Of a stretch of DNA of 64,000 bases, positions 1 through 64,000 are shown one piece after another. Source of the DNA: Curvibacter sp. GWA2_64_110 (GTDB taxonomy: Bacteria > Pseudomonadota > Gammaproteobacteria > Burkholderiales > Burkholderiaceae_C). How positions within the stretch are numbered: position 1 is the first letter of the stretch; each line of letters begins with the position of its first letter. The stretch is taken from positions 1 through 64,000 of the forward strand of contig MGPC01000024.1 in assembly GCA_001797315.1 (NCBI GenBank). The letters run 5' to 3'. The notes beneath the pieces were generated by a model that saw nothing but the letters and a program-made list of their open reading frames with translations, was not told the origin of the DNA and did no database searches. The position numbers were made by a program, and so were the translations under genes.

Positions 1-1464
1 ATAGTCGATCGCCTTCAGCCCCGTGGTGTAGCCAAAGCCCAGCCAGCTCACCGACACCGGCGCCGGCTTGCGTGCAAAGACGCCCAGGCGGTTTCCCGTC
101 GAATGCCCGGCCACATCCACCAGGACGTCGATGCCGTCGGCGCGGATACGCTCGGCCAGCGCCTCGTCGCTCATGCCGTTTGTCAACACCCAGTGGTCCA
201 CATAACTCTTGTAGCGCTGCGTCACATGGTCCTCGCGTGCCAGCGTCGCATAAGCAAACACCTCCACCGCCGTCCTGTCGTGGTTGGCCAGCAGGGGCTC
301 CATGAAGTTCTGCGTCGAGTGGCTGCGAAAATCCGGCGACACGTAACCCACCTTGAGCCGGCGCTTGCCAAGCGACGGGTTATCGTGAGGGCGCCACTGC
401 CCCCTCACTGCCAGCCCAAAACGCCGATCGAACTCGGCATACCCCTCATAGACAGCCTCGGCACTGAGATCGGGGTGGTAGTTCAGCGTAAAAAGGTAGT
501 TCGAAAAATCAATCCGGTTATCCGGCTGAAGCTCCAGGGCCCTCTTGAAATAAGTCAACGAACGGTCAATCTCACCCAATCTCTGGTAGGTGATGCCAAG
601 ATTGTTGAAGGCTTCCGGATAGTTGGGCTTGAGCTTCAAGGCGCGATTCAGGGCATCCAGTCCCGCCTGAAATTCGCCAACCTCCTGCAACAAATGGCCG
701 AGATTGCAATGCACTTCGGGGTCGATCGGCAACAGTTGAGCTGCCTTGCGTTTGGCCAGCAGCGCCTCATCCAGCTTGCCTTGCGTGTGCAGCATCACCC
801 CCAAGGACTTCCAGGCAAAACCGGCGTCGGGGTATTGGGCAATCAATTCCCGGGCACGCGCCTCACCCGCCAGCCAGTCGCGCCGGCGGAACAGCTGGAT
901 CATCTCCACCTGGGCGGCTTCCGGGATTTCCTGCCCGCGCCGGACCTTCAGCTTCTTCGCAACCTTGGGGGCAGCAGCGGAATCCGATGGCGGTGAACTG
1001 ACGTCCACGGCTGGCGCAACGGCAACCGGCAACACGGCCGGGATCTCTTGCACGACTTCCGTCAACCGCTCGGCCAAGGCGTTGACCATCGCCGTCTGCA
1101 CCCCCATCGACTGGGCAAGCGGCAGCAGATTTCTCGCCAGATCCTTCTGCCCCACCCGAATCAGGGCGTCGATATAACTGAACCAGTATTGGGCCTGGCT
1201 CGAGTCGATATTGAGCGCGGACTCGAAATAAGGCAAAGCCTCTGCTGGCCGCAGCAACTGGATGGCCAGCAGCACGCCGAGGTTGTGACTGGCATCCCCA
1301 TGCCCCGGGTTCAGCGCCAGGACCGAGCGGTACAGCTGCTCAGCCTCCTCGAACTTCCAGGCGTGATGGCAAGCAATTGCCTGCTCAAGCAGATCGTCAA
1401 CGGACAGCCCTTCAGGGAAAGAGGAGCCGGAAGTATCTGTCATGTCGCAGCTGTCGGTTTGCAT
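1..1464 (-). CDS. TPR-containing O-GlcNAc transferase-like (SPINDLY family) protein, 3' end outside window
   Basis: Partial gene read on the minus strand and still open at base 1. After an N-terminal helical segment come TPR units (for example AIACHHAWKFEEAEQLYRSV near residue 35, and a run of repeats around residues 270-345). From about residue 365 the sequence RLKVGYVSPDFRSHSTQNFM marks the start of a glycosyltransferase family 41 (OGT/SPINDLY) catalytic region. Such proteins transfer N-acetylglucosamine or related sugars to Ser/Thr. Next to flhDC, a role in flagellin or flagellar glycosylation is plausible but inferred. The start is uncertain: ATG at 1464, 1443 or 1527 are in frame and none has a convincing ribosome binding site. 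Confidence 0.8.
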   Translation of the reverse strand, partial: MQTDSCDMTDTSGSSFPEGLSVDDLLEQAIACHHAWKFEEAEQLYRSVLALNPGHGDASHNLGVLLAIQLLRPAEALPYFESALNIDSSQAQYWFSYIDALIRVGQKDLARNLLPLAQSMGVQTAMVNALAERLTEVVQEIPAVLPVAVAPAVDVSSPPSDSAAAPKVAKKLKVRRGQEIPEAAQVEMIQLFRRRDWLAGEARARELIAQYPDAGFAWKSLGVMLHTQGKLDEALLAKRKAAQLLPIDPEVHCNLGHLLQEVGEFQAGLDALNRALKLKPNYPEAFNNLGITYQRLGEIDRSLTYFKRALELQPDNRIDFSNYLFTLNYHPDLSAEAVYEGYAEFDRRFGLAVRGQWRPHDNPSLGKRRLKVGYVSPDFRSHSTQNFMEPLLANHDRTAVEVFAYATLAREDHVTQRYKSYVDHWVLTNGMSDEALAERIRADGIDVLVDVAGHSTGNRLGVFARKPAPVSVSWLGFGYTTGLKAIDY

Positions 1465-1711
1465 GGGTGGAATGGCTTGAAATGTATGCCAGCAAGAATA
1501 GCGGCGACACCCTTGCGGCAAACGCATGAATAGCACCTCATTCCACTGTCAATTTCCCAGCCGCCCCGGACGCCTTGTAGGATTTTTTCCTACAAGGCGT
1601 CTCCACTCCTTCTCACGCCAAAGGCAGCCGGTTACCGATTCAAGTTTTTGGAGCGATCGACAGAATCAGGTCCATCGCCTCACGGGGCTCGCCCACTCGA
1701 AGGAACCGAAC
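1465..1711. other. flhDC promoter / divergent intergenic region
   Basis: Non-coding stretch between the divergent OGT-like gene and flhD. Its most obvious structure is a perfect palindrome at 1570-1600, listed separately. No sigma-70 consensus boxes could be assigned with confidence. The flhD ribosome binding site AAGGAA lies at 1700-1705, six bases before the ATG. Confidence 0.5.
1570..1600. promoter_or_regulatory. 13-bp perfect inverted repeat upstream of flhD
   Basis: Left arm ACGCCTTGTAGGA (1570-1582), loop TTTTT, right arm TCCTACAAGGCGT (1588-1600). The arms are perfectly complementary. It lies about 110 bases before flhD and outside both divergent genes. The inner core TGTAGG..CCTACA resembles dyads bound by LuxR/NarL-type response regulators such as the GacA box (TGTAAG-N6-CTTACA). 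A related dyad lies upstream of the ABC operon at 59619-59638. A transcriptional terminator is less likely because no gene ends here. Confidence 0.5.
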
Positions 1712-2038
1712 ATGACCGACGAACAACTGACCGCCGAAATCCGCGAAGCCAATCTGACCTACCTGATGCTGGCGCAAAGCCTGATTCGCAAGGACAAGGC
1801 CGAAGCTCTGTTCCGCCTGGGCATTGCAGAAGAGTCGGCCGATCTGATCGCCGCCCTGTCGCCGGTCCAGATCTCCAAAATCGCCTCAGGCAACATGCTG
1901 CTGTGCCGCTTCCGCATGGACGATGACGTGGTCTGGAACCTGCTGACCAATCACACCACGCGCAAGGTCGACAACGACGCCACCACCAAGCTGCACGCCA
2001 GCATCCTGATGTCCGGCCGCTTCGCCGAATCCATCTGA
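1712..2038 (+). CDS. flhD: Flagellar master transcriptional regulator FlhD
   Basis: 108-residue protein of the usual FlhD length. It is all-helical at the N terminus (MTDEQLTAEIREANLTYLML) and has the FlhD core LIRKDKAEALFRLGIAEES. FlhD forms the FlhD4C2 complex with the next gene product and activates class II flagellar promoters. The ATG at 1712 has the ribosome binding site AAGGAA. An upstream in-frame extension exists but lacks family similarity. flhC follows after 11 bases, so the two are co-transcribed. Confidence 0.95.
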   Translation: MTDEQLTAEIREANLTYLMLAQSLIRKDKAEALFRLGIAEESADLIAALSPVQISKIASGNMLLCRFRMDDDVVWNLLTNHTTRKVDNDATTKLHASILMSGRFAESI

Positions 2039-2049
2039 GGAAACCCGAC

Positions 2050-2589
2050 ATGGCCACCCCCAAAAGCGTCCTCAACGAATCCCGCGAAATCGAGCGGGCT
2101 GTTGCCCTGATCCAGCTCGGCGCACGCCTGCAGGTCCTGGAAAGCGAAACCAATCTTTCTTACGAACGCCTGCTGCGCCTCTACAAGGAAGTGGCCGGCC
2201 GCTCTCCCTCCAAAGGCCAGTTGCCCTTCTCGACCGACTGGTTCCTGACCTGGCAGCCCAACATCCACTCCTCGCTGTTCCTCAACATCTATGAGTACCT
2301 GACCAAGGTCAGCGCCCTGGAAGATATCGATGCCATCATGAAGGCCTACAAGCTCTACAGCGAGCAGATCTCCGTCTGCGCCATGGAGCCCATCCTGTCC
2401 CTGACCCGTGCCTGGCGTCTGGTCAAGTTCATCGACAACAACATGCTGTCCATGACGCACTGCTCCAAGTGCGGCGGCCACTTCGTGACGGAGCCTTACG
2501 AGAACTCGCGCCACTTTGAATGCGGGCTGTGCTCGCCCCCGGCACGGGCCGGCAAAAGCAGCACTGCAGGCGGCATTCTGCTCCACTGA
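2050..2589 (+). CDS. flhC: Flagellar master transcriptional regulator FlhC
   Basis: 179-residue FlhC. It begins with a helical region and ends with the zinc-binding cluster of the family: CSKCGGHF followed by FECGLC, four Cys in two CxxC pairs near residues 138-160. It is the DNA-binding partner of FlhD. GAGGAAA precedes the ATG. It is followed by a Rho-independent terminator at 2622-2646, so flhDC is a self-contained operon. Confidence 0.95.
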   Translation: MATPKSVLNESREIERAVALIQLGARLQVLESETNLSYERLLRLYKEVAGRSPSKGQLPFSTDWFLTWQPNIHSSLFLNIYEYLTKVSALEDIDAIMKAYKLYSEQISVCAMEPILSLTRAWRLVKFIDNNMLSMTHCSKCGGHFVTEPYENSRHFECGLCSPPARAGKSSTAGGILLH

Positions 2590-2621
2590 GCACTGCTGGC
2601 ACCCGCCGAAAAAATGGCGAA

Positions 2622-2646
2622 AAAAGGGCTCTTTTGGGGCCCTTTT
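2622..2646 (+). terminator. Rho-independent terminator after flhDC
   Basis: Stem AAAAGGGC (2622-2629) pairs with GCCCTTTT (2639-2646) around a nine-base loop, with T residues in the descending arm and shortly after. It sits 32 bases past the flhC stop and about 105 bases before motA. Confidence 0.65.
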
Positions 2647-2750
2647 CCCGTTTTGGCCCGCCAATCGGATCCCCTAGAATGACCCGACCTGCTTCAACAG
2701 TTTGGCCTTCCCGCTACAGCTGCAACCTCCAACTCTGACACCGCACAAAC

Positions 2751-3611
2751 ATGACAGTCATCATCGGTTATGCCGTCGCCATGGGTTGCATCTTCGGCGT
2801 CTACATCTTTCACGGCGGCAACATCAGCGTGATTCTGCAGGCCCTGCCGTTCGAGCTGATCACGATTTTTGGCGGCGCGCTGGGCGCCTTCGCCGTCAAC
2901 AACCAGCCCAAGGTACTCAAAGCCACCATCGCCCTGATTCCGCAAGCCCTCAAGAGCTCCATCTATACCAAGGAAAGGTATCTGGAACTCATGGCCCTGC
3001 TGTATGACATCCTGCAGAAAGCCCGCAAGGAAGGGCTGATGGCGATCGAAAAGGACGTCGAGAATCCTCACGAATCGGCCATCTTCCAGAAATACCCGAC
3101 CGTCGGCAACGACCACCATGTCGTCGAGTTCATGACCGACTACCTGCGCATGATGGTGTCGGGCAATCTCAATGCCCACGAAATCGAATCGCTCATGGAC
3201 AGCGAAATCGACACCCATCACCAGGAAGCCCACGCGCCGGTGGCAGCGCTGGCCCGGCTGGCCGGTGCATTGCCGGCCTTCGGCATCGTGGCGGCGGTGC
3301 TGGGCGTGGTCAACACCATGGGCTCAGTGGGCCAGCCTCCGGCCGTGCTGGGAGGCATGATCGCCTCGGCTTTGGTCGGCACCTTCCTGGGCATCCTGCT
3401 GGCCTATGGCGTGGTGGAGCCGCTGGGCGGCCTGCTGGAACAGAAATCGGAAGACAGCGCCAAGGAACTCCAATGCATCAAGACAACCTTGCTTGCCAGC
3501 ATGCAGGGCTATAACCCGTCAACCGCCATTGAGTTTGGACGCAAAGTGCTCTTCTCGACGGAGCGCCCGACCTTTATCGAGCTGGAAAGCCATGTCCGCG
3601 GCAAGAAATAA
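2751..3611 (+). CDS. motA: Flagellar motor stator protein MotA
   Basis: 286 residues, the typical length of long-form proteobacterial MotA. Two N-terminal membrane segments (MTVIIGYAVAMGCIFGVYIF, then one around IISVI..FGGALGAF) are followed by a large cytoplasmic loop. Two C-terminal membrane segments lie around residues 165-225 (LPAFGIVAAVLGVVNTMG and GTFLGILLAYGVVEPLGG). With MotB it forms the proton-conducting stator. motB starts 17 bases downstream. Confidence 0.95.
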   Translation: MTVIIGYAVAMGCIFGVYIFHGGNISVILQALPFELITIFGGALGAFAVNNQPKVLKATIALIPQALKSSIYTKERYLELMALLYDILQKARKEGLMAIEKDVENPHESAIFQKYPTVGNDHHVVEFMTDYLRMMVSGNLNAHEIESLMDSEIDTHHQEAHAPVAALARLAGALPAFGIVAAVLGVVNTMGSVGQPPAVLGGMIASALVGTFLGILLAYGVVEPLGGLLEQKSEDSAKELQCIKTTLLASMQGYNPSTAIEFGRKVLFSTERPTFIELESHVRGKK

Positions 3612-3628
3612 GGCTCAGCAAGGTTGAT

Positions 3629-4561
3629 ATGGCTTCCGACGCGAAAAAGCTCCAGCCCATCATTGTCAAGAAGGTCAAGAAGGGCGGCCATGCCGCTCAT
3701 GGCGGCGCTTGGAAGATCGCCTACGCCGACTTCGTGACCGCCATGATGGCGTTTTTCCTGCTGATGTGGCTGCTCGGATCCACCACCGAAGGCGACAAGA
3801 AGGGCATTGCTGAATTTTTCAGCGCACCCCTGAAAGTGGCCATGGCTGGCGGCAGCGGCACAGGCGCCAGCAATTCCATTCTGCCCGGCGGCGGTGCCGA
3901 CCTGACACAAATGGTTGGCCAGGCACGTCAAGGGGATAGCAAAGAACTCGCCGCGCAGAAAAAGAAGGACCATGAAGCCATGCGGGTCGAGGCCGCCAAG
4001 CAGGATGCCAGGAAGATGGCGGCCCTGAGCGCCAAGATCAGCGGCGTGATCTCCAACAACCCCAAGCTGGCCGAGTTCAGCTCGCAGATCCGACTGCAAA
4101 CCACCCCTGACGGACTGCAGATCCAGATCGTCGACGACCAGAAACGTCCAATGTTTGACACTGGCAGCGCCGTGGTCAAGCCGTATATGCGCGACATTCT
4201 GCGGGAAATCGGCAGCGCACTCAGCGGGGTTGAAAACAAGATCAGCCTCGATGGCCACACCGACCGGGCACCTTATGGCAACGGAGAACGCGGCTACAGC
4301 AACTGGGAACTGTCGGCCGACCGCGCCAACGCCTCACGCCGGGAGCTGGTGGCCGCCGGCATGCCGGACGACAAGGTGGCGCGCGTCGTCGGACTGGCGT
4401 CCAGCATCCTGCTGGAGTCGGACAATCCGCTGAGTCCGATCAACCGCCGAATCAGTATCATTGTGATGACCCGCGAGGCGGAAGAGCGCCTTCTGGGATC
4501 CGGCCGCACGCCGGTATCATCCCCCTCCGACACCAATGCCGGGGCAAATACCGCCCGCTAG
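3629..4561 (+). CDS. motB: Flagellar motor stator protein MotB
   Basis: 310 residues. A basic N terminus is followed by one transmembrane helix carrying the proton-binding Asp in YADFVTAMMAFFLLMWLLG. A linker leads to a C-terminal OmpA/Pal-type peptidoglycan-binding domain (LDGHTDRAPYGNGERGYSNW, ELSADRANASRREL). It anchors the MotA/MotB stator to the cell wall. It is co-transcribed with motA. Confidence 0.95.
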   Translation: MASDAKKLQPIIVKKVKKGGHAAHGGAWKIAYADFVTAMMAFFLLMWLLGSTTEGDKKGIAEFFSAPLKVAMAGGSGTGASNSILPGGGADLTQMVGQARQGDSKELAAQKKKDHEAMRVEAAKQDARKMAALSAKISGVISNNPKLAEFSSQIRLQTTPDGLQIQIVDDQKRPMFDTGSAVVKPYMRDILREIGSALSGVENKISLDGHTDRAPYGNGERGYSNWELSADRANASRRELVAAGMPDDKVARVVGLASSILLESDNPLSPINRRISIIVMTREAEERLLGSGRTPVSSPSDTNAGANTAR

Positions 4562-4632
4562 GGAAACCCAGGCATCATGCATCCGTTCATTCTTACCGAT
4601 AATCCGGCTAAAAGCCATTGAAAGGGTCACTT

Positions 4633-5022
4633 ATGGCCAATCCGCTCCGATTCCTAGTTGTTGACGATTTTTCCACCATGCGGCGCATTGTCCGCAATCT
4701 GCTCAAGGAGAGCGGGTTCAGCGAAGCCGACGAAGCCGAGGACGGGGTGGTTGCCTTGCAGAAATTGCGCAATAGCAATTTCGACTTCGTCGTCAGCGAC
4801 ATCAACATGCCGAACATGAACGGTTTCCAGCTGCTGGCCGAAATCAAGAAAGATGAGAAGCTCAAGCACATCCCGGTGCTGATGGTGACGGCCGAGGCGC
4901 GCAAAGAGGACATCGTGCTGGCGGCCCAGCAAGGTGCCGCGGGCTACATCGTCAAACCGTTCACCAAGGCGACGCTGGAAGACAAGCTGATCCACATTCT
5001 CAAGAAGACGGGACTGCAGTGA
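4633..5022 (+). CDS. cheY: Chemotaxis response regulator CheY
   Basis: 129-residue single receiver domain. The acidic pair D11/D12 (VVDDFS), phospho-acceptor D56 ([12 protein letters not shown]), T86 (MVTAEA) and K108 (YIVKPF) are all present. Phospho-CheY binds the flagellar switch. The ATG at 4633 is preceded by AAAGGG; a TTG at 4618 is a less likely start. cheZ overlaps the stop. The kinase CheA, CheW and receptors are not in this window. Confidence 0.95.
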
Positions 5023-5024
5023 CC

Positions 5025-5666
5025 ATGGAAACCAGCGACTCCACCCAAGGGGCCGGTGAGGCGGAAAGCGCCGATGTCCATCACAAGATCGGCCAGCTGA
5101 CACGCCAGTTGCACGACACGCTGCGTGAGTTGGGAATGGCCGAAAAGCTCCGTGGCAGTGCGGAAGAGCTGCCGGATGCCAAGAGCCGTTTGTCCTATAT
5201 CGCCAAACTGACCGGCGAGGCCGCTGAAAAAGTCTTGAATCGGGTGGACCAGGCCAAGAACCAGCACGATTACATCGCGGCCGAAACCCATCGCGTCAAG
5301 GCGCTGATGATCCAGGACCCGGTGGCCGCCGTGGCCAAGGGACACATCATGAATTTCCTGATGGACATGGAGCAGTCCAGTCAGCAAATCGACCAGCACC
5401 TGACCGAAATCATGATGGCGCAGGATTTCCACGATCTCACCGGCCAGGTGATCGCCCGCGTCGTCAATCTGGCCACGACCATCGAGGACCAGTTGGTGGG
5501 GCTGCTGATCCAGACCGCGCCGCCCCATACGCAAATCGCCAAACCGGCGCCCTCGGTTGAGGGCCATCCAACCCTTCAAGGGCCGGTGGTCAACCCCGAG
5601 GGCAACACCGAGGTGGTGACCAGTCAATCCGAGGTAGACGACCTGCTTGCCAGCCTGGGTTTTTAA
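5025..5666 (+). CDS. cheZ: Protein phosphatase CheZ
   Basis: 213 residues, matching CheZ. A long four-helix bundle carries the catalytic signature AQDFHDLTGQVIARVV (Asp and Gln of the CheZ active site). The C terminus SEVDDLLASLGF is the short CheY-binding helix. It dephosphorylates CheY-P. Translation may start at ATG 5025 or at GTG 5019, the latter overlapping the cheY stop as GTGA; coupling to cheY is likely either way. Confidence 0.93.
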   Translation: METSDSTQGAGEAESADVHHKIGQLTRQLHDTLRELGMAEKLRGSAEELPDAKSRLSYIAKLTGEAAEKVLNRVDQAKNQHDYIAAETHRVKALMIQDPVAAVAKGHIMNFLMDMEQSSQQIDQHLTEIMMAQDFHDLTGQVIARVVNLATTIEDQLVGLLIQTAPPHTQIAKPAPSVEGHPTLQGPVVNPEGNTEVVTSQSEVDDLLASLGF

Positions 5667-5678
5667 TCCGGCAAGCCG

Positions 5679-5708
5679 GGCCAGCCCCCGAGTGGGAAGT
5701 AGCTGGCC
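5679..5708 (+). terminator. Possible terminator after cheZ
   Basis: GGCCAGC (5679-5685) pairs with GCTGGCC (5702-5708) around a 16-base loop, followed by a C-rich stretch and then CTTTTT. The large loop and distant T-run make this a weak call. Confidence 0.35.
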
Positions 5709-5753
5709 AAACCCCCTCTTTTTGCCCTTTAGTTTGCCGAGTCGTTAACGACA

Positions 5754-5780
5754 ATGGTGGGAACTTCACCGTCCCACCAT
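5754..5780 (+). promoter_or_regulatory. Perfect hairpin abutting the flhB start codon
   Basis: ATGGTGGGA (5754-5762) and TCCCACCAT (5772-5780) form a perfect 9-bp stem with a 9-base loop, ending one base before the flhB ATG at 5782. The gene has no ordinary Shine-Dalgarno sequence, and the stem occupies the place where one would be. It may control flhB translation or be an operator. Confidence 0.5.
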
Positions 5781-5781
5781 C

Positions 5782-6939
5782 ATGGAATCGAGCAGTCAGG
5801 ATCGCAATCTTCCCGCCTCAGAACGCAAGCTGCAGAAAGCGCGTTCCGAGGGCCAGGTCGCGCGTTCGACCGACCTGACGCATCTGGCCGTCCTGGGCGC
5901 CGGCGCTGCAGCCGTGATGTCGCTGTCGCCCCTCCTGTTCGAGCGCCTCAAGCTGGCCCTCGGCCAGCAGCTTTCCTTCGACGCTGCCACCGTCCTGCAG
6001 CCGGGCAGCATGCTCGGACGTCTGCAGGACATGGCCTTGGCCGGCCTCCTGGGCAGCATCGGCTTTGCCGCCATCATCATGGTGGCCGTCGTCCTCAGCG
6101 CGGTCGCGGCCGGGGGCTGGGTCGCCAGCCTCAAACCCATCATGCCCGACCTGAGCCGGCTCAGCCCTCTCAAAGGCATTTCCGGCCTGTTCTCCAAGAA
6201 AAAACTGGCCGAAATCGTGAAGATGACGTTCGTTTCGCTGGTCCTGATCGTCATCGCGACCGTCTTCATGAAATCCAGCATGAACACCATTGCCGCGCTC
6301 GTCCTGCAACCATCGGCCGCGGCCCTGCGCCACCTGATGGATTGGCTGACCACCGGCATGGGCCTGCTGCTGCTGGTGATCCTGCTCGTGGCCCTGATTG
6401 ACCTGCCGCTGCAGGGCTTCCTGCACAAGTCGCAACTCAAGATGTCCCGCCAGGAAATGAAGGACGAGCATAAGGAGTCCGATGGCAACCCGCAGATGAA
6501 GGGCAAGATGCGCGCCAAGCAAAGGGAAATGGCCCAGCGCGGCAGCATTCGGGCCGTCCCCAAGGCCGACTTCGTGCTGATGAACCCGACCCACTATGCC
6601 GTAGCCATCCAGTACGACGAAGCCACCATGGGTGCGCCGCGCGTCATCTCCAAAGGCGCAGACCTGCTGGCCATGAAGATCCGGGACATCGCCAAGGCGC
6701 ATGACATTCCGGTGCTGCAATCGCCGCCGCTGGCACGCGCCCTGTATGCCAATGCCGAACTGGACGAGAACATTCCCGCCACCCTGTATGCCGCTGTCGC
6801 GCAGGTGCTGGCCTATGTCTACCGGCTCAAGGCCGCCATGCGCGGCGAAGGCCCCATGCCCGACGAAGTGCCGGAACCTTTCGTCCCCCCCGGACTTGAC
6901 CCCCTGGCTAAACAAGCCGAAACCGCCACCGCATCATGA
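5782..6939 (+). CDS. flhB: Flagellar type III export switch protein FlhB
   Basis: 385 residues. It begins with the cytoplasmic motif ERKLQKARSEGQVARS and has four membrane helices between about residues 30 and 215. The C-terminal cytoplasmic domain contains the autocleavage site NPTH (N268) in FVLMNPTHYAVAI. It is part of the export gate and sets substrate specificity. The C-terminal tail is slightly extended and Pro-rich. The stop overlaps the flhA start (ATGA). Confidence 0.96.
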   Translation: MESSSQDRNLPASERKLQKARSEGQVARSTDLTHLAVLGAGAAAVMSLSPLLFERLKLALGQQLSFDAATVLQPGSMLGRLQDMALAGLLGSIGFAAIIMVAVVLSAVAAGGWVASLKPIMPDLSRLSPLKGISGLFSKKKLAEIVKMTFVSLVLIVIATVFMKSSMNTIAALVLQPSAAALRHLMDWLTTGMGLLLLVILLVALIDLPLQGFLHKSQLKMSRQEMKDEHKESDGNPQMKGKMRAKQREMAQRGSIRAVPKADFVLMNPTHYAVAIQYDEATMGAPRVISKGADLLAMKIRDIAKAHDIPVLQSPPLARALYANAELDENIPATLYAAVAQVLAYVYRLKAAMRGEGPMPDEVPEPFVPPGLDPLAKQAETATAS

Positions 6940-9017
6940 ACCAGCCACTCAAAACACTGCAGCAATGGTTTGGCAGCAACGCGTCGATGCTGCAAGGCGT
7001 CGCCGCTCCCATGCTGGTCGTGGCCATCCTGGCCATGATGGTCCTGCCCCTGCCAGCCTGGCTGCTCGATGTTTTCTTCACCATCAACATCTCTGTGGCC
7101 CTGATGGTGATGATGGTCGCCGCCTACATGCTGCGCCCGCTGGACTTTGCCGCCTTTCCCTCGGTCCTGCTGCTGACCACCTTGATGCGCCTGTCGCTCA
7201 ACGTGGCGTCCACTCGGGTGGTGCTGCTGGAAGGACATACCGGTGCCGGTGCCGCGGGTGCCGTGATCGAGGCCTTCGGCCACTTCCTGATCGGCGGCAA
7301 CTTTGCGGTCGGTCTGATCGTGTTCGCCATCCTGGTGGTCATCAACTTCGTGGTGGTGACCAAGGGTGCCGAGCGTATTGCCGAGGTATCCGCCCGTTTT
7401 GCACTGGACGCCATGCCCGGCAAACAGATGGCCGTCGATGCCGACCTCAGCGCCGGCACCATCGACGAAAAGGAAGCCAAGCGCCGACGCGCCGAGGTGG
7501 CGGAAGAGGCCGACTTCTTCGGTTCGATGGATGGCGCCTCCAAGTTCGTGCGCGGCGATGCCGTTGCCGGCATCCTGATCCTGTTCATCAACATCATCGG
7601 CGGCCTGATCGTCGGCATCGCTCAGCACGGCCTGAGCCTCGGCCAGGCCGCCGACAGCTACATCCTGCTCGCAGTGGGTGATGCCCTGGTGGCCCAGATT
7701 CCGGGTCTGCTGATCTCGGTGGCCGCCGCCATGGTGGTCTCGCGCGTCGGCAAGGAGCACGATCTCGGGCGCCAGATCATGCACCAGATGTTCGTGTCGC
7801 CACGTGTACTGGGCATCACGGCCACCATCATGGGCATCCTGGGTGTGATCCCCGGCATGCCGCACCTGGTGTTCCTGATGATCGCCGCCATCCTCGGCTA
7901 CATGGCCTGGGTACTGGCGCACAAGCCGCCTGAGCCCGAACCGGCAGAGGAAAAGCCGATGGTCGCGTCCGACGGCGAAGCCAGCTGGGACGATCTTCAG
8001 CCGGTGGACCAGCTGGGCCTGGAACTCGGCTACCGCCTGATCACGCTGGTCGACAAGAACCGCCAGGGTGACCTGCTGACCCGCATCAAGGGCGTGCGCC
8101 GCAAGTTCGCCCAGGAAGTGGGCTTCCTGCCGCCACCTGTGCATGTACGCGACAACCTCGAACTCAAGCCCAGCGGCTACCGTATCACGCTGCGCGGCGT
8201 CATCGTGGGCGAGAGCGAAGCCTTCCCCGGCATGTACCTGGCCATCAACCCGGGCGGCATCACCACACCGCTGCTCGGCACCGCCACCACCGACCCGGCA
8301 TTCGGCCTGCCCGCACACTGGATCGACGAGCGACAGAAGGAAGCGGCGCAAATGGCCGGCTTTACCGTGGTTGATTCCGAGACTGTGATGGCCACTCATT
8401 TGTCACACTTGATGCAAGTCCATGCGGCCAAATTGCTGAGCCGTACGGAAACCCAGCAACTGGTGGAGCATGTCAGCAAACTGGCGCCGAAATTGATTGA
8501 AGAAGTAGTCCCCAAAATGGTGTCGATTGCCGTCTTCCAGAAAATCCTGCAGTTGCTGCTGGAGGAGTCGGTTCACATCCGCGACATCCGAACCATCATC
8601 GAATCCATCGCCGAACACGCCAACGCCACCACCGACCCGGCCGAACTGGCCCGTCGCGTGCGGGTGGCCCTCTCGCCGGCGATCGTGCAGCAGATCTACG
8701 GCCCTTCACGCGAACTCAACGTCATTGCCATCGATCCGCCGCTGGAGCGCCTGCTGGTGCAGGCGCTGGGCAATGCCAGCGGCCCGGCGCTCGACCCCGG
8801 CGTAGCCGACATGCTGAGCCGCACTGCGGCCGAAGTCGCGCTCAAGCAGGAAGAGATCGGCGTGCCGGCCTGCCTGCTGGTGCCGGATGCCATCCGCAAT
8901 GCCATTGCACGGCTCGTGCGCCGCGTCGCTCCCCGTCTGCAGGTGCTGGCGCACAGCGAGATTCCTGAAACCCACACCATCCGTATCGGCCCGATCCTCA
9001 GAGGCGCAACATCATGA
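6936..9017 (+). CDS. flhA: Flagellar export gate protein FlhA
   Basis: 693 residues, normal for FlhA. The N-terminal half holds about eight membrane helices, including the conserved FHIPEP-family segment (LRPLDFAAFPSVLLLTTLMR, LSLNVASTR). The C-terminal half is the cytoplasmic nonamer-forming domain that docks chaperone-substrate complexes. It overlaps flhB and flhF by four bases each, so this is a tightly coupled operon. Confidence 0.96.
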   Translation: MNQPLKTLQQWFGSNASMLQGVAAPMLVVAILAMMVLPLPAWLLDVFFTINISVALMVMMVAAYMLRPLDFAAFPSVLLLTTLMRLSLNVASTRVVLLEGHTGAGAAGAVIEAFGHFLIGGNFAVGLIVFAILVVINFVVVTKGAERIAEVSARFALDAMPGKQMAVDADLSAGTIDEKEAKRRRAEVAEEADFFGSMDGASKFVRGDAVAGILILFINIIGGLIVGIAQHGLSLGQAADSYILLAVGDALVAQIPGLLISVAAAMVVSRVGKEHDLGRQIMHQMFVSPRVLGITATIMGILGVIPGMPHLVFLMIAAILGYMAWVLAHKPPEPEPAEEKPMVASDGEASWDDLQPVDQLGLELGYRLITLVDKNRQGDLLTRIKGVRRKFAQEVGFLPPPVHVRDNLELKPSGYRITLRGVIVGESEAFPGMYLAINPGGITTPLLGTATTDPAFGLPAHWIDERQKEAAQMAGFTVVDSETVMATHLSHLMQVHAAKLLSRTETQQLVEHVSKLAPKLIEEVVPKMVSIAVFQKILQLLLEESVHIRDIRTIIESIAEHANATTDPAELARRVRVALSPAIVQQIYGPSRELNVIAIDPPLERLLVQALGNASGPALDPGVADMLSRTAAEVALKQEEIGVPACLLVPDAIRNAIARLVRRVAPRLQVLAHSEIPETHTIRIGPILRGATS

Positions 9018-10450
9018 ACATTCAACGCTTTCACGCACCGACCTCCCGCGAAGCGCTCGCCAAGGCCCGCATGGCCTTTGGCGAAGGGACCCTGATCCTT
9101 TCGAACCGGCCTACCGCCACCGGCGTCGAGGTTCTGGCCACCGCTGAAGATGCCCTCTCGGAACTGGATCCGCCCCAAGCGGCAGCCAGCAACAAACCCG
9201 TCGCAGCATCCAAATCCATGGCCTCGGCCGCGAAGCCCATGAAGAGCACGGCGCCGTCCACCCAAGCCCAGGTAGAAGAGGATGCCGAGCGACTGGCCAT
9301 GAGCACGCTCTCGTTCCAGGACTACGTGCGTGAACGCATGCTGCGCCGCCGTCATGATTCGCTCAAGGTCATCCCGCAGGAAACCGTCGCTCCTGCCGCT
9401 GCACATCTGAAGGAAGGCCTTGACGCCATCCGCATGGAGGCTCCGGCCATGAGCAAGCCCACGGCAGCGGCCAATGCGCCCCAGACAGCAGCACAGCCGG
9501 CGCAAATGCCCAAGGGCATCGTCGACGAGTTGCAGGCCATGAAAGAACTGATCGAGGAGCGCTTCAATACCCTGGCCTGGCTCGGGCAAGCCAAGCAGAA
9601 CCCGATCCAGTCGAACCTGATGCTCAAGCTCATCCGGGCCGGCTATTCGCCTGCTCTGGCCCGCGCCCTGCTGGAGAAGCTGCCAGTCAATCTGGAAGCA
9701 ACCGAATCCGTCCGTTGGGTCATGGACGTGCTGGAACGCAATCTCAAGACCGATATCGGCACCCACTCCCTGCCGGAAGAAGGCGGTATCTACGCCCTGG
9801 TCGGCGCCACCGGCGTCGGCAAGACCACGACGACGGCCAAGCTGGCCGGCTTGTGTGCCCGCTTGCATGGCCCGGCCAGCGTCGGACTGATCACGCTGGA
9901 CACCTACCGCATCGGAGCCCATGAGCAGTTGCGTGCCTATGGCCGCATGTTGGGCGTGGTTGCCCATCTGGCCCACGACCAGGCCGCCCTGCAGGATCTG
10001 CTCAACCTGCTGTCCAACAAGAAGATGATCCTGATCGACACCACCGGCGTAGCGCCGCGCGATCCGCGCAAGCGCGAATTGCTCGATGTGCTCGACCTGC
10101 CCAACGTCAACCGCCTGCTGGTTCTCAATGCCGGCGGCCAGGGCGAGACGCTGGACGAGGTGGTGTCCTCCTTCCGCTCGACCGGCGTGCAGCAGGCCGT
10201 GCTCTCCAAGATCGATGAAGCCGTCAAGCTGGGGCCGGCACTCGACGCCGCCGTCCGGCACCAACTGATGCTGCGCGGCGTCACGACCGGCCAGCGCGTC
10301 CCCGAAGACTGGGAGTCCGCCGATGCCGCCAAACTGGTGCGCCTGTCCATGCGAACGCCGAGCAAATCCGCCTTTGATCCGCAATCATCGGATCTGGGCT
10401 TCATCTTCAGTCGGCCGGCCGGTCCGTCGCAGGGGATGATCCATGCTTGA
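9014..10450 (+). CDS. flhF: Flagellar SRP-like GTPase FlhF
   Basis: 478 residues. A basic N-terminal domain, a low-complexity Ala/Pro/Lys region (about residues 55-170), then the N and G domains of SRP-type GTPases: P-loop GATGVGKTTTTAKLAGL, DTYRIGAHEQLRAYG, DTTGVAPRDPRKREL and the base-specificity region SKIDEAVKLG. FlhF directs polar placement of the flagellum, which suggests polar flagellation. It overlaps flhA by 4 bases and the next gene by 8. Confidence 0.95.
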   Translation: MNIQRFHAPTSREALAKARMAFGEGTLILSNRPTATGVEVLATAEDALSELDPPQAAASNKPVAASKSMASAAKPMKSTAPSTQAQVEEDAERLAMSTLSFQDYVRERMLRRRHDSLKVIPQETVAPAAAHLKEGLDAIRMEAPAMSKPTAAANAPQTAAQPAQMPKGIVDELQAMKELIEERFNTLAWLGQAKQNPIQSNLMLKLIRAGYSPALARALLEKLPVNLEATESVRWVMDVLERNLKTDIGTHSLPEEGGIYALVGATGVGKTTTTAKLAGLCARLHGPASVGLITLDTYRIGAHEQLRAYGRMLGVVAHLAHDQAALQDLLNLLSNKKMILIDTTGVAPRDPRKRELLDVLDLPNVNRLLVLNAGGQGETLDEVVSSFRSTGVQQAVLSKIDEAVKLGPALDAAVRHQLMLRGVTTGQRVPEDWESADAAKLVRLSMRTPSKSAFDPQSSDLGFIFSRPAGPSQGMIHA

Positions 10451-11252
10451 CGCATGTGTCACCCAGGGCGCCGGTTTGCAGGGCCTGAGCGCCCAGACTG
10501 CGCCGCGCCTGGTGGTCATGGCCAGCCATGATGACCGGCCCAGCGAGCTGCCCTTGCTGTGGAGCCTGTGCGCAGCGTGGTCCGACCTGGGCTACTTCGT
10601 GGTCGTGCTCGACGCCACGCAGACTGAATCCCCGGCCAACCCCGGCTTGCAGCAGTTGCTCACCCCGAGCGGCCGGCCAGAGGAGATGCCGCGCGAAACG
10701 ATGGACACGGCCTGGTCGATTTATCCAGCCGCCCTCGGCTTGGGTCAGCTATGCACGGCATCACAACACGCAGACGATGCGGCACCGCTGGAGGAACTCG
10801 AACACCTGTTCCAGAGCTATGACGTGGTGTTGCTGTATGCGAACGCCGACATGCTGGCCTCCAGCCTGCCGGACAGCAGCATCGAACCGCTGTTGGCCAT
10901 CTCCACCAACGAACGCTCGGTTTTGACCGCCTACCAGGCCATGAAGAGGCTGTTGCTCAACGGCCGGCTTCAACCTACCATTGTTTCCATGGTCGACGCC
11001 TCCGATCAGAACAGCCTGGCTTGCGGTCACAAGATGAACAAAAGCCTGCAAGGCTGCGCCATGAACTTTCTGGGCCGGCCAATCTCCACTTTGAGCGTGG
11101 ACATGCAGCAAGCCGATGAGGATGCGCCGCGCGATGTCAACCGGCTGGCCCTGCGCCTGCTGGAAAGCGGCATGCCGCGCCGGGCAGGTTCGGCCACGTC
11201 ACCCCGGCATCGGGCCATGAACGACAATGACAGCGGGAAGAGGAGTCATTGA
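10443..11252 (+). CDS. FlhG-position protein lacking a Walker A motif
   Basis: 269 residues, located between flhF and fliA where flhG/fleN (a MinD-like ATPase limiting flagellar number) normally sits. The fold pattern is compatible with a ParA/MinD relative (LVVMASHD at the first strand, LGYFVVVLDATQTES for strand 2, DVVLLYANADML). However, the deviant Walker A GKGGVGKT expected after the first strand is replaced by HDDRPSELP and no P-loop is visible. It may be a degenerate FlhG or a separate regulator, and it is unlikely to hydrolyse ATP. It overlaps fliA at TGATG. Confidence 0.7.
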   Translation: MLDACVTQGAGLQGLSAQTAPRLVVMASHDDRPSELPLLWSLCAAWSDLGYFVVVLDATQTESPANPGLQQLLTPSGRPEEMPRETMDTAWSIYPAALGLGQLCTASQHADDAAPLEELEHLFQSYDVVLLYANADMLASSLPDSSIEPLLAISTNERSVLTAYQAMKRLLLNGRLQPTIVSMVDASDQNSLACGHKMNKSLQGCAMNFLGRPISTLSVDMQQADEDAPRDVNRLALRLLESGMPRRAGSATSPRHRAMNDNDSGKRSH

Positions 11253-11965
11253 TGTACACCGCAAAAGGTCAACTCGACCGTAATGCCCTGATCCGGCAGT
11301 ATTCCCCCTTGGTCCGCCGCCTGGCCCATCACATGATGGCCAAGCTCCCTCCCAGCGTGGAGGTGGACGACCTGATCCAGGTCGGTCTGATCGGCTTGTC
11401 CGAGGCCTTGACACGCTTCGAAGCCACCCAGGGCGTCCAGTTCGAGACTTTCGCGACCCAGCGCATCCGCGGCGCCATGATCGACGAATTGCGAGAAAAC
11501 GACTGGATGTCGCGCGGCTCGCGTAAGAGCCAGAAAGAGATCGAAGTCGCCCTGCGGCGCCTGGAACACCGGTTGGGCCGAAGTCCGACCGAAACCGAAA
11601 TTGCCGGCGAGTTGGGCATGAGCCTGGGCGACTATCAGACCTTGCTCGGCAAGGTACAAGGCACCCAGCTGGTTTACCTTGAGGACATGGCCGGTGGCGA
11701 AGGCGAAGACGGCTTTCTCGACCGCCACATGGTCGATGCCGAATCCAATCCGATGGAGTTGCTACGCGACCAGCGGATCCGCCAGTCTTTGGTCGAAGCC
11801 ATCAAGGGCCTGCCCGAACGGGAACAGTACATCATGAGCATGTACTACGAGAAGGACATGAACCTCAAGGAAATCGCGGCGGTTCTGGGCATCACCGAGT
11901 CGCGCGTCTGCCAGCTGCACAGCCAGTCCATCGCCCGCTTGCGCGCCAAGATGCGGGCGCACTAA
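11252..11965 (+). CDS. fliA: Flagellar sigma factor FliA (sigma-28)
   Basis: 237 residues with all FliA regions. Region 2 shows VEVDDLIQVGLIGLSEAL and FETFATQRIRGAMIDELREN, followed by region 3. Region 4 ends with the helix-turn-helix NLKEIAAVLGITESRVCQLH. It directs RNA polymerase to late flagellar promoters and is inhibited by FlgM. AGGAG at 11241-11245 supports ATG 11252, which overlaps the previous stop. A strong terminator follows immediately. Confidence 0.96.
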   Translation: MYTAKGQLDRNALIRQYSPLVRRLAHHMMAKLPPSVEVDDLIQVGLIGLSEALTRFEATQGVQFETFATQRIRGAMIDELRENDWMSRGSRKSQKEIEVALRRLEHRLGRSPTETEIAGELGMSLGDYQTLLGKVQGTQLVYLEDMAGGEGEDGFLDRHMVDAESNPMELLRDQRIRQSLVEAIKGLPEREQYIMSMYYEKDMNLKEIAAVLGITESRVCQLHSQSIARLRAKMRAH

Positions 11966-12000
11966 AAAAAACAGGGCTGCAATCGCAGCCCTGTTTTTTT
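11965..12000 (+). terminator. Bidirectional Rho-independent terminator between fliA and flgN
   Basis: Stem ACAGGGCTGC (11971-11980), tetraloop AATC, stem GCAGCCCTGT (11985-11994), flanked by A7 on the left and T7 on the right. Because flgN converges from the other side (ending at 12054), the A/T flanks would serve both strands. Confidence 0.92.
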
Positions 12001-12053
12001 GAATCTTCTGAGACGGTGCGACCCGCCTTCTCTACCTGCCGATAAGACAGCGC

Positions 12054-12434
12054 TCAGGCTGTGAGTCGCCTGAAAGCCCCGGTTTGCCGCCCGGCGGCTC
12101 CATAGGGCCCAGCCGACTGGCCATAGGTCGATTCGCGCGTCGCCGGCACCATGGCGTGCAAACCACGCTCGACAACCGCCGCACGACGAGCCAAGCCACC
12201 GCGCTGCACCCCGACACCACTGACAACCTTCTGCAGACGCGCCTTGAACACCTGCACACCTTGCGCATCGAGACCGGAGACATCCAACGACCTGGAAAGA
12301 TCGACTGCCGACTGTCGCAAACGGGTGCTGGCAGCCTCCAGCAAAACCGGATCACCACCGTCGACAGCCGCAGTCAACGCCCCGCATTGCTGCTCAATCT
12401 CGGACAACTGCGTTTCAATCTCTGCTGACAACAT
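12054..12434 (-). CDS. flgN: Flagellar export chaperone FlgN-like protein
   Basis: 126 residues. The N-terminal half is a predicted helical coil (ETQLSEIEQQCGALTAAVDG, RLRQSAVDLSRSL) and the C-terminal part is Gly/Ala/Arg-rich, as in FlgN-type chaperones for the hook-filament junction proteins FlgK and FlgL. Sequence conservation of FlgN is low, so the call rests largely on position behind flgM and on size. Confidence 0.75.
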   Translation of the reverse strand: MLSAEIETQLSEIEQQCGALTAAVDGGDPVLLEAASTRLRQSAVDLSRSLDVSGLDAQGVQVFKARLQKVVSGVGVQRGGLARRAAVVERGLHAMVPATRESTYGQSAGPYGAAGRQTGAFRRLTA

Positions 12435-12460
12435 GGCAAGAAAACCTCAATCGGGAAGAA

Positions 12461-12790
12461 TCAGCTTCGCGTGCGGTCGAGCATTTCCTTGGCATTGGAC
12501 AACAGCTTGTCGGCAATGACCTCGGGATTGACCACATAAGTACCCTGCTCGATTTCGCTGCGCACGGCATTCACCTTGTCCATGTCCACGTCTGCAGACT
12601 CGGAACGATCGGCTTGCGCCAGGGTGCGCACCTGCGCCGAAACCGTGACAGACACACCGGCTGAATTCGCATTGCGGGCGGCCGTGGCAGCGGCGCCTTG
12701 TGAAGCCGCTTTGGCGGGCGCAGAAGACGTCCCCGATGCCGCCGGGGGCGTCGAAGCAATTGGCAAATCTGATGGCTGACCTATTTTCAT
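12461..12790 (-). CDS. flgM: Anti-sigma-28 factor FlgM
   Basis: 109 residues. The N-terminal half is Ala/Ser-rich and disordered, including a stretch that fits the export tail. The C-terminal half has the FlgM sigma-binding region VDMDKVNAVRSEIEQGTYVV followed by NPEVIADKLL. It holds FliA inactive until it is secreted through the completed hook. It has its own FliA-type promoter (12833-12859) and flgN lies downstream, giving feedback control. Confidence 0.93.
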   Translation of the reverse strand: MKIGQPSDLPIASTPPAASGTSSAPAKAASQGAAATAARNANSAGVSVTVSAQVRTLAQADRSESADVDMDKVNAVRSEIEQGTYVVNPEVIADKLLSNAKEMLDRTRS

Positions 12791-12832
12791 CGCGTTCTCC
12801 AGAACTACTATGGAAGTAGCCTCGTACGATTG

Positions 12833-12859
12833 GTATCGGCGTGATCATGACTTACTTTA
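12833..12859 (-). promoter_or_regulatory. FliA (sigma-28) promoter for flgM
   Basis: On the minus strand the -35-like TAAAGTAA (12859-12852) is followed by exactly 11 bases and then GCCGATAC (12840-12833). The sigma-28 consensus is TAAAGTTT-N11-GCCGATAA, so two boxes and the spacing agree. It lies about 43 bases before the flgM ATG. Confidence 0.85.
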
Positions 12860-12891
12860 GGTTTTTCTGCACCCTCTTCGTCAAACCTGTC

Positions 12892-13638
12892 CTACATTTC
12901 CAACTTTACTGTTCGGGCATCCAGTACCATGCCGGACATGATGCGGCCATTGTTCATTCGGACTCTGGCCAACTGGCCGATGACGCCGGGCGACACCGCC
13001 TGCCCATCAGAAGTGATCTCAAAACCCGTGCCCTGTGCCACGATGCGGACTTGTGCGCCCGCCTGAAAAACCTGGGCTGGACGCACCATGTTCTGGCGCA
13101 AGGCCTGGCCGGTCATCAGATTCCGGACGGCCACCTGGCCCACCCAATGCGCCGGATCCGCGATGATCGGACTGGACTCCTCCGCCCAGTCGACCTCTGC
13201 CTCCATCACATCCGCCTCTCCCAGCACGGTGCCGGGGGTCACGTCCCGCCGCATCACCCAGGCGCGCCCGACGGCCCTGATCGTGACGGGCAAAAACACA
13301 TTCCATCTACCCAGGCCTTCGACACAGCGCAAACCCAGGCGGGTTCTGCCCCACAGGCGGGTTCCGACAGGAATATAAGGCTCGACCCGGGAGCAGCTGG
13401 CCAGACGCAGCCGGCTGTCCAGCGAGCCGACCGAAACCTCCATCCGCAATGGCACAGCCCCGGACGACTGGATACCGGCTACGGCCTGATCCAGCCAATG
13501 CCGCGTAGCGCCCAGAAACTCTGATTCAGCCGCCTCGGTCTGCGCCTGCGCGGCCATGGCCATCAGGGACACAAATGCCCCAAACAAAATCGCCCGTAGC
13601 GGGCGCAACAGCAATGCCTGATCCACTTTTCCACACAT
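12892..13638 (-). CDS. flgA: Flagellar basal body P-ring chaperone FlgA
   Basis: 248 residues. A Sec signal peptide (LRAILFGAFVSLMAMAAQAQ) is followed by a periplasmic FlgA/SAF-type domain (VGTRLWGRTRLGLRCVEG, VMRRDVTPGTVLGEADV, LMTGQALRQNMVRPAQV). It helps assemble the P ring made of FlgI. The chosen ATG at 13638 follows AAAGGATCC; the longer frame to 13701 has no ribosome binding site. It diverges from flgB across a 217-base promoter region. Confidence 0.93.
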   Translation of the reverse strand: MCGKVDQALLLRPLRAILFGAFVSLMAMAAQAQTEAAESEFLGATRHWLDQAVAGIQSSGAVPLRMEVSVGSLDSRLRLASCSRVEPYIPVGTRLWGRTRLGLRCVEGLGRWNVFLPVTIRAVGRAWVMRRDVTPGTVLGEADVMEAEVDWAEESSPIIADPAHWVGQVAVRNLMTGQALRQNMVRPAQVFQAGAQVRIVAQGTGFEITSDGQAVSPGVIGQLARVRMNNGRIMSGMVLDARTVKLEM

Positions 13639-13855
13639 GACGGGATCCTTTCCGAATACAGAGCCCGGAGGAGGACCTTGGCGCCTCCCCCACACTGTCA
13701 ACTATACGTACAGCCCCCCAGCGCGAATCCGGCAAATACAGGGTGTTTTCCCCTTACTTCAGGCGCTCGGAAATTCAAGTTATTTCCATAATTGCCTCAC
13801 ATCGGAAGCCCGGGCTCGGCCTGTGGCACAGCAAGACCGAAAGTTGAGGTAATTC

Positions 13856-14281
13856 ATGTTTGCACAAATGACCGACAGTCTGGACTTCCATTCGAAGGCC
13901 CTGGTTGTGCGCGCCGAGCGCCAGCGCGTCATCGCGAGCAACATCGCCAACGCGGACACGCCCGGTTATATCGCCCGTGATGTGAATTTCCGCGAAACCA
14001 TGGCGGCTGCCACCGGCAGCAGCGGATTGCCCACCACCGCGCGCATGAGCAGCGGCACGTCGAACAGCAGACACATCCCGCTGGCCAGCAGCACCGGCGA
14101 ACTCGGGGGTTCCTCCAGCCTGGCTTACGCCCCGCAGACCCAGCCGAGCATGGATGGCAACAGCGTTGACCTCGACCGCGAGCGCAGCAACTTCGTGGAC
14201 AACGCCGTGCGTTACGAGTCCACCCTTCGCTTTATTAACGGCCACGCCAAGACAATCTTGAGCGCGATCCAGGGCCAGTAA
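13856..14281 (+). CDS. flgB: Flagellar proximal rod protein FlgB
   Basis: 141 residues, the FlgB length. The rod-protein motif RQRVIASNIANADTPGYIARDVNF is split around residues 22-42 and a C-terminal helix is present (NAVRYESTLRFINGHAK). First gene of the long flgBCDEFGHIJKL run. GAGG lies seven bases before the ATG. The divergent upstream region probably carries an FlhDC-dependent promoter, but I could not assign the box. Confidence 0.95.
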   Translation: MFAQMTDSLDFHSKALVVRAERQRVIASNIANADTPGYIARDVNFRETMAAATGSSGLPTTARMSSGTSNSRHIPLASSTGELGGSSSLAYAPQTQPSMDGNSVDLDRERSNFVDNAVRYESTLRFINGHAKTILSAIQGQ

Positions 14282-14309
14282 CTTTTCACAGGACCCGAGG
14301 AGACTCATC

Positions 14310-14714
14310 ATGTCCATGTTCTCCATCTTTGGCGTCTCCGGCAGCGCCGTCAGCGCGCAGTCGCAGCGACTCAACGTGGTGGCCAGCAATCTGGCCAACG
14401 CCGACGCCGTGGCCGGTTCGGACGGCAAGATCTACAAAGGCCGCCAGGTAGTCTTCGAGACCGTCCTGATGGACTCCCAGGCTTCCGCCGGCGTCAAGGT
14501 CAGCAGCATCAGCGAAAACCAGGAGCCCGGCAAGCGCGTGCACAACCCGAGCCACCCGATGGCCGATGCCGAGGGCTTCATCACGCAATCCAACGTCAAC
14601 CCGGTCGAGGAAATGGTCAACATGATTTCCGCCTCCCGTTCCTACCAGAACAACGTCGAGGTCATGAACACCGCCAAGACGCTGCTGCTCAAAACCTTGC
14701 AACTGGGTCAGTAA
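14310..14714 (+). CDS. flgC: Flagellar proximal rod protein FlgC
   Basis: 134 residues. N-terminal rod motif AQSQRLNVVASNLANADAVA and the conserved C terminus NPVEEMVNMISASRSYQNNV. It assembles on FlgB in the rod. A GAGGAG ribosome binding site lies before the ATG. 28 bases separate it from flgB. Confidence 0.95.
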   Translation: MSMFSIFGVSGSAVSAQSQRLNVVASNLANADAVAGSDGKIYKGRQVVFETVLMDSQASAGVKVSSISENQEPGKRVHNPSHPMADAEGFITQSNVNPVEEMVNMISASRSYQNNVEVMNTAKTLLLKTLQLGQ

Positions 14715-14732
14715 GCCTAAAGGACCAAGACG

Positions 14733-15392
14733 ATGACGACCACCTCCTCCGTGAACAGCAACAGCAGCGCATCTGCTCTCGCCAATCTCACCAGCGGCTC
14801 CGGCACCGTGAGCGACGCGACCGCTGCCCAGGACCGGTTTCTCAAACTGCTCGTCGCGCAGCTGAACAACCAGGATCCGATGAATCCCATGGACAACGCG
14901 CAGATGACCAGCCAGATGGCGCAGATCAACACGGTCACCGGCATCAACAAGCTCAACGAGACCATGTCCAACATGGTCTCGCAGTTGCTTTCGACGCAGA
15001 TCCTGCAGAGCGCCTCCATGGTGGGCCACAACGTGCTGATGGCCGGCAACACCCTGACCGTCAGCAACGGCGTTGCAGCAGGCGCGGTAGATGTCGGCGC
15101 CAGCGCCGACTCCGTCACCGTGGAAATCCAGACGCCCGGTGGCCAGGTCCTCGACACCTTCAACCTGGGCGCCAAGGATGCGGGCCGTCACGAATTCACC
15201 TGGGACGCCTCGGCTTACCCGGGCCAAACCGTCAAGATCGCCGTCAAAGCCAGCATCGCCGGCAAGAGCGTGGCGGCCACGCCAATGGCTGTCGACACCA
15301 TCCAGTCGGTCAGCAACGAGAACGGCGTCCTGAAGCTGAACCTGGCAAACGGTTCCAGCGTTTCCTACAGCGACGTCGCAGCGATTTATTGA
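14733..15392 (+). CDS. flgD: Flagellar hook assembly scaffold protein FlgD
   Basis: 219 residues. The N-terminal FlgD signature is DRFLKLLVAQLNNQDPMNPM. Tudor-like and FnIII-like segments follow in the middle and C-terminal parts (HEFTWDASAYPGQTVKIAVK). It forms the hook cap during hook growth. Its place between flgC and flgE is standard. Confidence 0.95.
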   Translation: MTTTSSVNSNSSASALANLTSGSGTVSDATAAQDRFLKLLVAQLNNQDPMNPMDNAQMTSQMAQINTVTGINKLNETMSNMVSQLLSTQILQSASMVGHNVLMAGNTLTVSNGVAAGAVDVGASADSVTVEIQTPGGQVLDTFNLGAKDAGRHEFTWDASAYPGQTVKIAVKASIAGKSVAATPMAVDTIQSVSNENGVLKLNLANGSSVSYSDVAAIY

Positions 15393-15452
15393 TTCCGCAC
15401 CGCCTGCCCATTCATTTCACCGCCAGACATCTTCCATCAAGGAGCCTAGATC

Positions 15453-16679
15453 ATGAGTTTCCAAACCGGCCTCTCCGGCTTGAACGCCGCCAGCAAAAAT
15501 CTTGACGTGATCGGCAACAACATTGCCAATGCCGGCACCGCAGGTGCCAAGAAATCACGTGCCGAGTTCGCTGAGGTGATTGCCTCCACCATTGGTGCCG
15601 GGGGCGGCGGCGCGGGCGGCCAGGCAGGTATCGGCGTGGAAATCTCCGCGGTTTCCCAGGAGTTCTCCCAGGGCAATATTTCCGTCACCGGCAACGAGCT
15701 GGACCTGGCCATCAATGGCAACGGCTTCTTCCCGCTGATTCCGCTGAATGCACAAGGCCAGGACAAGGACAATCCCTCGCTGTACAGCCGCTCCGGCATT
15801 TTCAAACTCGACAACTCGGGTTACATCGTCAACAACAATGGCGAGAAGCTGCATGGCATCAACTACAACCTCGATGGCAGCCAGACCATCGGCCCGCTGA
15901 AGATCGATACCAGCACCAGCAACGCGCCGACGCAGACCTCCACCGTCGACATGCAGTTCAATCTTGATGCGCGCGCCGACATCTGGAATGCGGTGACACC
16001 CAACACCCCGCTGACGACCTATGGCACGTCCATCACGACCTATGACACACAGGGCATTCCCAAGGACGTCAAGGTCTACATGCGCAAGACGGCCCTGAAC
16101 ACCTGGGAGGTCTACACCGACCCCACCAGCGCCGCCACGGCCACCGCCACCAACGTCGCCACGCTGACATTTGACACCAACGGCAAGCTGCTCACCCCCG
16201 GACCGCACACCCTCGGCTGGACGACCGCCAATGGCGCCTTCACGGCGACGACGAACTTCACCAACTCGACCCAGTTTGCCTCCTCCTTCGGCGTGACGAC
16301 GCTGGCCCAGAACGGCAATCCGGACGGTTCCTTCACCGGCATCAAGATTTCCGAGTCCGGCGTCATCACTGCCCGCTATTCCAACGGCAAGAGCGTGGAT
16401 GCCTGCCAGATCCAGCTGGTGTCCTTCCGCAACAACCAGGGCCTGCAGCCGGTCGGCGGCGGCAACTGGGTGGCCACCAACGCATCGGGCATTGCCACAC
16501 CGGGCACGCCGGGCACCACCAGCCTGGGCTCGATTCGTGCCGGCGCGCTGGAAGATTCCAATGTGGACCTGACGGCCGAGCTCGTCAACATGATGACGGC
16601 ACAACGTGCCTACCAGGCCAACGTGCAGACCATCAAGACGCAGGACCAGGCGCTGTCGGCCCTGACCAGCCTGCGCTGA
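15453..16679 (+). CDS. flgE: Flagellar hook protein FlgE
   Basis: 408 residues. N-terminal motif SGLNAASKNLDVIGNNIANA and C-terminal LVNMMTAQRAYQANVQ are the D0 helices of hook proteins. The D1 and D2 domains lie between. It polymerises into the hook. The length is close to enterobacterial FlgE (about 400 residues). Confidence 0.95.
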   Translation: MSFQTGLSGLNAASKNLDVIGNNIANAGTAGAKKSRAEFAEVIASTIGAGGGGAGGQAGIGVEISAVSQEFSQGNISVTGNELDLAINGNGFFPLIPLNAQGQDKDNPSLYSRSGIFKLDNSGYIVNNNGEKLHGINYNLDGSQTIGPLKIDTSTSNAPTQTSTVDMQFNLDARADIWNAVTPNTPLTTYGTSITTYDTQGIPKDVKVYMRKTALNTWEVYTDPTSAATATATNVATLTFDTNGKLLTPGPHTLGWTTANGAFTATTNFTNSTQFASSFGVTTLAQNGNPDGSFTGIKISESGVITARYSNGKSVDACQIQLVSFRNNQGLQPVGGGNWVATNASGIATPGTPGTTSLGSIRAGALEDSNVDLTAELVNMMTAQRAYQANVQTIKTQDQALSALTSLR

Positions 16680-16716
16680 TCCGTTGTTCTGAACCTGCTA
16701 GCGACCACATTCCGCC

Positions 16717-17457
16717 ATGGACAAACTGATCTACACCGCAATGACGGGCGCCAATGCGGCCGCCCACCGCCAGGCTGTGTTGTCGAACAACCTGGCCAAT
16801 GTGTCGACCAACGGCTTCCGTGCCGAGCTGGCCGCCTATCGCGCCGTGCCGCTGCGCGGCGATGGCGCCACCACCCGCGTCTTCGCGATCGAGACCACCA
16901 CCGGCCACCTGGACACCCCCGGTCCCTCGCAACATACGGGCCGCGATCTTGATGTCATGGCCCAGGGCAATGCATGGTTTGCCGTGCAAGGTCTGGACGG
17001 GACCGAGGCCTACACGCGCAACGGCGCTTTCCAGATTTCGTCGGAAGGGAATCTGCAAACCATGAGCGGACTGCCTGTCTTGTCGGATGGTGGCGCCCCG
17101 ATCGCCATTCCCCCAGGCGCCACCGTCAGCATCGGCGCCGACGGCACCATCACCGCCAAGGTGAGCGGCCAGCAGCCCGCAACGGTGGGCAGCCTCAAGA
17201 TGGTCACACCGACGGCGGACAACCCGATCAAACGCAGCGATGACGGCCTGTTCCGCGCCACCGCCAGCAATGCACTGCCCACCAATGCGAATGCCCGTCT
17301 CATGCCAGGCACGCTGGAAGGATCCAACGTCAATGCGGTTGAGAACATGGTGGGCATGATCCAGACCGCACGACAGTTTGAAGTGCAGATGCGCCTGCTC
17401 CAGACCGCCGAATCCAATGACCGCTCGGCCGGCCAGCTGCTCAACCTGCAAGGCTGA
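16717..17457 (+). CDS. flgF: Flagellar proximal rod protein FlgF
   Basis: 246 residues. Begins MDKLIYTAMTGANAAAHRQA with the rod motif LSNNLANVSTNGFRAEL and ends with the conserved helix ENMVGMIQTARQFEVQMRLL. Second of the consecutive rod-hook family genes. It is shorter than FlgE and adjacent to flgG, as expected. Confidence 0.95.
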   Translation: MDKLIYTAMTGANAAAHRQAVLSNNLANVSTNGFRAELAAYRAVPLRGDGATTRVFAIETTTGHLDTPGPSQHTGRDLDVMAQGNAWFAVQGLDGTEAYTRNGAFQISSEGNLQTMSGLPVLSDGGAPIAIPPGATVSIGADGTITAKVSGQQPATVGSLKMVTPTADNPIKRSDDGLFRATASNALPTNANARLMPGTLEGSNVNAVENMVGMIQTARQFEVQMRLLQTAESNDRSAGQLLNLQG

Positions 17458-17499
17458 TCGCCCGCCCCGACAACGCCCTACACGCTCCTAGGAACCATC

Positions 17500-18288
17500 A
17501 TGATCAACTCCCTGTGGATCTCGAAAACCGGCATGGAAGCCCAGCAGATGCAGCTGGACACCATCTCCAACAACCTGGCCAACGTCTCCACCACCGGTTT
17601 CAAGCGCTCCAACGTGGCGTTCGAAGACCTGATGTACCAGAACCTGCGCCAGGTCGGCTCGGCCAGTTCCCAGCAATCGCAACTGCCCACGGGCCTGCAG
17701 CTCGGCACCGGTGTGCGCGTGGTCGGCACCGCCCGCCAGTTCACGCAAGGCAATGTTCAGCAGTCGAGCAACAACCTCGACGTGGCCGTTCAGGGCAATG
17801 GCTTTTTCCAGGTCACCATGCCCGATGGCTCCATCGGCTACACCCGTGACGGTTCGTTCAAGATCAATGCCCAAGGGCAAGTGGTCAACAACAGTGGTTT
17901 TCCGATCGCCAACGGCATCACCGTGCCCGCCGGCGCCGAGAATCTGGTCATCAGCGCAGACGGCAATGTCACGGCGACCATCAAGGAAAACGGCAAGATG
18001 GTCGATCGGCAGATCGGCACGATCGCCCTGGCCAGCTTCATCAATCCGGCCGGTCTGGAGCCGCGCGGGCAGAACCTCTACATCGAAACCGCCGCGTCGG
18101 GTCAACCCAATACCGGCACACCCGGCCTCAATGGCATGGGCAGCCTGATGCAGGGCTATCTGGAGACGTCCAACGTCAACGTGGTGCAGGAACTGGTGAC
18201 CATGATCCAGACCCAGCGCGCCTACGAGATGAACTCCAAGGCGATCCAGACCTCCGACCAGATGCTGCAGAAACTGGGACAACTGTGA
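17500..18288 (+). CDS. flgG: Flagellar distal rod protein FlgG
   Basis: 262 residues, nearly invariant family length. Begins MINSLWISKTGMEAQQMQLD with ISNNLANVSTTGFKRSNVAF, and ends VQELVTMIQTQRAYEMNSKA. It forms the distal rod. Its stop overlaps the flgH start as TGATG. Confidence 0.96.
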   Translation: MINSLWISKTGMEAQQMQLDTISNNLANVSTTGFKRSNVAFEDLMYQNLRQVGSASSQQSQLPTGLQLGTGVRVVGTARQFTQGNVQQSSNNLDVAVQGNGFFQVTMPDGSIGYTRDGSFKINAQGQVVNNSGFPIANGITVPAGAENLVISADGNVTATIKENGKMVDRQIGTIALASFINPAGLEPRGQNLYIETAASGQPNTGTPGLNGMGSLMQGYLETSNVNVVQELVTMIQTQRAYEMNSKAIQTSDQMLQKLGQL

Positions 18289-18983
18289 TGGACAAGATGA
18301 TCTGCTCTTCCATGCAGCGCCTCGGCTGGGTCGTGGTGGTTGCCGGCCTGTGCGCCGGCTGCGAGACCACCGCACCCAAGGTCGACTTCGCCGAGCCGAA
18401 ACCCACACCGCTCCCCAGCCAGTCCTCCCGGCCCGTCACCGGCAGCCTGTTCCAGACGGTCGGCTATCGGCCGGCTTTCGAAGACCGGCGCGCCCGCGTG
18501 GTCGGCGACACCCTGACAGTCGTGATCGTCGAAAACGTCACGGCCAGCCAGAAATCGTCATCAACGGCCAACCGCACCAGCAGCGCGGACTCGACCGTCA
18601 CGGCCGTGCCGGGCTTCAATTTCCCGGCCACCACTGCCGAGAACAAGACCCGCCTGGCCGGGACCTCGGCCAATGACTTCTCCGGCAAGGGCGGTACCGA
18701 AAGCGCCAACACTTTTTCGGGTTCGATCACGACCACGGTGGCCGAGGTCCTGCCCAACGGACATCTGGTGGTGGTGGGGGAAAAGCAGATCGGCGTGAAT
18801 CAGAACGTCGACGTGCTGCGCTTTTCCGGCACCGTCGATCCGCGCACCATCCTGCCCGGCAGCATCGTGAATTCCAGCCAGGTGGCCAATGTGCGCGTCG
18901 AATCCAAAGGCCGCGGCGCCCAGAACGAAGCCCAAACAGTTGGCTGGTTAATGCGGTTCTTTTTCAGCGTTTTGCCGTTCTGA
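18288..18983 (+). CDS. flgH: Flagellar L-ring lipoprotein FlgH
   Basis: 231 residues. Lipoprotein signal peptide LGWVVVVAGLCAGC with the acylated Cys at about residue 25. The mature part contains the FlgH core (ARVVGDTLTVVIVENVTASQ, VLPNGHLVVVGEKQI, FSGTVDPRTILPGSIVNSSQ). It builds the outer-membrane L ring. ATG 18288 is coupled to flgG; the GTG one codon upstream is an alternative. Confidence 0.95.
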   Translation: MDKMICSSMQRLGWVVVVAGLCAGCETTAPKVDFAEPKPTPLPSQSSRPVTGSLFQTVGYRPAFEDRRARVVGDTLTVVIVENVTASQKSSSTANRTSSADSTVTAVPGFNFPATTAENKTRLAGTSANDFSGKGGTESANTFSGSITTTVAEVLPNGHLVVVGEKQIGVNQNVDVLRFSGTVDPRTILPGSIVNSSQVANVRVESKGRGAQNEAQTVGWLMRFFFSVLPF

Positions 18984-18991
18984 GCCGATAC
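18965..18991 (+). promoter_or_regulatory. Candidate FliA promoter upstream of flgI
   Basis: CAGCGTTT (18965-18972), 11 bases, then GCCGATAC (18984-18991). The -10 box equals that of the flgM promoter and the spacing is right, but the -35 box matches the consensus at only five of eight positions. It spans the flgH stop codon, about 63 bases before flgI. Confidence 0.35.
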
Positions 18992-19053
18992 AGAATTGGA
19001 TTGTCCGCTTTCGTTCATATCGACCTGTTTCGCCAACTCTTGAGTCCCAAGCC

Positions 19054-20196
19054 ATGAATGCCCGCATGCTTTCCCCCTCGCTGAGCCGGCTCCGCCAGCT
19101 GGCCATGTTGCTGGTGGCGGCCTGCCTGCTGGCGAGCGGCAGCGCCATGGCCGGGCGCATCAAGGAAATCGCGGCCATCGAAGGCGTGCGCAGCAACCAG
19201 TTGACCGGCTTCGGCCTGGTCATCGGCCTGGACGGCACGGGTGACCAGACCACCCAGATGCCCTACACCACGCAGGGCATGAGCAACTATCTGCAGCAGT
19301 TGGGCATCACCCTGCCTTCGGACGTCATCTCGCGGCTGCAATTCAAGAATGTGGCGGCCGTGCTGGTCACGGCGCAACTGCCGGCTTTTGCCCGCCCAGG
19401 CCAGGGGGTGGATGTCACCGTCTCGTCCATGGGCAATGCCAAATCGCTCAAAGGCGGCACCCTGATCTCCACGCCGCTCAAGGGCGCCGACGGCGAAATC
19501 TACGCCCTGGCACAGGGCAATCTGGTGATCGCCGGTGCCGGTGCTGCCGCCGGCGGCAGCAGTGTCCAGATCAACCACCTGAGCGCCGGCCGCATTCCGA
19601 ACGGCGCCCAGATCGAGCGCGCCGTGCCGACGCCGCTGCTCGAGGGCAACAGCGTCCGGCTCGGCCTGGACGCTTCCGACTTCCAGACGGCGCGCCGCGT
19701 GGCCGAAGCCATCAACCGCCGCTTCGGCGACGGCATTGCCCGCGCACTGGACGGCCGTACCGTTGACGTGCAGGCGCCGACCGACCCCAACGCGCGCATC
19801 ACCTTCCTGGCCGAAATGGAAGAGCTGCCCTTGGAGAATTCCATTCGGGCCGCCAAGGTGGTCATCAATTCGCGTACCGGCTCGGTGGTGCTCAACCAGG
19901 CCGTGACCCTGGGCCCCTGCGCCATCGCGCACGGCAACCTGGCAGTCAGCATCAGCTCGACCCCCGTCATCAGCCAGCCCGGCCCGTTCTCCAGCGGCCA
20001 GACCGTGGTGACGGAAAAAGCCAATATCCAGATCAGGCAGGAACCCGGCGTCCTGATCCAGGTACCGGCCTCGCCCCAGCTGTCGGAAGTGGTGCGCGCA
20101 CTCAATGCGCTGGGCGCTACGCCGCAGGATCTGCTGGCGATTCTGCAGGCCATCAAGGCGGCCGGCGCGCTCAATGCGGAGCTTGAGGTGATCTGA
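19054..20196 (+). CDS. flgI: Flagellar P-ring protein FlgI
   Basis: 380 residues. Signal peptide (LAMLLVAACLLASGSAMA) and then the FlgI start RIKEIAAIEGVRSNQLTGFG followed by LVIGLDGTGDQT. The ring-forming core is conserved throughout (FARPGQGVDVTVSSMGNAKS, SLKGGTLISTPLKG). It forms the periplasmic P ring. flgJ follows one base after the stop. Confidence 0.96.
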   Translation: MNARMLSPSLSRLRQLAMLLVAACLLASGSAMAGRIKEIAAIEGVRSNQLTGFGLVIGLDGTGDQTTQMPYTTQGMSNYLQQLGITLPSDVISRLQFKNVAAVLVTAQLPAFARPGQGVDVTVSSMGNAKSLKGGTLISTPLKGADGEIYALAQGNLVIAGAGAAAGGSSVQINHLSAGRIPNGAQIERAVPTPLLEGNSVRLGLDASDFQTARRVAEAINRRFGDGIARALDGRTVDVQAPTDPNARITFLAEMEELPLENSIRAAKVVINSRTGSVVLNQAVTLGPCAIAHGNLAVSISSTPVISQPGPFSSGQTVVTEKANIQIRQEPGVLIQVPASPQLSEVVRALNALGATPQDLLAILQAIKAAGALNAELEVI

Positions 20197-20197
20197 C

Positions 20198-21067
20198 ATG
20201 GGTGTCGGAAATCTGACCCAGAACTCCAATGCCCTGGCGGCCGATGCGCGCTCGCTCAACAGCCTGAAGCTGCAAGCCGGCCAGAACACGCCGGCGGCCA
20301 TCAAGGAGGCCGCCAAGCAGTTCGAGTCGCTGTTCATGCGCGAGCTGATCAAGAGCATGCGCGAAGCCACCATGAAATCTGGCATGCTGGAAAGCGCCCA
20401 GGGCGACCTCGGCACCGACCTGCTCGACCAGCAGCTGGCGGTCCAGATGTCGGGCCGGCCCGGCGGCCTGTCGGACATCATCGCCCAGCAGCTCTCGCGC
20501 CAGATGGGCGTGGGCGATGCGCAAGGCGGTGCTCGCCCGGCCAACAGGCAAGCCATCCAGCCGGCAGCCGGCGTCGGCAATGCCACGCCCACCGTCAGCC
20601 AGACCAGTTTCGTGCAGCGCTTCAACGGCGTGGCGGCCAAGGTAGAGCAGAGCAGCGGTATTCCTGCCAGCTTCATGATCGGCCAGGCCGGCCATGAAAC
20701 TGGTTGGGGTCGGCACGAGATCAAGAATACCGACGGCTCGACCTCCTTCAACCTGTTCGGCATCAAGGCCGGCGCAGGCTGGAAAGGCAAGGTGGCCGAG
20801 GTCACCACCACCGAGTACGTCAACGGCGTGCCGCAGAAAACCGTGGCGAAGTTCCGCGCCTACAACTCCTACGAAGAGTCTTTCCGCGACTACGCCCGCC
20901 TGATTTCCGACAGCCCGCGCTATGCGCAGGTGCGCCAGCAGACCGGCTCGGTACAAGCCTATGCCAGCGGCCTGCAACGCGCCGGCTACGCCACCGACCC
21001 CGATTACGCGAACAAGCTGAGCCGGGCCATCAACACCACGCTGCGGCTGCAGCGCGCCACGGCCTGA
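20198..21067 (+). CDS. flgJ: Rod-capping peptidoglycan hydrolase FlgJ
   Basis: 289 residues, two-domain FlgJ. The N-terminal rod-binding part has EAAKQFESLFMRELIKSMRE. The C-terminal glucosaminidase domain starts about residue 140 with SGIPASFMIGQAGHETGWGR, and the catalytic Glu is in GHETGW. It opens the peptidoglycan for the rod. Single-domain FlgJ occurs elsewhere; this one is the fused beta/gamma form. Confidence 0.95.
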   Translation: MGVGNLTQNSNALAADARSLNSLKLQAGQNTPAAIKEAAKQFESLFMRELIKSMREATMKSGMLESAQGDLGTDLLDQQLAVQMSGRPGGLSDIIAQQLSRQMGVGDAQGGARPANRQAIQPAAGVGNATPTVSQTSFVQRFNGVAAKVEQSSGIPASFMIGQAGHETGWGRHEIKNTDGSTSFNLFGIKAGAGWKGKVAEVTTTEYVNGVPQKTVAKFRAYNSYEESFRDYARLISDSPRYAQVRQQTGSVQAYASGLQRAGYATDPDYANKLSRAINTTLRLQRATA

Positions 21068-21078
21068 AGGGATAACGT

Positions 21079-23007
21079 ATGGGCAATATCCTGAACGTCG
21101 GCGCACGCTCCCTGCTGGTCAACCAGAAGATTCTGGAGACGGTCGGCAACAACATCGCCAACGTCAACACGCCGGGCTACTCGCGCCAGTCGGTCATCGT
21201 CCAGAACGTGGACGGCCAATTCACCGGCGGCGGCTATTACGGCAACGGCGTTGACATCACGACCGTGCAGCGCAACTACAGCGACTTCCTGACCAAGCAG
21301 GCGGCGTTGATGAAGTCCGTCGCATCCTCCGACTCGGCGCGCTACGACAAACTGCAGCAACTCGAAAGCGTCTTCGCCAGCGGTACCAACGGACTCGGCG
21401 CTTCGGTCAGCGACCTGCTCAATTCGTTTTCCGACATCGTCAGCGCCCCTTCGGATCTGACGGCCCGTTCGGTCGCCCTGACCAGCGCCGACGAAATGGC
21501 CGCCCGCTTCCAGACGGCCGCCAACCAGCTTTACGAACTCCGCCTGGGCGTCTCGCAGCAGTTGCAGACCAATGTCACGACCATCAACAACCTGGCGACC
21601 CAGATTGCCAAGGCCAATCAGGAAATTTCCCGCGCCATGGGCAGCGGACACGAGCCCAATGACCTGCTGGATCAGCGCGACCAGCTGATCAGCGAGTTGA
21701 ACAAGTACATCCAGACCACCTCGGTCCCGTCTTCGAACGGAACCGTCGGCGTGTTTGTGGGCGGCAGCCAGGCCCTGGTGCTCGGCACCACGGTGTCGCC
21801 GCTGGAAGTGGCTCCCACCGATTTCTCGGGCGACCCCAACCAGAGCCAGCTCATGATCAATGTCGGCGCTACCAAGTACCCGATCAATGAAGCCATGCTG
21901 GGCGGCGGCGAAGTCGCAGGCCTGCTGCGCTTCAAGAACGAAGATCTGGTCAACGCAGGCAACCTGCTCGGACGCATGGCGCTGGCCATCGGTACGCGCA
22001 TGAACGAGCAGCAGGCCCTGGGCCTGGATCTGAACGGCAATCCCGGCTCTGCCCTGTTCACGCTCAGTGCGATTCCCAGCGGTTATCCGGCCGATAGCAA
22101 CACCCCGCCGGGCACCACGTTAAGCATCGGCGTGCAGACCAGTCCGACCGGCACCACCCAGTTCGTGGCATCTGACTACGAAGTGACCTTCACCTCGGGT
22201 ACGGCCGGCAGCATCGTGCGTCTGTCCGACGGCACCACCACCGCCTTTGACTTCTCCGTCACCAATCCGGTGAAGATCGACGGCCTCGACATCCAGCAAA
22301 GCGCCACGCCCGCGACGGCCGGCGACCGCTTTCTGCTCAAACCTTTCAGCACTGCCGCGGGATCGATTGCCACGGCATTTTCTTCGCCACGCGGGCTGGC
22401 CATGGCCAGCCCGGTGACCGCCAGCATCGGCGCGGCCAACACCGGTACCCTGACGGTCGCCGACCTCACGGCCCGCTCCATGCCGGCCCCGGCTGCCGTG
22501 ACGCTGAACTTCACCAGCGCCAGCACCTACACACGCTCCGACACCGGCGCCACGGTCCATACCTACACCCCGGGCCAGCCGATCGAATACACCTATCCTG
22601 CCGTGGCACCGCTGGCGGGCTGGTCGCTCACGCTCAAGGGAACGCCGCAGCCCGGCGACACGTACTCCGTACAACCCAACGCGTATCCGGCCCTCAACGC
22701 CGGCAATGCCCAGTCGATGCTGAACCTGCGCGACCTGGCCATGTTCGACGGCGGCCCGCTGACCGACGGTTATGCCGGCCTGATGGCGGAAATCGGCATC
22801 CAGGTCCAGAGTGCGAAATCGGCCAGCACCGTTTCCAGCAACATCGCCAGCAGCGTCGAAGCGCAACGCACCAGCGTCTCCGGCGTGAACCTGGACGAAG
22901 AGGCGGCCAAGATGCTGCAGTACCAGCAGGCCTACCAGGCCTCCGGCAAGATGCTGCAGCTGGCCCAGAATATCTTTGAAACGCTGCTCCAGAGCCTGGG
23001 CCGTTGA
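21079..23007 (+). CDS. flgK: Flagellar hook-filament junction protein FlgK (HAP1)
   Basis: 642 residues. N-terminal RSLLVNQKILETVGNNIANV with NTPGYSRQSV, then FlgK-type helices (NDLLDQRDQLISELNKY), variable central domains, and the C terminus GVNLDEEAAKMLQYQQAYQA. It joins hook to filament. Secreted with FlgN as chaperone. Follows flgJ by 11 bases. Confidence 0.95.
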   Translation: MGNILNVGARSLLVNQKILETVGNNIANVNTPGYSRQSVIVQNVDGQFTGGGYYGNGVDITTVQRNYSDFLTKQAALMKSVASSDSARYDKLQQLESVFASGTNGLGASVSDLLNSFSDIVSAPSDLTARSVALTSADEMAARFQTAANQLYELRLGVSQQLQTNVTTINNLATQIAKANQEISRAMGSGHEPNDLLDQRDQLISELNKYIQTTSVPSSNGTVGVFVGGSQALVLGTTVSPLEVAPTDFSGDPNQSQLMINVGATKYPINEAMLGGGEVAGLLRFKNEDLVNAGNLLGRMALAIGTRMNEQQALGLDLNGNPGSALFTLSAIPSGYPADSNTPPGTTLSIGVQTSPTGTTQFVASDYEVTFTSGTAGSIVRLSDGTTTAFDFSVTNPVKIDGLDIQQSATPATAGDRFLLKPFSTAAGSIATAFSSPRGLAMASPVTASIGAANTGTLTVADLTARSMPAPAAVTLNFTSASTYTRSDTGATVHTYTPGQPIEYTYPAVAPLAGWSLTLKGTPQPGDTYSVQPNAYPALNAGNAQSMLNLRDLAMFDGGPLTDGYAGLMAEIGIQVQSAKSASTVSSNIASSVEAQRTSVSGVNLDEEAAKMLQYQQAYQASGKMLQLAQNIFETLLQSLGR

Positions 23008-23033
23008 CGGGATACAAGGACGAGGATTGAAAC

Positions 23034-24230
23034 ATGAGCATGCGACTGGGTAGCGCCAACGCCTTCGACAACTCCCTGGCCCAATTGACCAGCCACCAGG
23101 CAGGTCTGGCTGACCTGCAGGAAAAGCTGACGGCCGGCAAGCGGGTGCTGCGCCCCAGCGACGACCCCACGGCCGCAGCCCAGGCCGAGCGCGCCATGAC
23201 CCGGATCAGCCGCATCGAAACCGAGCAGCGTGCCCTCAACGTGCAGAAGAACTCGATGTCCATGGCCGAGTCGACCCTGGGCAATGCCACCGAAACGCTG
23301 CAAGCCATCCGCGACCTCGTCGTCGGCGCGGGCAATGCCGGCTACACCAGCGTCAACCGCACCAGCATCGCACAGCAGATCTCGGCCCTGCGCGACCAGC
23401 TGTTCGGCTACGCCAACAAGGTGGACAGCAACGGCGTGCCGCTGTTCGGCGGGCTGGGCAGCGCCAGCGCCCCTTTCACCGACTCCGCCGCCGGCGTGGC
23501 CTTCAACGGCATTGCCGGGCAGACCGCCGGCTCGGCCGTGTCGATTCCCAGTGCCATGGACGGACAGGCGGTCTGGATGAATGTGCCGTCCGGCAATGGC
23601 GTGTTCGACGTCTCGCTCGGCGGCACCAACACCGGCACCGTCTGGACCGATGTCGGCCAGGTCACCAACCCGTCGGCCGTGACCGGAGACAACTACACCG
23701 TCACCTTCAACGTGGTCGCCGGTGTCACCACCTACGACGTGGTCGACACCACGACCGCCACCACCGTCTCCACCGGCCAGCCCTACACCAGCGGGCAGAC
23801 CATCCAGTTCGGCGGCATGTCGATCAAGGCAGAAGGCGTACCGGCCAACGGCGACACCCTGCAGATCGCACCCAGCAGCACCACCAACATCTTCAAGGTG
23901 ATCGACCAGGCCATGGCCGGCATCAACGGCGCCAACAACAGCAACAAGCTGAACCAGGCCTTCACCCGCGCACTGGCGGAGATCGACACCGGCATGAACC
24001 GCATCCAGTCTGCACGCGGCCTGGCCGGCGACATGCTCAACCGCGCCGACAACATCGAGAGCACCCAGACCACCAAGTCGGTCCAGCTCGAAACCGACCG
24101 CTCGCGCGCCGAAGACATCGACATGATCAAAGGCATCTCGGACTTTCAGAACCAGCAGACCGGGTACGATGCCGCGCTGAAGACCTACGCACAGGTCCAG
24201 CGCCTGTCCCTGTTCAACTACCTGGGTTAA
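23034..24230 (+). CDS. flgL: Flagellar hook-filament junction protein FlgL (HAP3)
   Basis: 398 residues. Flagellin-like N terminus (LTSHQAGLADLQEKLTAGKR, VLRPSDDPTAAAQAERAM) and flagellin-like C terminus (DIDMIKGISDFQNQQTGYDA, ALKTYAQVQRLSLFNYL), with a variable middle. It sits on top of FlgK. Last structural flagellar gene in the window. Confidence 0.94.
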   Translation: MSMRLGSANAFDNSLAQLTSHQAGLADLQEKLTAGKRVLRPSDDPTAAAQAERAMTRISRIETEQRALNVQKNSMSMAESTLGNATETLQAIRDLVVGAGNAGYTSVNRTSIAQQISALRDQLFGYANKVDSNGVPLFGGLGSASAPFTDSAAGVAFNGIAGQTAGSAVSIPSAMDGQAVWMNVPSGNGVFDVSLGGTNTGTVWTDVGQVTNPSAVTGDNYTVTFNVVAGVTTYDVVDTTTATTVSTGQPYTSGQTIQFGGMSIKAEGVPANGDTLQIAPSSTTNIFKVIDQAMAGINGANNSNKLNQAFTRALAEIDTGMNRIQSARGLAGDMLNRADNIESTQTTKSVQLETDRSRAEDIDMIKGISDFQNQQTGYDAALKTYAQVQRLSLFNYLG

Positions 24231-24246
24231 GAACAGAAACCTAGCC

Positions 24247-25491
24247 ATGGCCCAAACCGTTCTTGGCAACATCTCCCTGGGCTACCAGCTGCTGTGGAAC
24301 CAGCTCCGTCAGCCCGCTGCAGTGCGGCTCTTCCTCGATGCCGACGCCGACGTGCCGGTCGATGCCCAGCACCTGCTGACCGCCCTGCGCGAGCTGTGGC
24401 CGGAACAGGCGCCGGTGCTGCTGCTCGAGATCCATTCGCCAGCGCTGCTGCACGGCGTGCTTGAACACGGCGGCACCAGCGACCCCTGGGTACAAGTGCC
24501 CGAAGCCTGGTTGGGCGACCCGGTGCTGGCGCAGCACGTACACCAGGCCCATCTGCGCGGCCTCAAGCTGGTGTGGCAGGGAGAACCCGGCCAGCGCCCC
24601 GGCCCGACCATCGGCGAGCGCTTTCACAAGAGCATCATCAACCTCACGGCCGACGAAGCCCTGCTGGGCCTGCGCGCCTCGCTGCAAAAACACCGCGACA
24701 GCGAAAGCGGCACACCGCTCAAAAGCCCGATCGAGGCCGGCCAGATCTACGAGGCCGTGGCCAGCCGGGCGCTGGCCGAACACTGCCTGGACCAGCAAGG
24801 CGCCTGGGCACTGGCCGGCTGGCCGGTGGAGGACGTGCTGCACAACTACCGGCAGCAATTCATCCAGCCCAGCCAGACCGCCATCGTGCGCCTGGTCGAA
24901 GCCATCGAGGCCGACGTCTCGCTCGACGCCATCGAAGTCACCCTGAGCGAGGAGCCGGTGCTGGCCTACAGTTTCCTGCGCTACGTCAACTCGGCCGGCC
25001 TGGGCCTGCGCAGCGAAGTCGAGTCGATCCGCCGCGGCCTCATGGTGCTGGGCTACTCGGTGCTCAAGGCTTGGCTGCTGGAGCAGTTGCCGCACGCCGC
25101 CAGCGACTTGAATCTGCAGCCGGTCCGCACCGCACTGGTCACGCGCGCCCACCTGATGGAGCGCCTGCTCGACGCCGGCGAGGAAGACAACCTGCGGCGC
25201 GAGGTCTACCTGTGCGGCCTGCTGTCGCAGATCGACGTGCTGCTGGGCGAGCCGCTGGCGACCTCGCTGGAGCGCCTGCCGCTGCCCGAGCGCATCAACG
25301 CCGCGCTGCTGCAGCACAGCGGCCCCTACGCGCCCTACCTTGAGATTGCCGCCGCGCTGGAGTCGCCCGACACCCGCGCCACCCACAGCTTGTGCAACGC
25401 GCACGAGATCGGCATCGGAGACGTCAACCGCGCCCTGCTGCGCACGCTGGCCGCCCTTCAGGCACGTCCCGCCAAGGGCTTGCTGGCGTGA
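24247..25491 (+). CDS. HDOD domain protein with degenerate EAL-like N terminus
   Basis: 414 residues. The C-terminal half matches the HDOD output domain (ADVSLDAIEVTLSEEPVLAY, SFLRYVNSAGLGLRSEVES, IRRGLMVLGYSVLKAWLL). The N-terminal 180 residues resemble the shortened EAL domain of EAL/HDOD signalling proteins (YQLLWNQLRQPAAVRLFL) but keep no catalytic EAL motif. It starts 16 bases after flgL, so it is probably co-expressed with late flagellar genes and may link signalling to motility. The stop overlaps the convergent MocR gene by 34 bases. Confidence 0.75.
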   Translation: MAQTVLGNISLGYQLLWNQLRQPAAVRLFLDADADVPVDAQHLLTALRELWPEQAPVLLLEIHSPALLHGVLEHGGTSDPWVQVPEAWLGDPVLAQHVHQAHLRGLKLVWQGEPGQRPGPTIGERFHKSIINLTADEALLGLRASLQKHRDSESGTPLKSPIEAGQIYEAVASRALAEHCLDQQGAWALAGWPVEDVLHNYRQQFIQPSQTAIVRLVEAIEADVSLDAIEVTLSEEPVLAYSFLRYVNSAGLGLRSEVESIRRGLMVLGYSVLKAWLLEQLPHAASDLNLQPVRTALVTRAHLMERLLDAGEEDNLRREVYLCGLLSQIDVLLGEPLATSLERLPLPERINAALLQHSGPYAPYLEIAAALESPDTRATHSLCNAHEIGIGDVNRALLRTLAALQARPAKGLLA

Positions 25492-26927
25492 GGGGAGGTC
25501 CGCTGGACCTCGGCACGAATTTTTGAAAACACCCGCCAGAACTGCGCATCCTGGGTCGTCGCGAAATTGATGCGCATCAGTGTGCCGGGCTGGCGGCCGG
25601 CATGAAACAGCGCCCCCGGCGCCAGCAGATAACCTTCATCCAGCATGCGCTGCGCCAGCGCATCCGTGTCCACGCCGGTGTCCACCCAACCGAACAGGCC
25701 CGCCGGCGGCGCGGCGAAACGGCAACCATGCGCCAAGGCCAGCTTCACGCTGCGCGCACGCGCCAGGTCGAGCCGGGTCCGGATGCGCTCGGCATGGCGG
25801 CGCAGCTGCCCCTGGTCGATGCACCAGGCCAGCGCCTTTTCCAGCAGGGCCGGCGTGGTCAGGGTCGACAGCAGTTTGGTGTTGAGCAGCCGCTCGACCA
25901 GCGCCGGCGGTGCGGCCACATAACCGATGCGCCAGCCGGGCGCCAGGATCTTGGCGAAACCGCTGACGTAAATCGTGCGCTGCAGCTCATCAAGCGCGCA
26001 CAGGCGGGTGGCGTGCTCGGACGCGAGGTGGCTGTAGGTGTCGTCCTCGACCACGTGAAAGCCGTGCGCATTGGCCAGTTGCAGGATGCGGTGCGCGCTG
26101 CCCGGCGTGAGGCAGTAGCCGGTCGGGTTATGGAACACGCTCACGCTCACGAACAGCTTGGGCCGGTGGACTTCGCAGTAGCGCGCCATCACCGCCAGGT
26201 CGGGGCCGTCGGGGCCGCGCGGCACCGGCAGGATGCGCATGCCCAGGGCGCTCAGGCGCGCAAACTCGATCGCCCAGCCGGGCTCTTCCACCATCACCGG
26301 GTCCCCCGGGCGCAGCAGCGTGCGGCTCACGATGTCCAGCGCGTGGGACGCCCCCACCGTGGTGATGATCTGCCCGGGGGCCGCCTGCACGTTCAGGCCG
26401 GCCAGCTTCTGCGACAGCGCGCGGCGCAGGCCCGCGTCGCCGGCCGGCTCACCGTACTGCAGAGAAAACGACTTGAGCGATTGCGTGCTCGTGACGCGGC
26501 GCACCGCCGTCGGCATGAACGTGGTCTCCAGCCAGTCTGCCGGAAACACCCCCGTGCCGGGCTGCGGCTTGTCGCCGTGGCCCTGGAACATGGCGCGGAT
26601 CAGGGCGGTGGCATCGACCGGCGCCGGCGCTTCGAGCGCGCCGCCCTGGGCCGGGCGCCGGCCGGCCGGCAGCGCGCCCGCCCCCACGGCGGACGACAGC
26701 GACTCGCGCACGAAGAAGCCGCGGTTGCGGCGCGCCTCCACCAGCCCCTGGGCCAGCAGCTGGTCGTAGGCAGCCACCACGGTGGAGGGGCTCACACCCT
26801 GCTGCTGCGCGCATTGCCGCACCGACGGCAACCGGGCGCCCGGCGACAGCAGGCGGTTGCGGATACGCTCCGCGAAGCGGCCGGCCAGTTGCTCCGACAG
26901 GGACTGCGATGCCATGGGGGTCAGCAT
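25458..26927 (-). CDS. MocR-type (GntR/aminotransferase) transcriptional regulator
   Basis: 489 residues. N-terminal GntR winged helix (RLPSVRQCAQQQGVSPSTVV, AAYDQLLAQGLVEARRNRG) joined to a fold-type I aminotransferase domain. The PLP-binding lysine lies in YVSGFAKILAPGWRIGY, and NPTGYCLTPGSAHRIL is the substrate-loop region. MocR proteins sense PLP or amino compounds. It diverges from a LysE exporter, and the 134-base gap holds a 12-bp inverted repeat that is probably its operator. Confidence 0.9.
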   Translation of the reverse strand: MLTPMASQSLSEQLAGRFAERIRNRLLSPGARLPSVRQCAQQQGVSPSTVVAAYDQLLAQGLVEARRNRGFFVRESLSSAVGAGALPAGRRPAQGGALEAPAPVDATALIRAMFQGHGDKPQPGTGVFPADWLETTFMPTAVRRVTSTQSLKSFSLQYGEPAGDAGLRRALSQKLAGLNVQAAPGQIITTVGASHALDIVSRTLLRPGDPVMVEEPGWAIEFARLSALGMRILPVPRGPDGPDLAVMARYCEVHRPKLFVSVSVFHNPTGYCLTPGSAHRILQLANAHGFHVVEDDTYSHLASEHATRLCALDELQRTIYVSGFAKILAPGWRIGYVAAPPALVERLLNTKLLSTLTTPALLEKALAWCIDQGQLRRHAERIRTRLDLARARSVKLALAHGCRFAAPPAGLFGWVDTGVDTDALAQRMLDEGYLLAPGALFHAGRQPGTLMRINFATTQDAQFWRVFSKIRAEVQRTSPHASKPLAGRA

Positions 26928-26965
26928 GAAAGTGCTCCTTGCGCACCCCTCTGTGCTGCCTTTTC

Positions 26966-27004
26966 AAGCAGTACAGTTTGGGGAATTGTTTGAAAAACTG
27001 TACT
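26966..27004. promoter_or_regulatory. 12-bp inverted repeat, probable MocR operator
   Basis: GCAGTACAGTTT (26966-26977) and AAACTGTACTGC (26993-27004) are perfect inverted copies separated by 15 bases, in the divergent promoter region of the MocR and LysE genes. Repeated CTGTAC-type half-sites are common for MocR regulators. The spacing places the two half-sites 27 bases apart. Confidence 0.7.
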
Positions 27005-27061
27005 GCAAGTGTGCTGATCCCGGCGATAAAGTCAAATCCATGAACGAAAGATGCCGGCCTC

Positions 27062-27673
27062 ATGACAAGCGCTGAATTCACCGCCCTGCTGCTGCTGACC
27101 ACGGCGGCCAGCTTCACGCCCGGGCCCAACACCACCCTGTCCACCGCACTGGCGGCCAACGGAGGCTTGCGGCAGTCGCTGCGTTTTGTGCTGGCCGTCC
27201 CGGTGGGCTGGGGCCTGCTCTTCAGCCTGTGTGCCGGCGGCGTCGGAGCTGCGGTGGTGGCGCTGCCGCCGCTGCGCATCGGCATCCAGGCAATGGGCAT
27301 CGCCTACCTGCTGTGGCTGGCGTTCAAGCTGGCGCGCACCCACCGGTGGGCGGCGGCCGACGATGCGCCACTCACGGTCACCTTCGGCCAGGGCGTGATG
27401 CTGCAGTTCCTCAATATCAAGGCCTGGATGCTGGCGCTCACGGTGGTAGCGGGCTGGCTGGCCGGTCGCAGCGATGCGGTCGCACGTTTTGCCGTCATCC
27501 TGCCGCTGATGCTGGCCTTTGGCCTGCTCAGCAACCTGAGTTATGCCCTCATCGGCTCGCTCCTGCGCCGTTGGCTCAGCGGCCCGAACGACTCCGGTGC
27601 GCGGCTGCGCTGGTTCAACCGCGGCATGGCCGCGGTACTGCTGCTCACCGCCGCGTGGATGAGCACGTTTTGA
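27062..27673 (+). CDS. LysE/RhtB family amino-acid exporter
   Basis: 203 residues, the family length, with five to six hydrophobic segments. The N-terminal signature is TAASFTPGPNTTLSTALAA, typical of LysE/RhtB translocators. It exports amino acids or derivatives across the inner membrane. Divergent from the MocR gene and probably its target. The exact substrate cannot be told from sequence. Confidence 0.88.
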   Translation: MTSAEFTALLLLTTAASFTPGPNTTLSTALAANGGLRQSLRFVLAVPVGWGLLFSLCAGGVGAAVVALPPLRIGIQAMGIAYLLWLAFKLARTHRWAAADDAPLTVTFGQGVMLQFLNIKAWMLALTVVAGWLAGRSDAVARFAVILPLMLAFGLLSNLSYALIGSLLRRWLSGPNDSGARLRWFNRGMAAVLLLTAAWMSTF

Positions 27674-27730
27674 GATGAAACACCCCGTTTCATGCGGCGC
27701 GGGTGAAACGCAGCGCCATGGACAACTGAT

Positions 27731-28666
27731 ATGACGACCCATCCGAACCACCGTCGCACCGGCCTCTGGCTCGGCCTGCTGGGTGTGGCCATCTTCGCGC
27801 TCACCCTGCCCATGACGCGCCTGGCCACCGGCACACCCGAGGCACCACAGCTGTCGGGGCTGTTCATCGCGCTCGGCCGTGCCGCGGCGGCGGCAGGGCT
27901 GTCCGCGCTCTTCCTGCTCGCCCTGCGCGCCCCGCTGCCACGGCGCGAAGACTGGCGGCCACTGGCCCTGGTCGCCTTCGGCGTGGTGTTCGGCTTTCCC
28001 CTCTGCACCTCGCTGGCCATGCGCCACGTGGAAGCGATGCACGCCAGCGTCATCGTGGGCGTGTTGCCGCTGGCCACCGCCGCCGTGGGCGCCTGGCTGC
28101 ACCGGCAGCGCCCTTCGGCCGGTTTCTGGCTGTGCGCGGTCGCAGGTGCAGCGCTGGTTGTGCTCTTTGCCCTGCTGCGCTCGGGCGCCAGCGGCCTGGC
28201 GCTGCAACCGGCCGACCTTCTGCTGCTGGCCGGCATGCTGTGCGCCGCCGTCGGCTACGGCTATGGCGCGCGGCTGGCGCAACACATGCCGGCCGAGCAG
28301 GTGATCTGCTGGGCCCTGCTGCTGGCGCTGCCCATCACCGCCCCCCTGACGCTGCTGACCTGGCCCGCCGTACCGGTACGCGCCTCCGCCTGGGGCGGTT
28401 TTGCCTACGTGGCGGTGTTCTCCATGTGGCTGGGCTTCTTTGCCTGGTACCGCGGCCTGGCGCTCGGTGGCACGGTGCGCGTGAGCCAGCTGCAACTGCT
28501 GCAACCCTTTCTCTCCATGCTGTTTGCCATGCCCTTGCTGAGCGAGACACTCGACCCCCTCACGGTCGGCTTCGGCCTGGCGGTGATGGCCGTGGTGCTG
28601 GCCGGCCGCAACATGCCGGTCCGCGCGCCGGTTAAGCTCATCTCCCAAGAAGGAAACGCACCATGA
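27731..28666 (+). CDS. EamA/DMT family transporter
   Basis: 311 residues with about ten predicted membrane helices in two EamA repeats (first starting GLWLGLLGVAIFALTLPMTR; second beginning near residue 160). This is a drug/metabolite exporter of unknown substrate. Its stop overlaps the start of the aminotransferase gene (ATGA), which suggests it moves a substrate or product of that enzyme or of PhzF. Confidence 0.88.
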   Translation: MTTHPNHRRTGLWLGLLGVAIFALTLPMTRLATGTPEAPQLSGLFIALGRAAAAAGLSALFLLALRAPLPRREDWRPLALVAFGVVFGFPLCTSLAMRHVEAMHASVIVGVLPLATAAVGAWLHRQRPSAGFWLCAVAGAALVVLFALLRSGASGLALQPADLLLLAGMLCAAVGYGYGARLAQHMPAEQVICWALLLALPITAPLTLLTWPAVPVRASAWGGFAYVAVFSMWLGFFAWYRGLALGGTVRVSQLQLLQPFLSMLFAMPLLSETLDPLTVGFGLAVMAVVLAGRNMPVRAPVKLISQEGNAP

Positions 28667-29859
28667 ACCCAAGTGCCCTGCACACCTCGCCGTGGGTGCT
28701 GTCCGCACGCGCCGAGAAAATGAACCCCTCGGTGCTGCGTGAGCTGCTCAAGGTCACCGAGCGCCCCGGCATCATCAGCTTTGCCGGCGGCCTGCCCTCG
28801 CCCAAGACTTTTCCGGTCGAGGAATTCGCCGCCGCCTGCGCCAAGGTGCTGCGCGACGATGCCGCCGCTGCCCTGCAGTACGCCGCCAGCGAAGGTTATG
28901 GCCCGCTGCGCGAGATGGTGGCCGCCGCACTGCCGTGGCCGGTCGACCCGGCGCAGGTGCTCATCACCACCGGCTCGCAGCAAGGCCTGGACCTGGTGGC
29001 CAAGGTGTTGATCGACCAGGGCAGCCGCATCCTGGTGGAAACGCCCACCTACCTCGGCGCGCTGCAGGCCTTCGCGCCGATGGAGCCGCAGGTGCAGAGC
29101 GTGGCCAGCGACGACGAAGGTGTGGACATCGCCGATCTGCGCCGCGTGCAGGCCGCCGGCGCACCGGCACGTTTTTTGTACGTGCTGCCCAACTTCCAGA
29201 ACCCGACCGGGCGCACCATGAGCGAGGCCCGCCGCGCGGGACTCTCGGCCTGCGCCGCCGAGCTGGGCCTGCCGCTGATCGAGGACAACCCCTACGGCGA
29301 ACTCTGGTTCGACACCCCGCCACCGGCACCGCTGACCGCGCGCCACCCGGACGGCTGCCTCTACCTCGGCTCCTTCTCCAAGGTGCTGGCGCCCAGCCTG
29401 CGCCTGGGTTTTCTGGTGGCGCCCAAGCCCCTGTTCCCGAAACTGCTGCAGGCCAAGCAGGCGGCCGACCTGCACAGCCCCGGCTTCAACCAGCGCGTGG
29501 TGGCCGAGGTGATGAAGGACGGCTTCCTCGACCGCCACGTGCCGCGCATCCGCGCCCTGTACAAGGCGCAGCGCGACGTGATGCTGGCCGCGCTCCAGCA
29601 GCACATGCCCAGCGGGGTGAGCTGGAACCAGCCCGCCGGCGGCATGTTCCTGTGGGCCCGCCTGCCGCAGGGCATGGACACGGCGGCCCTGCTGCCCAAA
29701 GCAGTGGAGAAAGGCGTGGCCTTTGTACCGGGCGCCGCGTTTTATGCCGACCATGCCGACGTGCGCACCCTGCGCCTGTCTTTTGTGACCGCCAGCGAGC
29801 AGGAAATCCAGCGCGGCGTCGCCGCGCTGGCCGCCGTCATCCGGGAGAACATGCCATGA
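28663..29859 (+). CDS. PLP-dependent aminotransferase (fold type I, 2-aminoadipate/MocR-like subgroup)
   Basis: 398 residues. FAGGLPSPKTFPVEEF near the N terminus, YAASEGYGPLREMVA, QNPTGRTMSEARR, the PLP Lys in YLGSFSKVLAPSLRLGF and the Arg region in LRLSF. This resembles LysN-type 2-aminoadipate and multi-substrate aminotransferases. It is embedded between EamA and PhzF with four-base overlaps on both sides. The substrate is unknown. Confidence 0.88.
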   Translation: MNPSALHTSPWVLSARAEKMNPSVLRELLKVTERPGIISFAGGLPSPKTFPVEEFAAACAKVLRDDAAAALQYAASEGYGPLREMVAAALPWPVDPAQVLITTGSQQGLDLVAKVLIDQGSRILVETPTYLGALQAFAPMEPQVQSVASDDEGVDIADLRRVQAAGAPARFLYVLPNFQNPTGRTMSEARRAGLSACAAELGLPLIEDNPYGELWFDTPPPAPLTARHPDGCLYLGSFSKVLAPSLRLGFLVAPKPLFPKLLQAKQAADLHSPGFNQRVVAEVMKDGFLDRHVPRIRALYKAQRDVMLAALQQHMPSGVSWNQPAGGMFLWARLPQGMDTAALLPKAVEKGVAFVPGAAFYADHADVRTLRLSFVTASEQEIQRGVAALAAVIRENMP

Positions 29860-30797
29860 GCCTTGCCCTCACGCAGCACCGCCAGCGCCCGTTCAAGCAG
29901 GTCGATGTCTTCACCGCCACACCCTACTACGGCAACCCGCTGGCCGTGGTGCTCGACGGTGCCGGCCTGAGTGACGACGAGATGCAGCGCTTCGCGCGCT
30001 GGACCAACTTGTCGGAAACCACCTTCGTGCTGCCGCCCACGCAAGCCGGCGCCGACTACCGGGTGCGCATCTTCACGCCAGGCACCGAGCTGCCCTTTGC
30101 CGGCCACCCGACGCTGGGCAGCTGCCACGCCTGGCTGGAAAATGGCGGAAAGCCGAGGCAAGCCGATGTGATCGTGCAGGAATGTGCGGTGGGCCTGGTG
30201 ACGATCCGCCGTGCCGGCCACCACCTCGCCTTTGCCGCGCCGCCGCTCAAGCGCAGCACACCGGCGCCCGAACTGCTGGCCAGCGTGGCGCAGGCGCTCG
30301 GCATCAGCACGGCGCAAATCCGTGCCGCCCAGCAACTGGACAACGGGCCGCAATGGCTGGGCCTGCTGCTCGACAGCACCGACACCGTGCTGGCGCTGGC
30401 GCCGGACCACCAGGCGCTCAAGGACTTGAAGCAAAAAGTGGGCGTTTGCGCCGTCGAATCGGCGCAGCCAGCTATCAGTTTGATAGCAAAATCAAGCCGC
30501 GAGGCACGCGCCTTTGCCGAGCACGCCGCCGACGCGCCGCAGCATGCCGCGCCCGACCTGGAGGTGCGCGCCTTCGCCGCGCCGGTGGGCGTCACCGAAG
30601 ACCCGGTCACCGGCAGCCTCAACGCCAGCCTGGCGCAGTGGTTGATGGCCGAAGGCCACCTGCCCGAGCGCTATGTGGCCTCGCAAGGCACTTGCCTGGG
30701 CCGCGCCGGGCGCGTGCAGCTGGAACGCGATGCCAGTGGCCAGGTCTGGGTCGGCGGCCAGGTGGTGACCTGCATCAGCGGCCAGGTGCAGCTGTAG
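29856..30797 (+). CDS. PhzF family isomerase/epimerase
   Basis: 313 residues. VDVFTATPYYGNPLAVVLDG is the family start, with the catalytic Glu in TNLSETTFVLPP, LPFAGHPTLGSCHAW, and the second-domain motif VTEDPVTGSLNASLAQWL. Family members isomerise or epimerise small acids. Residues around SAQPAISLIAKSSREA are encoded by a short hairpin repeat (30471-30487) that interrupts the usual alignment but stays in frame. The start overlaps the aminotransferase stop (ATGA). Confidence 0.88.
   Translation: MSLALTQHRQRPFKQVDVFTATPYYGNPLAVVLDGAGLSDDEMQRFARWTNLSETTFVLPPTQAGADYRVRIFTPGTELPFAGHPTLGSCHAWLENGGKPRQADVIVQECAVGLVTIRRAGHHLAFAAPPLKRSTPAPELLASVAQALGISTAQIRAAQQLDNGPQWLGLLLDSTDTVLALAPDHQALKDLKQKVGVCAVESAQPAISLIAKSSREARAFAEHAADAPQHAAPDLEVRAFAAPVGVTEDPVTGSLNASLAQWLMAEGHLPERYVASQGTCLGRAGRVQLERDASGQVWVGGQVVTCISGQVQL
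30471..30487. repeat. Short hairpin repeat inside the PhzF gene
   Basis: GCTATCA (30471-30477), loop GTT, TGATAGC (30481-30487). The TTTGATAGC part is shared with the intergenic repeats at 31501 and 49997. It is in frame within the coding sequence. Confidence 0.5.
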
Positions 30798-30802
30798 CGC
30801 CC

Positions 30803-31489
30803 ATGCCGCCACGCGCCACCGCCCAGCTCGACCACCTGGTGGTGTTGGCTGCCACGCTGGCCGAAGGCGTGGCCTGGTGCGAAGCCACGCTCTGCCTCAC
30901 GCCCGGCCCGGGCGGCCAGCATGCGCTGATGGGCACACACAACCGGCTGTTCAGCATCGCCTCGGCAAGCTACCCGCAGGCCTATTTTGAAATCATCGCC
31001 ATCGACCCGGCAGCGCCGCCGCCGGCACGCACGCGCTGGTTCGACATGGACAACGCCGCGCTGCGCGAGCGCGTGCAGCAGCAAGGCCCGCAGCTGGCGC
31101 ACTTCGTCGCCCGCGTGCCGGATGCGCCGGCCGCCGTGGCTGCGCTGCGCGCACAAGGCATCGAACGCGGCGACGTACTGCAGGCCTCGCGCCCGACCGC
31201 GCAGGGCCTGCTGCAATGGCAGATCACAGTGCGCGAGGACGGCCAGCGCCTGTTCGACGGCGGCCTGCCCACGCTGATCCAGTGGGGCGCGGTGCACCCG
31301 ACCGACGCCATGCCGGCCAGCGGCATCACGCTGGAACAGCTGGCGGTGCGGCATCCGCAGGCCGACACACTGGCAGCGGCGTACCGCGCCATCGGCCTGG
31401 GCCTGGACCGGGTCAGCGTCCAGGCCGGGCCGGCGCGCCTGCAGGCGCTGCTGCACACGCCGCGCGGGCCGGTACAGCTGTCGTCCTGA
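30803..31489 (+). CDS. VOC (glyoxalase-like) family protein
   Basis: 228 residues beginning MPPRATAQLDHLVVLAATLA, a glyoxalase-3-type VOC N terminus, with FEIIAIDPAAPPPARTRWFD and a weakly similar second half (ASGITLEQLAVRHPQADTLA). The metal-ligand pattern is not clear, so the activity is unknown. It follows PhzF by five bases and is probably the last gene of the EamA-aminotransferase-PhzF operon. Confidence 0.78.
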   Translation: MPPRATAQLDHLVVLAATLAEGVAWCEATLCLTPGPGGQHALMGTHNRLFSIASASYPQAYFEIIAIDPAAPPPARTRWFDMDNAALRERVQQQGPQLAHFVARVPDAPAAVAALRAQGIERGDVLQASRPTAQGLLQWQITVREDGQRLFDGGLPTLIQWGAVHPTDAMPASGITLEQLAVRHPQADTLAAAYRAIGLGLDRVSVQAGPARLQALLHTPRGPVQLSS

Positions 31490-31500
31490 AGCCACAACCA

Positions 31501-31560
31501 TGCTCCTGATTTGATAGCTATCGTCGCAAGAGCGACAAGGGCCAGGGCCTGTTTTTGCCA
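31501..31560. repeat. Dispersed intergenic repeat, copy 1
   Basis: Starts TGCTCCTGATTTGATAGCT, then has a small hairpin GTCGC-AAGA-GCGAC (31523-31536), a GGCC-rich part and TTTTT. The first 19 bases match the copy at 49997-50015 at 17 positions. It lies just after the VOC gene and may also end transcription. I recall similar elements as frequent in Comamonadaceae genomes. Confidence 0.6.
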
Positions 31561-31571
31561 CAATCTTTGGC

Positions 31572-32240
31572 ATGGGAACCCTTTACCTCGTGCGCCACGG
31601 CCAGGCCTCGTTCGGCGCCGAAGACTACGACCAACTCAGCCCGCTGGGCCAGCAGCAAAGTGTGCGCCTGGGCCAGTACTGGCGTGAACGCGGCATGACG
31701 TTCGACGCCGTACTCACCGGCACGCTGCGCCGCCACGCGCAGACCTGGGCCGGCATTGCCGAAGGGGCCGGCTACCGCAACGAGGTGCTGCCCCTGGAAG
31801 GCCTGAACGAGTACGACAGCGCAGCGGTGATCGCCACCATCCACCCGCACAAGCTGCAAAAGCCCGACACCCCCGAGCTGTACCGCCACCACTTCCGCCT
31901 GCTGCGCGACGGCCTGACGCAGTGGATGAACGGCGTGGTCAGCCCCAAGGGCATGCCGAGCTACGACGATTTCCTGGCCGGCGTCACCAGCGCGCTGGAC
32001 CATGTGCGGCAGAACTTCGAGGGCAATGTGCTGATCGTCTCCAGCGGCGGCCCCATCTCCACCGCCGTCGGCCATGTGCTGGGCACCACGCCGGAGACCA
32101 CCATCGAGCTGAACCTGCGCATCCGCAACAGCGCGGTGACCGAGTTCCAGTTCAACCCGAAGCGCCACACCCTGCTGAGCTACAACACCCTGCCGCACCT
32201 GGACCGGCCCGAGCTGGCGGACTGGGTCACCTACGCCTAG
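31572..32240 (+). CDS. Histidine phosphatase family protein
   Basis: 222 residues. The N-terminal phosphoglycerate-mutase signature LYLVRHGQASFG carries the phospho-His, with the second His in VSSGGPISTAVGHV-type context and Glu in EGLNEYDSA. Small phosphatases of this superfamily act on diverse phospho-metabolites. It ends six bases before the convergent PilZ gene. Confidence 0.85.
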   Translation: MGTLYLVRHGQASFGAEDYDQLSPLGQQQSVRLGQYWRERGMTFDAVLTGTLRRHAQTWAGIAEGAGYRNEVLPLEGLNEYDSAAVIATIHPHKLQKPDTPELYRHHFRLLRDGLTQWMNGVVSPKGMPSYDDFLAGVTSALDHVRQNFEGNVLIVSSGGPISTAVGHVLGTTPETTIELNLRIRNSAVTEFQFNPKRHTLLSYNTLPHLDRPELADWVTYA

Positions 32241-32246
32241 CGCTGC

Positions 32247-32693
32247 TCAGGCGCTGCCGATCAGCACCGCCAGCTCACGCCCCAGCAGCGCCGGGTCCTG
32301 CGCATTGCGCTCGATCAGCTGGCGCAGGTGCGTCACGCTGTCCAGATCGATGTGGGTGCACTGCAGGCCGAGCTGGCTGCCCTGGACACGCGCCACCGCA
32401 ACGTCCATGGCGATGAAGGTGGTGGGCGACAGCGTCAGGCGCAGGCGGCCGTGCGTGCCCACCCGGCAACGCAGCGCCGCGCCCATGTCCACCAGCGCGC
32501 CCTTGAGCGAGATGTCGAGCAGCTGCACCTCGCGCATCTGCCCGGCCAGGTTGAGCCGGGCCGGCGCATGGAAGACCATGCGCAGAAAGCGCCGGTAGCC
32601 CAGCGTACGGGCCTGCACCGGCACCGCCTCCACGGGCTCGTCGGGCGCGACGGCCTTGGCGCGGGTGAACAGCTTTTTCCAGGCTTTGAACAT
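32247..32693 (-). CDS. PilZ domain protein
   Basis: 148 residues. A basic N-terminal segment, then a PilZ domain with an Arg-rich switch (YRRFLRM) and the downstream motif [14 protein letters not shown] (pattern D-x-S-x-x-G), as in c-di-GMP-binding PilZ proteins. A close relative lies at 62618-62986 and shares the C-terminal block [19 protein letters not shown] 32693 (MFKAWKKL) is chosen; a longer frame reaches 32735. Confidence 0.82.
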
Positions 32694-32782
32694 GGGGGGC
32701 GGTCGGCACAGGGATGACAGTGCAGACCATACCATGGGGCACCGGTCCGCAAACAGGCCAGCTTCTTGCTTGCATCCGGGGC

Positions 32783-34423
32783 ATGGCCCCGCCCCCCAAC
32801 GTCTTCAACGCCCTGTCCGCCCCGGTGGACCCGGCCCTGCCGCCGGAAGCGCAGTGGCGCGCCCAGGAACTGCTGCTGATGCGCGAAGTCATGCGCCTGA
32901 TCGGCAAAAGCCTGGCGCCCGGCGTGGTGCTGCGCGAAATGCTGCACCTGATGTCCGAGCTGCTGGGCCTGAACCGCGGCCGCATCGTGCTGCAGGACGT
33001 CGACGCCCCGGACGACAGCGGCCCGGCGCGCATTGCCTATGCCTATGGCCTGACCCAGGCCGAGGCGGCGCGCGGCGTCTATGCGCCGGGCGAGGGCATC
33101 ACCGGCCGCGTGCTGGCCAGCGGCCAGCCTATCGTGGTGCAGGACATCGACGCCGAACCGCTGTTCCTGGCCCGCGCCGTGACGCGCGCGCAGCTGCCGC
33201 CCGAGACCGTGGCCTTCATGGCGCTGCCGATCGAGGTCAACCACCACACCGTGGGCGTGCTGGCCTGCCACCGCATCCGCAGCCGGCTGCGCCACCTGAA
33301 CGACGACATGGCGCTGCTGCAGATCCTGGCCACGCTGGCCGGGCAGATCCTGCAGCTGCAGACCCTGATGCAGGAGAAAACCCGCGACCTGGAAGCGCGC
33401 AACGCCCTGCTGACGCACGCGCTGGACGCGGCCGCCGTGCGCTACGGCATCATCGGCAGCTCCTCGGCGCTGCTGCAGGCGCTGCACGAACTGGAACGCG
33501 TGGCGCAGGCGCAGGCCAGCGTGTTGCTGCTGGGCGAGTCGGGCACCGGCAAGGAGCTGTTCGCGCGCGCCCTGCACCTCTCCAGCCAGCGGCGCGACGC
33601 CCCCTTCATCAAGGTCAACTGCGCCGCCATCCCGGACACGCTGCTGGAGTCCGAACTGTTCGGCTACGAGCGCGGCGCCTTCACCGGCGCGGCCGGCGCG
33701 CGCGCCGGCTGGTTCGAGCAGGCCGACGGCGGCACCATCTTCCTGGACGAGATCGGCGACATGCCGCTGGCCATGCAGACCAAGCTGCTGCGCACGCTGC
33801 AGGAAGGCACAGTGGTGCGGCTGGGCGGCAAGCGCGAAACCCGGGTCGACGTGCGGCTGGTCACCGCCACCCACCGCGACCTGGAGGCCGAGGTGGCGCG
33901 CGGCAGCTTCCGGCAAGACCTGTACTACCGCATCAGCGTGGTGCCGATCCACCTGCCGTCCTTGCGCGAGCGGCGCGACGACATCCGCACGCTGGCGCTG
34001 CACTTCGTCAACCGCGCCAACCAGGCCAACCAGCGCAACGTCAACCTCTCGCCCGCTGCACTGGCCCGGCTGCAGGCCCACCCCTGGCCCGGCAACATCC
34101 GCGAGCTGGGCAACGTCATCGAACGCCTGGTGCTGCTGACCGACAGCACCATGGTTTCGGCCGCCGAGCTGGAGCGCTTCCTGCCGCGCGGCAAGGCCGA
34201 TGCCAATGCCGCGCCCGAGCTGCCGCGCCCAGCCCCTGTTGCGCCGGCCAGCACCGACGCCCCGCTGGTGCGCAACTACCTGCCGGCCGATTCGCACACG
34301 CTGGATGAGCTGCAGCAGATGCTGGCCCTGCACCGCGGCAACCAGTCGCGCGCGGCGCAGGCGCTGGGCCTGACGGTGCGGCAGTTCGGTTACCGGCTGC
34401 GCAAGGGTGCGGCGAAGACCTGA
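32783..34423 (+). CDS. NifA-like sigma-54-dependent transcriptional activator (GAF-AAA-Fis)
   Basis: About 546 residues. N-terminal GAF domain (roughly residues 50-190), then a sigma-54 interaction AAA+ domain with Walker [17 protein letters not shown], the sigma-54 contact loop [10 protein letters not shown], Walker [12 protein letters not shown] and the R-finger region. The C-terminal Fis-type helix-turn-helix is [20 protein letters not shown]. It activates sigma-54 promoters in response to a ligand bound by GAF. An upstream ATG at 32714 is in frame but has no spaced ribosome binding site. The target genes are not evident. Confidence 0.9.
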
Positions 34424-34445
34424 GTACAGCGCGAACCACGCCGGC

Positions 34446-34925
34446 TCAGGGCGGGTTCACCTCGTGTGGTGACAGGGTGCGCCCGCGGCCAGCCACCAGG
34501 TACTCCGAATAACCGGCCAGGCCCAGCAGCAGGCGCAGCAGCGCACTGCCGGCCAGCCACCCGGCCCGGTGCAGATCACGCAGCGGCTGCCGCACGGCTT
34601 CGTCCCAGCGCGAGCGCGGCATCCAACGGGCGGCGGGCGTCCATTCAAACTGGAGCGGCGCCCGGTCCATCGACTCGATCACCAGATGGCGGCCGGCGCG
34701 CACCGACAGTTGCTGGCCGGCCTGCAGGAAATGGTCACCCGACTCGTTGCCGTGGCCGCGCGGGCGTTCGTTCAGCGTGACCCAGGCCTCGCCCTGGGTG
34801 ATGAGCAGCACACCCTCCGTGCGCGGACGCACGCCGAGCACGCGCCCGGGGGCCAGTTTCCAGCAACCCGCCAGCCCGGCGGCGCTGAAGGATTGTTGCA
34901 ATTTCGGATTGCACGGAGACAGCAT
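34446..34925 (-). CDS. DUF2917 domain protein
   Basis: 159 residues, function unknown. A cupin-like beta-rich centre (GVLLITQGEAWVTLNERPRG, GDHFLQAGQQLSVRAGRHLV) is characteristic of DUF2917. The C-terminal Arg/Leu-rich tail may lie against a membrane. GGGAG precedes ATG 34925. It is divergently paired with a GcvA-like LysR gene, an arrangement common in Burkholderiales. Confidence 0.75.
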   Translation of the reverse strand: MLSPCNPKLQQSFSAAGLAGCWKLAPGRVLGVRPRTEGVLLITQGEAWVTLNERPRGHGNESGDHFLQAGQQLSVRAGRHLVIESMDRAPLQFEWTPAARWMPRSRWDEAVRQPLRDLHRAGWLAGSALLRLLLGLAGYSEYLVAGRGRTLSPHEVNPP

Positions 34926-35053
34926 GGCAGACTCCCGGGGTGGTGTTTGGCATTGAATCATCAGCAAATTCCGCTTGGCCGTCTAATGAAATCCGGCTAC
35001 GCTATTGATTCCCAAAACGCATCAATTGGCTGGCGGCTGCCAGCCCGTCCGCC

Positions 35054-36010
35054 ATGGCCCAACCCGACACCCTGCTGCGCACCCGGCCCATTGCCGTGGG
35101 CCAGCTGCGCGCCTTCGAAGCCGTGGCGCGGCACCTCAACTTCCGCGCCGCGTCGGAAGAACTGGCGCTGACGCAAAGCGCCGTCAGCCGGCAGATCCAG
35201 GCACTGGAAGACGAGGTCGGCGTCAGCCTGTTCCTGCGCCACACCCGCGCGGTGGAACTCACCGCCGCCGGCGTGCAGCTGCTGCAGGCGGTGCTGCCCT
35301 CGCTGGAGCGCATGGACAGCGCGGTGCGGCAGATTCGCCGCAGCGCCGGGCGCAAGAGCGTGGCCATCAGCACCTGGGCCTCATTTGCCTCCATGTGGCT
35401 CATCCCGCGGCTGGAGGCCTTCCAGAGCCAGCACCCCGACATCGACATCCGCATCGACGCCTCGGATGCGATGGTGGACCTGGACACCGCCGACGTCGAC
35501 CTGGCGCTGCGCGCCACCCAGGCCAGCAACGTGCCCGCGCACGCCGTGCGCCTGTTCGGCGAACAGCTCACGCCCGTGGTCAGCCCCTGGCTGCTGAAAA
35601 ACGGACGCGCCCTGCAACGCGGCGAAGACCTGGCGCACTTCACGCTGATCGAAGCCAACGAAGCGCAGCACAGCCAGCCCATGGACTGGCTGACCTGGCG
35701 CCACTGGCTCAAGGTCTACCGCCTCAAGAAGCTGGAACCCAAACGCTGGCTCTACTTCGGCTACGCCTACCAGATCGCCCAGGCTGCGCTGGCCGGGCAG
35801 GGTGTGGCGCTCACCCGCATGCCGCTGGTGGCCGACAGCCTGGCATCCGGCGACCTGGTGGAAGTGCTGCCCGGCATGCGCCTGGACTCACCCATGGCCT
35901 ACTGGCTCATCGTCGCCCCGCACAGCCAGGCGCGGCCGGAAGTGCAGGCGTTTTGCGACTGGTTGCAGGGGCAGGCGGCGGGGACGCGGAGGGCGATTGG
36001 GGAGGCGTAG
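35054..36010 (+). CDS. LysR family transcriptional regulator (GcvA-like)
   Basis: 318 residues. N-terminal winged helix RAFEAVARHLNFRAASEELA followed by LTQSAVSRQIQALEDEVGVS, then a substrate-binding domain in GcvA style (ISTWASFASMWLIPRLEAFQ, DADVDLALRA). Divergent from the DUF2917 gene, which it probably regulates. It is the last ordinary gene before the defence island. Confidence 0.9.
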   Translation: MAQPDTLLRTRPIAVGQLRAFEAVARHLNFRAASEELALTQSAVSRQIQALEDEVGVSLFLRHTRAVELTAAGVQLLQAVLPSLERMDSAVRQIRRSAGRKSVAISTWASFASMWLIPRLEAFQSQHPDIDIRIDASDAMVDLDTADVDLALRATQASNVPAHAVRLFGEQLTPVVSPWLLKNGRALQRGEDLAHFTLIEANEAQHSQPMDWLTWRHWLKVYRLKKLEPKRWLYFGYAYQIAQAALAGQGVALTRMPLVADSLASGDLVEVLPGMRLDSPMAYWLIVAPHSQARPEVQAFCDWLQGQAAGTRRAIGEA

Positions 36011-36280
36011 ACATGCCAAATCAATGGCTGTTTTCGGCGAGGAGTTGACCTCTGGGTCGATTACGCGGACGACCGGTTCAGGCTGGAAGCCTTCACTTGA
36101 ACGGGTAGTGCCAACGACTGCCGCCATTAGTACCAGTCACTGAGCAGTGCACCGCTTAGTCAGTAGCTGCAGAAAGGCCGATGGCCGTTCAAGTATGAAA
36201 CCACCGTGGTTACAGGTGGAGCTCATGTGGCTTCGGGATTCTGCGCATTTGCTAACCTATGTGCTCAGGGAGTGAAAACC
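36011..36280. other. Left boundary of the defence island, no convincing gene
   Basis: 270 bases with lower GC and no recognised coding potential. Only short open frames are present and none has a ribosome binding site with recognisable product. The DUF2130 promoter should lie near 36230-36275. No integrase, tRNA or direct repeat was seen. Confidence 0.4.
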
Positions 36281-37690
36281 ATGAACGAAATAATTTGCCC
36301 ACATTGCGGTAAGGCTTTCAAGATTGATGAGGCTGGCTACGCCGACATCCTCAAACAGGTGCGCGACAGCGACTTCGAGCATCAGCTACACGAACGGCTG
36401 GAACTGGCCGAGCGGGACAAACAGAGCGCTGTGGAACTCGCCCGTGCCCAGCTGACGGCGGAGTTGCAGAAGCATGGTGCCGAGAGGGAAGCAGAAATCC
36501 AGCGGCTCAAGGCCCAGTTGGAGGCAGGGGATGTGGCCCGCCAACTGGCCGTGGTCCAGGCCTTGAGCGATATCGAGAAGCAGAGAGATACCCTAGCGAG
36601 CGAACTGGACAGAGCCCGCCAGGAGACCCAGGCGGTCCGGCAACTGGCCGAGGCCCAACGCATGGCCGACTTGCAGCAAACTGCGGCCAGCAAAGACAGT
36701 GAAATCCAGGGACTCAAGGCCCGGCTGGCCGAGGTGGAGTTGTCACAGAAACTCGCCATCACCGAGGCGCTGACCGCTGTCGAGAAGCAGCGCGACGAAC
36801 TGCAGGCCAGTCTGGCTCATGCCCGATTGGAAAAGCAGCTGGCCGAGACATCCCTCAAAGAGCGCTACGAAGTCCAGATCAAGGACCGCGATGACGCCAT
36901 CGAACGCCTGCGCGACATGAAGGCGCGCCTGTCCACCAAGATGGTAGGCGAAACGCTGGAGCAGCACTGCGAGACCGAGTTCAACCGTATCCGCGCCACC
37001 GCTTTCCCCCGAGCCTACTTCGAGAAAGACAACGACGCTAGCACCGGCAGCAAGGGCGACTACATCTTCCGCGACATTGATGAGCAGGGTACCGAAATCG
37101 TCTCGATCATGTTCGAGATGAAAAACGAGAGTGACACCACGGCGACCAAGAAGCGCAACGAGGATTTCCTGAAAGAGCTGGACAGGGACCGTACCGAAAA
37201 AAGCTGCGAATATGCGGTGCTGGTGTCGCTGCTGGAGCCTGACAGCGAGTTGTACAACACCGGCATCGTCGATGTGTTCCACCGCTACCCAAAAATGTAC
37301 GTGGTGCGTCCGCAGTTCTTCATCCCCATCATCACGCTGCTGCGCAACGCAGCGATGAACGCCGTCAAGTACAAGACGGAGCTCGCCCTGGTAAAAGCCC
37401 AGAACATCGACATCACCAACTTCGAGAACGAACTCGAAGGCTTCAAGGCGGCATTTGCCAAGAACTACGACCTGGCCTCACGACGATTCCAGACCGCGAT
37501 TGACGAGATCGACAAGTCCATCGACCACCTGCAGAAAACCAAGGATGCGCTCTTGGGCGCCGACCGCAACCTGCGCCTGGCCAATGACAAGGCCCAGGAC
37601 GTGACCATAAAGAAGCTCACTAAGGACAACCCGACCATGGCCGCCAAGTTCGCAGAACTCAAGAGTCCCGGCCCCTCGGCTGAGGGGTGA
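36281..37690 (+). CDS. DUF2130 domain protein (RmuC-like, PD-(D/E)XK nuclease-like)
   Basis: 469 residues. An N-terminal CPHCGK pair (C6/C9), a long coiled coil (about residues 30-220, with Glu/Gln/Leu-rich repeats), and a globular C-terminal part. Around residues 259-285 [20 protein letters not shown] is followed by EMKNES, giving a D..ExK arrangement as in PD-(D/E)XK folds. DUF2130 proteins are related to RmuC and occur in defence islands. AGGGAG supports ATG 36281. It lies 77 bases before the SIR2 gene on the same strand and may or may not be part of the same system. Confidence 0.82.
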
Positions 37691-37727
37691 ACGCTCAAGC
37701 TAACCGACAGCGTAGAATGGTTAATGA

Positions 37728-37750
37728 CCCGCCGCCATCGCAGCGGCGGG
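37728..37750 (+). promoter_or_regulatory. Hairpin in the leader of the SIR2-HerA operon
   Basis: CCCGCCGC (37728-37735), loop CATCGCA, GCGGCGGG (37743-37750): a perfect 8-bp GC stem. It is followed at once by a strong ribosome binding site GGAGGAG. There is no T-run, so it is not a simple terminator; it could insulate or control translation. A TAGAAT near 37713 may be a -10 box. Confidence 0.4.
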
Positions 37751-37767
37751 CGAGCGGAGGAGATTTG

Positions 37768-38994
37768 ATGTCGGTGAGCGTCCACAACCCGGACCAGTAC
37801 ATGGTCAGCCTGCGCCAGGTCATCGCGCAGGGTCGAAAGCGGATCGGTCTGTTGATCGGTGCCGGCGCACCAGCGGGGATCTTCCCGCCAGGCAGCACAA
37901 CCCCTCTCATCCCAGCCGTGGCCGGACTGACCACAATGGTCATCGACGCGCTGAAGAAGGACTATGAAAAGCCACTGGCCGCAGTGGTCGCCGAACTCGA
38001 TAACCCAAACATCGAAACGATCCTCTCGCGTGTTCGCACTCTCGGGTCGGTGCTGGGCAAGATGGAAATACACGGCCTGGACGGCGCCGGGTTCAAGAAG
38101 CTGAGCGAGTCGATTTGCGACCAGATCGGGCAGATCGTCAACAAACCGCTGCACGATGGCCCGTCACCGTACACGGAGTTCGTGTCTTGGATCAGCGGCA
38201 CGCCACGTGAGCACGCCGTGGAGGTCTTCACCACGAACTACGATCTGCTTTTCGAGCAGGCTTTCGAGCGGCTGCGTGTGCCCTTTTTCGATGGCTTTAG
38301 CGGATCGAGCAAGCCGTTTTTTGATCCTTCAACGGTCGCTGGGAATGACCTCCCAGCTCGTTGGACCCGGCTGTGGAAGTTGCACGGGTCTCTCGGCTGG
38401 TCGGCAAATGCCCGGGGGGAAGTCGTTCGCACGGGCAATGCCAACGCTACGCATCTGGTGTTCCCGGAGCACCTGAAATATGACCAGACGCAGAAGGCCC
38501 CCTACGCCGCCCTGTTCGACAGGCTCCGGGCCTTCCTCATGACTCCAGATACGCTGCTGATTGCGACCGGCTTCTCTTTCGCTGACGCGCACATCTCTGC
38601 TCGAATTGATGAGTGCTTGGCCGCCAACCCGTCGGCAAGCGTGTTTGCCTTTCAGTTCAAGCCTCTCGATCAGGAGATTTACGCGGCTGAGATCGCGGCC
38701 AGGCGAGCCAACATGAGCTTGTATTGCCCAGACAAGGCTGTAATCAATGGAATTGTCGCCCCGTGGGTTCCCGGCGACTTACCCACCCGCGAATGGGGTG
38801 CCATCCGCGCCACCTACTGGGGCACCGATCCAGCGACAAATACAAAGCGATTTGAGCTAGGTCGCTTTGACCGCCTAGCGCGCTTTTTCGCATCGTCACG
38901 AGCCAGCCAGCAGCACCAGCCCCTGCCTCCTCCGAGCGACTCTGGCGCTGCGCCGCCAGCCCCGGCAGACGCCCCGCAGCCGCCAGTCGCATGA
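37768..38994 (+). CDS. SIR2-like NADase-family protein of the SIR2-HerA defence module
   Basis: 408 residues. SIR2 Rossmann motifs: RIGLLIGAGAPAG near residues 25-37, FTTNYDLLFEQAF near 155 (the catalytic Asn in TNYD), KLHGSLGW near 205 (catalytic His), and TLLIATGFSFADAHI near 270. In known SIR2-HerA systems the SIR2 subunit depletes NAD+ or acts with HerA on DNA after phage entry. The C-terminal tail is Pro/Ala-rich. GGAGGAG precedes ATG 37768. It overlaps herA by four bases (ATGA). Confidence 0.88.
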   Translation: MSVSVHNPDQYMVSLRQVIAQGRKRIGLLIGAGAPAGIFPPGSTTPLIPAVAGLTTMVIDALKKDYEKPLAAVVAELDNPNIETILSRVRTLGSVLGKMEIHGLDGAGFKKLSESICDQIGQIVNKPLHDGPSPYTEFVSWISGTPREHAVEVFTTNYDLLFEQAFERLRVPFFDGFSGSSKPFFDPSTVAGNDLPARWTRLWKLHGSLGWSANARGEVVRTGNANATHLVFPEHLKYDQTQKAPYAALFDRLRAFLMTPDTLLIATGFSFADAHISARIDECLAANPSASVFAFQFKPLDQEIYAAEIAARRANMSLYCPDKAVINGIVAPWVPGDLPTREWGAIRATYWGTDPATNTKRFELGRFDRLARFFASSRASQQHQPLPPPSDSGAAPPAPADAPQPPVA

Positions 38995-41036
38995 ACATCA
39001 AGCCGACCTTGCTGGGGCACGTCGGCGCCGTTGCCGGCGCGGCGATCAGCGTCCGCCTTTCACCGAATGTCGCATCTGGCATCGCCATCATCGGCGGCAA
39101 GAGCTACCGCATTGGTCAAGTCGGCAGCTTCGTTCGGATACCGCAGGGTTATCACGATCTGTACGGGATCGTTGCCGAAGTTGGCGCTAATGCGGCGCCA
39201 GCAACCCCACAAGGGCAGCCCGAAGTGAGCGATCGGTGGATGACCATCCAACTGGTCGGCGAGATCGTTGGCACATCCTTTGAGCGAGGCATTAGCCAGT
39301 ACCCGAACGTTCGTGACGAGGTTCACCTGGTCACCGAAGAAGATCTGGCGGTGATCTACGGTACCCAGGACGGCGGTCAAGTGCTGATTGGTCGATTAGC
39401 AAGCGCTGAAGGAATCCCGGTACGGATCGACCTCGACAAGCTCGTGACACGTCATAGTGCAGTACTCGGCTCGACCGGCGCGGGCAAGTCAACCACGGTA
39501 TCCAGCCTCTTGCGGTCGATCGCATTAGGTGGCGATGCCGAGGCTGCACAGGGGTTTCCGAGCGCGCGCATCCTTCTGCTCGACATTCACGGGGAGTATG
39601 GACGGGCGCTGGAGTCGGTATCGACGGTCTTCAGGATCAATCCCAATGCCGGCGCTGGTGAACTGCCGCTGCACATCCCGTTCTGGGCACTGGACCCGGC
39701 TGAGTTGTTGGCTTTCCTCATGGGCAAGCTAGACGACAAACAGCTCACGCAGATCCTCGACAGGATCATGGACTACAAGGTCAAGGCGGTGAGCGCTCAG
39801 CCGGCTCCGGGTCTAGACGTCAATTCCATGACCGCCGACAGCCCGAGTCCCTACAGCTTGAAAAAGCTGTGGTCCGAACTCCTGGATCCCGAAGTCAGGA
39901 CTTGGCTGGACCAGCAGAGGTTGCAACCGGCCCTGGATGAGGCCGGCGACCCGCAAACGCTCAAAGCACCCAAGTACCGCCCTCACGGGGCCGGCTCCGC
40001 CGCTCCCTTCATCAACCAGGTCGGAGTCTTGGGCATACGCCGACAGCTGGACCAGATGCGGTCCCGCCTGCTTGACCGGCAATACGACTTTTTGCTCCAC
40101 CCCGGCGACTGGGAGCCCGACCTCGACAGCCAATCGTTGAAGGGGCTGCCAGAGCTTCTCGAAGCTTGGCTTGGACATAGCAAGCCCATCACAATCCTCG
40201 ACCTCTCCGGCATTCCCAGCCCGGTCGTGGCTCGACTCATCGGCGCGATCCTGAGGATCATCTACGAGGGTCTCTTCTGGGGACGAGACAAGAGCGAAGG
40301 CGGGATCGCTCGGCCGCTGCTGGTGGTCATGGAAGAAGCGCACCGATACCTGTCAAAGGACGCCGACGGGCCTGCGCGCGAGATGGTGCAGCGGATCGTT
40401 AAGGAAGGTCGCAAGTTCGGCATCGGAGCAATGGTCGTCAGCCAGCGCCCATCGGAAGTCGATGACACCATCCTGTCTCAATGCGGGACGTTCGTTGCTC
40501 TGCGCCTGTCCAACTCAGCTGACCGGACAAAAGTGCAGGCATCCCTACCTGACAACCTGGCTGGTGTGATTGACAGCCTGCCCGTCCTGCGCGTCGGTGA
40601 AGCCGTCATCACCGGCGAGGCGGCTCGCCTGCCTATTCGCTGCCGCATCACGCTACCGCGTGAGGAGCACCGACCCAACAGCGAGGACCCGGCCGTAGCC
40701 AAGCGATGGATGGGAGACCGACTCCCTGAAGACTACGGCCGGCTCGCCGCCTCTTGGCGGGCTCAGAGCCCGACCTGGACCACGCTGCGAGTCATCCGCA
40801 CGAAGCTACCCCAACAGGAGATAGAAGCAATGGAACGTGAACTGGTGGTCTCATCAAATGTTGTTTCGATCGGATATGAGCCGACGACCAGCACCCTTGA
40901 AGTCGAGTTCAAGAATGGCGTCTATCAGTACTACAACGTGCCTGACGCGATGTACCAGCAGCTGATGGCGGCTGCATCAAAGGGGCAATTCATAAACACC
41001 TACATCAAACCCGCATACCCATGCTCGCGAGTTTGA
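38991..41036 (+). CDS. HerA-like ATPase with C-terminal KTSC domain
   Basis: 681 residues. An N-terminal HAS-barrel-like beta region (to about 150) precedes Walker A AVLGSTGAGKSTTVSSLL near residue 160. LLLDIHGEYGRA follows, with Walker B LLVVMEEAHRYL near 444 and the arginine/sensor region VVSQRPSEVDDTILSQCGT near 483: the HerA/FtsK hexameric translocase pattern. From about residue 613 a second domain follows (SSNVVSIGYEPTTSTLEVEF, then YQYYNVPDAMYQQLM), which matches the KTSC domain. Partner of the overlapping SIR2 gene. The KTSC fusion is not part of the SIR2-HerA systems I know. Confidence 0.88.
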   Translation: MNIKPTLLGHVGAVAGAAISVRLSPNVASGIAIIGGKSYRIGQVGSFVRIPQGYHDLYGIVAEVGANAAPATPQGQPEVSDRWMTIQLVGEIVGTSFERGISQYPNVRDEVHLVTEEDLAVIYGTQDGGQVLIGRLASAEGIPVRIDLDKLVTRHSAVLGSTGAGKSTTVSSLLRSIALGGDAEAAQGFPSARILLLDIHGEYGRALESVSTVFRINPNAGAGELPLHIPFWALDPAELLAFLMGKLDDKQLTQILDRIMDYKVKAVSAQPAPGLDVNSMTADSPSPYSLKKLWSELLDPEVRTWLDQQRLQPALDEAGDPQTLKAPKYRPHGAGSAAPFINQVGVLGIRRQLDQMRSRLLDRQYDFLLHPGDWEPDLDSQSLKGLPELLEAWLGHSKPITILDLSGIPSPVVARLIGAILRIIYEGLFWGRDKSEGGIARPLLVVMEEAHRYLSKDADGPAREMVQRIVKEGRKFGIGAMVVSQRPSEVDDTILSQCGTFVALRLSNSADRTKVQASLPDNLAGVIDSLPVLRVGEAVITGEAARLPIRCRITLPREEHRPNSEDPAVAKRWMGDRLPEDYGRLAASWRAQSPTWTTLRVIRTKLPQQEIEAMERELVVSSNVVSIGYEPTTSTLEVEFKNGVYQYYNVPDAMYQQLMAAASKGQFINTYIKPAYPCSRV

Positions 41037-41255
41037 CCCACGCAAGCACCAGGACTGCCGAGACGTAGTGTGGCCGGTCGTGCGTAAGCGCCTGCCACTG
41101 TCGTCGGCTGTAATCGATGGCCCTGGCGGTCACCGAGCGGATCAGAAATTCGCGGGACTACACGCGGAGCTCAATGATGCGCCAAGGCACGAAGGACATT
41201 AGAGAGATCTGTTTTTTCTGTCAGCCGGTATCTGTTGCAATGAGGGTGACCCATC
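41037..41255. other. Gap between herA and jetA with a short open frame
   Basis: 219 bases. A frame without ATG runs across most of it, ending TAG at 41200-41202. From GTG 41068 it encodes 44 residues beginning VWPVVRKRLPLSSAVIDGPG. It could be the remnant of a small gene or a tail of a lost one; I do not recognise it. The jetA promoter must lie in the right part. Confidence 0.3.
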
Positions 41256-42725
41256 GTGAGCAAGTTTCTCGAGTCGGCATATAAGCTTCGCGAAGCGCGC
41301 CAGCAGGCCACCTGGCGCTTGCTTGCAGCCGACGACGCGCCGAGCGTGATGGCGATCCTCAAGAGCGTATCGGCCGGCGGCACGCGAACTCTCACCGATG
41401 CCGAGATCCATGAACAAGTCCGGCTACATCTCGAAGAACTGCGCTCAGACGGCGAGGACCTGAGGCAGGAGCCGAAGGACTACATCTCCCAGTGGGTGCT
41501 CAAGGGCTGGCTCAATCGCCGACTGATCGGCGAAAACGCCCAAGAAACGTACGAACTTTCTTCGGCAGCGCAGAGCGCCATCCGCATCATGGAGGATGCG
41601 AGTAGCCCCCGAAGCATGGCGACGGAAAGCCGCCTCGCCCTCATGATCCAGGTGGCTGCGCAGCTGGAGGCGGAGACGAACGCTAACGCCGCAGGCCAGA
41701 TTGACTTTCTCCGGGCCCGCTTCTATGAAGCTCAAGCTGCGCTGCAGCGGGCCACAAACGGTCAGATTCAGGTGCTGGACGACGCCAGGGCCGCGGAGCG
41801 CTTGCAGGATCTGGTCAGCCAGCTGCAAGAGATCACCGGAGACTTCACCCGCTTGAAAGAAGAGTTCTCGCACGTGGACCGGGCCTTTCGGCGCAAGCTG
41901 ATCGAAGGTGGCGAGTCGCGAGCGGAGATTCTCGACCGAGTGTTCTCCAGCCTCGAAATCTTAGAAGAAACCGAAGCCGGCAAGAGTTTCCTGGCGTTCT
42001 GGCGCCTGCTGACCACCCCATCGCAGTACGAGGCGCTCGAAAACGCCATTGACGGCCTGCTGCAGCGCGGATTCGCCAAGAACCTGACCCGCGAGCAGCG
42101 CCGATCGTTGCAGCGGCTGCAGGAAGGTCTCATGGCGGGCGCACGTAACGTTCACGGCACTCTTCACGGGCTGTCTCGAGGCTTGAAGGCGTTCGTCCAG
42201 AGCAAGGAATACCACGAACACCAGCGCATGCGAACCCTGCTGGCGGAGGCTCGCCAGCGGGCCCTCGCCGCAAACGAAGTCGTTTCCCTGACGGCGGAAA
42301 CCGGCGTCGAGCTCACCCTTCCCGAAGTCGAAATCTCTTCGATCAGCCAGTGGTCGCTCAAGGCGACGGAGGAGGGATTCCCCGGCTTTTCGCTGGACAA
42401 CGCCGCCGATCCCGAGATCAGCCTTGAGGAAATTGGCCGGCAGATGATGGCCGCCGAGATTGACATGGCCACGCTGGTGAGCAATATCAAGGATGCCTTA
42501 CAGAAGCGGTCGCAGGTTAGCATCGGCGAACTGTGCACCCTCTACCCGGTACACCAAGGCTTGGGCAGTGTCATCGGATACATGCACCTCGGGGCCCAGC
42601 ACGCGATCGAGGAGCTGCCTCCGCGGATGGAACAGGTGCGTTGGATAGACGGTAGCGGATCTCCGCGCAGCGCCCGCATCAGGGCGTCGTACTTCACGAA
42701 GGAAAAGCAGCATGAGTTCAGCTGA
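41256..42725 (+). CDS. jetA: Wadjet type I kleisin-like subunit JetA (DUF3375)
   Basis: 489 residues of the DUF3375 type, the length of type I JetA. Predominantly helical: the N-terminal winged-helix-like part (AYKLREARQQATWRLLAADD, APSVMAILKSV), a helical middle (about 130-260) and a C-terminal domain starting near 385. JetA is the MukF-like kleisin that connects JetB and JetC. Translation starts at GTG 41256 behind GAGGGT. It overlaps jetB by 14 bases. Confidence 0.93.
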   Translation: MSKFLESAYKLREARQQATWRLLAADDAPSVMAILKSVSAGGTRTLTDAEIHEQVRLHLEELRSDGEDLRQEPKDYISQWVLKGWLNRRLIGENAQETYELSSAAQSAIRIMEDASSPRSMATESRLALMIQVAAQLEAETNANAAGQIDFLRARFYEAQAALQRATNGQIQVLDDARAAERLQDLVSQLQEITGDFTRLKEEFSHVDRAFRRKLIEGGESRAEILDRVFSSLEILEETEAGKSFLAFWRLLTTPSQYEALENAIDGLLQRGFAKNLTREQRRSLQRLQEGLMAGARNVHGTLHGLSRGLKAFVQSKEYHEHQRMRTLLAEARQRALAANEVVSLTAETGVELTLPEVEISSISQWSLKATEEGFPGFSLDNAADPEISLEEIGRQMMAAEIDMATLVSNIKDALQKRSQVSIGELCTLYPVHQGLGSVIGYMHLGAQHAIEELPPRMEQVRWIDGSGSPRSARIRASYFTKEKQHEFS

Positions 42726-43449
42726 ATCCACGGCAGTTGACATCTACGCGAGCGCGCTCCAGTCGGACGTCGACGCCGCGGCCATGCTGAATGTAGACCG
42801 ATCGGATGCCGACGATCTGTTCAAGGGTGATCGCGGGGACATGCCCTTAGCCACCCGGAAGTTGCTGGCGCACCTGAAGCGCGGGCCGTTTCTCAGTGGT
42901 CGGCGCCAGCCGCAGATGTGGACCATCCTGCTTGCCAGTGAGGAACACATCCGGCAGCACCTGAACAACGAGATGCTGCAGCTGGTGATCGACTACGACC
43001 AGGAGCTGGCGATGGTGCGCCAGGTTGTCACCGAGCACTCGGACGTGCCGGTTCTCCTGCGCAGGCAAAAGCTCACCTTCATCGATTCTGTCATGCTGCT
43101 GCAGCTACGTGAGCGGGTTTTGGCTGCGTCTGTGGAGGGGGAGCCGGCCGTCATCACCCGCGAGGACCTGTTCGAGTACATGCGCCCGTTCCAGAAGCAC
43201 GTCGCGGATGACGTGAAATTCCGCAAGCGGTGCAATGCCGCTGTCGACAGGCTGGTCGTCGCCTCGGTGCTACTGCCCCTGCGCGGCAGCGAAGATCGCT
43301 TCGAGGTGTCGCCGATCCTGCGCATGATCTTCGGGGCCGAGGAAGTGGAAGCTGTTTCGCGAGCGTACGCCGCGATGGCGGCCGATGCTCAGGCCGTGAA
43401 AGAGCCGATGTTCGAAGACGACGGGGATGCCCCGCAGGGGCAGGACTGA
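42712..43449 (+). CDS. jetB: Wadjet subunit JetB (DUF4194, MukE-like)
   Basis: 245 residues. Contains two winged-helix-type segments (TRKLLAHLKRGPFLSGRRQP and DDVKFRKRCNAAVDRLVVAS, VLLPLRGSEDRFEVSPILRM) as in DUF4194/MukE-like KITE subunits. It binds the kleisin JetA. Overlaps jetA and lies two bases before jetC. The first Met (ATG 42712) is in the jetA 3' end. Confidence 0.9.
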   Translation: MSSAESTAVDIYASALQSDVDAAAMLNVDRSDADDLFKGDRGDMPLATRKLLAHLKRGPFLSGRRQPQMWTILLASEEHIRQHLNNEMLQLVIDYDQELAMVRQVVTEHSDVPVLLRRQKLTFIDSVMLLQLRERVLAASVEGEPAVITREDLFEYMRPFQKHVADDVKFRKRCNAAVDRLVVASVLLPLRGSEDRFEVSPILRMIFGAEEVEAVSRAYAAMAADAQAVKEPMFEDDGDAPQGQD

Positions 43450-43451
43450 CC

Positions 43452-46400
43452 ATGGACGCAGCAAATTTCACCCGCAGCCTGCTGCCGATGCAGATGGACG
43501 ACGCCCTGCGTTTCTATCTTTACGAGATCAAGCTGCACAACTGGGGCTTGTTCAACAGCACCAAGGTATTCCCGATCTCTCGCGAGGGGTACATCTTCGC
43601 TGGGCCGTCCGGCGCCGGAAAATCCACAGCGATGGACGCCCACGCCGCACTGCTCACCCCGCCGAACTGGGTCGCCTTCAACCAGGCGGCTCGCACGGAA
43701 CGTGGGGAAGACCGCTCGCTTGTCACGTACGTTCGCGGAACCTGGGGCGAAAAAACCAGCGAAAAGCAGGAGGTTTCAAGTCAGTGTCTTCGGCCGGACT
43801 CCACGTGGTCGGCGATAAGCGAGGCGTACCGGAACGATGTCGGCCACACGGTGACCCTGCTGCAGGTGTTCTGGATCAAGGGGCGCAGCAATGCGCATGC
43901 TGACCTGGGCCATGTCTTCTTTGTCTTCGAGCGCCCCTTTGATTTCGAAGAGCTGAAGCCGTTCGTCGAAGGCTCCTTCAAGAAGAGCGTGGCCGAGCAG
44001 CTCTGGCCGGGAACCCTGCTTGAGTCCTTCGAACGGTATCAGGAAAAGTTCAGACCGTTGCTGGGGATTCGGTCCAAGGCGACGCTGCGGCTGCTGCACA
44101 AGACGCAGTCCACCAAGGACATGGGCGATCTGAACTCATTCGTGCGCGACTTTATGCTGGAAGAGCCGGGCACTTTCGACCTGGCCAAGGCCTTGGTGGA
44201 GAGGTTCCAGGAGCTCGACTCCGCCTACAAGTCGGTGCTGGACGCCCAGGCGCAGATCGACACCTTGCAGCCGGTACGCACGAACCATTTCGAACATGAA
44301 GATGGCAAGGCGCAACAGGCCGACCACGATATGATCGTTAAAAGCGCCGACGCTTTCATGCACCAGCGCGAAGGCGCGCTCCTCACTGAGCGGCTGGAGG
44401 CTGTGAAGCGTGACCTCGTCGCCGATCAGCTCAACATCGAAGATGCGGCACGGGTCGCAGGCGACCGGCTTCGCGAGTTTGGAACCCTGAAGGAGCAGTA
44501 CTGGCAGATGGGTGGTGGCAAGGCTGACGATCTGCGCAAGCAGCGCGAGGAGTTGGTTACGGAAAATGGTCATCGCATCCGCCGGCGGGAGCGCTTCGAA
44601 GAAGACCTGCTGACACTGGAGGTCGAGATCCCGGACACGTACTCACCTGAGGAATTCCTGCGCTGCCAAGACGAGGCAGCCAAAGTGGACCAGGCCTTGC
44701 GCGCGCAGGCGGACACGAGCGGCACCGTCATGCGCAACCTCGGGGCGCGCGAGGCCGCGCTGAAAGAAAAGCTGGAGCAGGCAGCGAGGGAAATCCGCGC
44801 CCTGGAGGCGCAGCGCGGCAACATTCCGTACCAGCTCACTGATCTGCGGGCGCTGCTCGCCGAGGAGTTAGGCATAAACGTCGCAAAGCTGCCGTTCGCC
44901 GGCGAGCTGATGCAAGTGAAGAAGTCTCAAGCGGCGGAGTGGAGCGGCGCCATCGAGCGCCTGCTTGGTGGCTTCGGGAAGACCATGCTCGTGGCTGACG
45001 AGGACATGCCTGCCGTGTCCAAGTGGGTGGATGATCGCCACCTTGGCCTGCGCCTGAAGTTCACGCGGGTTGTGCACCAGCAACCCGGCAACCAGAGCCA
45101 CCCGGCGCGCGCGGTCGTGCACAAGCTCGATTTCTCCGAATGTGAGCTGGAGGCGTGGCTTCGCGAGGAGGTCAAGCGGCTGTTCCCGCACGAGTGCGTT
45201 GACTCCATCGAAGAGCTCAAGAAGGTCCGCGCGGGCCTAACGCGAGCCGGCCAGATCAAGCGCAACACAGACCACGAGAAGAACGACCGCCGCGATATCT
45301 CTGATCGGCGCGAGTGGATCTTGGGCTTCAACAACGAGGAAAAGAAGCAGGAATTCCTCGCGGACCTGAACTCGCTGCTGGACCAGAAGAAGGTCCTGGA
45401 CGACGAAATCAACGACGAAAACGACCAGCGCAAGCTTTGGTCGGAAAAGGAGCGCGCCTGCGGGGCGATCAAGGAACTGGCTTGGCCGGACATCGATGCT
45501 GGCTCCATCACGGGCCAAATTCGAGCCACCGACGCGCTGCTGGACAAGATCGAGAACGAGAACCCGGACCTTGCGGTCGTCGAGCGCCAACTCGGCGAGG
45601 CCGATGAAGCGGTGAAAGCGGCCGACTCAGCCGTCAACGAGCTGAAGGTTCGCGCCGGCGTCCTCGACAGCCGCCGCAAGGACCTCATGGCCAAGCAAGC
45701 GGGCATGGACACTGTACTTTTGCAGCAGGTCGTCGGCGACGAAGCCAGCAAAGCTCTCGAAGCCCTTCTGGGCGAAGTGTTAGCCGCGACTACTAAGCTG
45801 GGACAGGAGTTCACGCTGGAGAACCTCAAGGACGTTCACCGGGCGGTCGACGCGAAGCTGGCCGAGCGCGGAGTCCAGCTGCGCCTGAGGCAGCAGCAGC
45901 GCGAGAACAACATGCTTTCGGTGATGCGCGCCTACCTCGAAAAGGACGTCTGGAGGGCGCAGATCGGTGGTGTCGACGCCTCGCTGGCCAGCTTGCCTGA
46001 CTTCCTCGCGCGCCTGAAGCTGATGGAGAACGACAACCTCCCAAAATTCAAGGATCGCTTCGAGAAGCTGCTCAACGACCAGGCGCTCCAGCACTTAGCT
46101 GCCCTATCGCAGCAGCTGCGCTCCGAAACGCGGTCGGTGCGCGAAAAGGTTGACTTGGTGAACGAGGCTCTCGGCACGACGGAATTCAACAAGGGCACGT
46201 ACATTAAGCTAGGCCACCGTGCTCGCCAGATTCCGGACGTCACCGATTTCGTCTCGGCCATGCGGGGCATCCTGGAGATGGTCGTTGACGATGCGGAGGT
46301 CAAGAAAGCGCGTTTCCTCCACCTGCGCAGGCTCGTGAACCGCCTAAGCAGCGGCGAGCCTCACGACGTACGCTGGCGCAAGCTGGTGCTGGACGTTCGG

Positions 46401-46892
46401 CAGCACCTGGAGTTCTACGCGATCGAAAGCGACGCGGCCGGCATGCAGGTGCAAACGTACAGTGGCAGCTCCGGCAAATCGGGCGGTGAGCGGCAGAAGC
46501 TAACCATGACGATCCTGGCTGCGGCCCTGCGTTACCAGCTATCCGGCGACGACGGCGATTTTCCGCGGTACAGCACGATCATGGTGGACGAGGCGTTCGA
46601 CAAGGCTGACCCCGAATTCACCAAGACGGCCATGCAGATCTTCAAGAAGTGCGGCTTTCAGGTGATCGCCGCCACTCCGATGAAGGGGATCATGGCGCTC
46701 GACGAGTTCATTGGCGGCGCTGCGTACATCTACAAGATTAAGAACCTCTCCCATGCCCGCCTGCTGGAGTATGACGTGCAGAAGCGCGAGTTGGTGATCC
46801 CAAAGGAAGTGCGTGCGCAAGTGGCCGCCGAAGATGCGCTGGCCGTGGCAACCAAGAAGCACGACGCCGATGGCCCGGAGGCCGTGAAGTGA
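43452..46892 (+). CDS. jetC: Wadjet SMC-like ATPase JetC
   Basis: 1146 residues, the MukB-like SMC of Wadjet. Walker A is FAGPSGAGKSTAMDAH at about residues 49-64. Long coiled coils on both sides of a hinge-like globular region near residues 455-560. The C-terminal ABC signature is SGKSGGERQKLTM (near 1006) and Walker B is STIMVDEAFDKAD (near 1041). With JetA and JetB it extrudes DNA loops to recognise small closed circles. The frame is open upstream to 43230, but ATG 43452, two bases after the jetB stop, fits the family N terminus. Confidence 0.94.
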   Translation: MDAANFTRSLLPMQMDDALRFYLYEIKLHNWGLFNSTKVFPISREGYIFAGPSGAGKSTAMDAHAALLTPPNWVAFNQAARTERGEDRSLVTYVRGTWGEKTSEKQEVSSQCLRPDSTWSAISEAYRNDVGHTVTLLQVFWIKGRSNAHADLGHVFFVFERPFDFEELKPFVEGSFKKSVAEQLWPGTLLESFERYQEKFRPLLGIRSKATLRLLHKTQSTKDMGDLNSFVRDFMLEEPGTFDLAKALVERFQELDSAYKSVLDAQAQIDTLQPVRTNHFEHEDGKAQQADHDMIVKSADAFMHQREGALLTERLEAVKRDLVADQLNIEDAARVAGDRLREFGTLKEQYWQMGGGKADDLRKQREELVTENGHRIRRRERFEEDLLTLEVEIPDTYSPEEFLRCQDEAAKVDQALRAQADTSGTVMRNLGAREAALKEKLEQAAREIRALEAQRGNIPYQLTDLRALLAEELGINVAKLPFAGELMQVKKSQAAEWSGAIERLLGGFGKTMLVADEDMPAVSKWVDDRHLGLRLKFTRVVHQQPGNQSHPARAVVHKLDFSECELEAWLREEVKRLFPHECVDSIEELKKVRAGLTRAGQIKRNTDHEKNDRRDISDRREWILGFNNEEKKQEFLADLNSLLDQKKVLDDEINDENDQRKLWSEKERACGAIKELAWPDIDAGSITGQIRATDALLDKIENENPDLAVVERQLGEADEAVKAADSAVNELKVRAGVLDSRRKDLMAKQAGMDTVLLQQVVGDEASKALEALLGEVLAATTKLGQEFTLENLKDVHRAVDAKLAERGVQLRLRQQQRENNMLSVMRAYLEKDVWRAQIGGVDASLASLPDFLARLKLMENDNLPKFKDRFEKLLNDQALQHLAALSQQLRSETRSVREKVDLVNEALGTTEFNKGTYIKLGHRARQIPDVTDFVSAMRGILEMVVDDAEVKKARFLHLRRLVNRLSSGEPHDVRWRKLVLDVRQHLEFYAIESDAAGMQVQTYSGSSGKSGGERQKLTMTILAAALRYQLSGDDGDFPRYSTIMVDEAFDKADPEFTKTAMQIFKKCGFQVIAATPMKGIMALDEFIGGAAYIYKIKNLSHARLLEYDVQKRELVIPKEVRAQVAAEDALAVATKKHDADGPEAVK

Positions 46893-46899
46893 TTTATTG

Positions 46900-48096
46900 A
46901 TGAGCAGCAAGACCATCAGTGACGCTCGCAAGGAGCTCGCGAATTTCTTTACGCGCCGGCGCGCTGATCTCTTCCAGGGCGAGGGCGAGTGGCCGATTTC
47001 TATTCGAATTTCTGTGCCGACGGAAGCGCAGGTGATGTCGAACGTCGCTGCGTACGAGAATTGGCGACGCGAATGGGAGCGCTACGAAGGGAGTGGCCAG
47101 GTGATCTGGCAGCAGCGGCAATGGCGGCGCATGGGACATCACCGTTTACCGCAAGTCCTTTCGATCTCTTCCCTTGTCGACCTCGTTGCCGAAGTCGGAG
47201 CCATGCAGCAGTGGACCCGGTACGATGCGCGACGCGCGGAACTGCTTTCGCGCTGGCCGCAGGTAGCAGCTAGTGGTTGGCTGCGCGCAAACGTTCAGTT
47301 GCTGATCGACATGCCGGATGACGATTTCGTTCGCTTGAAGGATGTGGTTGCGTGGGGCGAGCGGAGCGCTCCAGGGGGCTGCTACATGCGTGAGCTTCCC
47401 ATTAAGGGAGTCGACTCGAAATGGATCGAGCGGCGCAAAGGGGTCATCCTCGGCCTGTTGCGGGCGATTGGCATGGCGGCCCCGGCGACTTCCGAGCTCG
47501 AAGATGCACTGGGTCTGAAACGGATTCCGCAGCGTATACGCCTACGCCTGCTGTGCAATGAGCTCGCCATTCCCTTTGGGGGATTGAACGATTTCGAGAT
47601 ACCACTGGACCAGGCGCGCAGCCTGACGATCGCGCCGACCGTAGTCTGGATCGTCGAGAACCAGCCAACATTCCTTGCACTACCCCGTATGCATGGCGCC
47701 GTGGCGATCGCCGGAATGGGCCAGCGCGTTCGCCTGATTGAGACCTTGCCGTGGCTTCGGGAGGCGCGCCAAGTACTCTACTGGGGCGATCTCGACGCCT
47801 GGGGCTTCAGCTGCTTGAACACCGCTCGCAAGGCCTATCACAGCGTCGAGTCGATGCTGATGGACCGGCGCACTTGGAACGATCACATCGATCTGTGCGT
47901 AGACGAGGACGTGAAGGCGCCGCCAGACACCTCCGCGGATTTCCTGACAGCTGATGAGGCCGCCATGCTGGATTACATTCGTGAGCAGCGGTCGCTGGGC
48001 AAAGGACGGTCGAGGTTGGAGCAAGAGCGGATTTCTTGGCCGTATGCCCTTGCACGAATGCAAGATGCCCTCACGGCGAATCCGGCCGGCTGTTAG
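46900..48096 (+). CDS. jetD: Wadjet nuclease JetD (DUF3322/DUF2220, TOPRIM)
   Basis: 398 residues. N-terminal DUF3322 arm (WPISIRISVPTEAQVMSNVA) and a C-terminal DUF2220 TOPRIM nuclease domain. The acidic residues are in WIVENQPTFLA (Glu) and LYWGDLDAWGFSCLN (DxD). JetD cleaves plasmid DNA once the JetABC complex has stalled on a small circle. Start ATG 46900, seven bases after the jetC stop; TTG 46897 is an alternative. Complete and intact. Confidence 0.92.
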   Translation: MSSKTISDARKELANFFTRRRADLFQGEGEWPISIRISVPTEAQVMSNVAAYENWRREWERYEGSGQVIWQQRQWRRMGHHRLPQVLSISSLVDLVAEVGAMQQWTRYDARRAELLSRWPQVAASGWLRANVQLLIDMPDDDFVRLKDVVAWGERSAPGGCYMRELPIKGVDSKWIERRKGVILGLLRAIGMAAPATSELEDALGLKRIPQRIRLRLLCNELAIPFGGLNDFEIPLDQARSLTIAPTVVWIVENQPTFLALPRMHGAVAIAGMGQRVRLIETLPWLREARQVLYWGDLDAWGFSCLNTARKAYHSVESMLMDRRTWNDHIDLCVDEDVKAPPDTSADFLTADEAAMLDYIREQRSLGKGRSRLEQERISWPYALARMQDALTANPAGC

Positions 48097-48267
48097 GGCT
48101 GCGGTGCTGTAGTCGGGTGGACTCAATGACCGCATTGGAGCCGAGACCGTGAACTGGGCGCCCACCGGCGAGCGGTCGCAATCGCTGCGAAGTAGCCCCT
48201 CGGCCTGACGCAGCAAATACCCGCGACAGGTCGAAAGTAGACTCTCGAACGACAAGCGTTCGTCAAG
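48097..48267. other. Right boundary of the defence island, no gene seen
   Basis: 171 bases between jetD and a convergent kinase gene. No coding frame of interest. Base composition and short frames look like degenerate intergenic sequence. No direct repeat with the left boundary could be found by eye. Confidence 0.4.
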
Positions 48268-49860
48268 CTAGTCCGCGTGAATCCAGCCCACCGGCAACAC
48301 CGCCTCCCAATCCACCGGCTGGCTGGTGTCCACCTGCACCGCACACGCCAGTTCCTCCGCCGTCAACGGCTCGCGTGCCTTGAGCTGCCCCTCCAACACC
48401 GCCACATCAGCCTCTGAGGGATCCGCCCCCTTCGCAAGTCGGTGCAGCACACGCTGGCGCAACACCTCCACCGGCGCGTCCAGCGCCAGGATGCGGCAGG
48501 GCACGCCGAGCTCTTGCGCCAGCGCCATGAAGAGGTGGCGCTGTGCTGCCTTCAGGCAGGTGGCGTCCACCAGCACCGGCAGGCCGGCAAACAGCACGTC
48601 GCGCGCCAGCGCGGCCAGGCGCGCGTAGGTGCGCTGGCTGGCCTCGGGCGTGTAGATGCCGCCGGGCACCACGTCCGCACTTTTGGCCAATGCCGGCAGG
48701 CCGAACAGGCGCTTGCGTTCCACGTCGGCCTTCACGCGCACGATGCCCAGCCGTTCGATCAGCAGCTGGCTATGCCTGCTCTTGCCCGAGCCGGAGACGC
48801 CGCTGACCAGCCACAGCGCCACGGCGCGCGGTTCGATCAAGCGCGCGGCCAGCTGCAGGTACTTGTCCACCTCGTGGTGCGCGACGGCCTGCGCTGCCTC
48901 GCTGTTCGGCTGCGTCTGCAACTGCGCCCAGCGCAGCGCCGCCACCTTGGCGCGCACCATGGCGCGGTAGCACTGGTAGTAGGGCAGCAGCTGCAGCGCG
49001 CTGTAGTCGCCGGTCTGCTCCAGGTAGGCGTTGAGCAGGCGCCACGCATAGTCGGCGCGGCCATGGGCCTGCAGGTCCATCAGCACGAAGGCGAGGTCGG
49101 CCAGCACGTCGGTCCAGCGGAAAGCGGGGTTGAACTCGATGGCGTCGAACAGTTGCGGCGCGCCGTCGATCAGCACCAGGTTGTTGAGGTGCAGGTCGCC
49201 ATGGCATTCGCGCACCCAGCCTTGCGCGTGGCGCTGTGCCATCAGCGCGGCCAGCTGTTCGCCCTGCTGTTCACTCCAGCGCTGCACGGCTTGCAGCGTG
49301 GGCTGCAACGCGGTGCCGGCCACCACCGTCAACACGTCGGGGAAGTTGTGCGCCACCGCTTCGCGCATCGTCTCGGCCCGGCCCCAGGGGCTGTCAGTGC
49401 CGGCCACGGCGGCGCTGGCGTGGAAGGTGGCGATGTGGTGAGCCAGCTGGTCGATGTGGGCCGGCTGCAAGGCGCCACGCTGCGCCAGGTGGCTCAGCAG
49501 GTCGTCCTGCGCAAAGCGGCGCATGTGCACGGCCCAGTCCAGCACCGGGGTGTCCGCACCCACCTCTTCTGCGCGGATGAGGTGCGGCGCCTGCAGCGTG
49601 CCGGTGACGGCCACCACCCCGAGGTAGATGCCGGGCGCGGTGCGGCGGTTGATGCGCAGCTCTTCCTCGCAGGCGGCGCGGCGCAGGCCCAAGGTGCTGT
49701 AGTCCAGAAAGTCCAGCGCCAGCGGCTTCTTGAACTTGTAGACATGCTCGCCCGCCAGCAGCACCCAGGAGATGTGGGTTTCGATGCACTCGATGCCCGG
49801 CACCGCATGCGGGAAGGCCGCGGGCGTTTGCTGCAGTTGTGCGATGAGCGGGGCAGGCAT
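48268..49860 (-). CDS. Fused aminoglycoside phosphotransferase-like / P-loop kinase protein
   Basis: 530 residues. N-terminal 330 residues look like an APH/choline-kinase fold (VYKFKKPLALDFLDYSTLGL, catalytic CHGDLHLNNLVLIDG, and DAIEFNPAFRWTDVLADLAF). The C-terminal 190 residues hold an AAA/adenylate-kinase-like P-loop (VSGVSGSGKSRHSQLL). The two-domain protein is common in proteobacteria and its substrate is unknown. It converges on jetD, and the left side is the island end. Confidence 0.85.
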   Translation of the reverse strand: MPAPLIAQLQQTPAAFPHAVPGIECIETHISWVLLAGEHVYKFKKPLALDFLDYSTLGLRRAACEEELRINRRTAPGIYLGVVAVTGTLQAPHLIRAEEVGADTPVLDWAVHMRRFAQDDLLSHLAQRGALQPAHIDQLAHHIATFHASAAVAGTDSPWGRAETMREAVAHNFPDVLTVVAGTALQPTLQAVQRWSEQQGEQLAALMAQRHAQGWVRECHGDLHLNNLVLIDGAPQLFDAIEFNPAFRWTDVLADLAFVLMDLQAHGRADYAWRLLNAYLEQTGDYSALQLLPYYQCYRAMVRAKVAALRWAQLQTQPNSEAAQAVAHHEVDKYLQLAARLIEPRAVALWLVSGVSGSGKSRHSQLLIERLGIVRVKADVERKRLFGLPALAKSADVVPGGIYTPEASQRTYARLAALARDVLFAGLPVLVDATCLKAAQRHLFMALAQELGVPCRILALDAPVEVLRQRVLHRLAKGADPSEADVAVLEGQLKAREPLTAEELACAVQVDTSQPVDWEAVLPVGWIHAD

Positions 49861-49930
49861 GCGGGGCGGGCGTGGTGTGAGCAGGTCTTGGGGATATTAG
49901 CGCGGCAGCAGCGGCAACACGACTCGACGA

Positions 49931-49953
49931 AATGTCGACATTCGGTCGACATT
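49931..49953. promoter_or_regulatory. AATGTCGAC/GTCGACATT operator-like repeat
   Basis: AATGTCGAC (49931-49939), ATTCG, GTCGACATT (49945-49953): a perfect 9-bp inverted repeat. GTCGACATT also appears as a direct repeat starting at 49934, because GTCGAC is itself palindromic. It lies about 190 bases before the sulfurtransferase gene and 70 before the divergent kinase gene. A candidate regulator site; the binding protein is unknown. Confidence 0.45.
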
Positions 49954-49996
49954 GTCAGCACAGTCCTGCGCCAGCACGCATGTGAGCCGCCTCATT

Positions 49997-50055
49997 TGCT
50001 CCTATTTTGATAGCTGTTGGCGAATATTTCATAAGGCTTACAGCCACTTTTTTCA
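49997..50055. repeat. Dispersed intergenic repeat, copy 2
   Basis: Begins TGCTCCTATTTTGATAGCT, matching copy 1 at 31501 in 17 of 19 positions, followed by a less conserved tail with a T6 run. Upstream of the sulfurtransferase operon. Confidence 0.6.
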
Positions 50056-50140
50056 TAAATTTTCAGCGTGCTCCGCCGTCTGGCACAGGGGTTGCAATAC
50101 GTTCTGCAGGCATCTGCCTTCAACCCCAGGAGAAGACACC

Positions 50141-51052
50141 ATGAGCACAGCCCCGACCGCGGATTCCAGCGTCCTGATTTCTCCCGCCCAGCTGCAGGCC
50201 TTGCAGGCCAGCGAGCCGGTGGTCCTGATCGACACGCGCGATGCCGACACCTTTGCCCTGGGCCACATCCCGGGCGCCGTGAACCTGCGCGAGACCTTCA
50301 CCTACCTCGCCACCTCCACGCCCGCCGGGCTGCAGGAGCTCAAGGACACCTTTGCCGCGCACCTGGGTGCCATCGGCCTCTCCGGCAAAGAGACCGCGGT
50401 GTTCTACGAAGACGCGATGAACAGCGGCTACGGCCAGTCGTGCCGCGGTTACTACCTGCTGACCTGGCTGGGTTACCCCAAGGTGAAAGTGCTCAACGGC
50501 GGTTTCTCGGCCTGGAAGGCGGCCGGCCTGCCGGTCTCCACCGCGGCGGCGACGCCGGTGCCGGCCACCTTCCCCACCGGCCTGAAACAGGCCGACGTGA
50601 TGCTGACCAAAGAAGACGTGGCCGCTGCCCTGGGCACCGACACCGTGCTGCTGGACGTGCGCGACGTGGACGAGTGGATCGGCGACAGCTCCAGCCCTTA
50701 CGGCAAGGACTTCGCGCCGCGCAAGGGCCGCCTGCCGGGGGCCAAGTGGATCGAGTGGTACCGCTTCATGAAGCCCTCGGCCCAGGGCCCGGTGTTCAAG
50801 TCGCCCGACGAGGTGCGCGCCGAGTGCGCCACCGCCGGCATCGCTCCCGACGACACGGTCTACCTGTATTGCTTCAAGGGCGCGCGCGCGTCCAACACCT
50901 TCCTGGCGCTCAAGCAGGCCGGCTTCAAGGACGTGCGCATGTACTTCGGCTCGTGGAACGAGTGGTCGCGCGACGACACGCTGCCGATCGAGACCGGCCT
51001 GCCGACCGTCAAGCCCAGCTGGACGCAGCCTTCGCTGGCGCTGGCGGCCTGA
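50141..51052 (+). CDS. Sulfurtransferase with two rhodanese domains
   Basis: 303 residues. The N-terminal rhodanese domain is inactive-like (VVLIDTRDADTFALGHIPGA, VLNGGFSAWKAAGLPV). The C-terminal domain carries the persulfide Cys C244 in YLYCFKGARASNTF and DVRDVDEWIGDSSSPY. Typical of thiosulfate or 3-mercaptopyruvate sulfurtransferases. AGGAGAAG precedes ATG 50141. First gene of a four-gene operon. Confidence 0.9.
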   Translation: MSTAPTADSSVLISPAQLQALQASEPVVLIDTRDADTFALGHIPGAVNLRETFTYLATSTPAGLQELKDTFAAHLGAIGLSGKETAVFYEDAMNSGYGQSCRGYYLLTWLGYPKVKVLNGGFSAWKAAGLPVSTAAATPVPATFPTGLKQADVMLTKEDVAAALGTDTVLLDVRDVDEWIGDSSSPYGKDFAPRKGRLPGAKWIEWYRFMKPSAQGPVFKSPDEVRAECATAGIAPDDTVYLYCFKGARASNTFLALKQAGFKDVRMYFGSWNEWSRDDTLPIETGLPTVKPSWTQPSLALAA

Positions 51053-51116
51053 GCCCCCTGTTTTTTTCATTGCTGTCACAACTTTTTTCAACCCTCCTCT
51101 TACTTAGGAAAATTTC

Positions 51117-51680
51117 ATGTCCTCCACCGACCTGCTCGAACCCGTCACCACCGTCAAGGCCTACCTGCGCCCGATCGACCGCGACGGCCTGATGGCCTTT
51201 GCCGAGAAAGGCCGCAACAACCCCGCCAGCCGCGGCACCAACAAGGTCCATACCGTGATGGAGGGCCAGTACCGCTCGCTCAGCTACGTGGGAAACCACA
51301 CGCCGGTGGTGGTGGACGAGCCGCTGCACCTGTTCGGCCAGGACACCGCGCCGGCACCGGGCGAGATCGTGCTCTCGGGCCTGGGCGGCTGCCTGGCGGT
51401 GGGCATCACCGCCGTGGCCACCTGGAAACGCGTCAAGCTGACCAAGCTGGAGGTGTTCCTCGAAGGCGACATCGGCAACCCGGCGGCCTGGGGCGCCGAC
51501 GGTGCGCTGCAGAAGACGCCGCCGGAAATGGGTTTCCAGGCCATCCGCGTCAAGGTGCTGGTGGAAGGCGATGCGCCGCGCGAGGTGCTGGACGAGATCG
51601 TGCAGCACGCCAACTACTACTCGCCGGTGGCCAACACCATGCGCAACCCGATCCCCTTCACCATCGGCCTGGCTGACTGA
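51117..51680 (+). CDS. OsmC family protein
   Basis: 187 residues. OsmC/Ohr fold with the first redox Cys at C92 in LSGLGGCLAVGI. The position of the second Cys (normally CPV) reads YYSPVANT, with Ser169 instead. The protein is therefore unlikely to be a classical two-cysteine peroxidase. It may handle sulfur or thiol compounds with the neighbouring sulfurtransferase (inference). 64 bases after the sulfurtransferase gene. Confidence 0.85.
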   Translation: MSSTDLLEPVTTVKAYLRPIDRDGLMAFAEKGRNNPASRGTNKVHTVMEGQYRSLSYVGNHTPVVVDEPLHLFGQDTAPAPGEIVLSGLGGCLAVGITAVATWKRVKLTKLEVFLEGDIGNPAAWGADGALQKTPPEMGFQAIRVKVLVEGDAPREVLDEIVQHANYYSPVANTMRNPIPFTIGLAD

Positions 51681-51724
51681 ACCTTCGCCCCGAAATCCAC
51701 CTGCTGCCAACTGAGGAGTCCTGC

Positions 51725-52879
51725 ATGAATGCCGCCGACCTGCCCCGTGAAGTCACCAGCCTGCCGCCGCTGTCCGGCGACGCCCTGCTGGCCGCCGTGC
51801 GCGCGGTGGCGCAGGGGCCGCTGCAGCAGCAGGTGGAGGCGATCGACCGCCAGGGCCACTACCCGGCCGCCGTGCTGCGCCAGCTCGCGGCCCTGGGCGC
51901 CATGAGCGCGCACCTGGACGCGCCCGCCGGCCCGGGCAGCTACGCGCTGGCGATCCAGGCCATGGCCGAGGTGTCGCGCGTGTGCGGCGCCACCGGCTTC
52001 ATGATGTGGTGCCAGGCAGTGTGCGGCCTGTACCTGCAGCAGTCGGGCAACCCGGCGCTGATGGGCGAGGTGCTGGCGGACCATGCCGGCGGCGTGGGCC
52101 TGGGCGGCACCGCGCTGTCCAACCCGATGAAGAGCTACGCACAGATCGAAAGCCTGCTGCTCAAGGCCACCCCGGTGGCGGGCGGCTACCTGGTCAACGG
52201 CACGCTGCCCTGGGTCAGCAACCTGGGGCCGGACCATTACTTCGGCGCCATTGCCGCGGTGGTGGAGGGTGATGCCCCTGCAGGCAAGGAAGTGATGTTC
52301 CTGCTGCGCTGCGACGCTCCCGGCGTGGAGCTGCGCGAGTGCCCCAGCTTCTCGGCCATGGAAGGCACCGGCACCTACGCCGTGCGGGTGAAGGACCTGT
52401 TCATCGGCGCCGACGAGATCATGGCCGACCCGGCCAAGCCCACCATCGCGCGCATCCGCGCCGCCTTCGTCATGCTCCAGTGCGGCATGGCGGTGGGCAT
52501 CACGCAAGGCGCCATCGACTCCATGTGGGCGGTGGAGCCGCAACTCGGCCACGTGAACCAGTTCCTGGAAGACCGGCCCGCCACGCTGCAGGCCGAACTC
52601 GATGCGCTGACGGCGCGCGTGATGAAGATGGCCGAGACGCCGTTCGACCCCTCAACCGAATTTTTCATCGACGTACTCGATGCCCGCGCGCACGGTGCCG
52701 AGTTGTGCCTGCGCGCCGCGCAGTCGGCCTTGATGCACCAGGGCGCGCGCGGTTACCTGATGAGCTCGGAGGTGCAGCGCCGCGTGCGCGAGTCGCACTT
52801 CGTGGCCATCGTCACGCCGGCCATCAAACACCTGCGCAAGGAAATGGCGCGCCTGAGCACCGAGGAGCTGCCGGCATGA
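51725..52879 (+). CDS. Acyl-CoA dehydrogenase family protein
   Basis: 384 residues. Acyl-CoA dehydrogenase fold: N-terminal helical domain, middle beta region ([40 protein letters not shown]) and C-terminal helices ([40 protein letters not shown]). FAD-binding. The related flavin monooxygenases (e.g. DszC-like) suggest a sulfur- or nitrogen-compound oxidation role, but the substrate is unknown. Overlaps the next gene by ATGA. Confidence 0.82.
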
Positions 52880-54213
52880 ACACTCCCACCCCGATTGCCG
52901 AGGCGATTCAGAAATTGAGCGCCGCACGGCCGCCCGAAGGCGCGAAGGCCCCCTCGGGGGGCAGCGCAGCACACGCAGTGGCAAGCGTGGGGGCCACACT
53001 CGCGCCATGGCAGCAGTACATCTGCCATGCCTGCGGCTACATCTACGACGAGGCCGATGGCGACCCCGACAGCGGCCTGGCACCGGGCACACGCTTTGCC
53101 GACATCCCGGACGACTGGGCCTGCCCGCTGTGCGGCGTGACCAAGGCCGACTTCGCGCCCTACACCCCGCCGGACCTGACGGCCCTGCAAGCACAGGCTG
53201 CCTGCACGCCACTTGTCGCCGCGCGCCAGACGCCGGGCGTGGTCATCGTCGGCGCCGGCCGCGCCGGCTGGCAGCTGGCCGAGACGCTGCGCGCCCTGGA
53301 TGCCGAGCTGCCCATCACCCTGGTGACGGCCTGCGCCGGCGACGTCTATGACAAGCCGCTGCTGTCGGTGGCAGTGGCACGACAGCTGGCAACACAGAAG
53401 CTGGTGCGCGAGACCGGTGCCGCCGCGGCGCAGCGCCTGAACGTGCGCCTGCTGGCGCACACCCACGCCATCCGCATCTGCGCCGACACGCAACAGCTGC
53501 GCACCACGCGCGGCACGCTGCGCTACGACCGGCTGGTGCTGGCGCACGGCGCACAGCCGGCGCTGCCGCCCAGCCTGCCGGCGGCGCTGTGCTGGCGCGT
53601 CAACCACCTCGGCGCCTATCTGCAGCTGCGCACCGCGCTGGGTGACACACCGAAGGACGTGCTGATCGTCGGCGCCGGCCTGGTGGGCAGCGAGCTGGCC
53701 AACGACCTGGCGCTGGGCGGCCACCGCATCACGCTGCTGGACGTGCAGACCGAGCCGCTGGCGCGCTGGACGGCCGAGCAGGCCGGCGCGCAAGTGCTGC
53801 AGGCCTGGCAGGACCTGCCGGTCCGTTTTGTCGGCGGCGTGGCCGTGGCCAGCGTGGAAAAGCTGCAGGGACGCTATCGCGTGACGACCGAATGCGGCCA
53901 GCGCTTTGCCGCCGACCAGGTGATTGCCGCCACCGGCCTGCAGACGCCGAGCCGGTTGGCACAGGGCGCGGGCTTGGCCTGGCAAAACGGCATTGCCGTG
54001 GCGCCCGACACGCTGCGCACCAGCGACCCGCACATCCACGCCCTGGGTGACTGCATCACCATCAATGGCCAGGCCAGCCGCTACATCGAACCGATTGCAC
54101 GCCAGGCCCGCACCATTGCGGCCGACATCTGCGGCTGCGCGCCGGTGCCGTATGAAAATAAACCAGCCCTGGTGCGCGTCAAGACGACGTCCTTGCCGCT
54201 GACGCTGCATTGA
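52876..54213 (+). CDS. Rubredoxin-FAD oxidoreductase fusion
   Basis: 445 residues. A rubredoxin domain with two CxxC pairs ([33 protein letters not shown]; residues about 50-95) is followed by a pyridine nucleotide-disulfide-type reductase: FAD motif [20 protein letters not shown] motif [17 protein letters not shown] and HALGDC. The expected role is to pass electrons from NAD(P)H via rubredoxin, likely to the acyl-CoA dehydrogenase-like partner. The N-terminal 45 residues include [17 protein letters not shown], encoded by a GC hairpin repeat. Confidence 0.88.
52948..52962. repeat. GC-rich hairpin repeat in the rubredoxin-reductase linker
   Basis: GCCCCC (52948-52953), loop TCG, GGGGGC (52957-52962). 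The surrounding protein sequence [15 protein letters not shown] is low complexity. From memory, this type of CCCCCTCGGGGGG element is a frequent dispersed intergenic repeat in Comamonadaceae; here it lies in frame before a domain. Confidence 0.45.
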
Positions 54214-54247
54214 TGCCCGGCGCCTGGTTTTCAGGTCCAATACGGGC

Positions 54248-54466
54248 ATGAACCAAGCGACCCACACCGACGCCCGCCTGACCGAGCTGGAGATCAAGGC
54301 CAGCTACGCCGAAGACCTGCTGGACCAGCTGAACCAGACCATCTTTCGCCAGCAGCAGCAGATCGACCGGTTGCTGCACGAAGTGGCCGAGCTGCGCCGG
54401 CAACAGCCCGAAGGCGGCCAGGTGGTACAGCGCAACCTGCGCGACGAGCTGCCGCCGCACTACTGA
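54248..54466 (+). CDS. slyX: SlyX family protein
   Basis: 72 residues, coiled-coil (LTELEIKASYAEDLLDQLNQ, TIFRQQQQIDRLLHEVAELR) ending in DELPPHY, close to the SlyX consensus. Function unknown in the family. It follows the reductase by 34 bases. Confidence 0.85.
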   Translation: MNQATHTDARLTELEIKASYAEDLLDQLNQTIFRQQQQIDRLLHEVAELRRQQPEGGQVVQRNLRDELPPHY

Positions 54467-54801
54467 GCCGGCACACGCCACCAACGCCGCGACGGCAAAC
54501 GTGTTACATTAACGCAACGTTTCAAGCGACTGTGTGCGTCCATCCTTTCAGGCATGACGCGTGCGCCCCCGGCAGAGGGGCAGCCAGTCCAGCCCCGCCT
54601 GAGCGCTCCTGCCACCTTTCTCACGACCAGGCAGGTTTTTATTCCCTTCTGTTCTACACGCCGTCCCTGCTGTGACGCGTGCCCTGCCCTAGCGCATCAG
54701 CGCAGGCCCCCAGGGTGATCAGTCGGACCCCACCGGCACAGGTGCGTGCCAACTGGTTATTCGTCCGCTGAGCGCTCAGCGCCCGGACCTGTTTGCTTTT
54801 G
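54467..54801 (+). other. Long leader of the small-protein/IF-1 operon
   Basis: 335 bases with no gene. GC-rich and predicted to be structured, with a perfect palindrome GCTGAGC/GCTCAGC at 54767-54780 inside a larger hairpin ending near 54788. Position upstream of an IF-1 gene, and the length, fit a cold-shock type 5' untranslated region. No sigma-70 promoter could be assigned with confidence; TTACATTAA near 54504 may include a -10 box. Confidence 0.45.
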
Positions 54802-55056
54802 ATGATTCAACACAACACGATTTCTCATGCGCCGCCCATCACCATGGGCAAATACCGGGTGGCAGCCTGCCCCCGGCCCCTGACCGACGGCCGCTTTGCC
54901 GCGCAGGTGTCGATCGCCAGCGGACGCGGCAGTGCCTCGACCGACCGGGTGATGCGCTTCATCCCCGATTTCCCCACTTACCAGGACGCCGCGCACTACG
55001 CGATCGAGCAGGGCCTGAACTGGGTGCGCGAAACCACGCGCGCGCCTGCCCATTGA
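54802..55056 (+). CDS. Small conserved protein of unknown function upstream of IF-1
   Basis: 84 residues. GKYRVAACPRPLTDGRFAAQ and DRVMRFIPDFPTYQDAAHYA followed by IEQGLNWV resemble a small Burkholderiales family often near infA or cold-shock genes. ATG 54802 has a weak ribosome binding site; ATG 54844 (MGKYR) would give a shorter 70-residue product and TTG 54793 a longer one. Co-transcribed with infA. Confidence 0.65.
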   Translation: MIQHNTISHAPPITMGKYRVAACPRPLTDGRFAAQVSIASGRGSASTDRVMRFIPDFPTYQDAAHYAIEQGLNWVRETTRAPAH

Positions 55057-55080
55057 CCCAAGCAACACAGGAGTACCAAC

Positions 55081-55344
55081 ATGGCAAAGGAAGAACTGAT
55101 TGAGATGGCCGGCGTCGTCACGGAAGTCCTGCCCGACACGCGTTTTCGCGTGGTGCTGGAAAACGGCCACGAGCTGATCGCCTATTCCGCCGGCAAGATG
55201 CGCAAGAACCACATCCGCATCCTGGCCGGCGACAAGGTGTCGCTCGAACTGTCGCCCTACGACCTGAGCAAGGGCCGCATCAAGTTCCGCCACCTGGAAG
55301 GCCGCGGCCCGGCCATGGCGCCGCGCCGCCCGCCGGCACGCTAA
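55081..55344 (+). CDS. infA: Translation initiation factor IF-1 (second-type copy)
   Basis: 87 residues. S1-fold IF-1: [60 protein letters not shown]. Longer than canonical 72-residue IF-1 because of a Pro/Arg C-terminal tail. It is not next to ribosomal protein or rpoA genes, so it is probably the extra IF-1 paralogue typical of Burkholderiales. GGAG precedes the ATG. Confidence 0.92.
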
Positions 55345-55360
55345 GCCAGCGCCTCCAAAC

Positions 55361-55412
55361 GCCAAGGCTTGGCGGCACCCCCCAACGGGTTGCCGCCAGG
55401 CCTTTGGCTTTT
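55361..55412 (+). terminator. Rho-independent terminator after infA
   Basis: GCCAAGGCTTGGCGGCA (55361-55377) pairs with TGCCGCCAGGCCTTTGGC (55391-55408) with one small bulge, followed by TTTT. It lies between the infA stop and the convergent DUF1348 gene. Confidence 0.8.
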
Positions 55413-55422
55413 CAGGCCGGCC

Positions 55423-55890
55423 TCACAGCCCCAGATCGCTCAGGCCCGGATGGTCGTCCGGACGGCGGCCCAAGGGCCAGAAGAACTTGCGCTCTTCGGC
55501 TTTGATCGGCAGGTCGTTGATGCTGGCGAAACGCCGCTGCATGAAACCCTGTTCGGTGAACTCCCAGTTCTCGTTGCCGTAGGAACGGAACCACTGGCCA
55601 GCGTCGTCGCGCCATTCGTAGGCAAAGCGCACCGCAATGCGGTTGCCGCTGCAGGCCCACAACTCCTTGATGAGCCGGTAGTCCAGCTCACGCACCCACT
55701 TGCGCTCCAGGAACTGGCGCACCTGCTCGCGCCCGACCGGGAACTCGGCGCGGTTGCGCCAGCGCGTGTCTTCGGTATAGACCTGCACCACCCGGGCCGG
55801 GTCGCGCGAGTTCCAGGCGTCTTCGGCCAGGCGCACCTTCTGCGCGGCGGTCTCGGGGGTAAAGGGTGGCAGCGGTGGCCGGGTCTCCAT
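55423..55890 (-). CDS. DUF1348 family (NTF2-like) protein
   Basis: 155 residues with the NTF2-like fold of DUF1348: [58 protein letters not shown]. Function unknown. It lies 10 bases after cynS on the same strand and is probably the last gene of the nitrogen operon. Confidence 0.85.
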
Positions 55891-55900
55891 CGCGGCGCGC

Positions 55901-56344
55901 TCAGTACTGCTTGTAGGGCAGGAACTTGCCCGACAGCACGACGTTGACGCGGTCGCCTTTCGGGTCGGGCTGGCGCACGATGTCCATGCTGAAGTCGATG
56001 GCGCTCATGATGCCGTCGCCGAACTCTTCATGGATCAGCTCCTTGATGGTGCTGCCGTAGACGCTGACGATCTCGTACCAGCGGTAGATCAGCGGATCGG
56101 TCGGTACCGGCGTGGGCAGCGAGCCCTTGTAGGGCACGACCTGCAACCACTTCTGTTCTTCGACACTGAGGCCGAAGATCTTGCCCAGGATCTTGGCCTG
56201 TTTGGCGTCGAAGGTCATCTGGCCCAGGCAGCCGGCGGTGACCCACTCCTTGGAGAGGCCGACCTTCTTGGCCACGTCTTCCCACTTCAGGCCCTTGGAC
56301 ACTTTGGTGGCGATGATTTTTTCGGTCACGTCGTTGCGGTTCAT
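55901..56344 (-). CDS. cynS: Cyanate hydratase (cyanase)
   Basis: 147 residues. N-terminal helix-turn-helix-like domain ([20 protein letters not shown]) and the catalytic C-terminal domain, in which R88, E91 and S114 of [18 protein letters not shown] and [13 protein letters not shown] correspond to the active-site triad. It converts cyanate and bicarbonate to ammonia and CO2. Downstream of the ABC transporter genes, so the transporter may carry cyanate. Confidence 0.95.
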
Positions 56345-56384
56345 GTTGGCTCCGTTGTTGAGTAAAAAGTTGAAAGAATGAATG

Positions 56385-57248
56385 TCAATGCGCTACGGCA
56401 CGCGTGACCAGGAAGTCGACGATGTGGTTGCGCAGCTCGTAGTAGCCGTCCAGGTGGTGCAGTCCGGCACGCGTGCGTTCGCGCGGCAGCGGATTGACCA
56501 CCACTTCAGCGATGCCGCCGGGCACGTAGCCGGTGGCGGTCTCGCTGCCGTTGCTCATGAGCAGGATGCGGTCGGCCAGCAGGATGGCTTCGTCCACGTC
56601 GTGCGTGATCATGAAGACGGTCTGCTGCGTCTGGCGCACGATGCTCATCAACTCGTCCTGGATGGTGCCGCGCGTGAGCGCATCGAGCGCGCCGAAAGGC
56701 TCGTCGAGCAGCAGCATCTTCGGGCTGATGGAAAAGGCCCGCGCGATGCCCACGCGCTGCTTCATGCCGCCGGAGAGCTGACTGGGCTTCTTGTCGATGG
56801 CGTGCGACAGCCCCACCATGGCAACGAACTTCTCCACCAGCGCCTGGACTTCGACCTTCGGCCGGTCAGGCCAGCGTGACTTGACGGCAAAGGCGATGTT
56901 CTGGCGCACCGTGAGCCAGGGCATCAGCGCATGGCTCTGGAACACCACACCGCGCTCCAGGCTGGGGCCGGCGACCTCGCGACCGTCCATGAAGACGTTG
57001 CCGCTGGTGGCGATGTCCAGCCCGGCCAGCACATTGAGGATGGTGGTCTTGCCGCAGCCGGAGTGGCCGATGATGCAGACGAACTCGCCCCGCTCGAGCG
57101 TGAACGAAACGTCCGCAAACACCGGCTTGGCAGCCTGGTAGGCCTTGCTGAGCTTTTCGATCTCGAGGAAACCGTCCACAGGTGAAACCTTTTGTTGAGG
57201 CGCAGCAGCCATGGGCACCGCAGTGCGGGAAGGGACTTCACTCCACAT
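56385..57248 (-). CDS. Nitrate/cyanate ABC transporter ATP-binding protein
   Basis: 287 residues. Walker A CIIGHSGCGKTTILNVLAGL, signature QLSGGMKQRVGIARAF, Walker B KMLLLDEPFGALDALTRG and H-loop ITHDVDEAILLAD. Belongs to the NrtD/CynD/TauB group. The start overlaps the permease stop by 11 bases; Met at 57212 is an alternative. Confidence 0.92.
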   Translation of the reverse strand: MWSEVPSRTAVPMAAAPQQKVSPVDGFLEIEKLSKAYQAAKPVFADVSFTLERGEFVCIIGHSGCGKTTILNVLAGLDIATSGNVFMDGREVAGPSLERGVVFQSHALMPWLTVRQNIAFAVKSRWPDRPKVEVQALVEKFVAMVGLSHAIDKKPSQLSGGMKQRVGIARAFSISPKMLLLDEPFGALDALTRGTIQDELMSIVRQTQQTVFMITHDVDEAILLADRILLMSNGSETATGYVPGGIAEVVVNPLPRERTRAGLHHLDGYYELRNHIVDFLVTRAVAH

Positions 57249-58104
57249 AGGTCACCGCCTTTTGTAGCTGGCCGAAAGCCAGGTCCAGCAGCATGCCGAC
57301 CACGCCGATCACCAGGATGGCGAAGATCACGTTGGTGAGCGACAGGTTGTTCCACTCGTTCCAGACGAAGTAGCCGATACCGGTCCCCCCCACCAGCATC
57401 TCGGCTGCCACGATCACCAGCCAGGCAATGCCCATGCTGATGCGCATGCCGGTCAGGATGGTCGGGGCCGCCGCCGGCAGGATGACCAGGAAGGCCTTGC
57501 GCAGCGGGCTGACCTCCAGCGTGCTGGCCACATTGAGCCAATCGCGCTTGACCGAGGCTACGCCAAAGGCGGTGTTGACCAGCATCGGCCAGACCGAGCA
57601 GATGAAGATGACGAAGATGCCGCTGACATCCGAGTCCTTGAGGGTATAGAGCGCCAGCGGCATCCACGCCAGCGGGCTGATGGGCTTGAGCAACTGCACG
57701 AAGGGATCGAAGGACTTGCGCAGCAGCGGCGACATGCCGATACCGAAACCCAATGGAATCGCGACCAGACAGGCCAGCGCAAACCCCAGGCCGACCCGCC
57801 CCAGCGAGTAGGCCAACTGGACGGCGATGCCCTTGTCGTTGGGGCCACGGTCGTAGAAGGGATCTGCCAGATGGCTCCACGAGACCTGGGCTACCGCCCA
57901 GGGCGACGGAAAGCCCGTGCTCTTGGTCGCTCCCGGGTCCTTGCCCATCATCTTCAGGTACTCCAACTCCTCAGCCGAGACGTTGCCGGCGGCCCCGCCA
58001 ATGGCAGGGCTGCTGGCCGCCAGTTGCCAGACGCCCACCAGCACCGCCAGCAGCAGCAGCGAGACCAGGGCAGCGCGCAGGTTCAGGTTGCGTGAGGTGG
58101 ACAT
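57238..58104 (-). CDS. Nitrate/cyanate ABC transporter permease
   Basis: 288 residues. About six membrane helices, with an N-terminal one (ALVSLLLLAVLVGVWQLAA) and the inner-membrane EAA-type loop (STLEVSPLRKAFLVILPAAA). NrtB/CynB group. The gene sits two bases after the substrate-binding gene. Confidence 0.92.
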   Translation of the reverse strand: MSTSRNLNLRAALVSLLLLAVLVGVWQLAASSPAIGGAAGNVSAEELEYLKMMGKDPGATKSTGFPSPWAVAQVSWSHLADPFYDRGPNDKGIAVQLAYSLGRVGLGFALACLVAIPLGFGIGMSPLLRKSFDPFVQLLKPISPLAWMPLALYTLKDSDVSGIFVIFICSVWPMLVNTAFGVASVKRDWLNVASTLEVSPLRKAFLVILPAAAPTILTGMRISMGIAWLVIVAAEMLVGGTGIGYFVWNEWNNLSLTNVIFAILVIGVVGMLLDLAFGQLQKAVTYVE

Positions 58105-58106
58105 GG

Positions 58107-59513
58107 TCAGGCCTTCCGGATGGCAAAGCTCTTGAGGTAGGCCTCGGGCTTGGCCGGGTCGAACTCCTTGCCCATGATCTTGTGTTTCTTGTAGGCAGCG
58201 CCGGCCTCGAAGGGGATGTCAAGGTCCTTCATGTGCTTGCGCGCATCGGTGATGAGGAACACCTTCTCGGCGATCTGCTTGTAGTTGACCTCGCCCTTGA
58301 TGTAGCCCCAGCGCTGCATCTGCGTCAGCATCCACACCGCCATGCTCTGCCACGGCATCGGGTCGAAGTCGGCGCGATCCGGCACGTTCTGGATCTTGCC
58401 CAGGCCGTCGGCGTACTTGCCGGTGAGCACCTGCTGCACCACCACCTCAGGTTGGTTGAGGTACTGTGCCGGCGCGATGACCTTGGCGATCAGCTCGCGG
58501 TTCTTCGGGTCGCGCGCCATCGCAGCCGAGGTCAGCACAGCGCGGTAGAGCGCTGCAAAGGTATTGGGGTTCTTCTGGATGAACTCGGTACTGGTGCCGA
58601 AGGCGCAACAGGGATGGCCATTCCACAGATCCTTGGTGAGGGTATGCAGGTAGCCAATCTCATCGTAGACGGCACGCTGGTTGAACGGGTCGGGGCCGAG
58701 GAAGCCGTCGATGTTGCCGGCGCGCAGGTTGGCCACCATCTCGGGCGGCGCAATCACGCGCAGCTGCACGTCGGTGTCAGGGTTCAGTCCGTGCTCCGCC
58801 AGGAAGTAGCGCAACAGGAAGTTGTGCATCGAGTAGTCGAACGGAATGCCGAACTTGAAACCCTTCCAGTTCTTCGGATCACGGTTGTTCTTGTGACGGA
58901 TCGACATCGTGATGGCCTGGCCGTTGATGTTCTGAATCGTCGCGACATTCATCGGCGTGGCGTTGGATCCCAGGCCCATGGAGATGGCCAGCGGCATCGG
59001 GCTGAGGAAGTGCGTGGCGTCGTACTCCTTGTTGATCATCTTGTCGCGGATCAGCGCCCAGCCGGCGGTCTTGGTGACTTCGACGTTGAGGCCCTGCTTG
59101 CTGTAGAAGCCCAGCGGGTGGGCCATGATCAGCGGCGTGGCACAGGTGATCGGAATGAAGCCGATCTTCAGATCCTTCTTCTCCAGCGCACCTTTGTCCT
59201 GCGCCGCCATGGCCTGCAGGCTGGCCACCGGCAGCACGCTGGCGATGGCGGCCATCGCGGTGCTCTTGCCCACCGCGCGCAGGAAGCGGCGGCGGACTTC
59301 GTCCTGCGGAAAGAGGGCCTTGACCAGGGTAGCCTCGATGAACTCGTTGCTGTAGGCCTCGAATTCGGCCGTCTCGCTGCGGCGCTTGAGTTCGGTCACG
59401 GCCTGGCCGGCCGCCAGTTCCTGCTGGTGTTCGGCCACAGTGTGGTCGCGGCCACAGCTGCACTTGAGCATCAGGGGGCGGTCAGCGTCATAGGGATCGA
59501 AGTACTGGGTCAT
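58107..59513 (-). CDS. Nitrate/cyanate ABC transporter substrate-binding protein
   Basis: 468 residues, NrtA/CmpA type. An unusual N-terminal stretch of about 70 residues with LMLKCSCGRDHTVAEHQQE precedes a twin-arginine-like signal RRRFLRAVGKSTAMAA. The mature solute-binding domain follows (KIGFIPITCATPLIMAHPLG, FGIPFDYSMHNFLLRYFLAE, GFLGPDPFNQRAVY). AAGGTGA precedes ATG 59513. First gene of the operon; nitrate, nitrite or cyanate are possible substrates. Confidence 0.9.
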   Translation of the reverse strand: MTQYFDPYDADRPLMLKCSCGRDHTVAEHQQELAAGQAVTELKRRSETAEFEAYSNEFIEATLVKALFPQDEVRRRFLRAVGKSTAMAAIASVLPVASLQAMAAQDKGALEKKDLKIGFIPITCATPLIMAHPLGFYSKQGLNVEVTKTAGWALIRDKMINKEYDATHFLSPMPLAISMGLGSNATPMNVATIQNINGQAITMSIRHKNNRDPKNWKGFKFGIPFDYSMHNFLLRYFLAEHGLNPDTDVQLRVIAPPEMVANLRAGNIDGFLGPDPFNQRAVYDEIGYLHTLTKDLWNGHPCCAFGTSTEFIQKNPNTFAALYRAVLTSAAMARDPKNRELIAKVIAPAQYLNQPEVVVQQVLTGKYADGLGKIQNVPDRADFDPMPWQSMAVWMLTQMQRWGYIKGEVNYKQIAEKVFLITDARKHMKDLDIPFEAGAAYKKHKIMGKEFDPAKPEAYLKSFAIRKA

Positions 59514-59618
59514 GGCATCACCTTCTGAGGTTGGGATGCCACCACTTACGCAAAGGTCGGGCCAGTTTGTGGCCAGCCGCCTCGCAAGACCGCAGTTCGT
59601 GCCCGCCACCACGACGCT

Positions 59619-59638
59619 GTGTAGGGCCAGCCCTACAC
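59619..59638. promoter_or_regulatory. 20-bp palindrome upstream of the ABC operon
   Basis: GTGTAGGGC (59619-59627), CA, GCCCTACAC (59630-59638): perfect 9-bp arms. The core TGTAGG-N6-CCTACA has the geometry of a LuxR/NarL-type response-regulator site (GacA box TGTAAG-N6-CTTACA). It lies about 110 bases upstream of the substrate-binding gene, just downstream of the response-regulator gene, its likely binder. Confidence 0.6.
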
Positions 59639-59651
59639 GGCCCTGCGAGAT

Positions 59652-60308
59652 TCAACTCGCCGACGGCCTGCGGCCATGCCGTTCGGCAAACAGCGCCAGC
59701 TCCACATCGTTCTTGGCGCCGGTTTTTTCCAGGATGCGGGCGCGGTAGGTGCTGACCGTGTTGGGCGCGAGCTTGAGTCGCGCACCAATTTCGCTCACGG
59801 TCTGGCCGGCGGTGAGCAAACGGAACACCTGGTGCTCGCGGTGCGACAGCGCCTCCAGCCCGCCGGCACCCGCTGCCGCAGCACCGACGGCCGCCGCCAG
59901 CGCCTCGGCCGTGGCCGGCGTCACGTAGCGGCCACCGGCGGCCACCTTGCGCACCGCGGCCAGCATGTCGTCGGGGTCGGCACTCTTGTTGAGGTAACCG
60001 CCGGCACCGAGCTTGATGCAGCGCACCGCGTACTGGCTTTCCGGGTAGGTGCTGAGCATCAGCACCGGCAGCGTCGGGTGGTCGCGCCGCAACGTCTGCA
60101 GCACTTCCAGGCCGTCCAGGCCGGGCAGGGCGATGTCGAGCAGCACCAGGCTCAACCCGGCGGCGCCGCCTTGCATCTGCACCTGGTCCAGCACCTCCGG
60201 GCCGCTGGGCGCCTCGGCCACAACGCACACATCTGGTGCATCGGCCAGCACCTGCTTGAGTCCTTCGCGCACGATGCGGTGGTCGTCGCCGATGAGCACG
60301 CGAATCAT
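59652..60308 (-). CDS. NarL/FixJ family response regulator
   Basis: 218 residues. Receiver domain with the acidic pair in LIGDDHRIVREG and phospho-acceptor D58 (LVLLDIALPG), and a LuxR-type helix-turn-helix (LSHREHQVFRLLTAGQTVSE, IGARLKLAPNTVSTYRARIL). Partner of the histidine kinase one base upstream. Start ATG 60308; a longer frame to 60389 lies inside the kinase gene. Confidence 0.93.
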   Translation of the reverse strand: MIRVLIGDDHRIVREGLKQVLADAPDVCVVAEAPSGPEVLDQVQMQGGAAGLSLVLLDIALPGLDGLEVLQTLRRDHPTLPVLMLSTYPESQYAVRCIKLGAGGYLNKSADPDDMLAAVRKVAAGGRYVTPATAEALAAAVGAAAAGAGGLEALSHREHQVFRLLTAGQTVSEIGARLKLAPNTVSTYRARILEKTGAKNDVELALFAERHGRRPSAS

Positions 60309-60309
60309 G

Positions 60310-61530
60310 CTATTGATTCCGTAGCGGCGCGCGCAGACAGAACATGGTTCCGCGGCCAATTTGGCTTGAAATGTCGAGCTGGCCGCCAAAGTGGCGCGCC
60401 CGCTCGCGCATGCCCAGCACGCCGTAGGCGGTAGGCGCCTCGAAAGCCTGCGCCGCCGCGCCGCAGCCGTTGTCCTGCACCGAGACCGTCAACACAGCAC
60501 CTTCGATGTGAATGCGCACGTCCAGTGCGCTGGCACGTGCATGGCGGCCGACGTTGCTGAGCATTTCCTGGAAGATGCGAAACACCGCCATCGCCATCGG
60601 CTCCGGCAGCGCAACACCCTCGGTGCCCTGCATGTTCCAGGCCAGCGCCAGCTCGGCCGACTGGGCGAATTCCTGCGCCTGCCATTCGAGCGCGGCCCAC
60701 AGCCCCTGGTGGTCGAGGATGCTGGGACGCAGGTCGGTGATGATGCGCCCGACGTTGTCGACCGCGGTCTCGATCAGGCGGCTCATGTTCTGGCACTTGC
60801 AGCGCAGCCGTGCGCGCATGGCCTCGGCCTCATGCGGCGTGCGCTGCTGCTGCTCACCCAGCCGTTTGTCCATCCAGTTGACGTCCATCTTCAGCGCCAC
60901 CAGGAGGCTGCCGAGTTCGTCGTGCACCTCGCGCGCGATGCGGGTGCGTTCGTCCTCGCGCACTTTTTCCGAATAGGCGGCCAGCTCGCGCAACTGGCCG
61001 AGCGCCACCGACAACTCGCGCGTGCGCGCGGCCACACGGGTCTCCAGTTCATCATTGGCGCGCGCCAGCTCGGCATTGGCCCGCTGCAGCGCCTCGGCAG
61101 CGCGCCGGCGGTCGGTGATGTCGACAAAGGTGACCACGGCGCCGCGCACCTGCGGCCCATCGAGCAAAGGGTAGCTGGAGTATTCGACGGGGAAGGGCTG
61201 CTGGTCGCGGCGCCAGAACACCTCGGCGTCGATGCGGCAGGGCAGGCCTTGGCGAAAGGCGTTGAAGATCGGGCAGTCCTGCGCCGGGTAGGCACGACCG
61301 TCGGCATGCGAGTGGTGGGTCAGTTCATGCATGTTGCGGCCCAGCACTTCGTCGGCCGCCCAGCCCAGCATACGGGCGCCGGCCCGGTTGATGAAGGTGC
61401 AGTGGCCGTCCAGGTCGATGCCGAAGATGCCCTCGCCGGTCGACTCCAGCAGCAGCTCGAGCTGGTGCTGCCACAGCGGATCGTCGGTGGCGGGCAGGGG
61501 GTTCCGGGCTTCGAACGGGGCGGCACGCAT
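60310..61530 (-). CDS. PAS sensor histidine kinase (HisKA_3 type)
   Basis: 406 residues. N-terminal PAS domain (STGEGIFGIDLDGHCTFINR) with the motif THHSHADGRAYPAQDCPI, then a coiled coil, the HisKA_3 dimerisation box with phospho-His in RIAREVHDELGSLLVAL and an HATPase (DNGCGAAAQAF, GVLGMRERARHFGGQL). No membrane helix, so cytoplasmic. ATG 61530 is preferred over TTG 61581. Confidence 0.9.
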   Translation of the reverse strand: MRAAPFEARNPLPATDDPLWQHQLELLLESTGEGIFGIDLDGHCTFINRAGARMLGWAADEVLGRNMHELTHHSHADGRAYPAQDCPIFNAFRQGLPCRIDAEVFWRRDQQPFPVEYSSYPLLDGPQVRGAVVTFVDITDRRRAAEALQRANAELARANDELETRVAARTRELSVALGQLRELAAYSEKVREDERTRIAREVHDELGSLLVALKMDVNWMDKRLGEQQQRTPHEAEAMRARLRCKCQNMSRLIETAVDNVGRIITDLRPSILDHQGLWAALEWQAQEFAQSAELALAWNMQGTEGVALPEPMAMAVFRIFQEMLSNVGRHARASALDVRIHIEGAVLTVSVQDNGCGAAAQAFEAPTAYGVLGMRERARHFGGQLDISSQIGRGTMFCLRAPLRNQ

Positions 61531-61625
61531 GCCACATCTGCTGCAATGTTTATGCCAGCCGGTGCTTCCATTGGCCGCCAATCCTGAAACAATAGCGCTG
61601 AATATCAGCTTTCACCCTTCAGTCC

Positions 61626-62072
61626 ATGCCCCCCTCCACCAACAACCTGCTGCTCGAGCAACAGCTCTGCTTTCCGCTCTACGCGGCCTCGCGTCTGCTG
61701 ACCCGGCTCTACCAGCCCCTGCTGGAGCCGCTCGGGCTGACCTACCCGCAGTACATCGTGCTGCTGATCCTGTGGCAGGACGCGCCCTGCGCCGTGTCCC
61801 ACATCGGCGAGCGGGCCCAGCTCGCCAGCAACACGCTGACGCCGCTGCTCAAACGCCTGGAGCAAACGGGGCTGGTGCAGCGCGTGCGTTCCAGCGAGGA
61901 CGAGCGCGTGGTCAATATCAGCCTGACCCCGGCCGGGCGTGCACTCAAGCAGAAGTGCGCCTGCATCCCGACCCAGCTGCTCGAGCGCATGGGCTACTCC
62001 CGCCAGGACGCGCAGAAGCTCAAGAAGCAGCTCGACAGCCTGCTGGCCCACCTGCAAGCGGCTGCCGGCTAA
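61626..62072 (+). CDS. ohrR: OhrR-type MarR family regulator
   Basis: 148 residues. MarR winged helix (HIGERAQLASNTLTPLLKRL) with the reactive Cys C15 in QQLCFPLYAASR, as in organic-peroxide sensor OhrR. It represses ohr in the absence of organic peroxide. Divergent from the histidine kinase and followed by ohr. Confidence 0.92.
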   Translation: MPPSTNNLLLEQQLCFPLYAASRLLTRLYQPLLEPLGLTYPQYIVLLILWQDAPCAVSHIGERAQLASNTLTPLLKRLEQTGLVQRVRSSEDERVVNISLTPAGRALKQKCACIPTQLLERMGYSRQDAQKLKKQLDSLLAHLQAAAG

Positions 62073-62132
62073 GGCCCCAGGCCCTCAACCCAAACCCCTG
62101 TTGCCCGCGTGACCGGCACGAAATTCAAGTTC

Positions 62133-62147
62133 GCGATAAAATATCGC
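62133..62147. promoter_or_regulatory. Palindrome in the ohr promoter, candidate OhrR operator
   Basis: GCGATA (62133-62138), AAA, TATCGC (62142-62147), in an AT-rich stretch 29 bases upstream of the ohr ATG. OhrR operators are AT-rich palindromes; this one does not match the TACAATT-AATTGTA consensus exactly. Confidence 0.5.
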
Positions 62148-62175
62148 ACACGATTTAATCTTTTAGGAGTTATTC

Positions 62176-62598
62176 ATGAAAACCTTGTACCAGACCCGTG
62201 CCAGTGCCACCGGCGGCCGCAACGGCCATGTCGTCTCGCAGGACGGCGTGCTCGACCTGCGCCTGGCGATTCCGAAGGAAATGGGCGGCCCCGGCGGCGC
62301 GCTCAGCAACCCGGAACAGCTGTTTGCCGCCGGCTACTCGGCGTGTTTCGATTCGGCACTGGCCTTCGTGGCCGGCCAGCGCAAGCAAAAGCTGTCAGGC
62401 ACCCAGGTGGACGCCACGGTGGGCATCGGCCCGAACGGCCAGGGCGGTTTTGGCCTGGCCGTGACGCTGGAAGTCACCATCCCCGATCTGCCGCGCGAAG
62501 AGGCCCAGGCGCTGATGGAGGCAACCCATCTGGTCTGCCCCTACTCCAACGCCCTGCGCGGCAATGTGCCGGTGGAACTGGTGCTGAAGTCAGCCTGA
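62176..62598 (+). CDS. ohr: Organic hydroperoxide resistance protein Ohr
   Basis: 140 residues, the family length. Redox cysteines C57 (AGYSACFDSAL) and C121 (HLVCPYSNALRG) are both present. It reduces organic hydroperoxides with lipoylated protein or dithiol donors. Regulated by the neighbouring OhrR. AGGAG precedes ATG 62176. Confidence 0.95.
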   Translation: MKTLYQTRASATGGRNGHVVSQDGVLDLRLAIPKEMGGPGGALSNPEQLFAAGYSACFDSALAFVAGQRKQKLSGTQVDATVGIGPNGQGGFGLAVTLEVTIPDLPREEAQALMEATHLVCPYSNALRGNVPVELVLKSA

Positions 62599-62617
62599 GC
62601 GGCGACACCGGGCGCCG

Positions 62618-62986
62618 TCAGTGCGCCTGGATCAGATGGGCCAGATCGCGCTCAAGCACGCCACGATCGCCCGCATTGAACTCGACCAGCTGGCGCAGGT
62701 GCGTGATGCTGTCGAGGTCGATGCGGTCGCAGTGCAGGCCGATGTGCCGACCCTTCACATGGGCCACCGTGGCATCCATCTCGATCATGGCGCCGGGGGC
62801 CAGTTCGAGGCGCAGGTGGCAGGGCTGGCCGGTCTGCGCCAGCCAGCTGTCATCCGGTTCGAGCAGCGCCCCCTTGAGCGAGACATCGATCAGGCGAGCT
62901 GCATGGTTGCGGCCGAAGACGGTGACCAGTGCCGGCGCATCGAAGCCGGAACGCCAGAACTGGCGGCGATCATGGGGCGTATTCAT
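62618..62986 (-). CDS. PilZ domain protein (second copy)
   Basis: 122 residues. PilZ core RRQFWRSGFDAPALVTVFGR and RLIDVSLKGALLEPDD (D-x-S-x-x-G) with the tail IDLDSITHLRQLVEFNAGDR shared with the PilZ protein at 32247. Probable c-di-GMP effector. The stop lies 20 bases from the convergent ohr stop. Confidence 0.85.
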   Translation of the reverse strand: MNTPHDRRQFWRSGFDAPALVTVFGRNHAARLIDVSLKGALLEPDDSWLAQTGQPCHLRLELAPGAMIEMDATVAHVKGRHIGLHCDRIDLDSITHLRQLVEFNAGDRGVLERDLAHLIQAH

Positions 62987-63057
62987 GGACAGCTCCCGGG
63001 GGTGGAGATGCGACCACGGTAGCCCCGCGCGTCGGGCCTGTCAAACCGGGATTGCGA

Positions 63058-63879
63058 TTAGGTGTTTACCAGGGTATCGGGCGCCAGCCGGTCGATTTCG
63101 CCCAGCAATGCGGCAAGCGCCCGGCCGGCGGCATCGAGCACGGCCTGGCCCTGTGCGGCGGTAGCGGCGGCCGCGTTGCCGACGGCGCCCGCCGGGTTGT
63201 AGTCCTGCATCTGCCAGCCCAGCTTGGCACTCTTGCCATTGCCGAGAATGGGAAACTGCTGTGCGCGCCGCTGCGAGGCAGAGGCGAAGTCCTGTGCCTG
63301 TGCCATGGCCACCCGTTCGGGCGTGAGCGCCAGCATCATGGCGGTCTCGATCTGGCCGGCATGAATACCGAAGCGGTGTTCTTCGGCCGTGAACTGCTGT
63401 TCCACCTCCGGCCCCAGCGGCAGGTTGAACCAGTTCACGCTGTAGACCAGCATGCCCAACCGGGCGCGCAGGTCGCGCGCCACGATGTCCATCACGCCGA
63501 CCTGGCCGCCGTGCGAATTGAGCAGCACCAGCTTCTTGATGCCGGCACGCGCCACCGACTCGCCGATCTCGGTCCACAGGCTGATGACCGTGTGCGACGA
63601 CAGCGTGAGCGTGCCGGGAAAGCGCTGGTGCTCCGGGCTCAGGCCGACAGTCTGCGTCGGCAGGAACAGCACCGGCAAGGCGGCCGGCAGGTGCGGCAAC
63701 GCGGCAGCGACCACCCCGTTCACCAAATCGGTGTCGACGCTCAGCGGCAGGTGCGGACCATGCTGTTCGGTAGCCGCCACCGGCAGCACGGCAATGGTGC
63801 GGGCGACATCCAGCTGCGCAAAGTCGCGCGTGCTCAGGTCAGCCCAGAAGCGTGAAAGGACGCGGGAAGGGGTGCTCAT
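63058..63879 (-). CDS. Creatininase family protein
   Basis: 273 residues. Metal-binding motif AATEQHGPHLPLSVDTDL and the second motif LLNSHGGQVGVMD, with Glu in HAGQIETAMML, as in creatinine amidohydrolase relatives. Hydrolyses cyclic amides such as creatinine or riboflavin-pathway intermediates in relatives (e.g. MftE, ArfB); substrate here unknown. Confidence 0.88.
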   Translation of the reverse strand: MSTPSRVLSRFWADLSTRDFAQLDVARTIAVLPVAATEQHGPHLPLSVDTDLVNGVVAAALPHLPAALPVLFLPTQTVGLSPEHQRFPGTLTLSSHTVISLWTEIGESVARAGIKKLVLLNSHGGQVGVMDIVARDLRARLGMLVYSVNWFNLPLGPEVEQQFTAEEHRFGIHAGQIETAMMLALTPERVAMAQAQDFASASQRRAQQFPILGNGKSAKLGWQMQDYNPAGAVGNAAAATAAQGQAVLDAAGRALAALLGEIDRLAPDTLVNT

Positions 63880-63883
63880 AGGC

Positions 63884-64000
63884 CTATCTTAGAGCCTCGG
63901 CCGCGATGGGCATCTCTGCGGTCGCATGGCGGGCCTGCCGCTCGGCCCGGACACGGACGGCACGCGGCACCGGTGCCGCCTGCGGCGGCAGGACGGCACG
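63884..64000 (-). CDS. Possible 3' end of a gene leaving the window
   Basis: An open minus-strand frame runs from base 64000 to TAG at 63884-63886, encoding an Ala/Arg-rich tail (ending MPIAAEALR). It is 4 bases before the creatininase start, so would be co-transcribed. Too short to identify. Confidence 0.35.
   Translation of the reverse strand, partial: RAVLPPQAAPVPRAVRVRAERQARHATAEMPIAAEALR

What the first reader, a model, noticed from the sequence alone, without database searches (positions are those of the whole stretch)
36281..48096. Composite defence island: DUF2130 + SIR2-HerA(KTSC) + complete type I Wadjet
Seen: seven intact, same-strand genes between an ordinary LysR gene and a convergent kinase gene, with tight overlaps inside each module. 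Known: SIR2-HerA acts on phage infection and Wadjet cleaves small circular DNA. Inference: the three modules together would cover phage and plasmids, and the DUF2130 nuclease-like protein may be an additional partner. No integrase was seen, so the island may have been acquired by recombination.
Basis: partly seen in the sequence, partly recalled or inferred. Interest (0 to 1): 0.8.

Follow-up and report, generated by a model that had tools for sequence, protein, structure and literature searches.

The report
Stacked bacterial defence systems, ordinary parts
A foreign stretch of bacterial DNA carries two complete, known defence systems side by side (one expected to starve phage-infected cells of NAD, one expected to cut small circular DNA) plus a possible extra nuclease gene that recurs beside this and similar defence systems, which may or may not mean that they work together.

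Summary
Confirmed: 36281-48096 holds seven intact same-strand genes at G+C 0.59-0.63 against 0.69-0.70 in the flanks: DUF2130; SIR2 + HerA-KTSC; type I Wadjet JetABCD. Probably not one system: Jet genes were found beside 0 of 33 other SIR2-HerA-KTSC loci. KTSC is a constant third part of this SIR2-HerA subtype: it follows HerA in 34 of 34 loci, fused in 7, separate in 27, and was not found in eight loci with other HerA or effector types; a fused relative is already solved (8wiv). DUF2130 is optional: near 4 of 32 HerA-selected relatives. It is the largest, but not the only, recurrent neighbour family of the 34 loci, and also sits directly before a DUF4297-HerA pair and directly after OLD-type nucleases. 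It has invariant D...ExK residues and a weak restriction-enzyme-like fold match, but its divergence does not track SIR2-HerA. Best reading: an acquired island at a variable site, with an NADase abortive system, an independent anti-plasmid system and a swappable nuclease candidate. Modest novelty.

The parts
36281..37690 (+). DUF2130 protein (469 aa): N-terminal CPHC, long predicted coiled coil, core with invariant D260, E279, K281
   Evidence: Pfam PF09903 308 bits; D260, E279, K281 invariant in 11 sequences and in 43, window included in both; core model weakly matches BstEII and EcoT38I
37691..37767 (+). 77-nt gap between DUF2130 and the SIR2 ATG
37768..38994 (+). SIR2 NADase-type effector (408 aa); N157 in FTTNYD and H206 in KLHGS
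   Evidence: Pfam SIR2_2, PADLOC SIR2 586 bits, PDB 8w9l relative, motif positions
38991..41036 (+). HerA ATPase with C-terminal KTSC (681 aa); Walker A 160-167, VVMEEAH 445-451
   Evidence: Pfam DUF87, HerA_C, KTSC; PADLOC HerA 514 bits; match to PDB 8wiv over residues 5-681; motifs
40830..41033 (+). KTSC domain fused to HerA
   Evidence: Pfam PF13619; 34-locus comparison
41037..41255 (+). 219-nt gap separating SIR2-HerA from the Jet operon
41256..42725 (+). JetA (kleisin-like, DUF3375)
   Evidence: Pfam DUF3375 375 bits; PADLOC JetA1 471 bits
42712..43449 (+). JetB (DUF4194)
   Evidence: Pfam DUF4194 131 bits; PADLOC JetB1 213 bits
43452..46892 (+). JetC (SMC-type ATPase, 1146 aa), Walker A GPSGAGKS at 51
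   Evidence: PADLOC JetC1 1059 bits; PDB JetC 8as8, 8dk2; no stop in frame; motif
46900..48096 (+). JetD (Toprim nuclease); E253 in IVEN, D297 and D299 in WGDLD
   Evidence: Pfam JetD_C, DUF3322; PADLOC JetD1 360 bits; alignment to MksG 8b7f; positions
36005..36280 (.). left edge of the island, about the LysR stop (36010)
   Evidence: alignments of seven LysR relatives end at window 35980-36007; G+C falls here
48097..48267 (.). right edge of the island, before the convergent kinase-like gene
   Evidence: alignments of five relatives start at window 48229-48293; G+C rises here

Best explanation
The stretch is an acquired defence island made of separable modules. (1) SIR2-HerA-KTSC: by the published picture for SIR2-HerA, HerA and SIR2 subunits form one large complex, and on infection SIR2 destroys NAD+ so that the phage cannot finish; KTSC is a standing part of this subtype and most likely a nucleic-acid-binding or regulatory element at the C-terminal end of HerA. 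(2) JetABCD: an independent type I Wadjet that, as for known ones, extrudes small circular DNA and cuts it with JetD. (3) DUF2130: a coiled-coil protein with a probable PD-(D/E)XK nuclease core, an optional gene that recurs next to effector-HerA pairs and OLD-type nucleases. Shown here: gene content, motifs, recurrence and non-recurrence of neighbours, variable site. Inferred: every activity, the role of KTSC, the nuclease activity of DUF2130, any contact between modules. This statement leaves open whether DUF2130 is a working partner or only a frequent neighbour; the first two rivals split that question.
For: Domain calls. SIR2 N157/H206, HerA Walker A/B and JetD acidic residues present. Relatives of HerA-KTSC and of SIR2 are solved and share PDB entries 8wld, 8woc, 8wod, 8wof. 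KTSC follows HerA in 34 of 34 loci. Jet genes beside 0 of 33 other SIR2-HerA-KTSC loci. DUF2130 near 4 of 32 HerA-selected relatives. Discordant identities: L107 DUF2130 91%, SIR2 51%, HerA 57%; no DUF2130 was found in the loci whose HerA is 82-88% identical (L021, L022, L029, L030). Island edges and absence in the genus sample. NADase dependence of a SIR2-HerA system in Vibrio cholerae: passages of PMC11559045. Wadjet mechanism: passages of PMC10586767.
Against: DUF2130 is the largest recurrent neighbour family in 34 loci, and the order DUF2130-SIR2-HerA-KTSC recurs in L076, L081 and L107, more than a loose pile would suggest. NCBIfam's curated anti-phage SIR2 and HerA models score far below their cut-offs (60.6 of 500, 214.3 of 850 bits), so function is carried over by distant homology. 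Several compared contigs are short (L023 6.4 kb; L028, L030 and L077 end soon after HerA), so neighbours there are partly unseen.
Confidence: 0.78

Rival explanations
1. DUF2130 is a true additional subunit: a coiled-coil nuclease fed by or docked on the HerA ring, making a four-part DUF2130-SIR2-HerA-KTSC system, with the same protein reused by DUF4297-HerA and OLD-type systems.
For: Same order and strand in the window, L076, L081, L107 and before DUF4297-HerA in L189 (35-nt gap); two DUF2130 subfamilies both found beside SIR2-HerA-KTSC. Invariant D...ExK and a weak fold match to BstEII/EcoT38I.
Against: Not found in 28 of 32 HerA-selected relatives; its divergence does not follow SIR2-HerA; downstream of KTSC in L031, and 1.5 kb downstream with an AbiEi gene between in L093; 37 of 42 DUF2130 loci have no HerA in the stretch held; three other DUF4297 loci lack it; other families recur beside SIR2-HerA-KTSC too (L027/L085/L089; L031/L080).
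Confidence: 0.27
2. DUF2130 is a stand-alone island gene that lands next to other defence genes because islands cluster.
For: Its neighbours are varied: Fic, AAA_13, OLD-TOPRIM, HD-CE, CHAT, TrlF, and ordinary genes such as gyrB, GGDEF and amidase. Other gene families recur beside SIR2-HerA-KTSC in a similar way.
Against: Seven near-contiguous OLD-DUF2130 pairs and the repeated effector-HerA adjacency look like preferred partners.
Confidence: 0.57
3. All three modules form one integrated system against both phages and plasmids.
For: One strand, no gene between them, no promoter match in the gaps (the scan is weak evidence).
Against: Jet beside 0 of 33 other SIR2-HerA-KTSC loci; 219-nt gap; SIR2-HerA-KTSC and JetABCD each complete on their own.
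Confidence: 0.03

Closest known systems
SIR2-HerA (Nezha) anti-phage system
   Same: SIR2 NADase-type effector overlapping a HerA ATPase gene; catalytic N and H present; PADLOC SIR2 and HerA models match strongly
   Different: Carries KTSC; far below NCBIfam's anti-phage SIR2/HerA cut-offs; lower-identity SIR2-HerA loci L126, L135, L136 and L138 show no KTSC by a profile search of all six frames
Solved HerA-KTSC and SIR2 proteins, PDB 8wiv, 8w9l, 8wld, 8woc and others
   Same: HerA aligns over residues 5-681 including the KTSC end (E 5e-181); SIR2 8w9l E 8e-77
   Different: Sequence is clearly diverged; the organism and the paper were not seen here (of 11 papers holding one of six entry codes as a string, the 10 listed are unrelated by title)
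HerA-DUF4297 (nuclease-HerA) system
   Same: Effector-HerA layout; one such pair (L189) also has DUF2130 directly upstream
   Different: Effector is DUF4297, not SIR2; no KTSC found in L189, L193, L194
Wadjet type I (JetABCD)
   Same: Gene order, all four families, Toprim acidic residues, JetC Walker A
   Different: Nothing notable beyond divergence; the next JetD in a 200-genome family sample is 38% identical
HerA-KTSC-endoDNase neighbourhoods noted in PMC9503650
   Same: HerA coupled to a KTSC gene is already mentioned (one passage read)
   Different: [quoted passage not shown] here SIR2 is kept and KTSC follows HerA in 34 of 34 loci

Membership tests
Wadjet type I | Four adjacent genes JetA-JetB-JetC-JetD | tested here: met
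Wadjet type I | Best matches to PADLOC type I models | tested here: met
   JetA1, JetB1, JetC1, JetD1 are the best hits
Wadjet type I | JetD Toprim acidic residues and JetC Walker A | tested here: met
Wadjet type I | Cleaves small circular DNA | not testable with these tools
   needs an assay
SIR2-HerA | SIR2 effector gene coupled to a HerA ATPase gene | tested here: met
   4-nt overlap
SIR2-HerA | Catalytic N and H of the SIR2 NADase | tested here: met
   N157, H206; residue types as named in PMC11559045
SIR2-HerA | NCBIfam anti-phage equivalog cut-offs (NF042942, NF042944) | tested here: not met
   60.6 of 500 and 214.3 of 850 bits: outside NCBI's narrow type, so described as the KTSC subtype
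SIR2-HerA | NAD+ depletion on infection | not testable with these tools
   needs an assay
SIR2-HerA-KTSC subtype (as delimited here) | KTSC directly after or fused to HerA | tested here: met
   34 of 34 loci; absent in 8 loci of other HerA or effector types
PD-(D/E)XK nuclease (DUF2130) | Conserved D...(E)xK on neighbouring strands of an alpha-beta core | tested here: inconclusive
   D260, E279, K281 invariant and on strands 2 and 3 of a core model of pLDDT 69.6; best Foldseek hits BstEII E 4e-3 and EcoT38I E 2e-2, none below 1e-3

The most novel reading that the evidence does not exclude
DUF2130 is an unrecognised nuclease subunit shared by several ATPase-driven defence systems: it plugs into effector-HerA rings (SIR2-HerA-KTSC, DUF4297-HerA) and OLD-type nucleases, adding DNA cutting or DNA-end sensing by way of its long coiled coil, so the window carries a four-part DUF2130-SIR2-HerA-KTSC machine that current catalogues annotate as two genes.
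Probability: 0.23. Interest if true: 0.65.

Novelty: new variant of a known kind. Interest (0 to 1): 0.4.

Why it matters
The Wadjet and SIR2-HerA parts are known kinds. Useful additions: KTSC is a fixed part of one SIR2-HerA subtype, found from proteobacteria to a haloarchaeal plasmid, so constructs cloned without a separate KTSC gene may be incomplete; and DUF2130, for which the window protein has no match in PADLOC or NCBIfam, becomes a concrete candidate defence nuclease with testable partners.

Tried and rejected
One integrated three-module system: rejected on the neighbour survey. A tRNA-borne or integrase-bearing island: no tRNA in the window and none of the seven genes is an integrase by Pfam. 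KTSC as a chance fusion: rejected. A phage origin of SIR2-HerA-KTSC: the viral-contig scan with HerA confirmed no relative, and the phage collection gave 3 records at E 1e-10, one a terminase-annotated match and two a KTSC of one phage. KTSC tree: too short for firm placement; used only as a lead. Promoter scan: 0 found against 2.2 in shuffles, uninformative. My own DUF2130 profile missed L076 and L093, which Pfam and direct queries confirm; the counts use the corrected set. Full-length DUF2130 model was too poor (pTM 0.25); its fold search gave nothing at E 1e-3; a core model was used instead. One search translated JetC in a wrong frame; one search checks the right one. Papers: of DUF2130 by name, three papers (listing only, unrelated by title); of its accession or COG number, two (listing only). 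HerA with KTSC: two papers, passages read in both; one calls KTSC DNA-binding, the other RNA-binding, so its ligand is open. In this check I withdrew the claim that DUF2130 is the only neighbour family shared by divergent HerA lineages (one search shows others) and lowered the subunit odds from 0.30 to 0.27 and the novel case from 0.25 to 0.23.
Full report
Observation. The window holds the seven genes described, same strand, intact, between LysR (35054-36010) and a convergent gene with AAA_33 (48268-49860). Gene G+C is 0.588-0.629 against 0.698 left and 0.686 right, a step at both ends.

Module 1, SIR2-HerA-KTSC. Pfam and PADLOC identify SIR2 and HerA clearly. SIR2 keeps N157 and H206, HerA its Walker A and B. 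PDB 8wiv aligns with HerA over residues 5-681 including KTSC, and SIR2 8w9l shares PDB entries with it. NCBIfam's narrow anti-phage models are not reached, so this is a different subtype from the one NCBI names. Loci were gathered by HerA: 10 from genome contigs, regions of sampled genomes and 11 plasmid regions (11 of the 73 plasmid records matched, chosen for spread), plus L107 found through DUF2130. L075 was dropped because it matches L029 in contig length and identities; 34 distinct loci remain, window included. KTSC follows HerA in 34 of 34: fused in 7 (window, L021, L022, L023, L029, L030, L074) and separate in 27 (in L091 and L094 also by Pfam). L029's HerA is split over two frames. As a control, a six-frame profile search finds no KTSC in five loci with other HerA types (L126, L135, L136, L137, L138) or in three DUF4297-HerA loci (L189, L193, L194), while the positive control L090 is found (L192, a DUF4297 gene without HerA annotated, has none either). 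A HerA-KTSC link is already in print in one passage of PMC9503650. By passages of PMC11559045, a Vibrio cholerae SIR2-HerA blocks phages through its NADase; the same action is inferred here. The role of KTSC is open: one paper passage calls it DNA-binding, another RNA-binding.

Frequency. HerA of this type (E at most 1e-80) was found in 6 of 399 genomes of the order and 8 of 398 of the phylum, the window genome included in both. In the 25 other genomes of the genus the best HerA match was E 1.6e-6.

Module 2, Wadjet. All four Jet genes match type I PADLOC models best, JetC matches solved JetC, and JetD keeps E253, D297 and D299 against MksG. The mechanism is taken from passages of PMC10586767. 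JetD at E at most 1e-60 occurs in 6 of 200 family genomes, window included, the next best 38% identical, and in no plasmid record at that limit. Jet genes at E 1e-4 were found in the window only, 0 of the 33 other loci. Some of those stretches are short, so neighbours there are partly unseen.

Module 3, DUF2130. Of 32 HerA-selected relatives, 4 have DUF2130 nearby: L031, L076, L081, L093. A profile of my own missed L076 and L093; they belong to a second DUF2130 subfamily. Selected the other way, 47 of 299 family genomes have DUF2130. Of these, 42 were examined (40 fetched, the window and L031); 5 were not. HerA of the broad type lies in the stretch held in 5 of 42: window, L031, L107, L126, L135, the last two with another SIR2-HerA type. 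The 16 viral loci had none. Among the two nearest ORFs on each side of the 34 loci, DUF2130 makes the largest family (5: window, L031, L076, L081, L107). It is not the only recurrent one: one family of 4 joins close relatives (L021, L022, L030, L075), one of 3 joins L027, L085 and L089 (a RecB-like nuclease or helicase by the annotation of L085 and L089), and pairs join L031/L080 and L082/L083. In the phylum sample without the window, DUF2130 is in 30 of 397 (over the cut-off), HerA in 7, both in 3, adjacent in 2 (in the third, G1046, they are on different contigs). Random placement expects 0.0017 adjacent; with 100-fold clustering P for 2 or more is about 0.013 (assuming one copy and 3500 genes). 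DUF2130 also sits 35 nt before a DUF4297-HerA pair in a Paraburkholderia plasmid, while three other DUF4297 loci of the 7 matched have none. It lies right after OLD-type nucleases in L098, L115, L121, L171, L172, L175 and L187. Other neighbours are varied.

Against co-evolution: the L107 DUF2130 is 91% identical while its SIR2 and HerA are 51% and 57%; the four loci with the most similar HerA have no DUF2130 found. So DUF2130 moves on its own, whatever it does.

DUF2130 chemistry. D260, E279 and K281 are invariant in 11 aligned sequences and in 43, the window included in both. The core model (pLDDT 69.6, pTM 0.65) runs helix, three strands, helix, strand, with D260 on strand 2 and E279/K281 on strand 3, as recalled for PD-(D/E)XK cores. 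Its two best PDB matches are the restriction enzymes BstEII and EcoT38I, E 4e-3 and 2e-2, with none below 1e-3. This supports, and does not prove, a nuclease.

Site. In five relatives that keep the kinase-like gene, alignment to the window starts at 48229-48293, and in G002 other genes stand between the left neighbour region and that gene. In seven relatives that keep LysR, alignment ends at 35980-36007, and the sequence after it matches other parts of the window, around 32.3 kb and in most of them 54.2 kb. The place is therefore variable, and the island most simply a gain there; no integrase among the seven genes and no flanking repeat were found.

Verdict. Real, well described, made of known systems; one regular extra part (KTSC) and one recurrent optional neighbour (DUF2130) are the points worth following.

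Noticed in passing
L084:4001-4213 (Caulobacter phage Seuss): A free KTSC protein, 59-61% identical to the KTSC end of the window's HerA, lies a few genes after rIIA and rIIB; the next best phage in the listing is 51%. A possible mimic or trigger of SIR2-HerA-KTSC; tree placement is unresolved.
   Followed up: partly
L098, L115, L121, L171, L172, L175, L187: An OLD-type ATPase/TOPRIM gene ends 0-60 nt before DUF2130 (or its match) on the same strand, a candidate two-gene unit.
   Followed up: partly
L091:7759-8851 (Natrinema plasmid): SIR2-HerA-KTSC in a haloarchaeon, followed by two pieces annotated as ADP-ribosylglycohydrolase.
   Followed up: no
L088:4734-8030 (E. coli C5 plasmid): This SIR2-HerA-KTSC DNA matches only its own record among 5,426 E. 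coli genomes in near mode, so it is rare there.
   Followed up: yes
L188:1093-4963 (Lactococcus plasmid): DUF2130 directly before a TrlF-family ATPase; 13 Lactococcus plasmid records match DUF2130 at E 1e-60.
   Followed up: no
L029/L075 HerA: The HerA reading frame changes near residue 309, so that copy may be inactive or misassembled.
   Followed up: no
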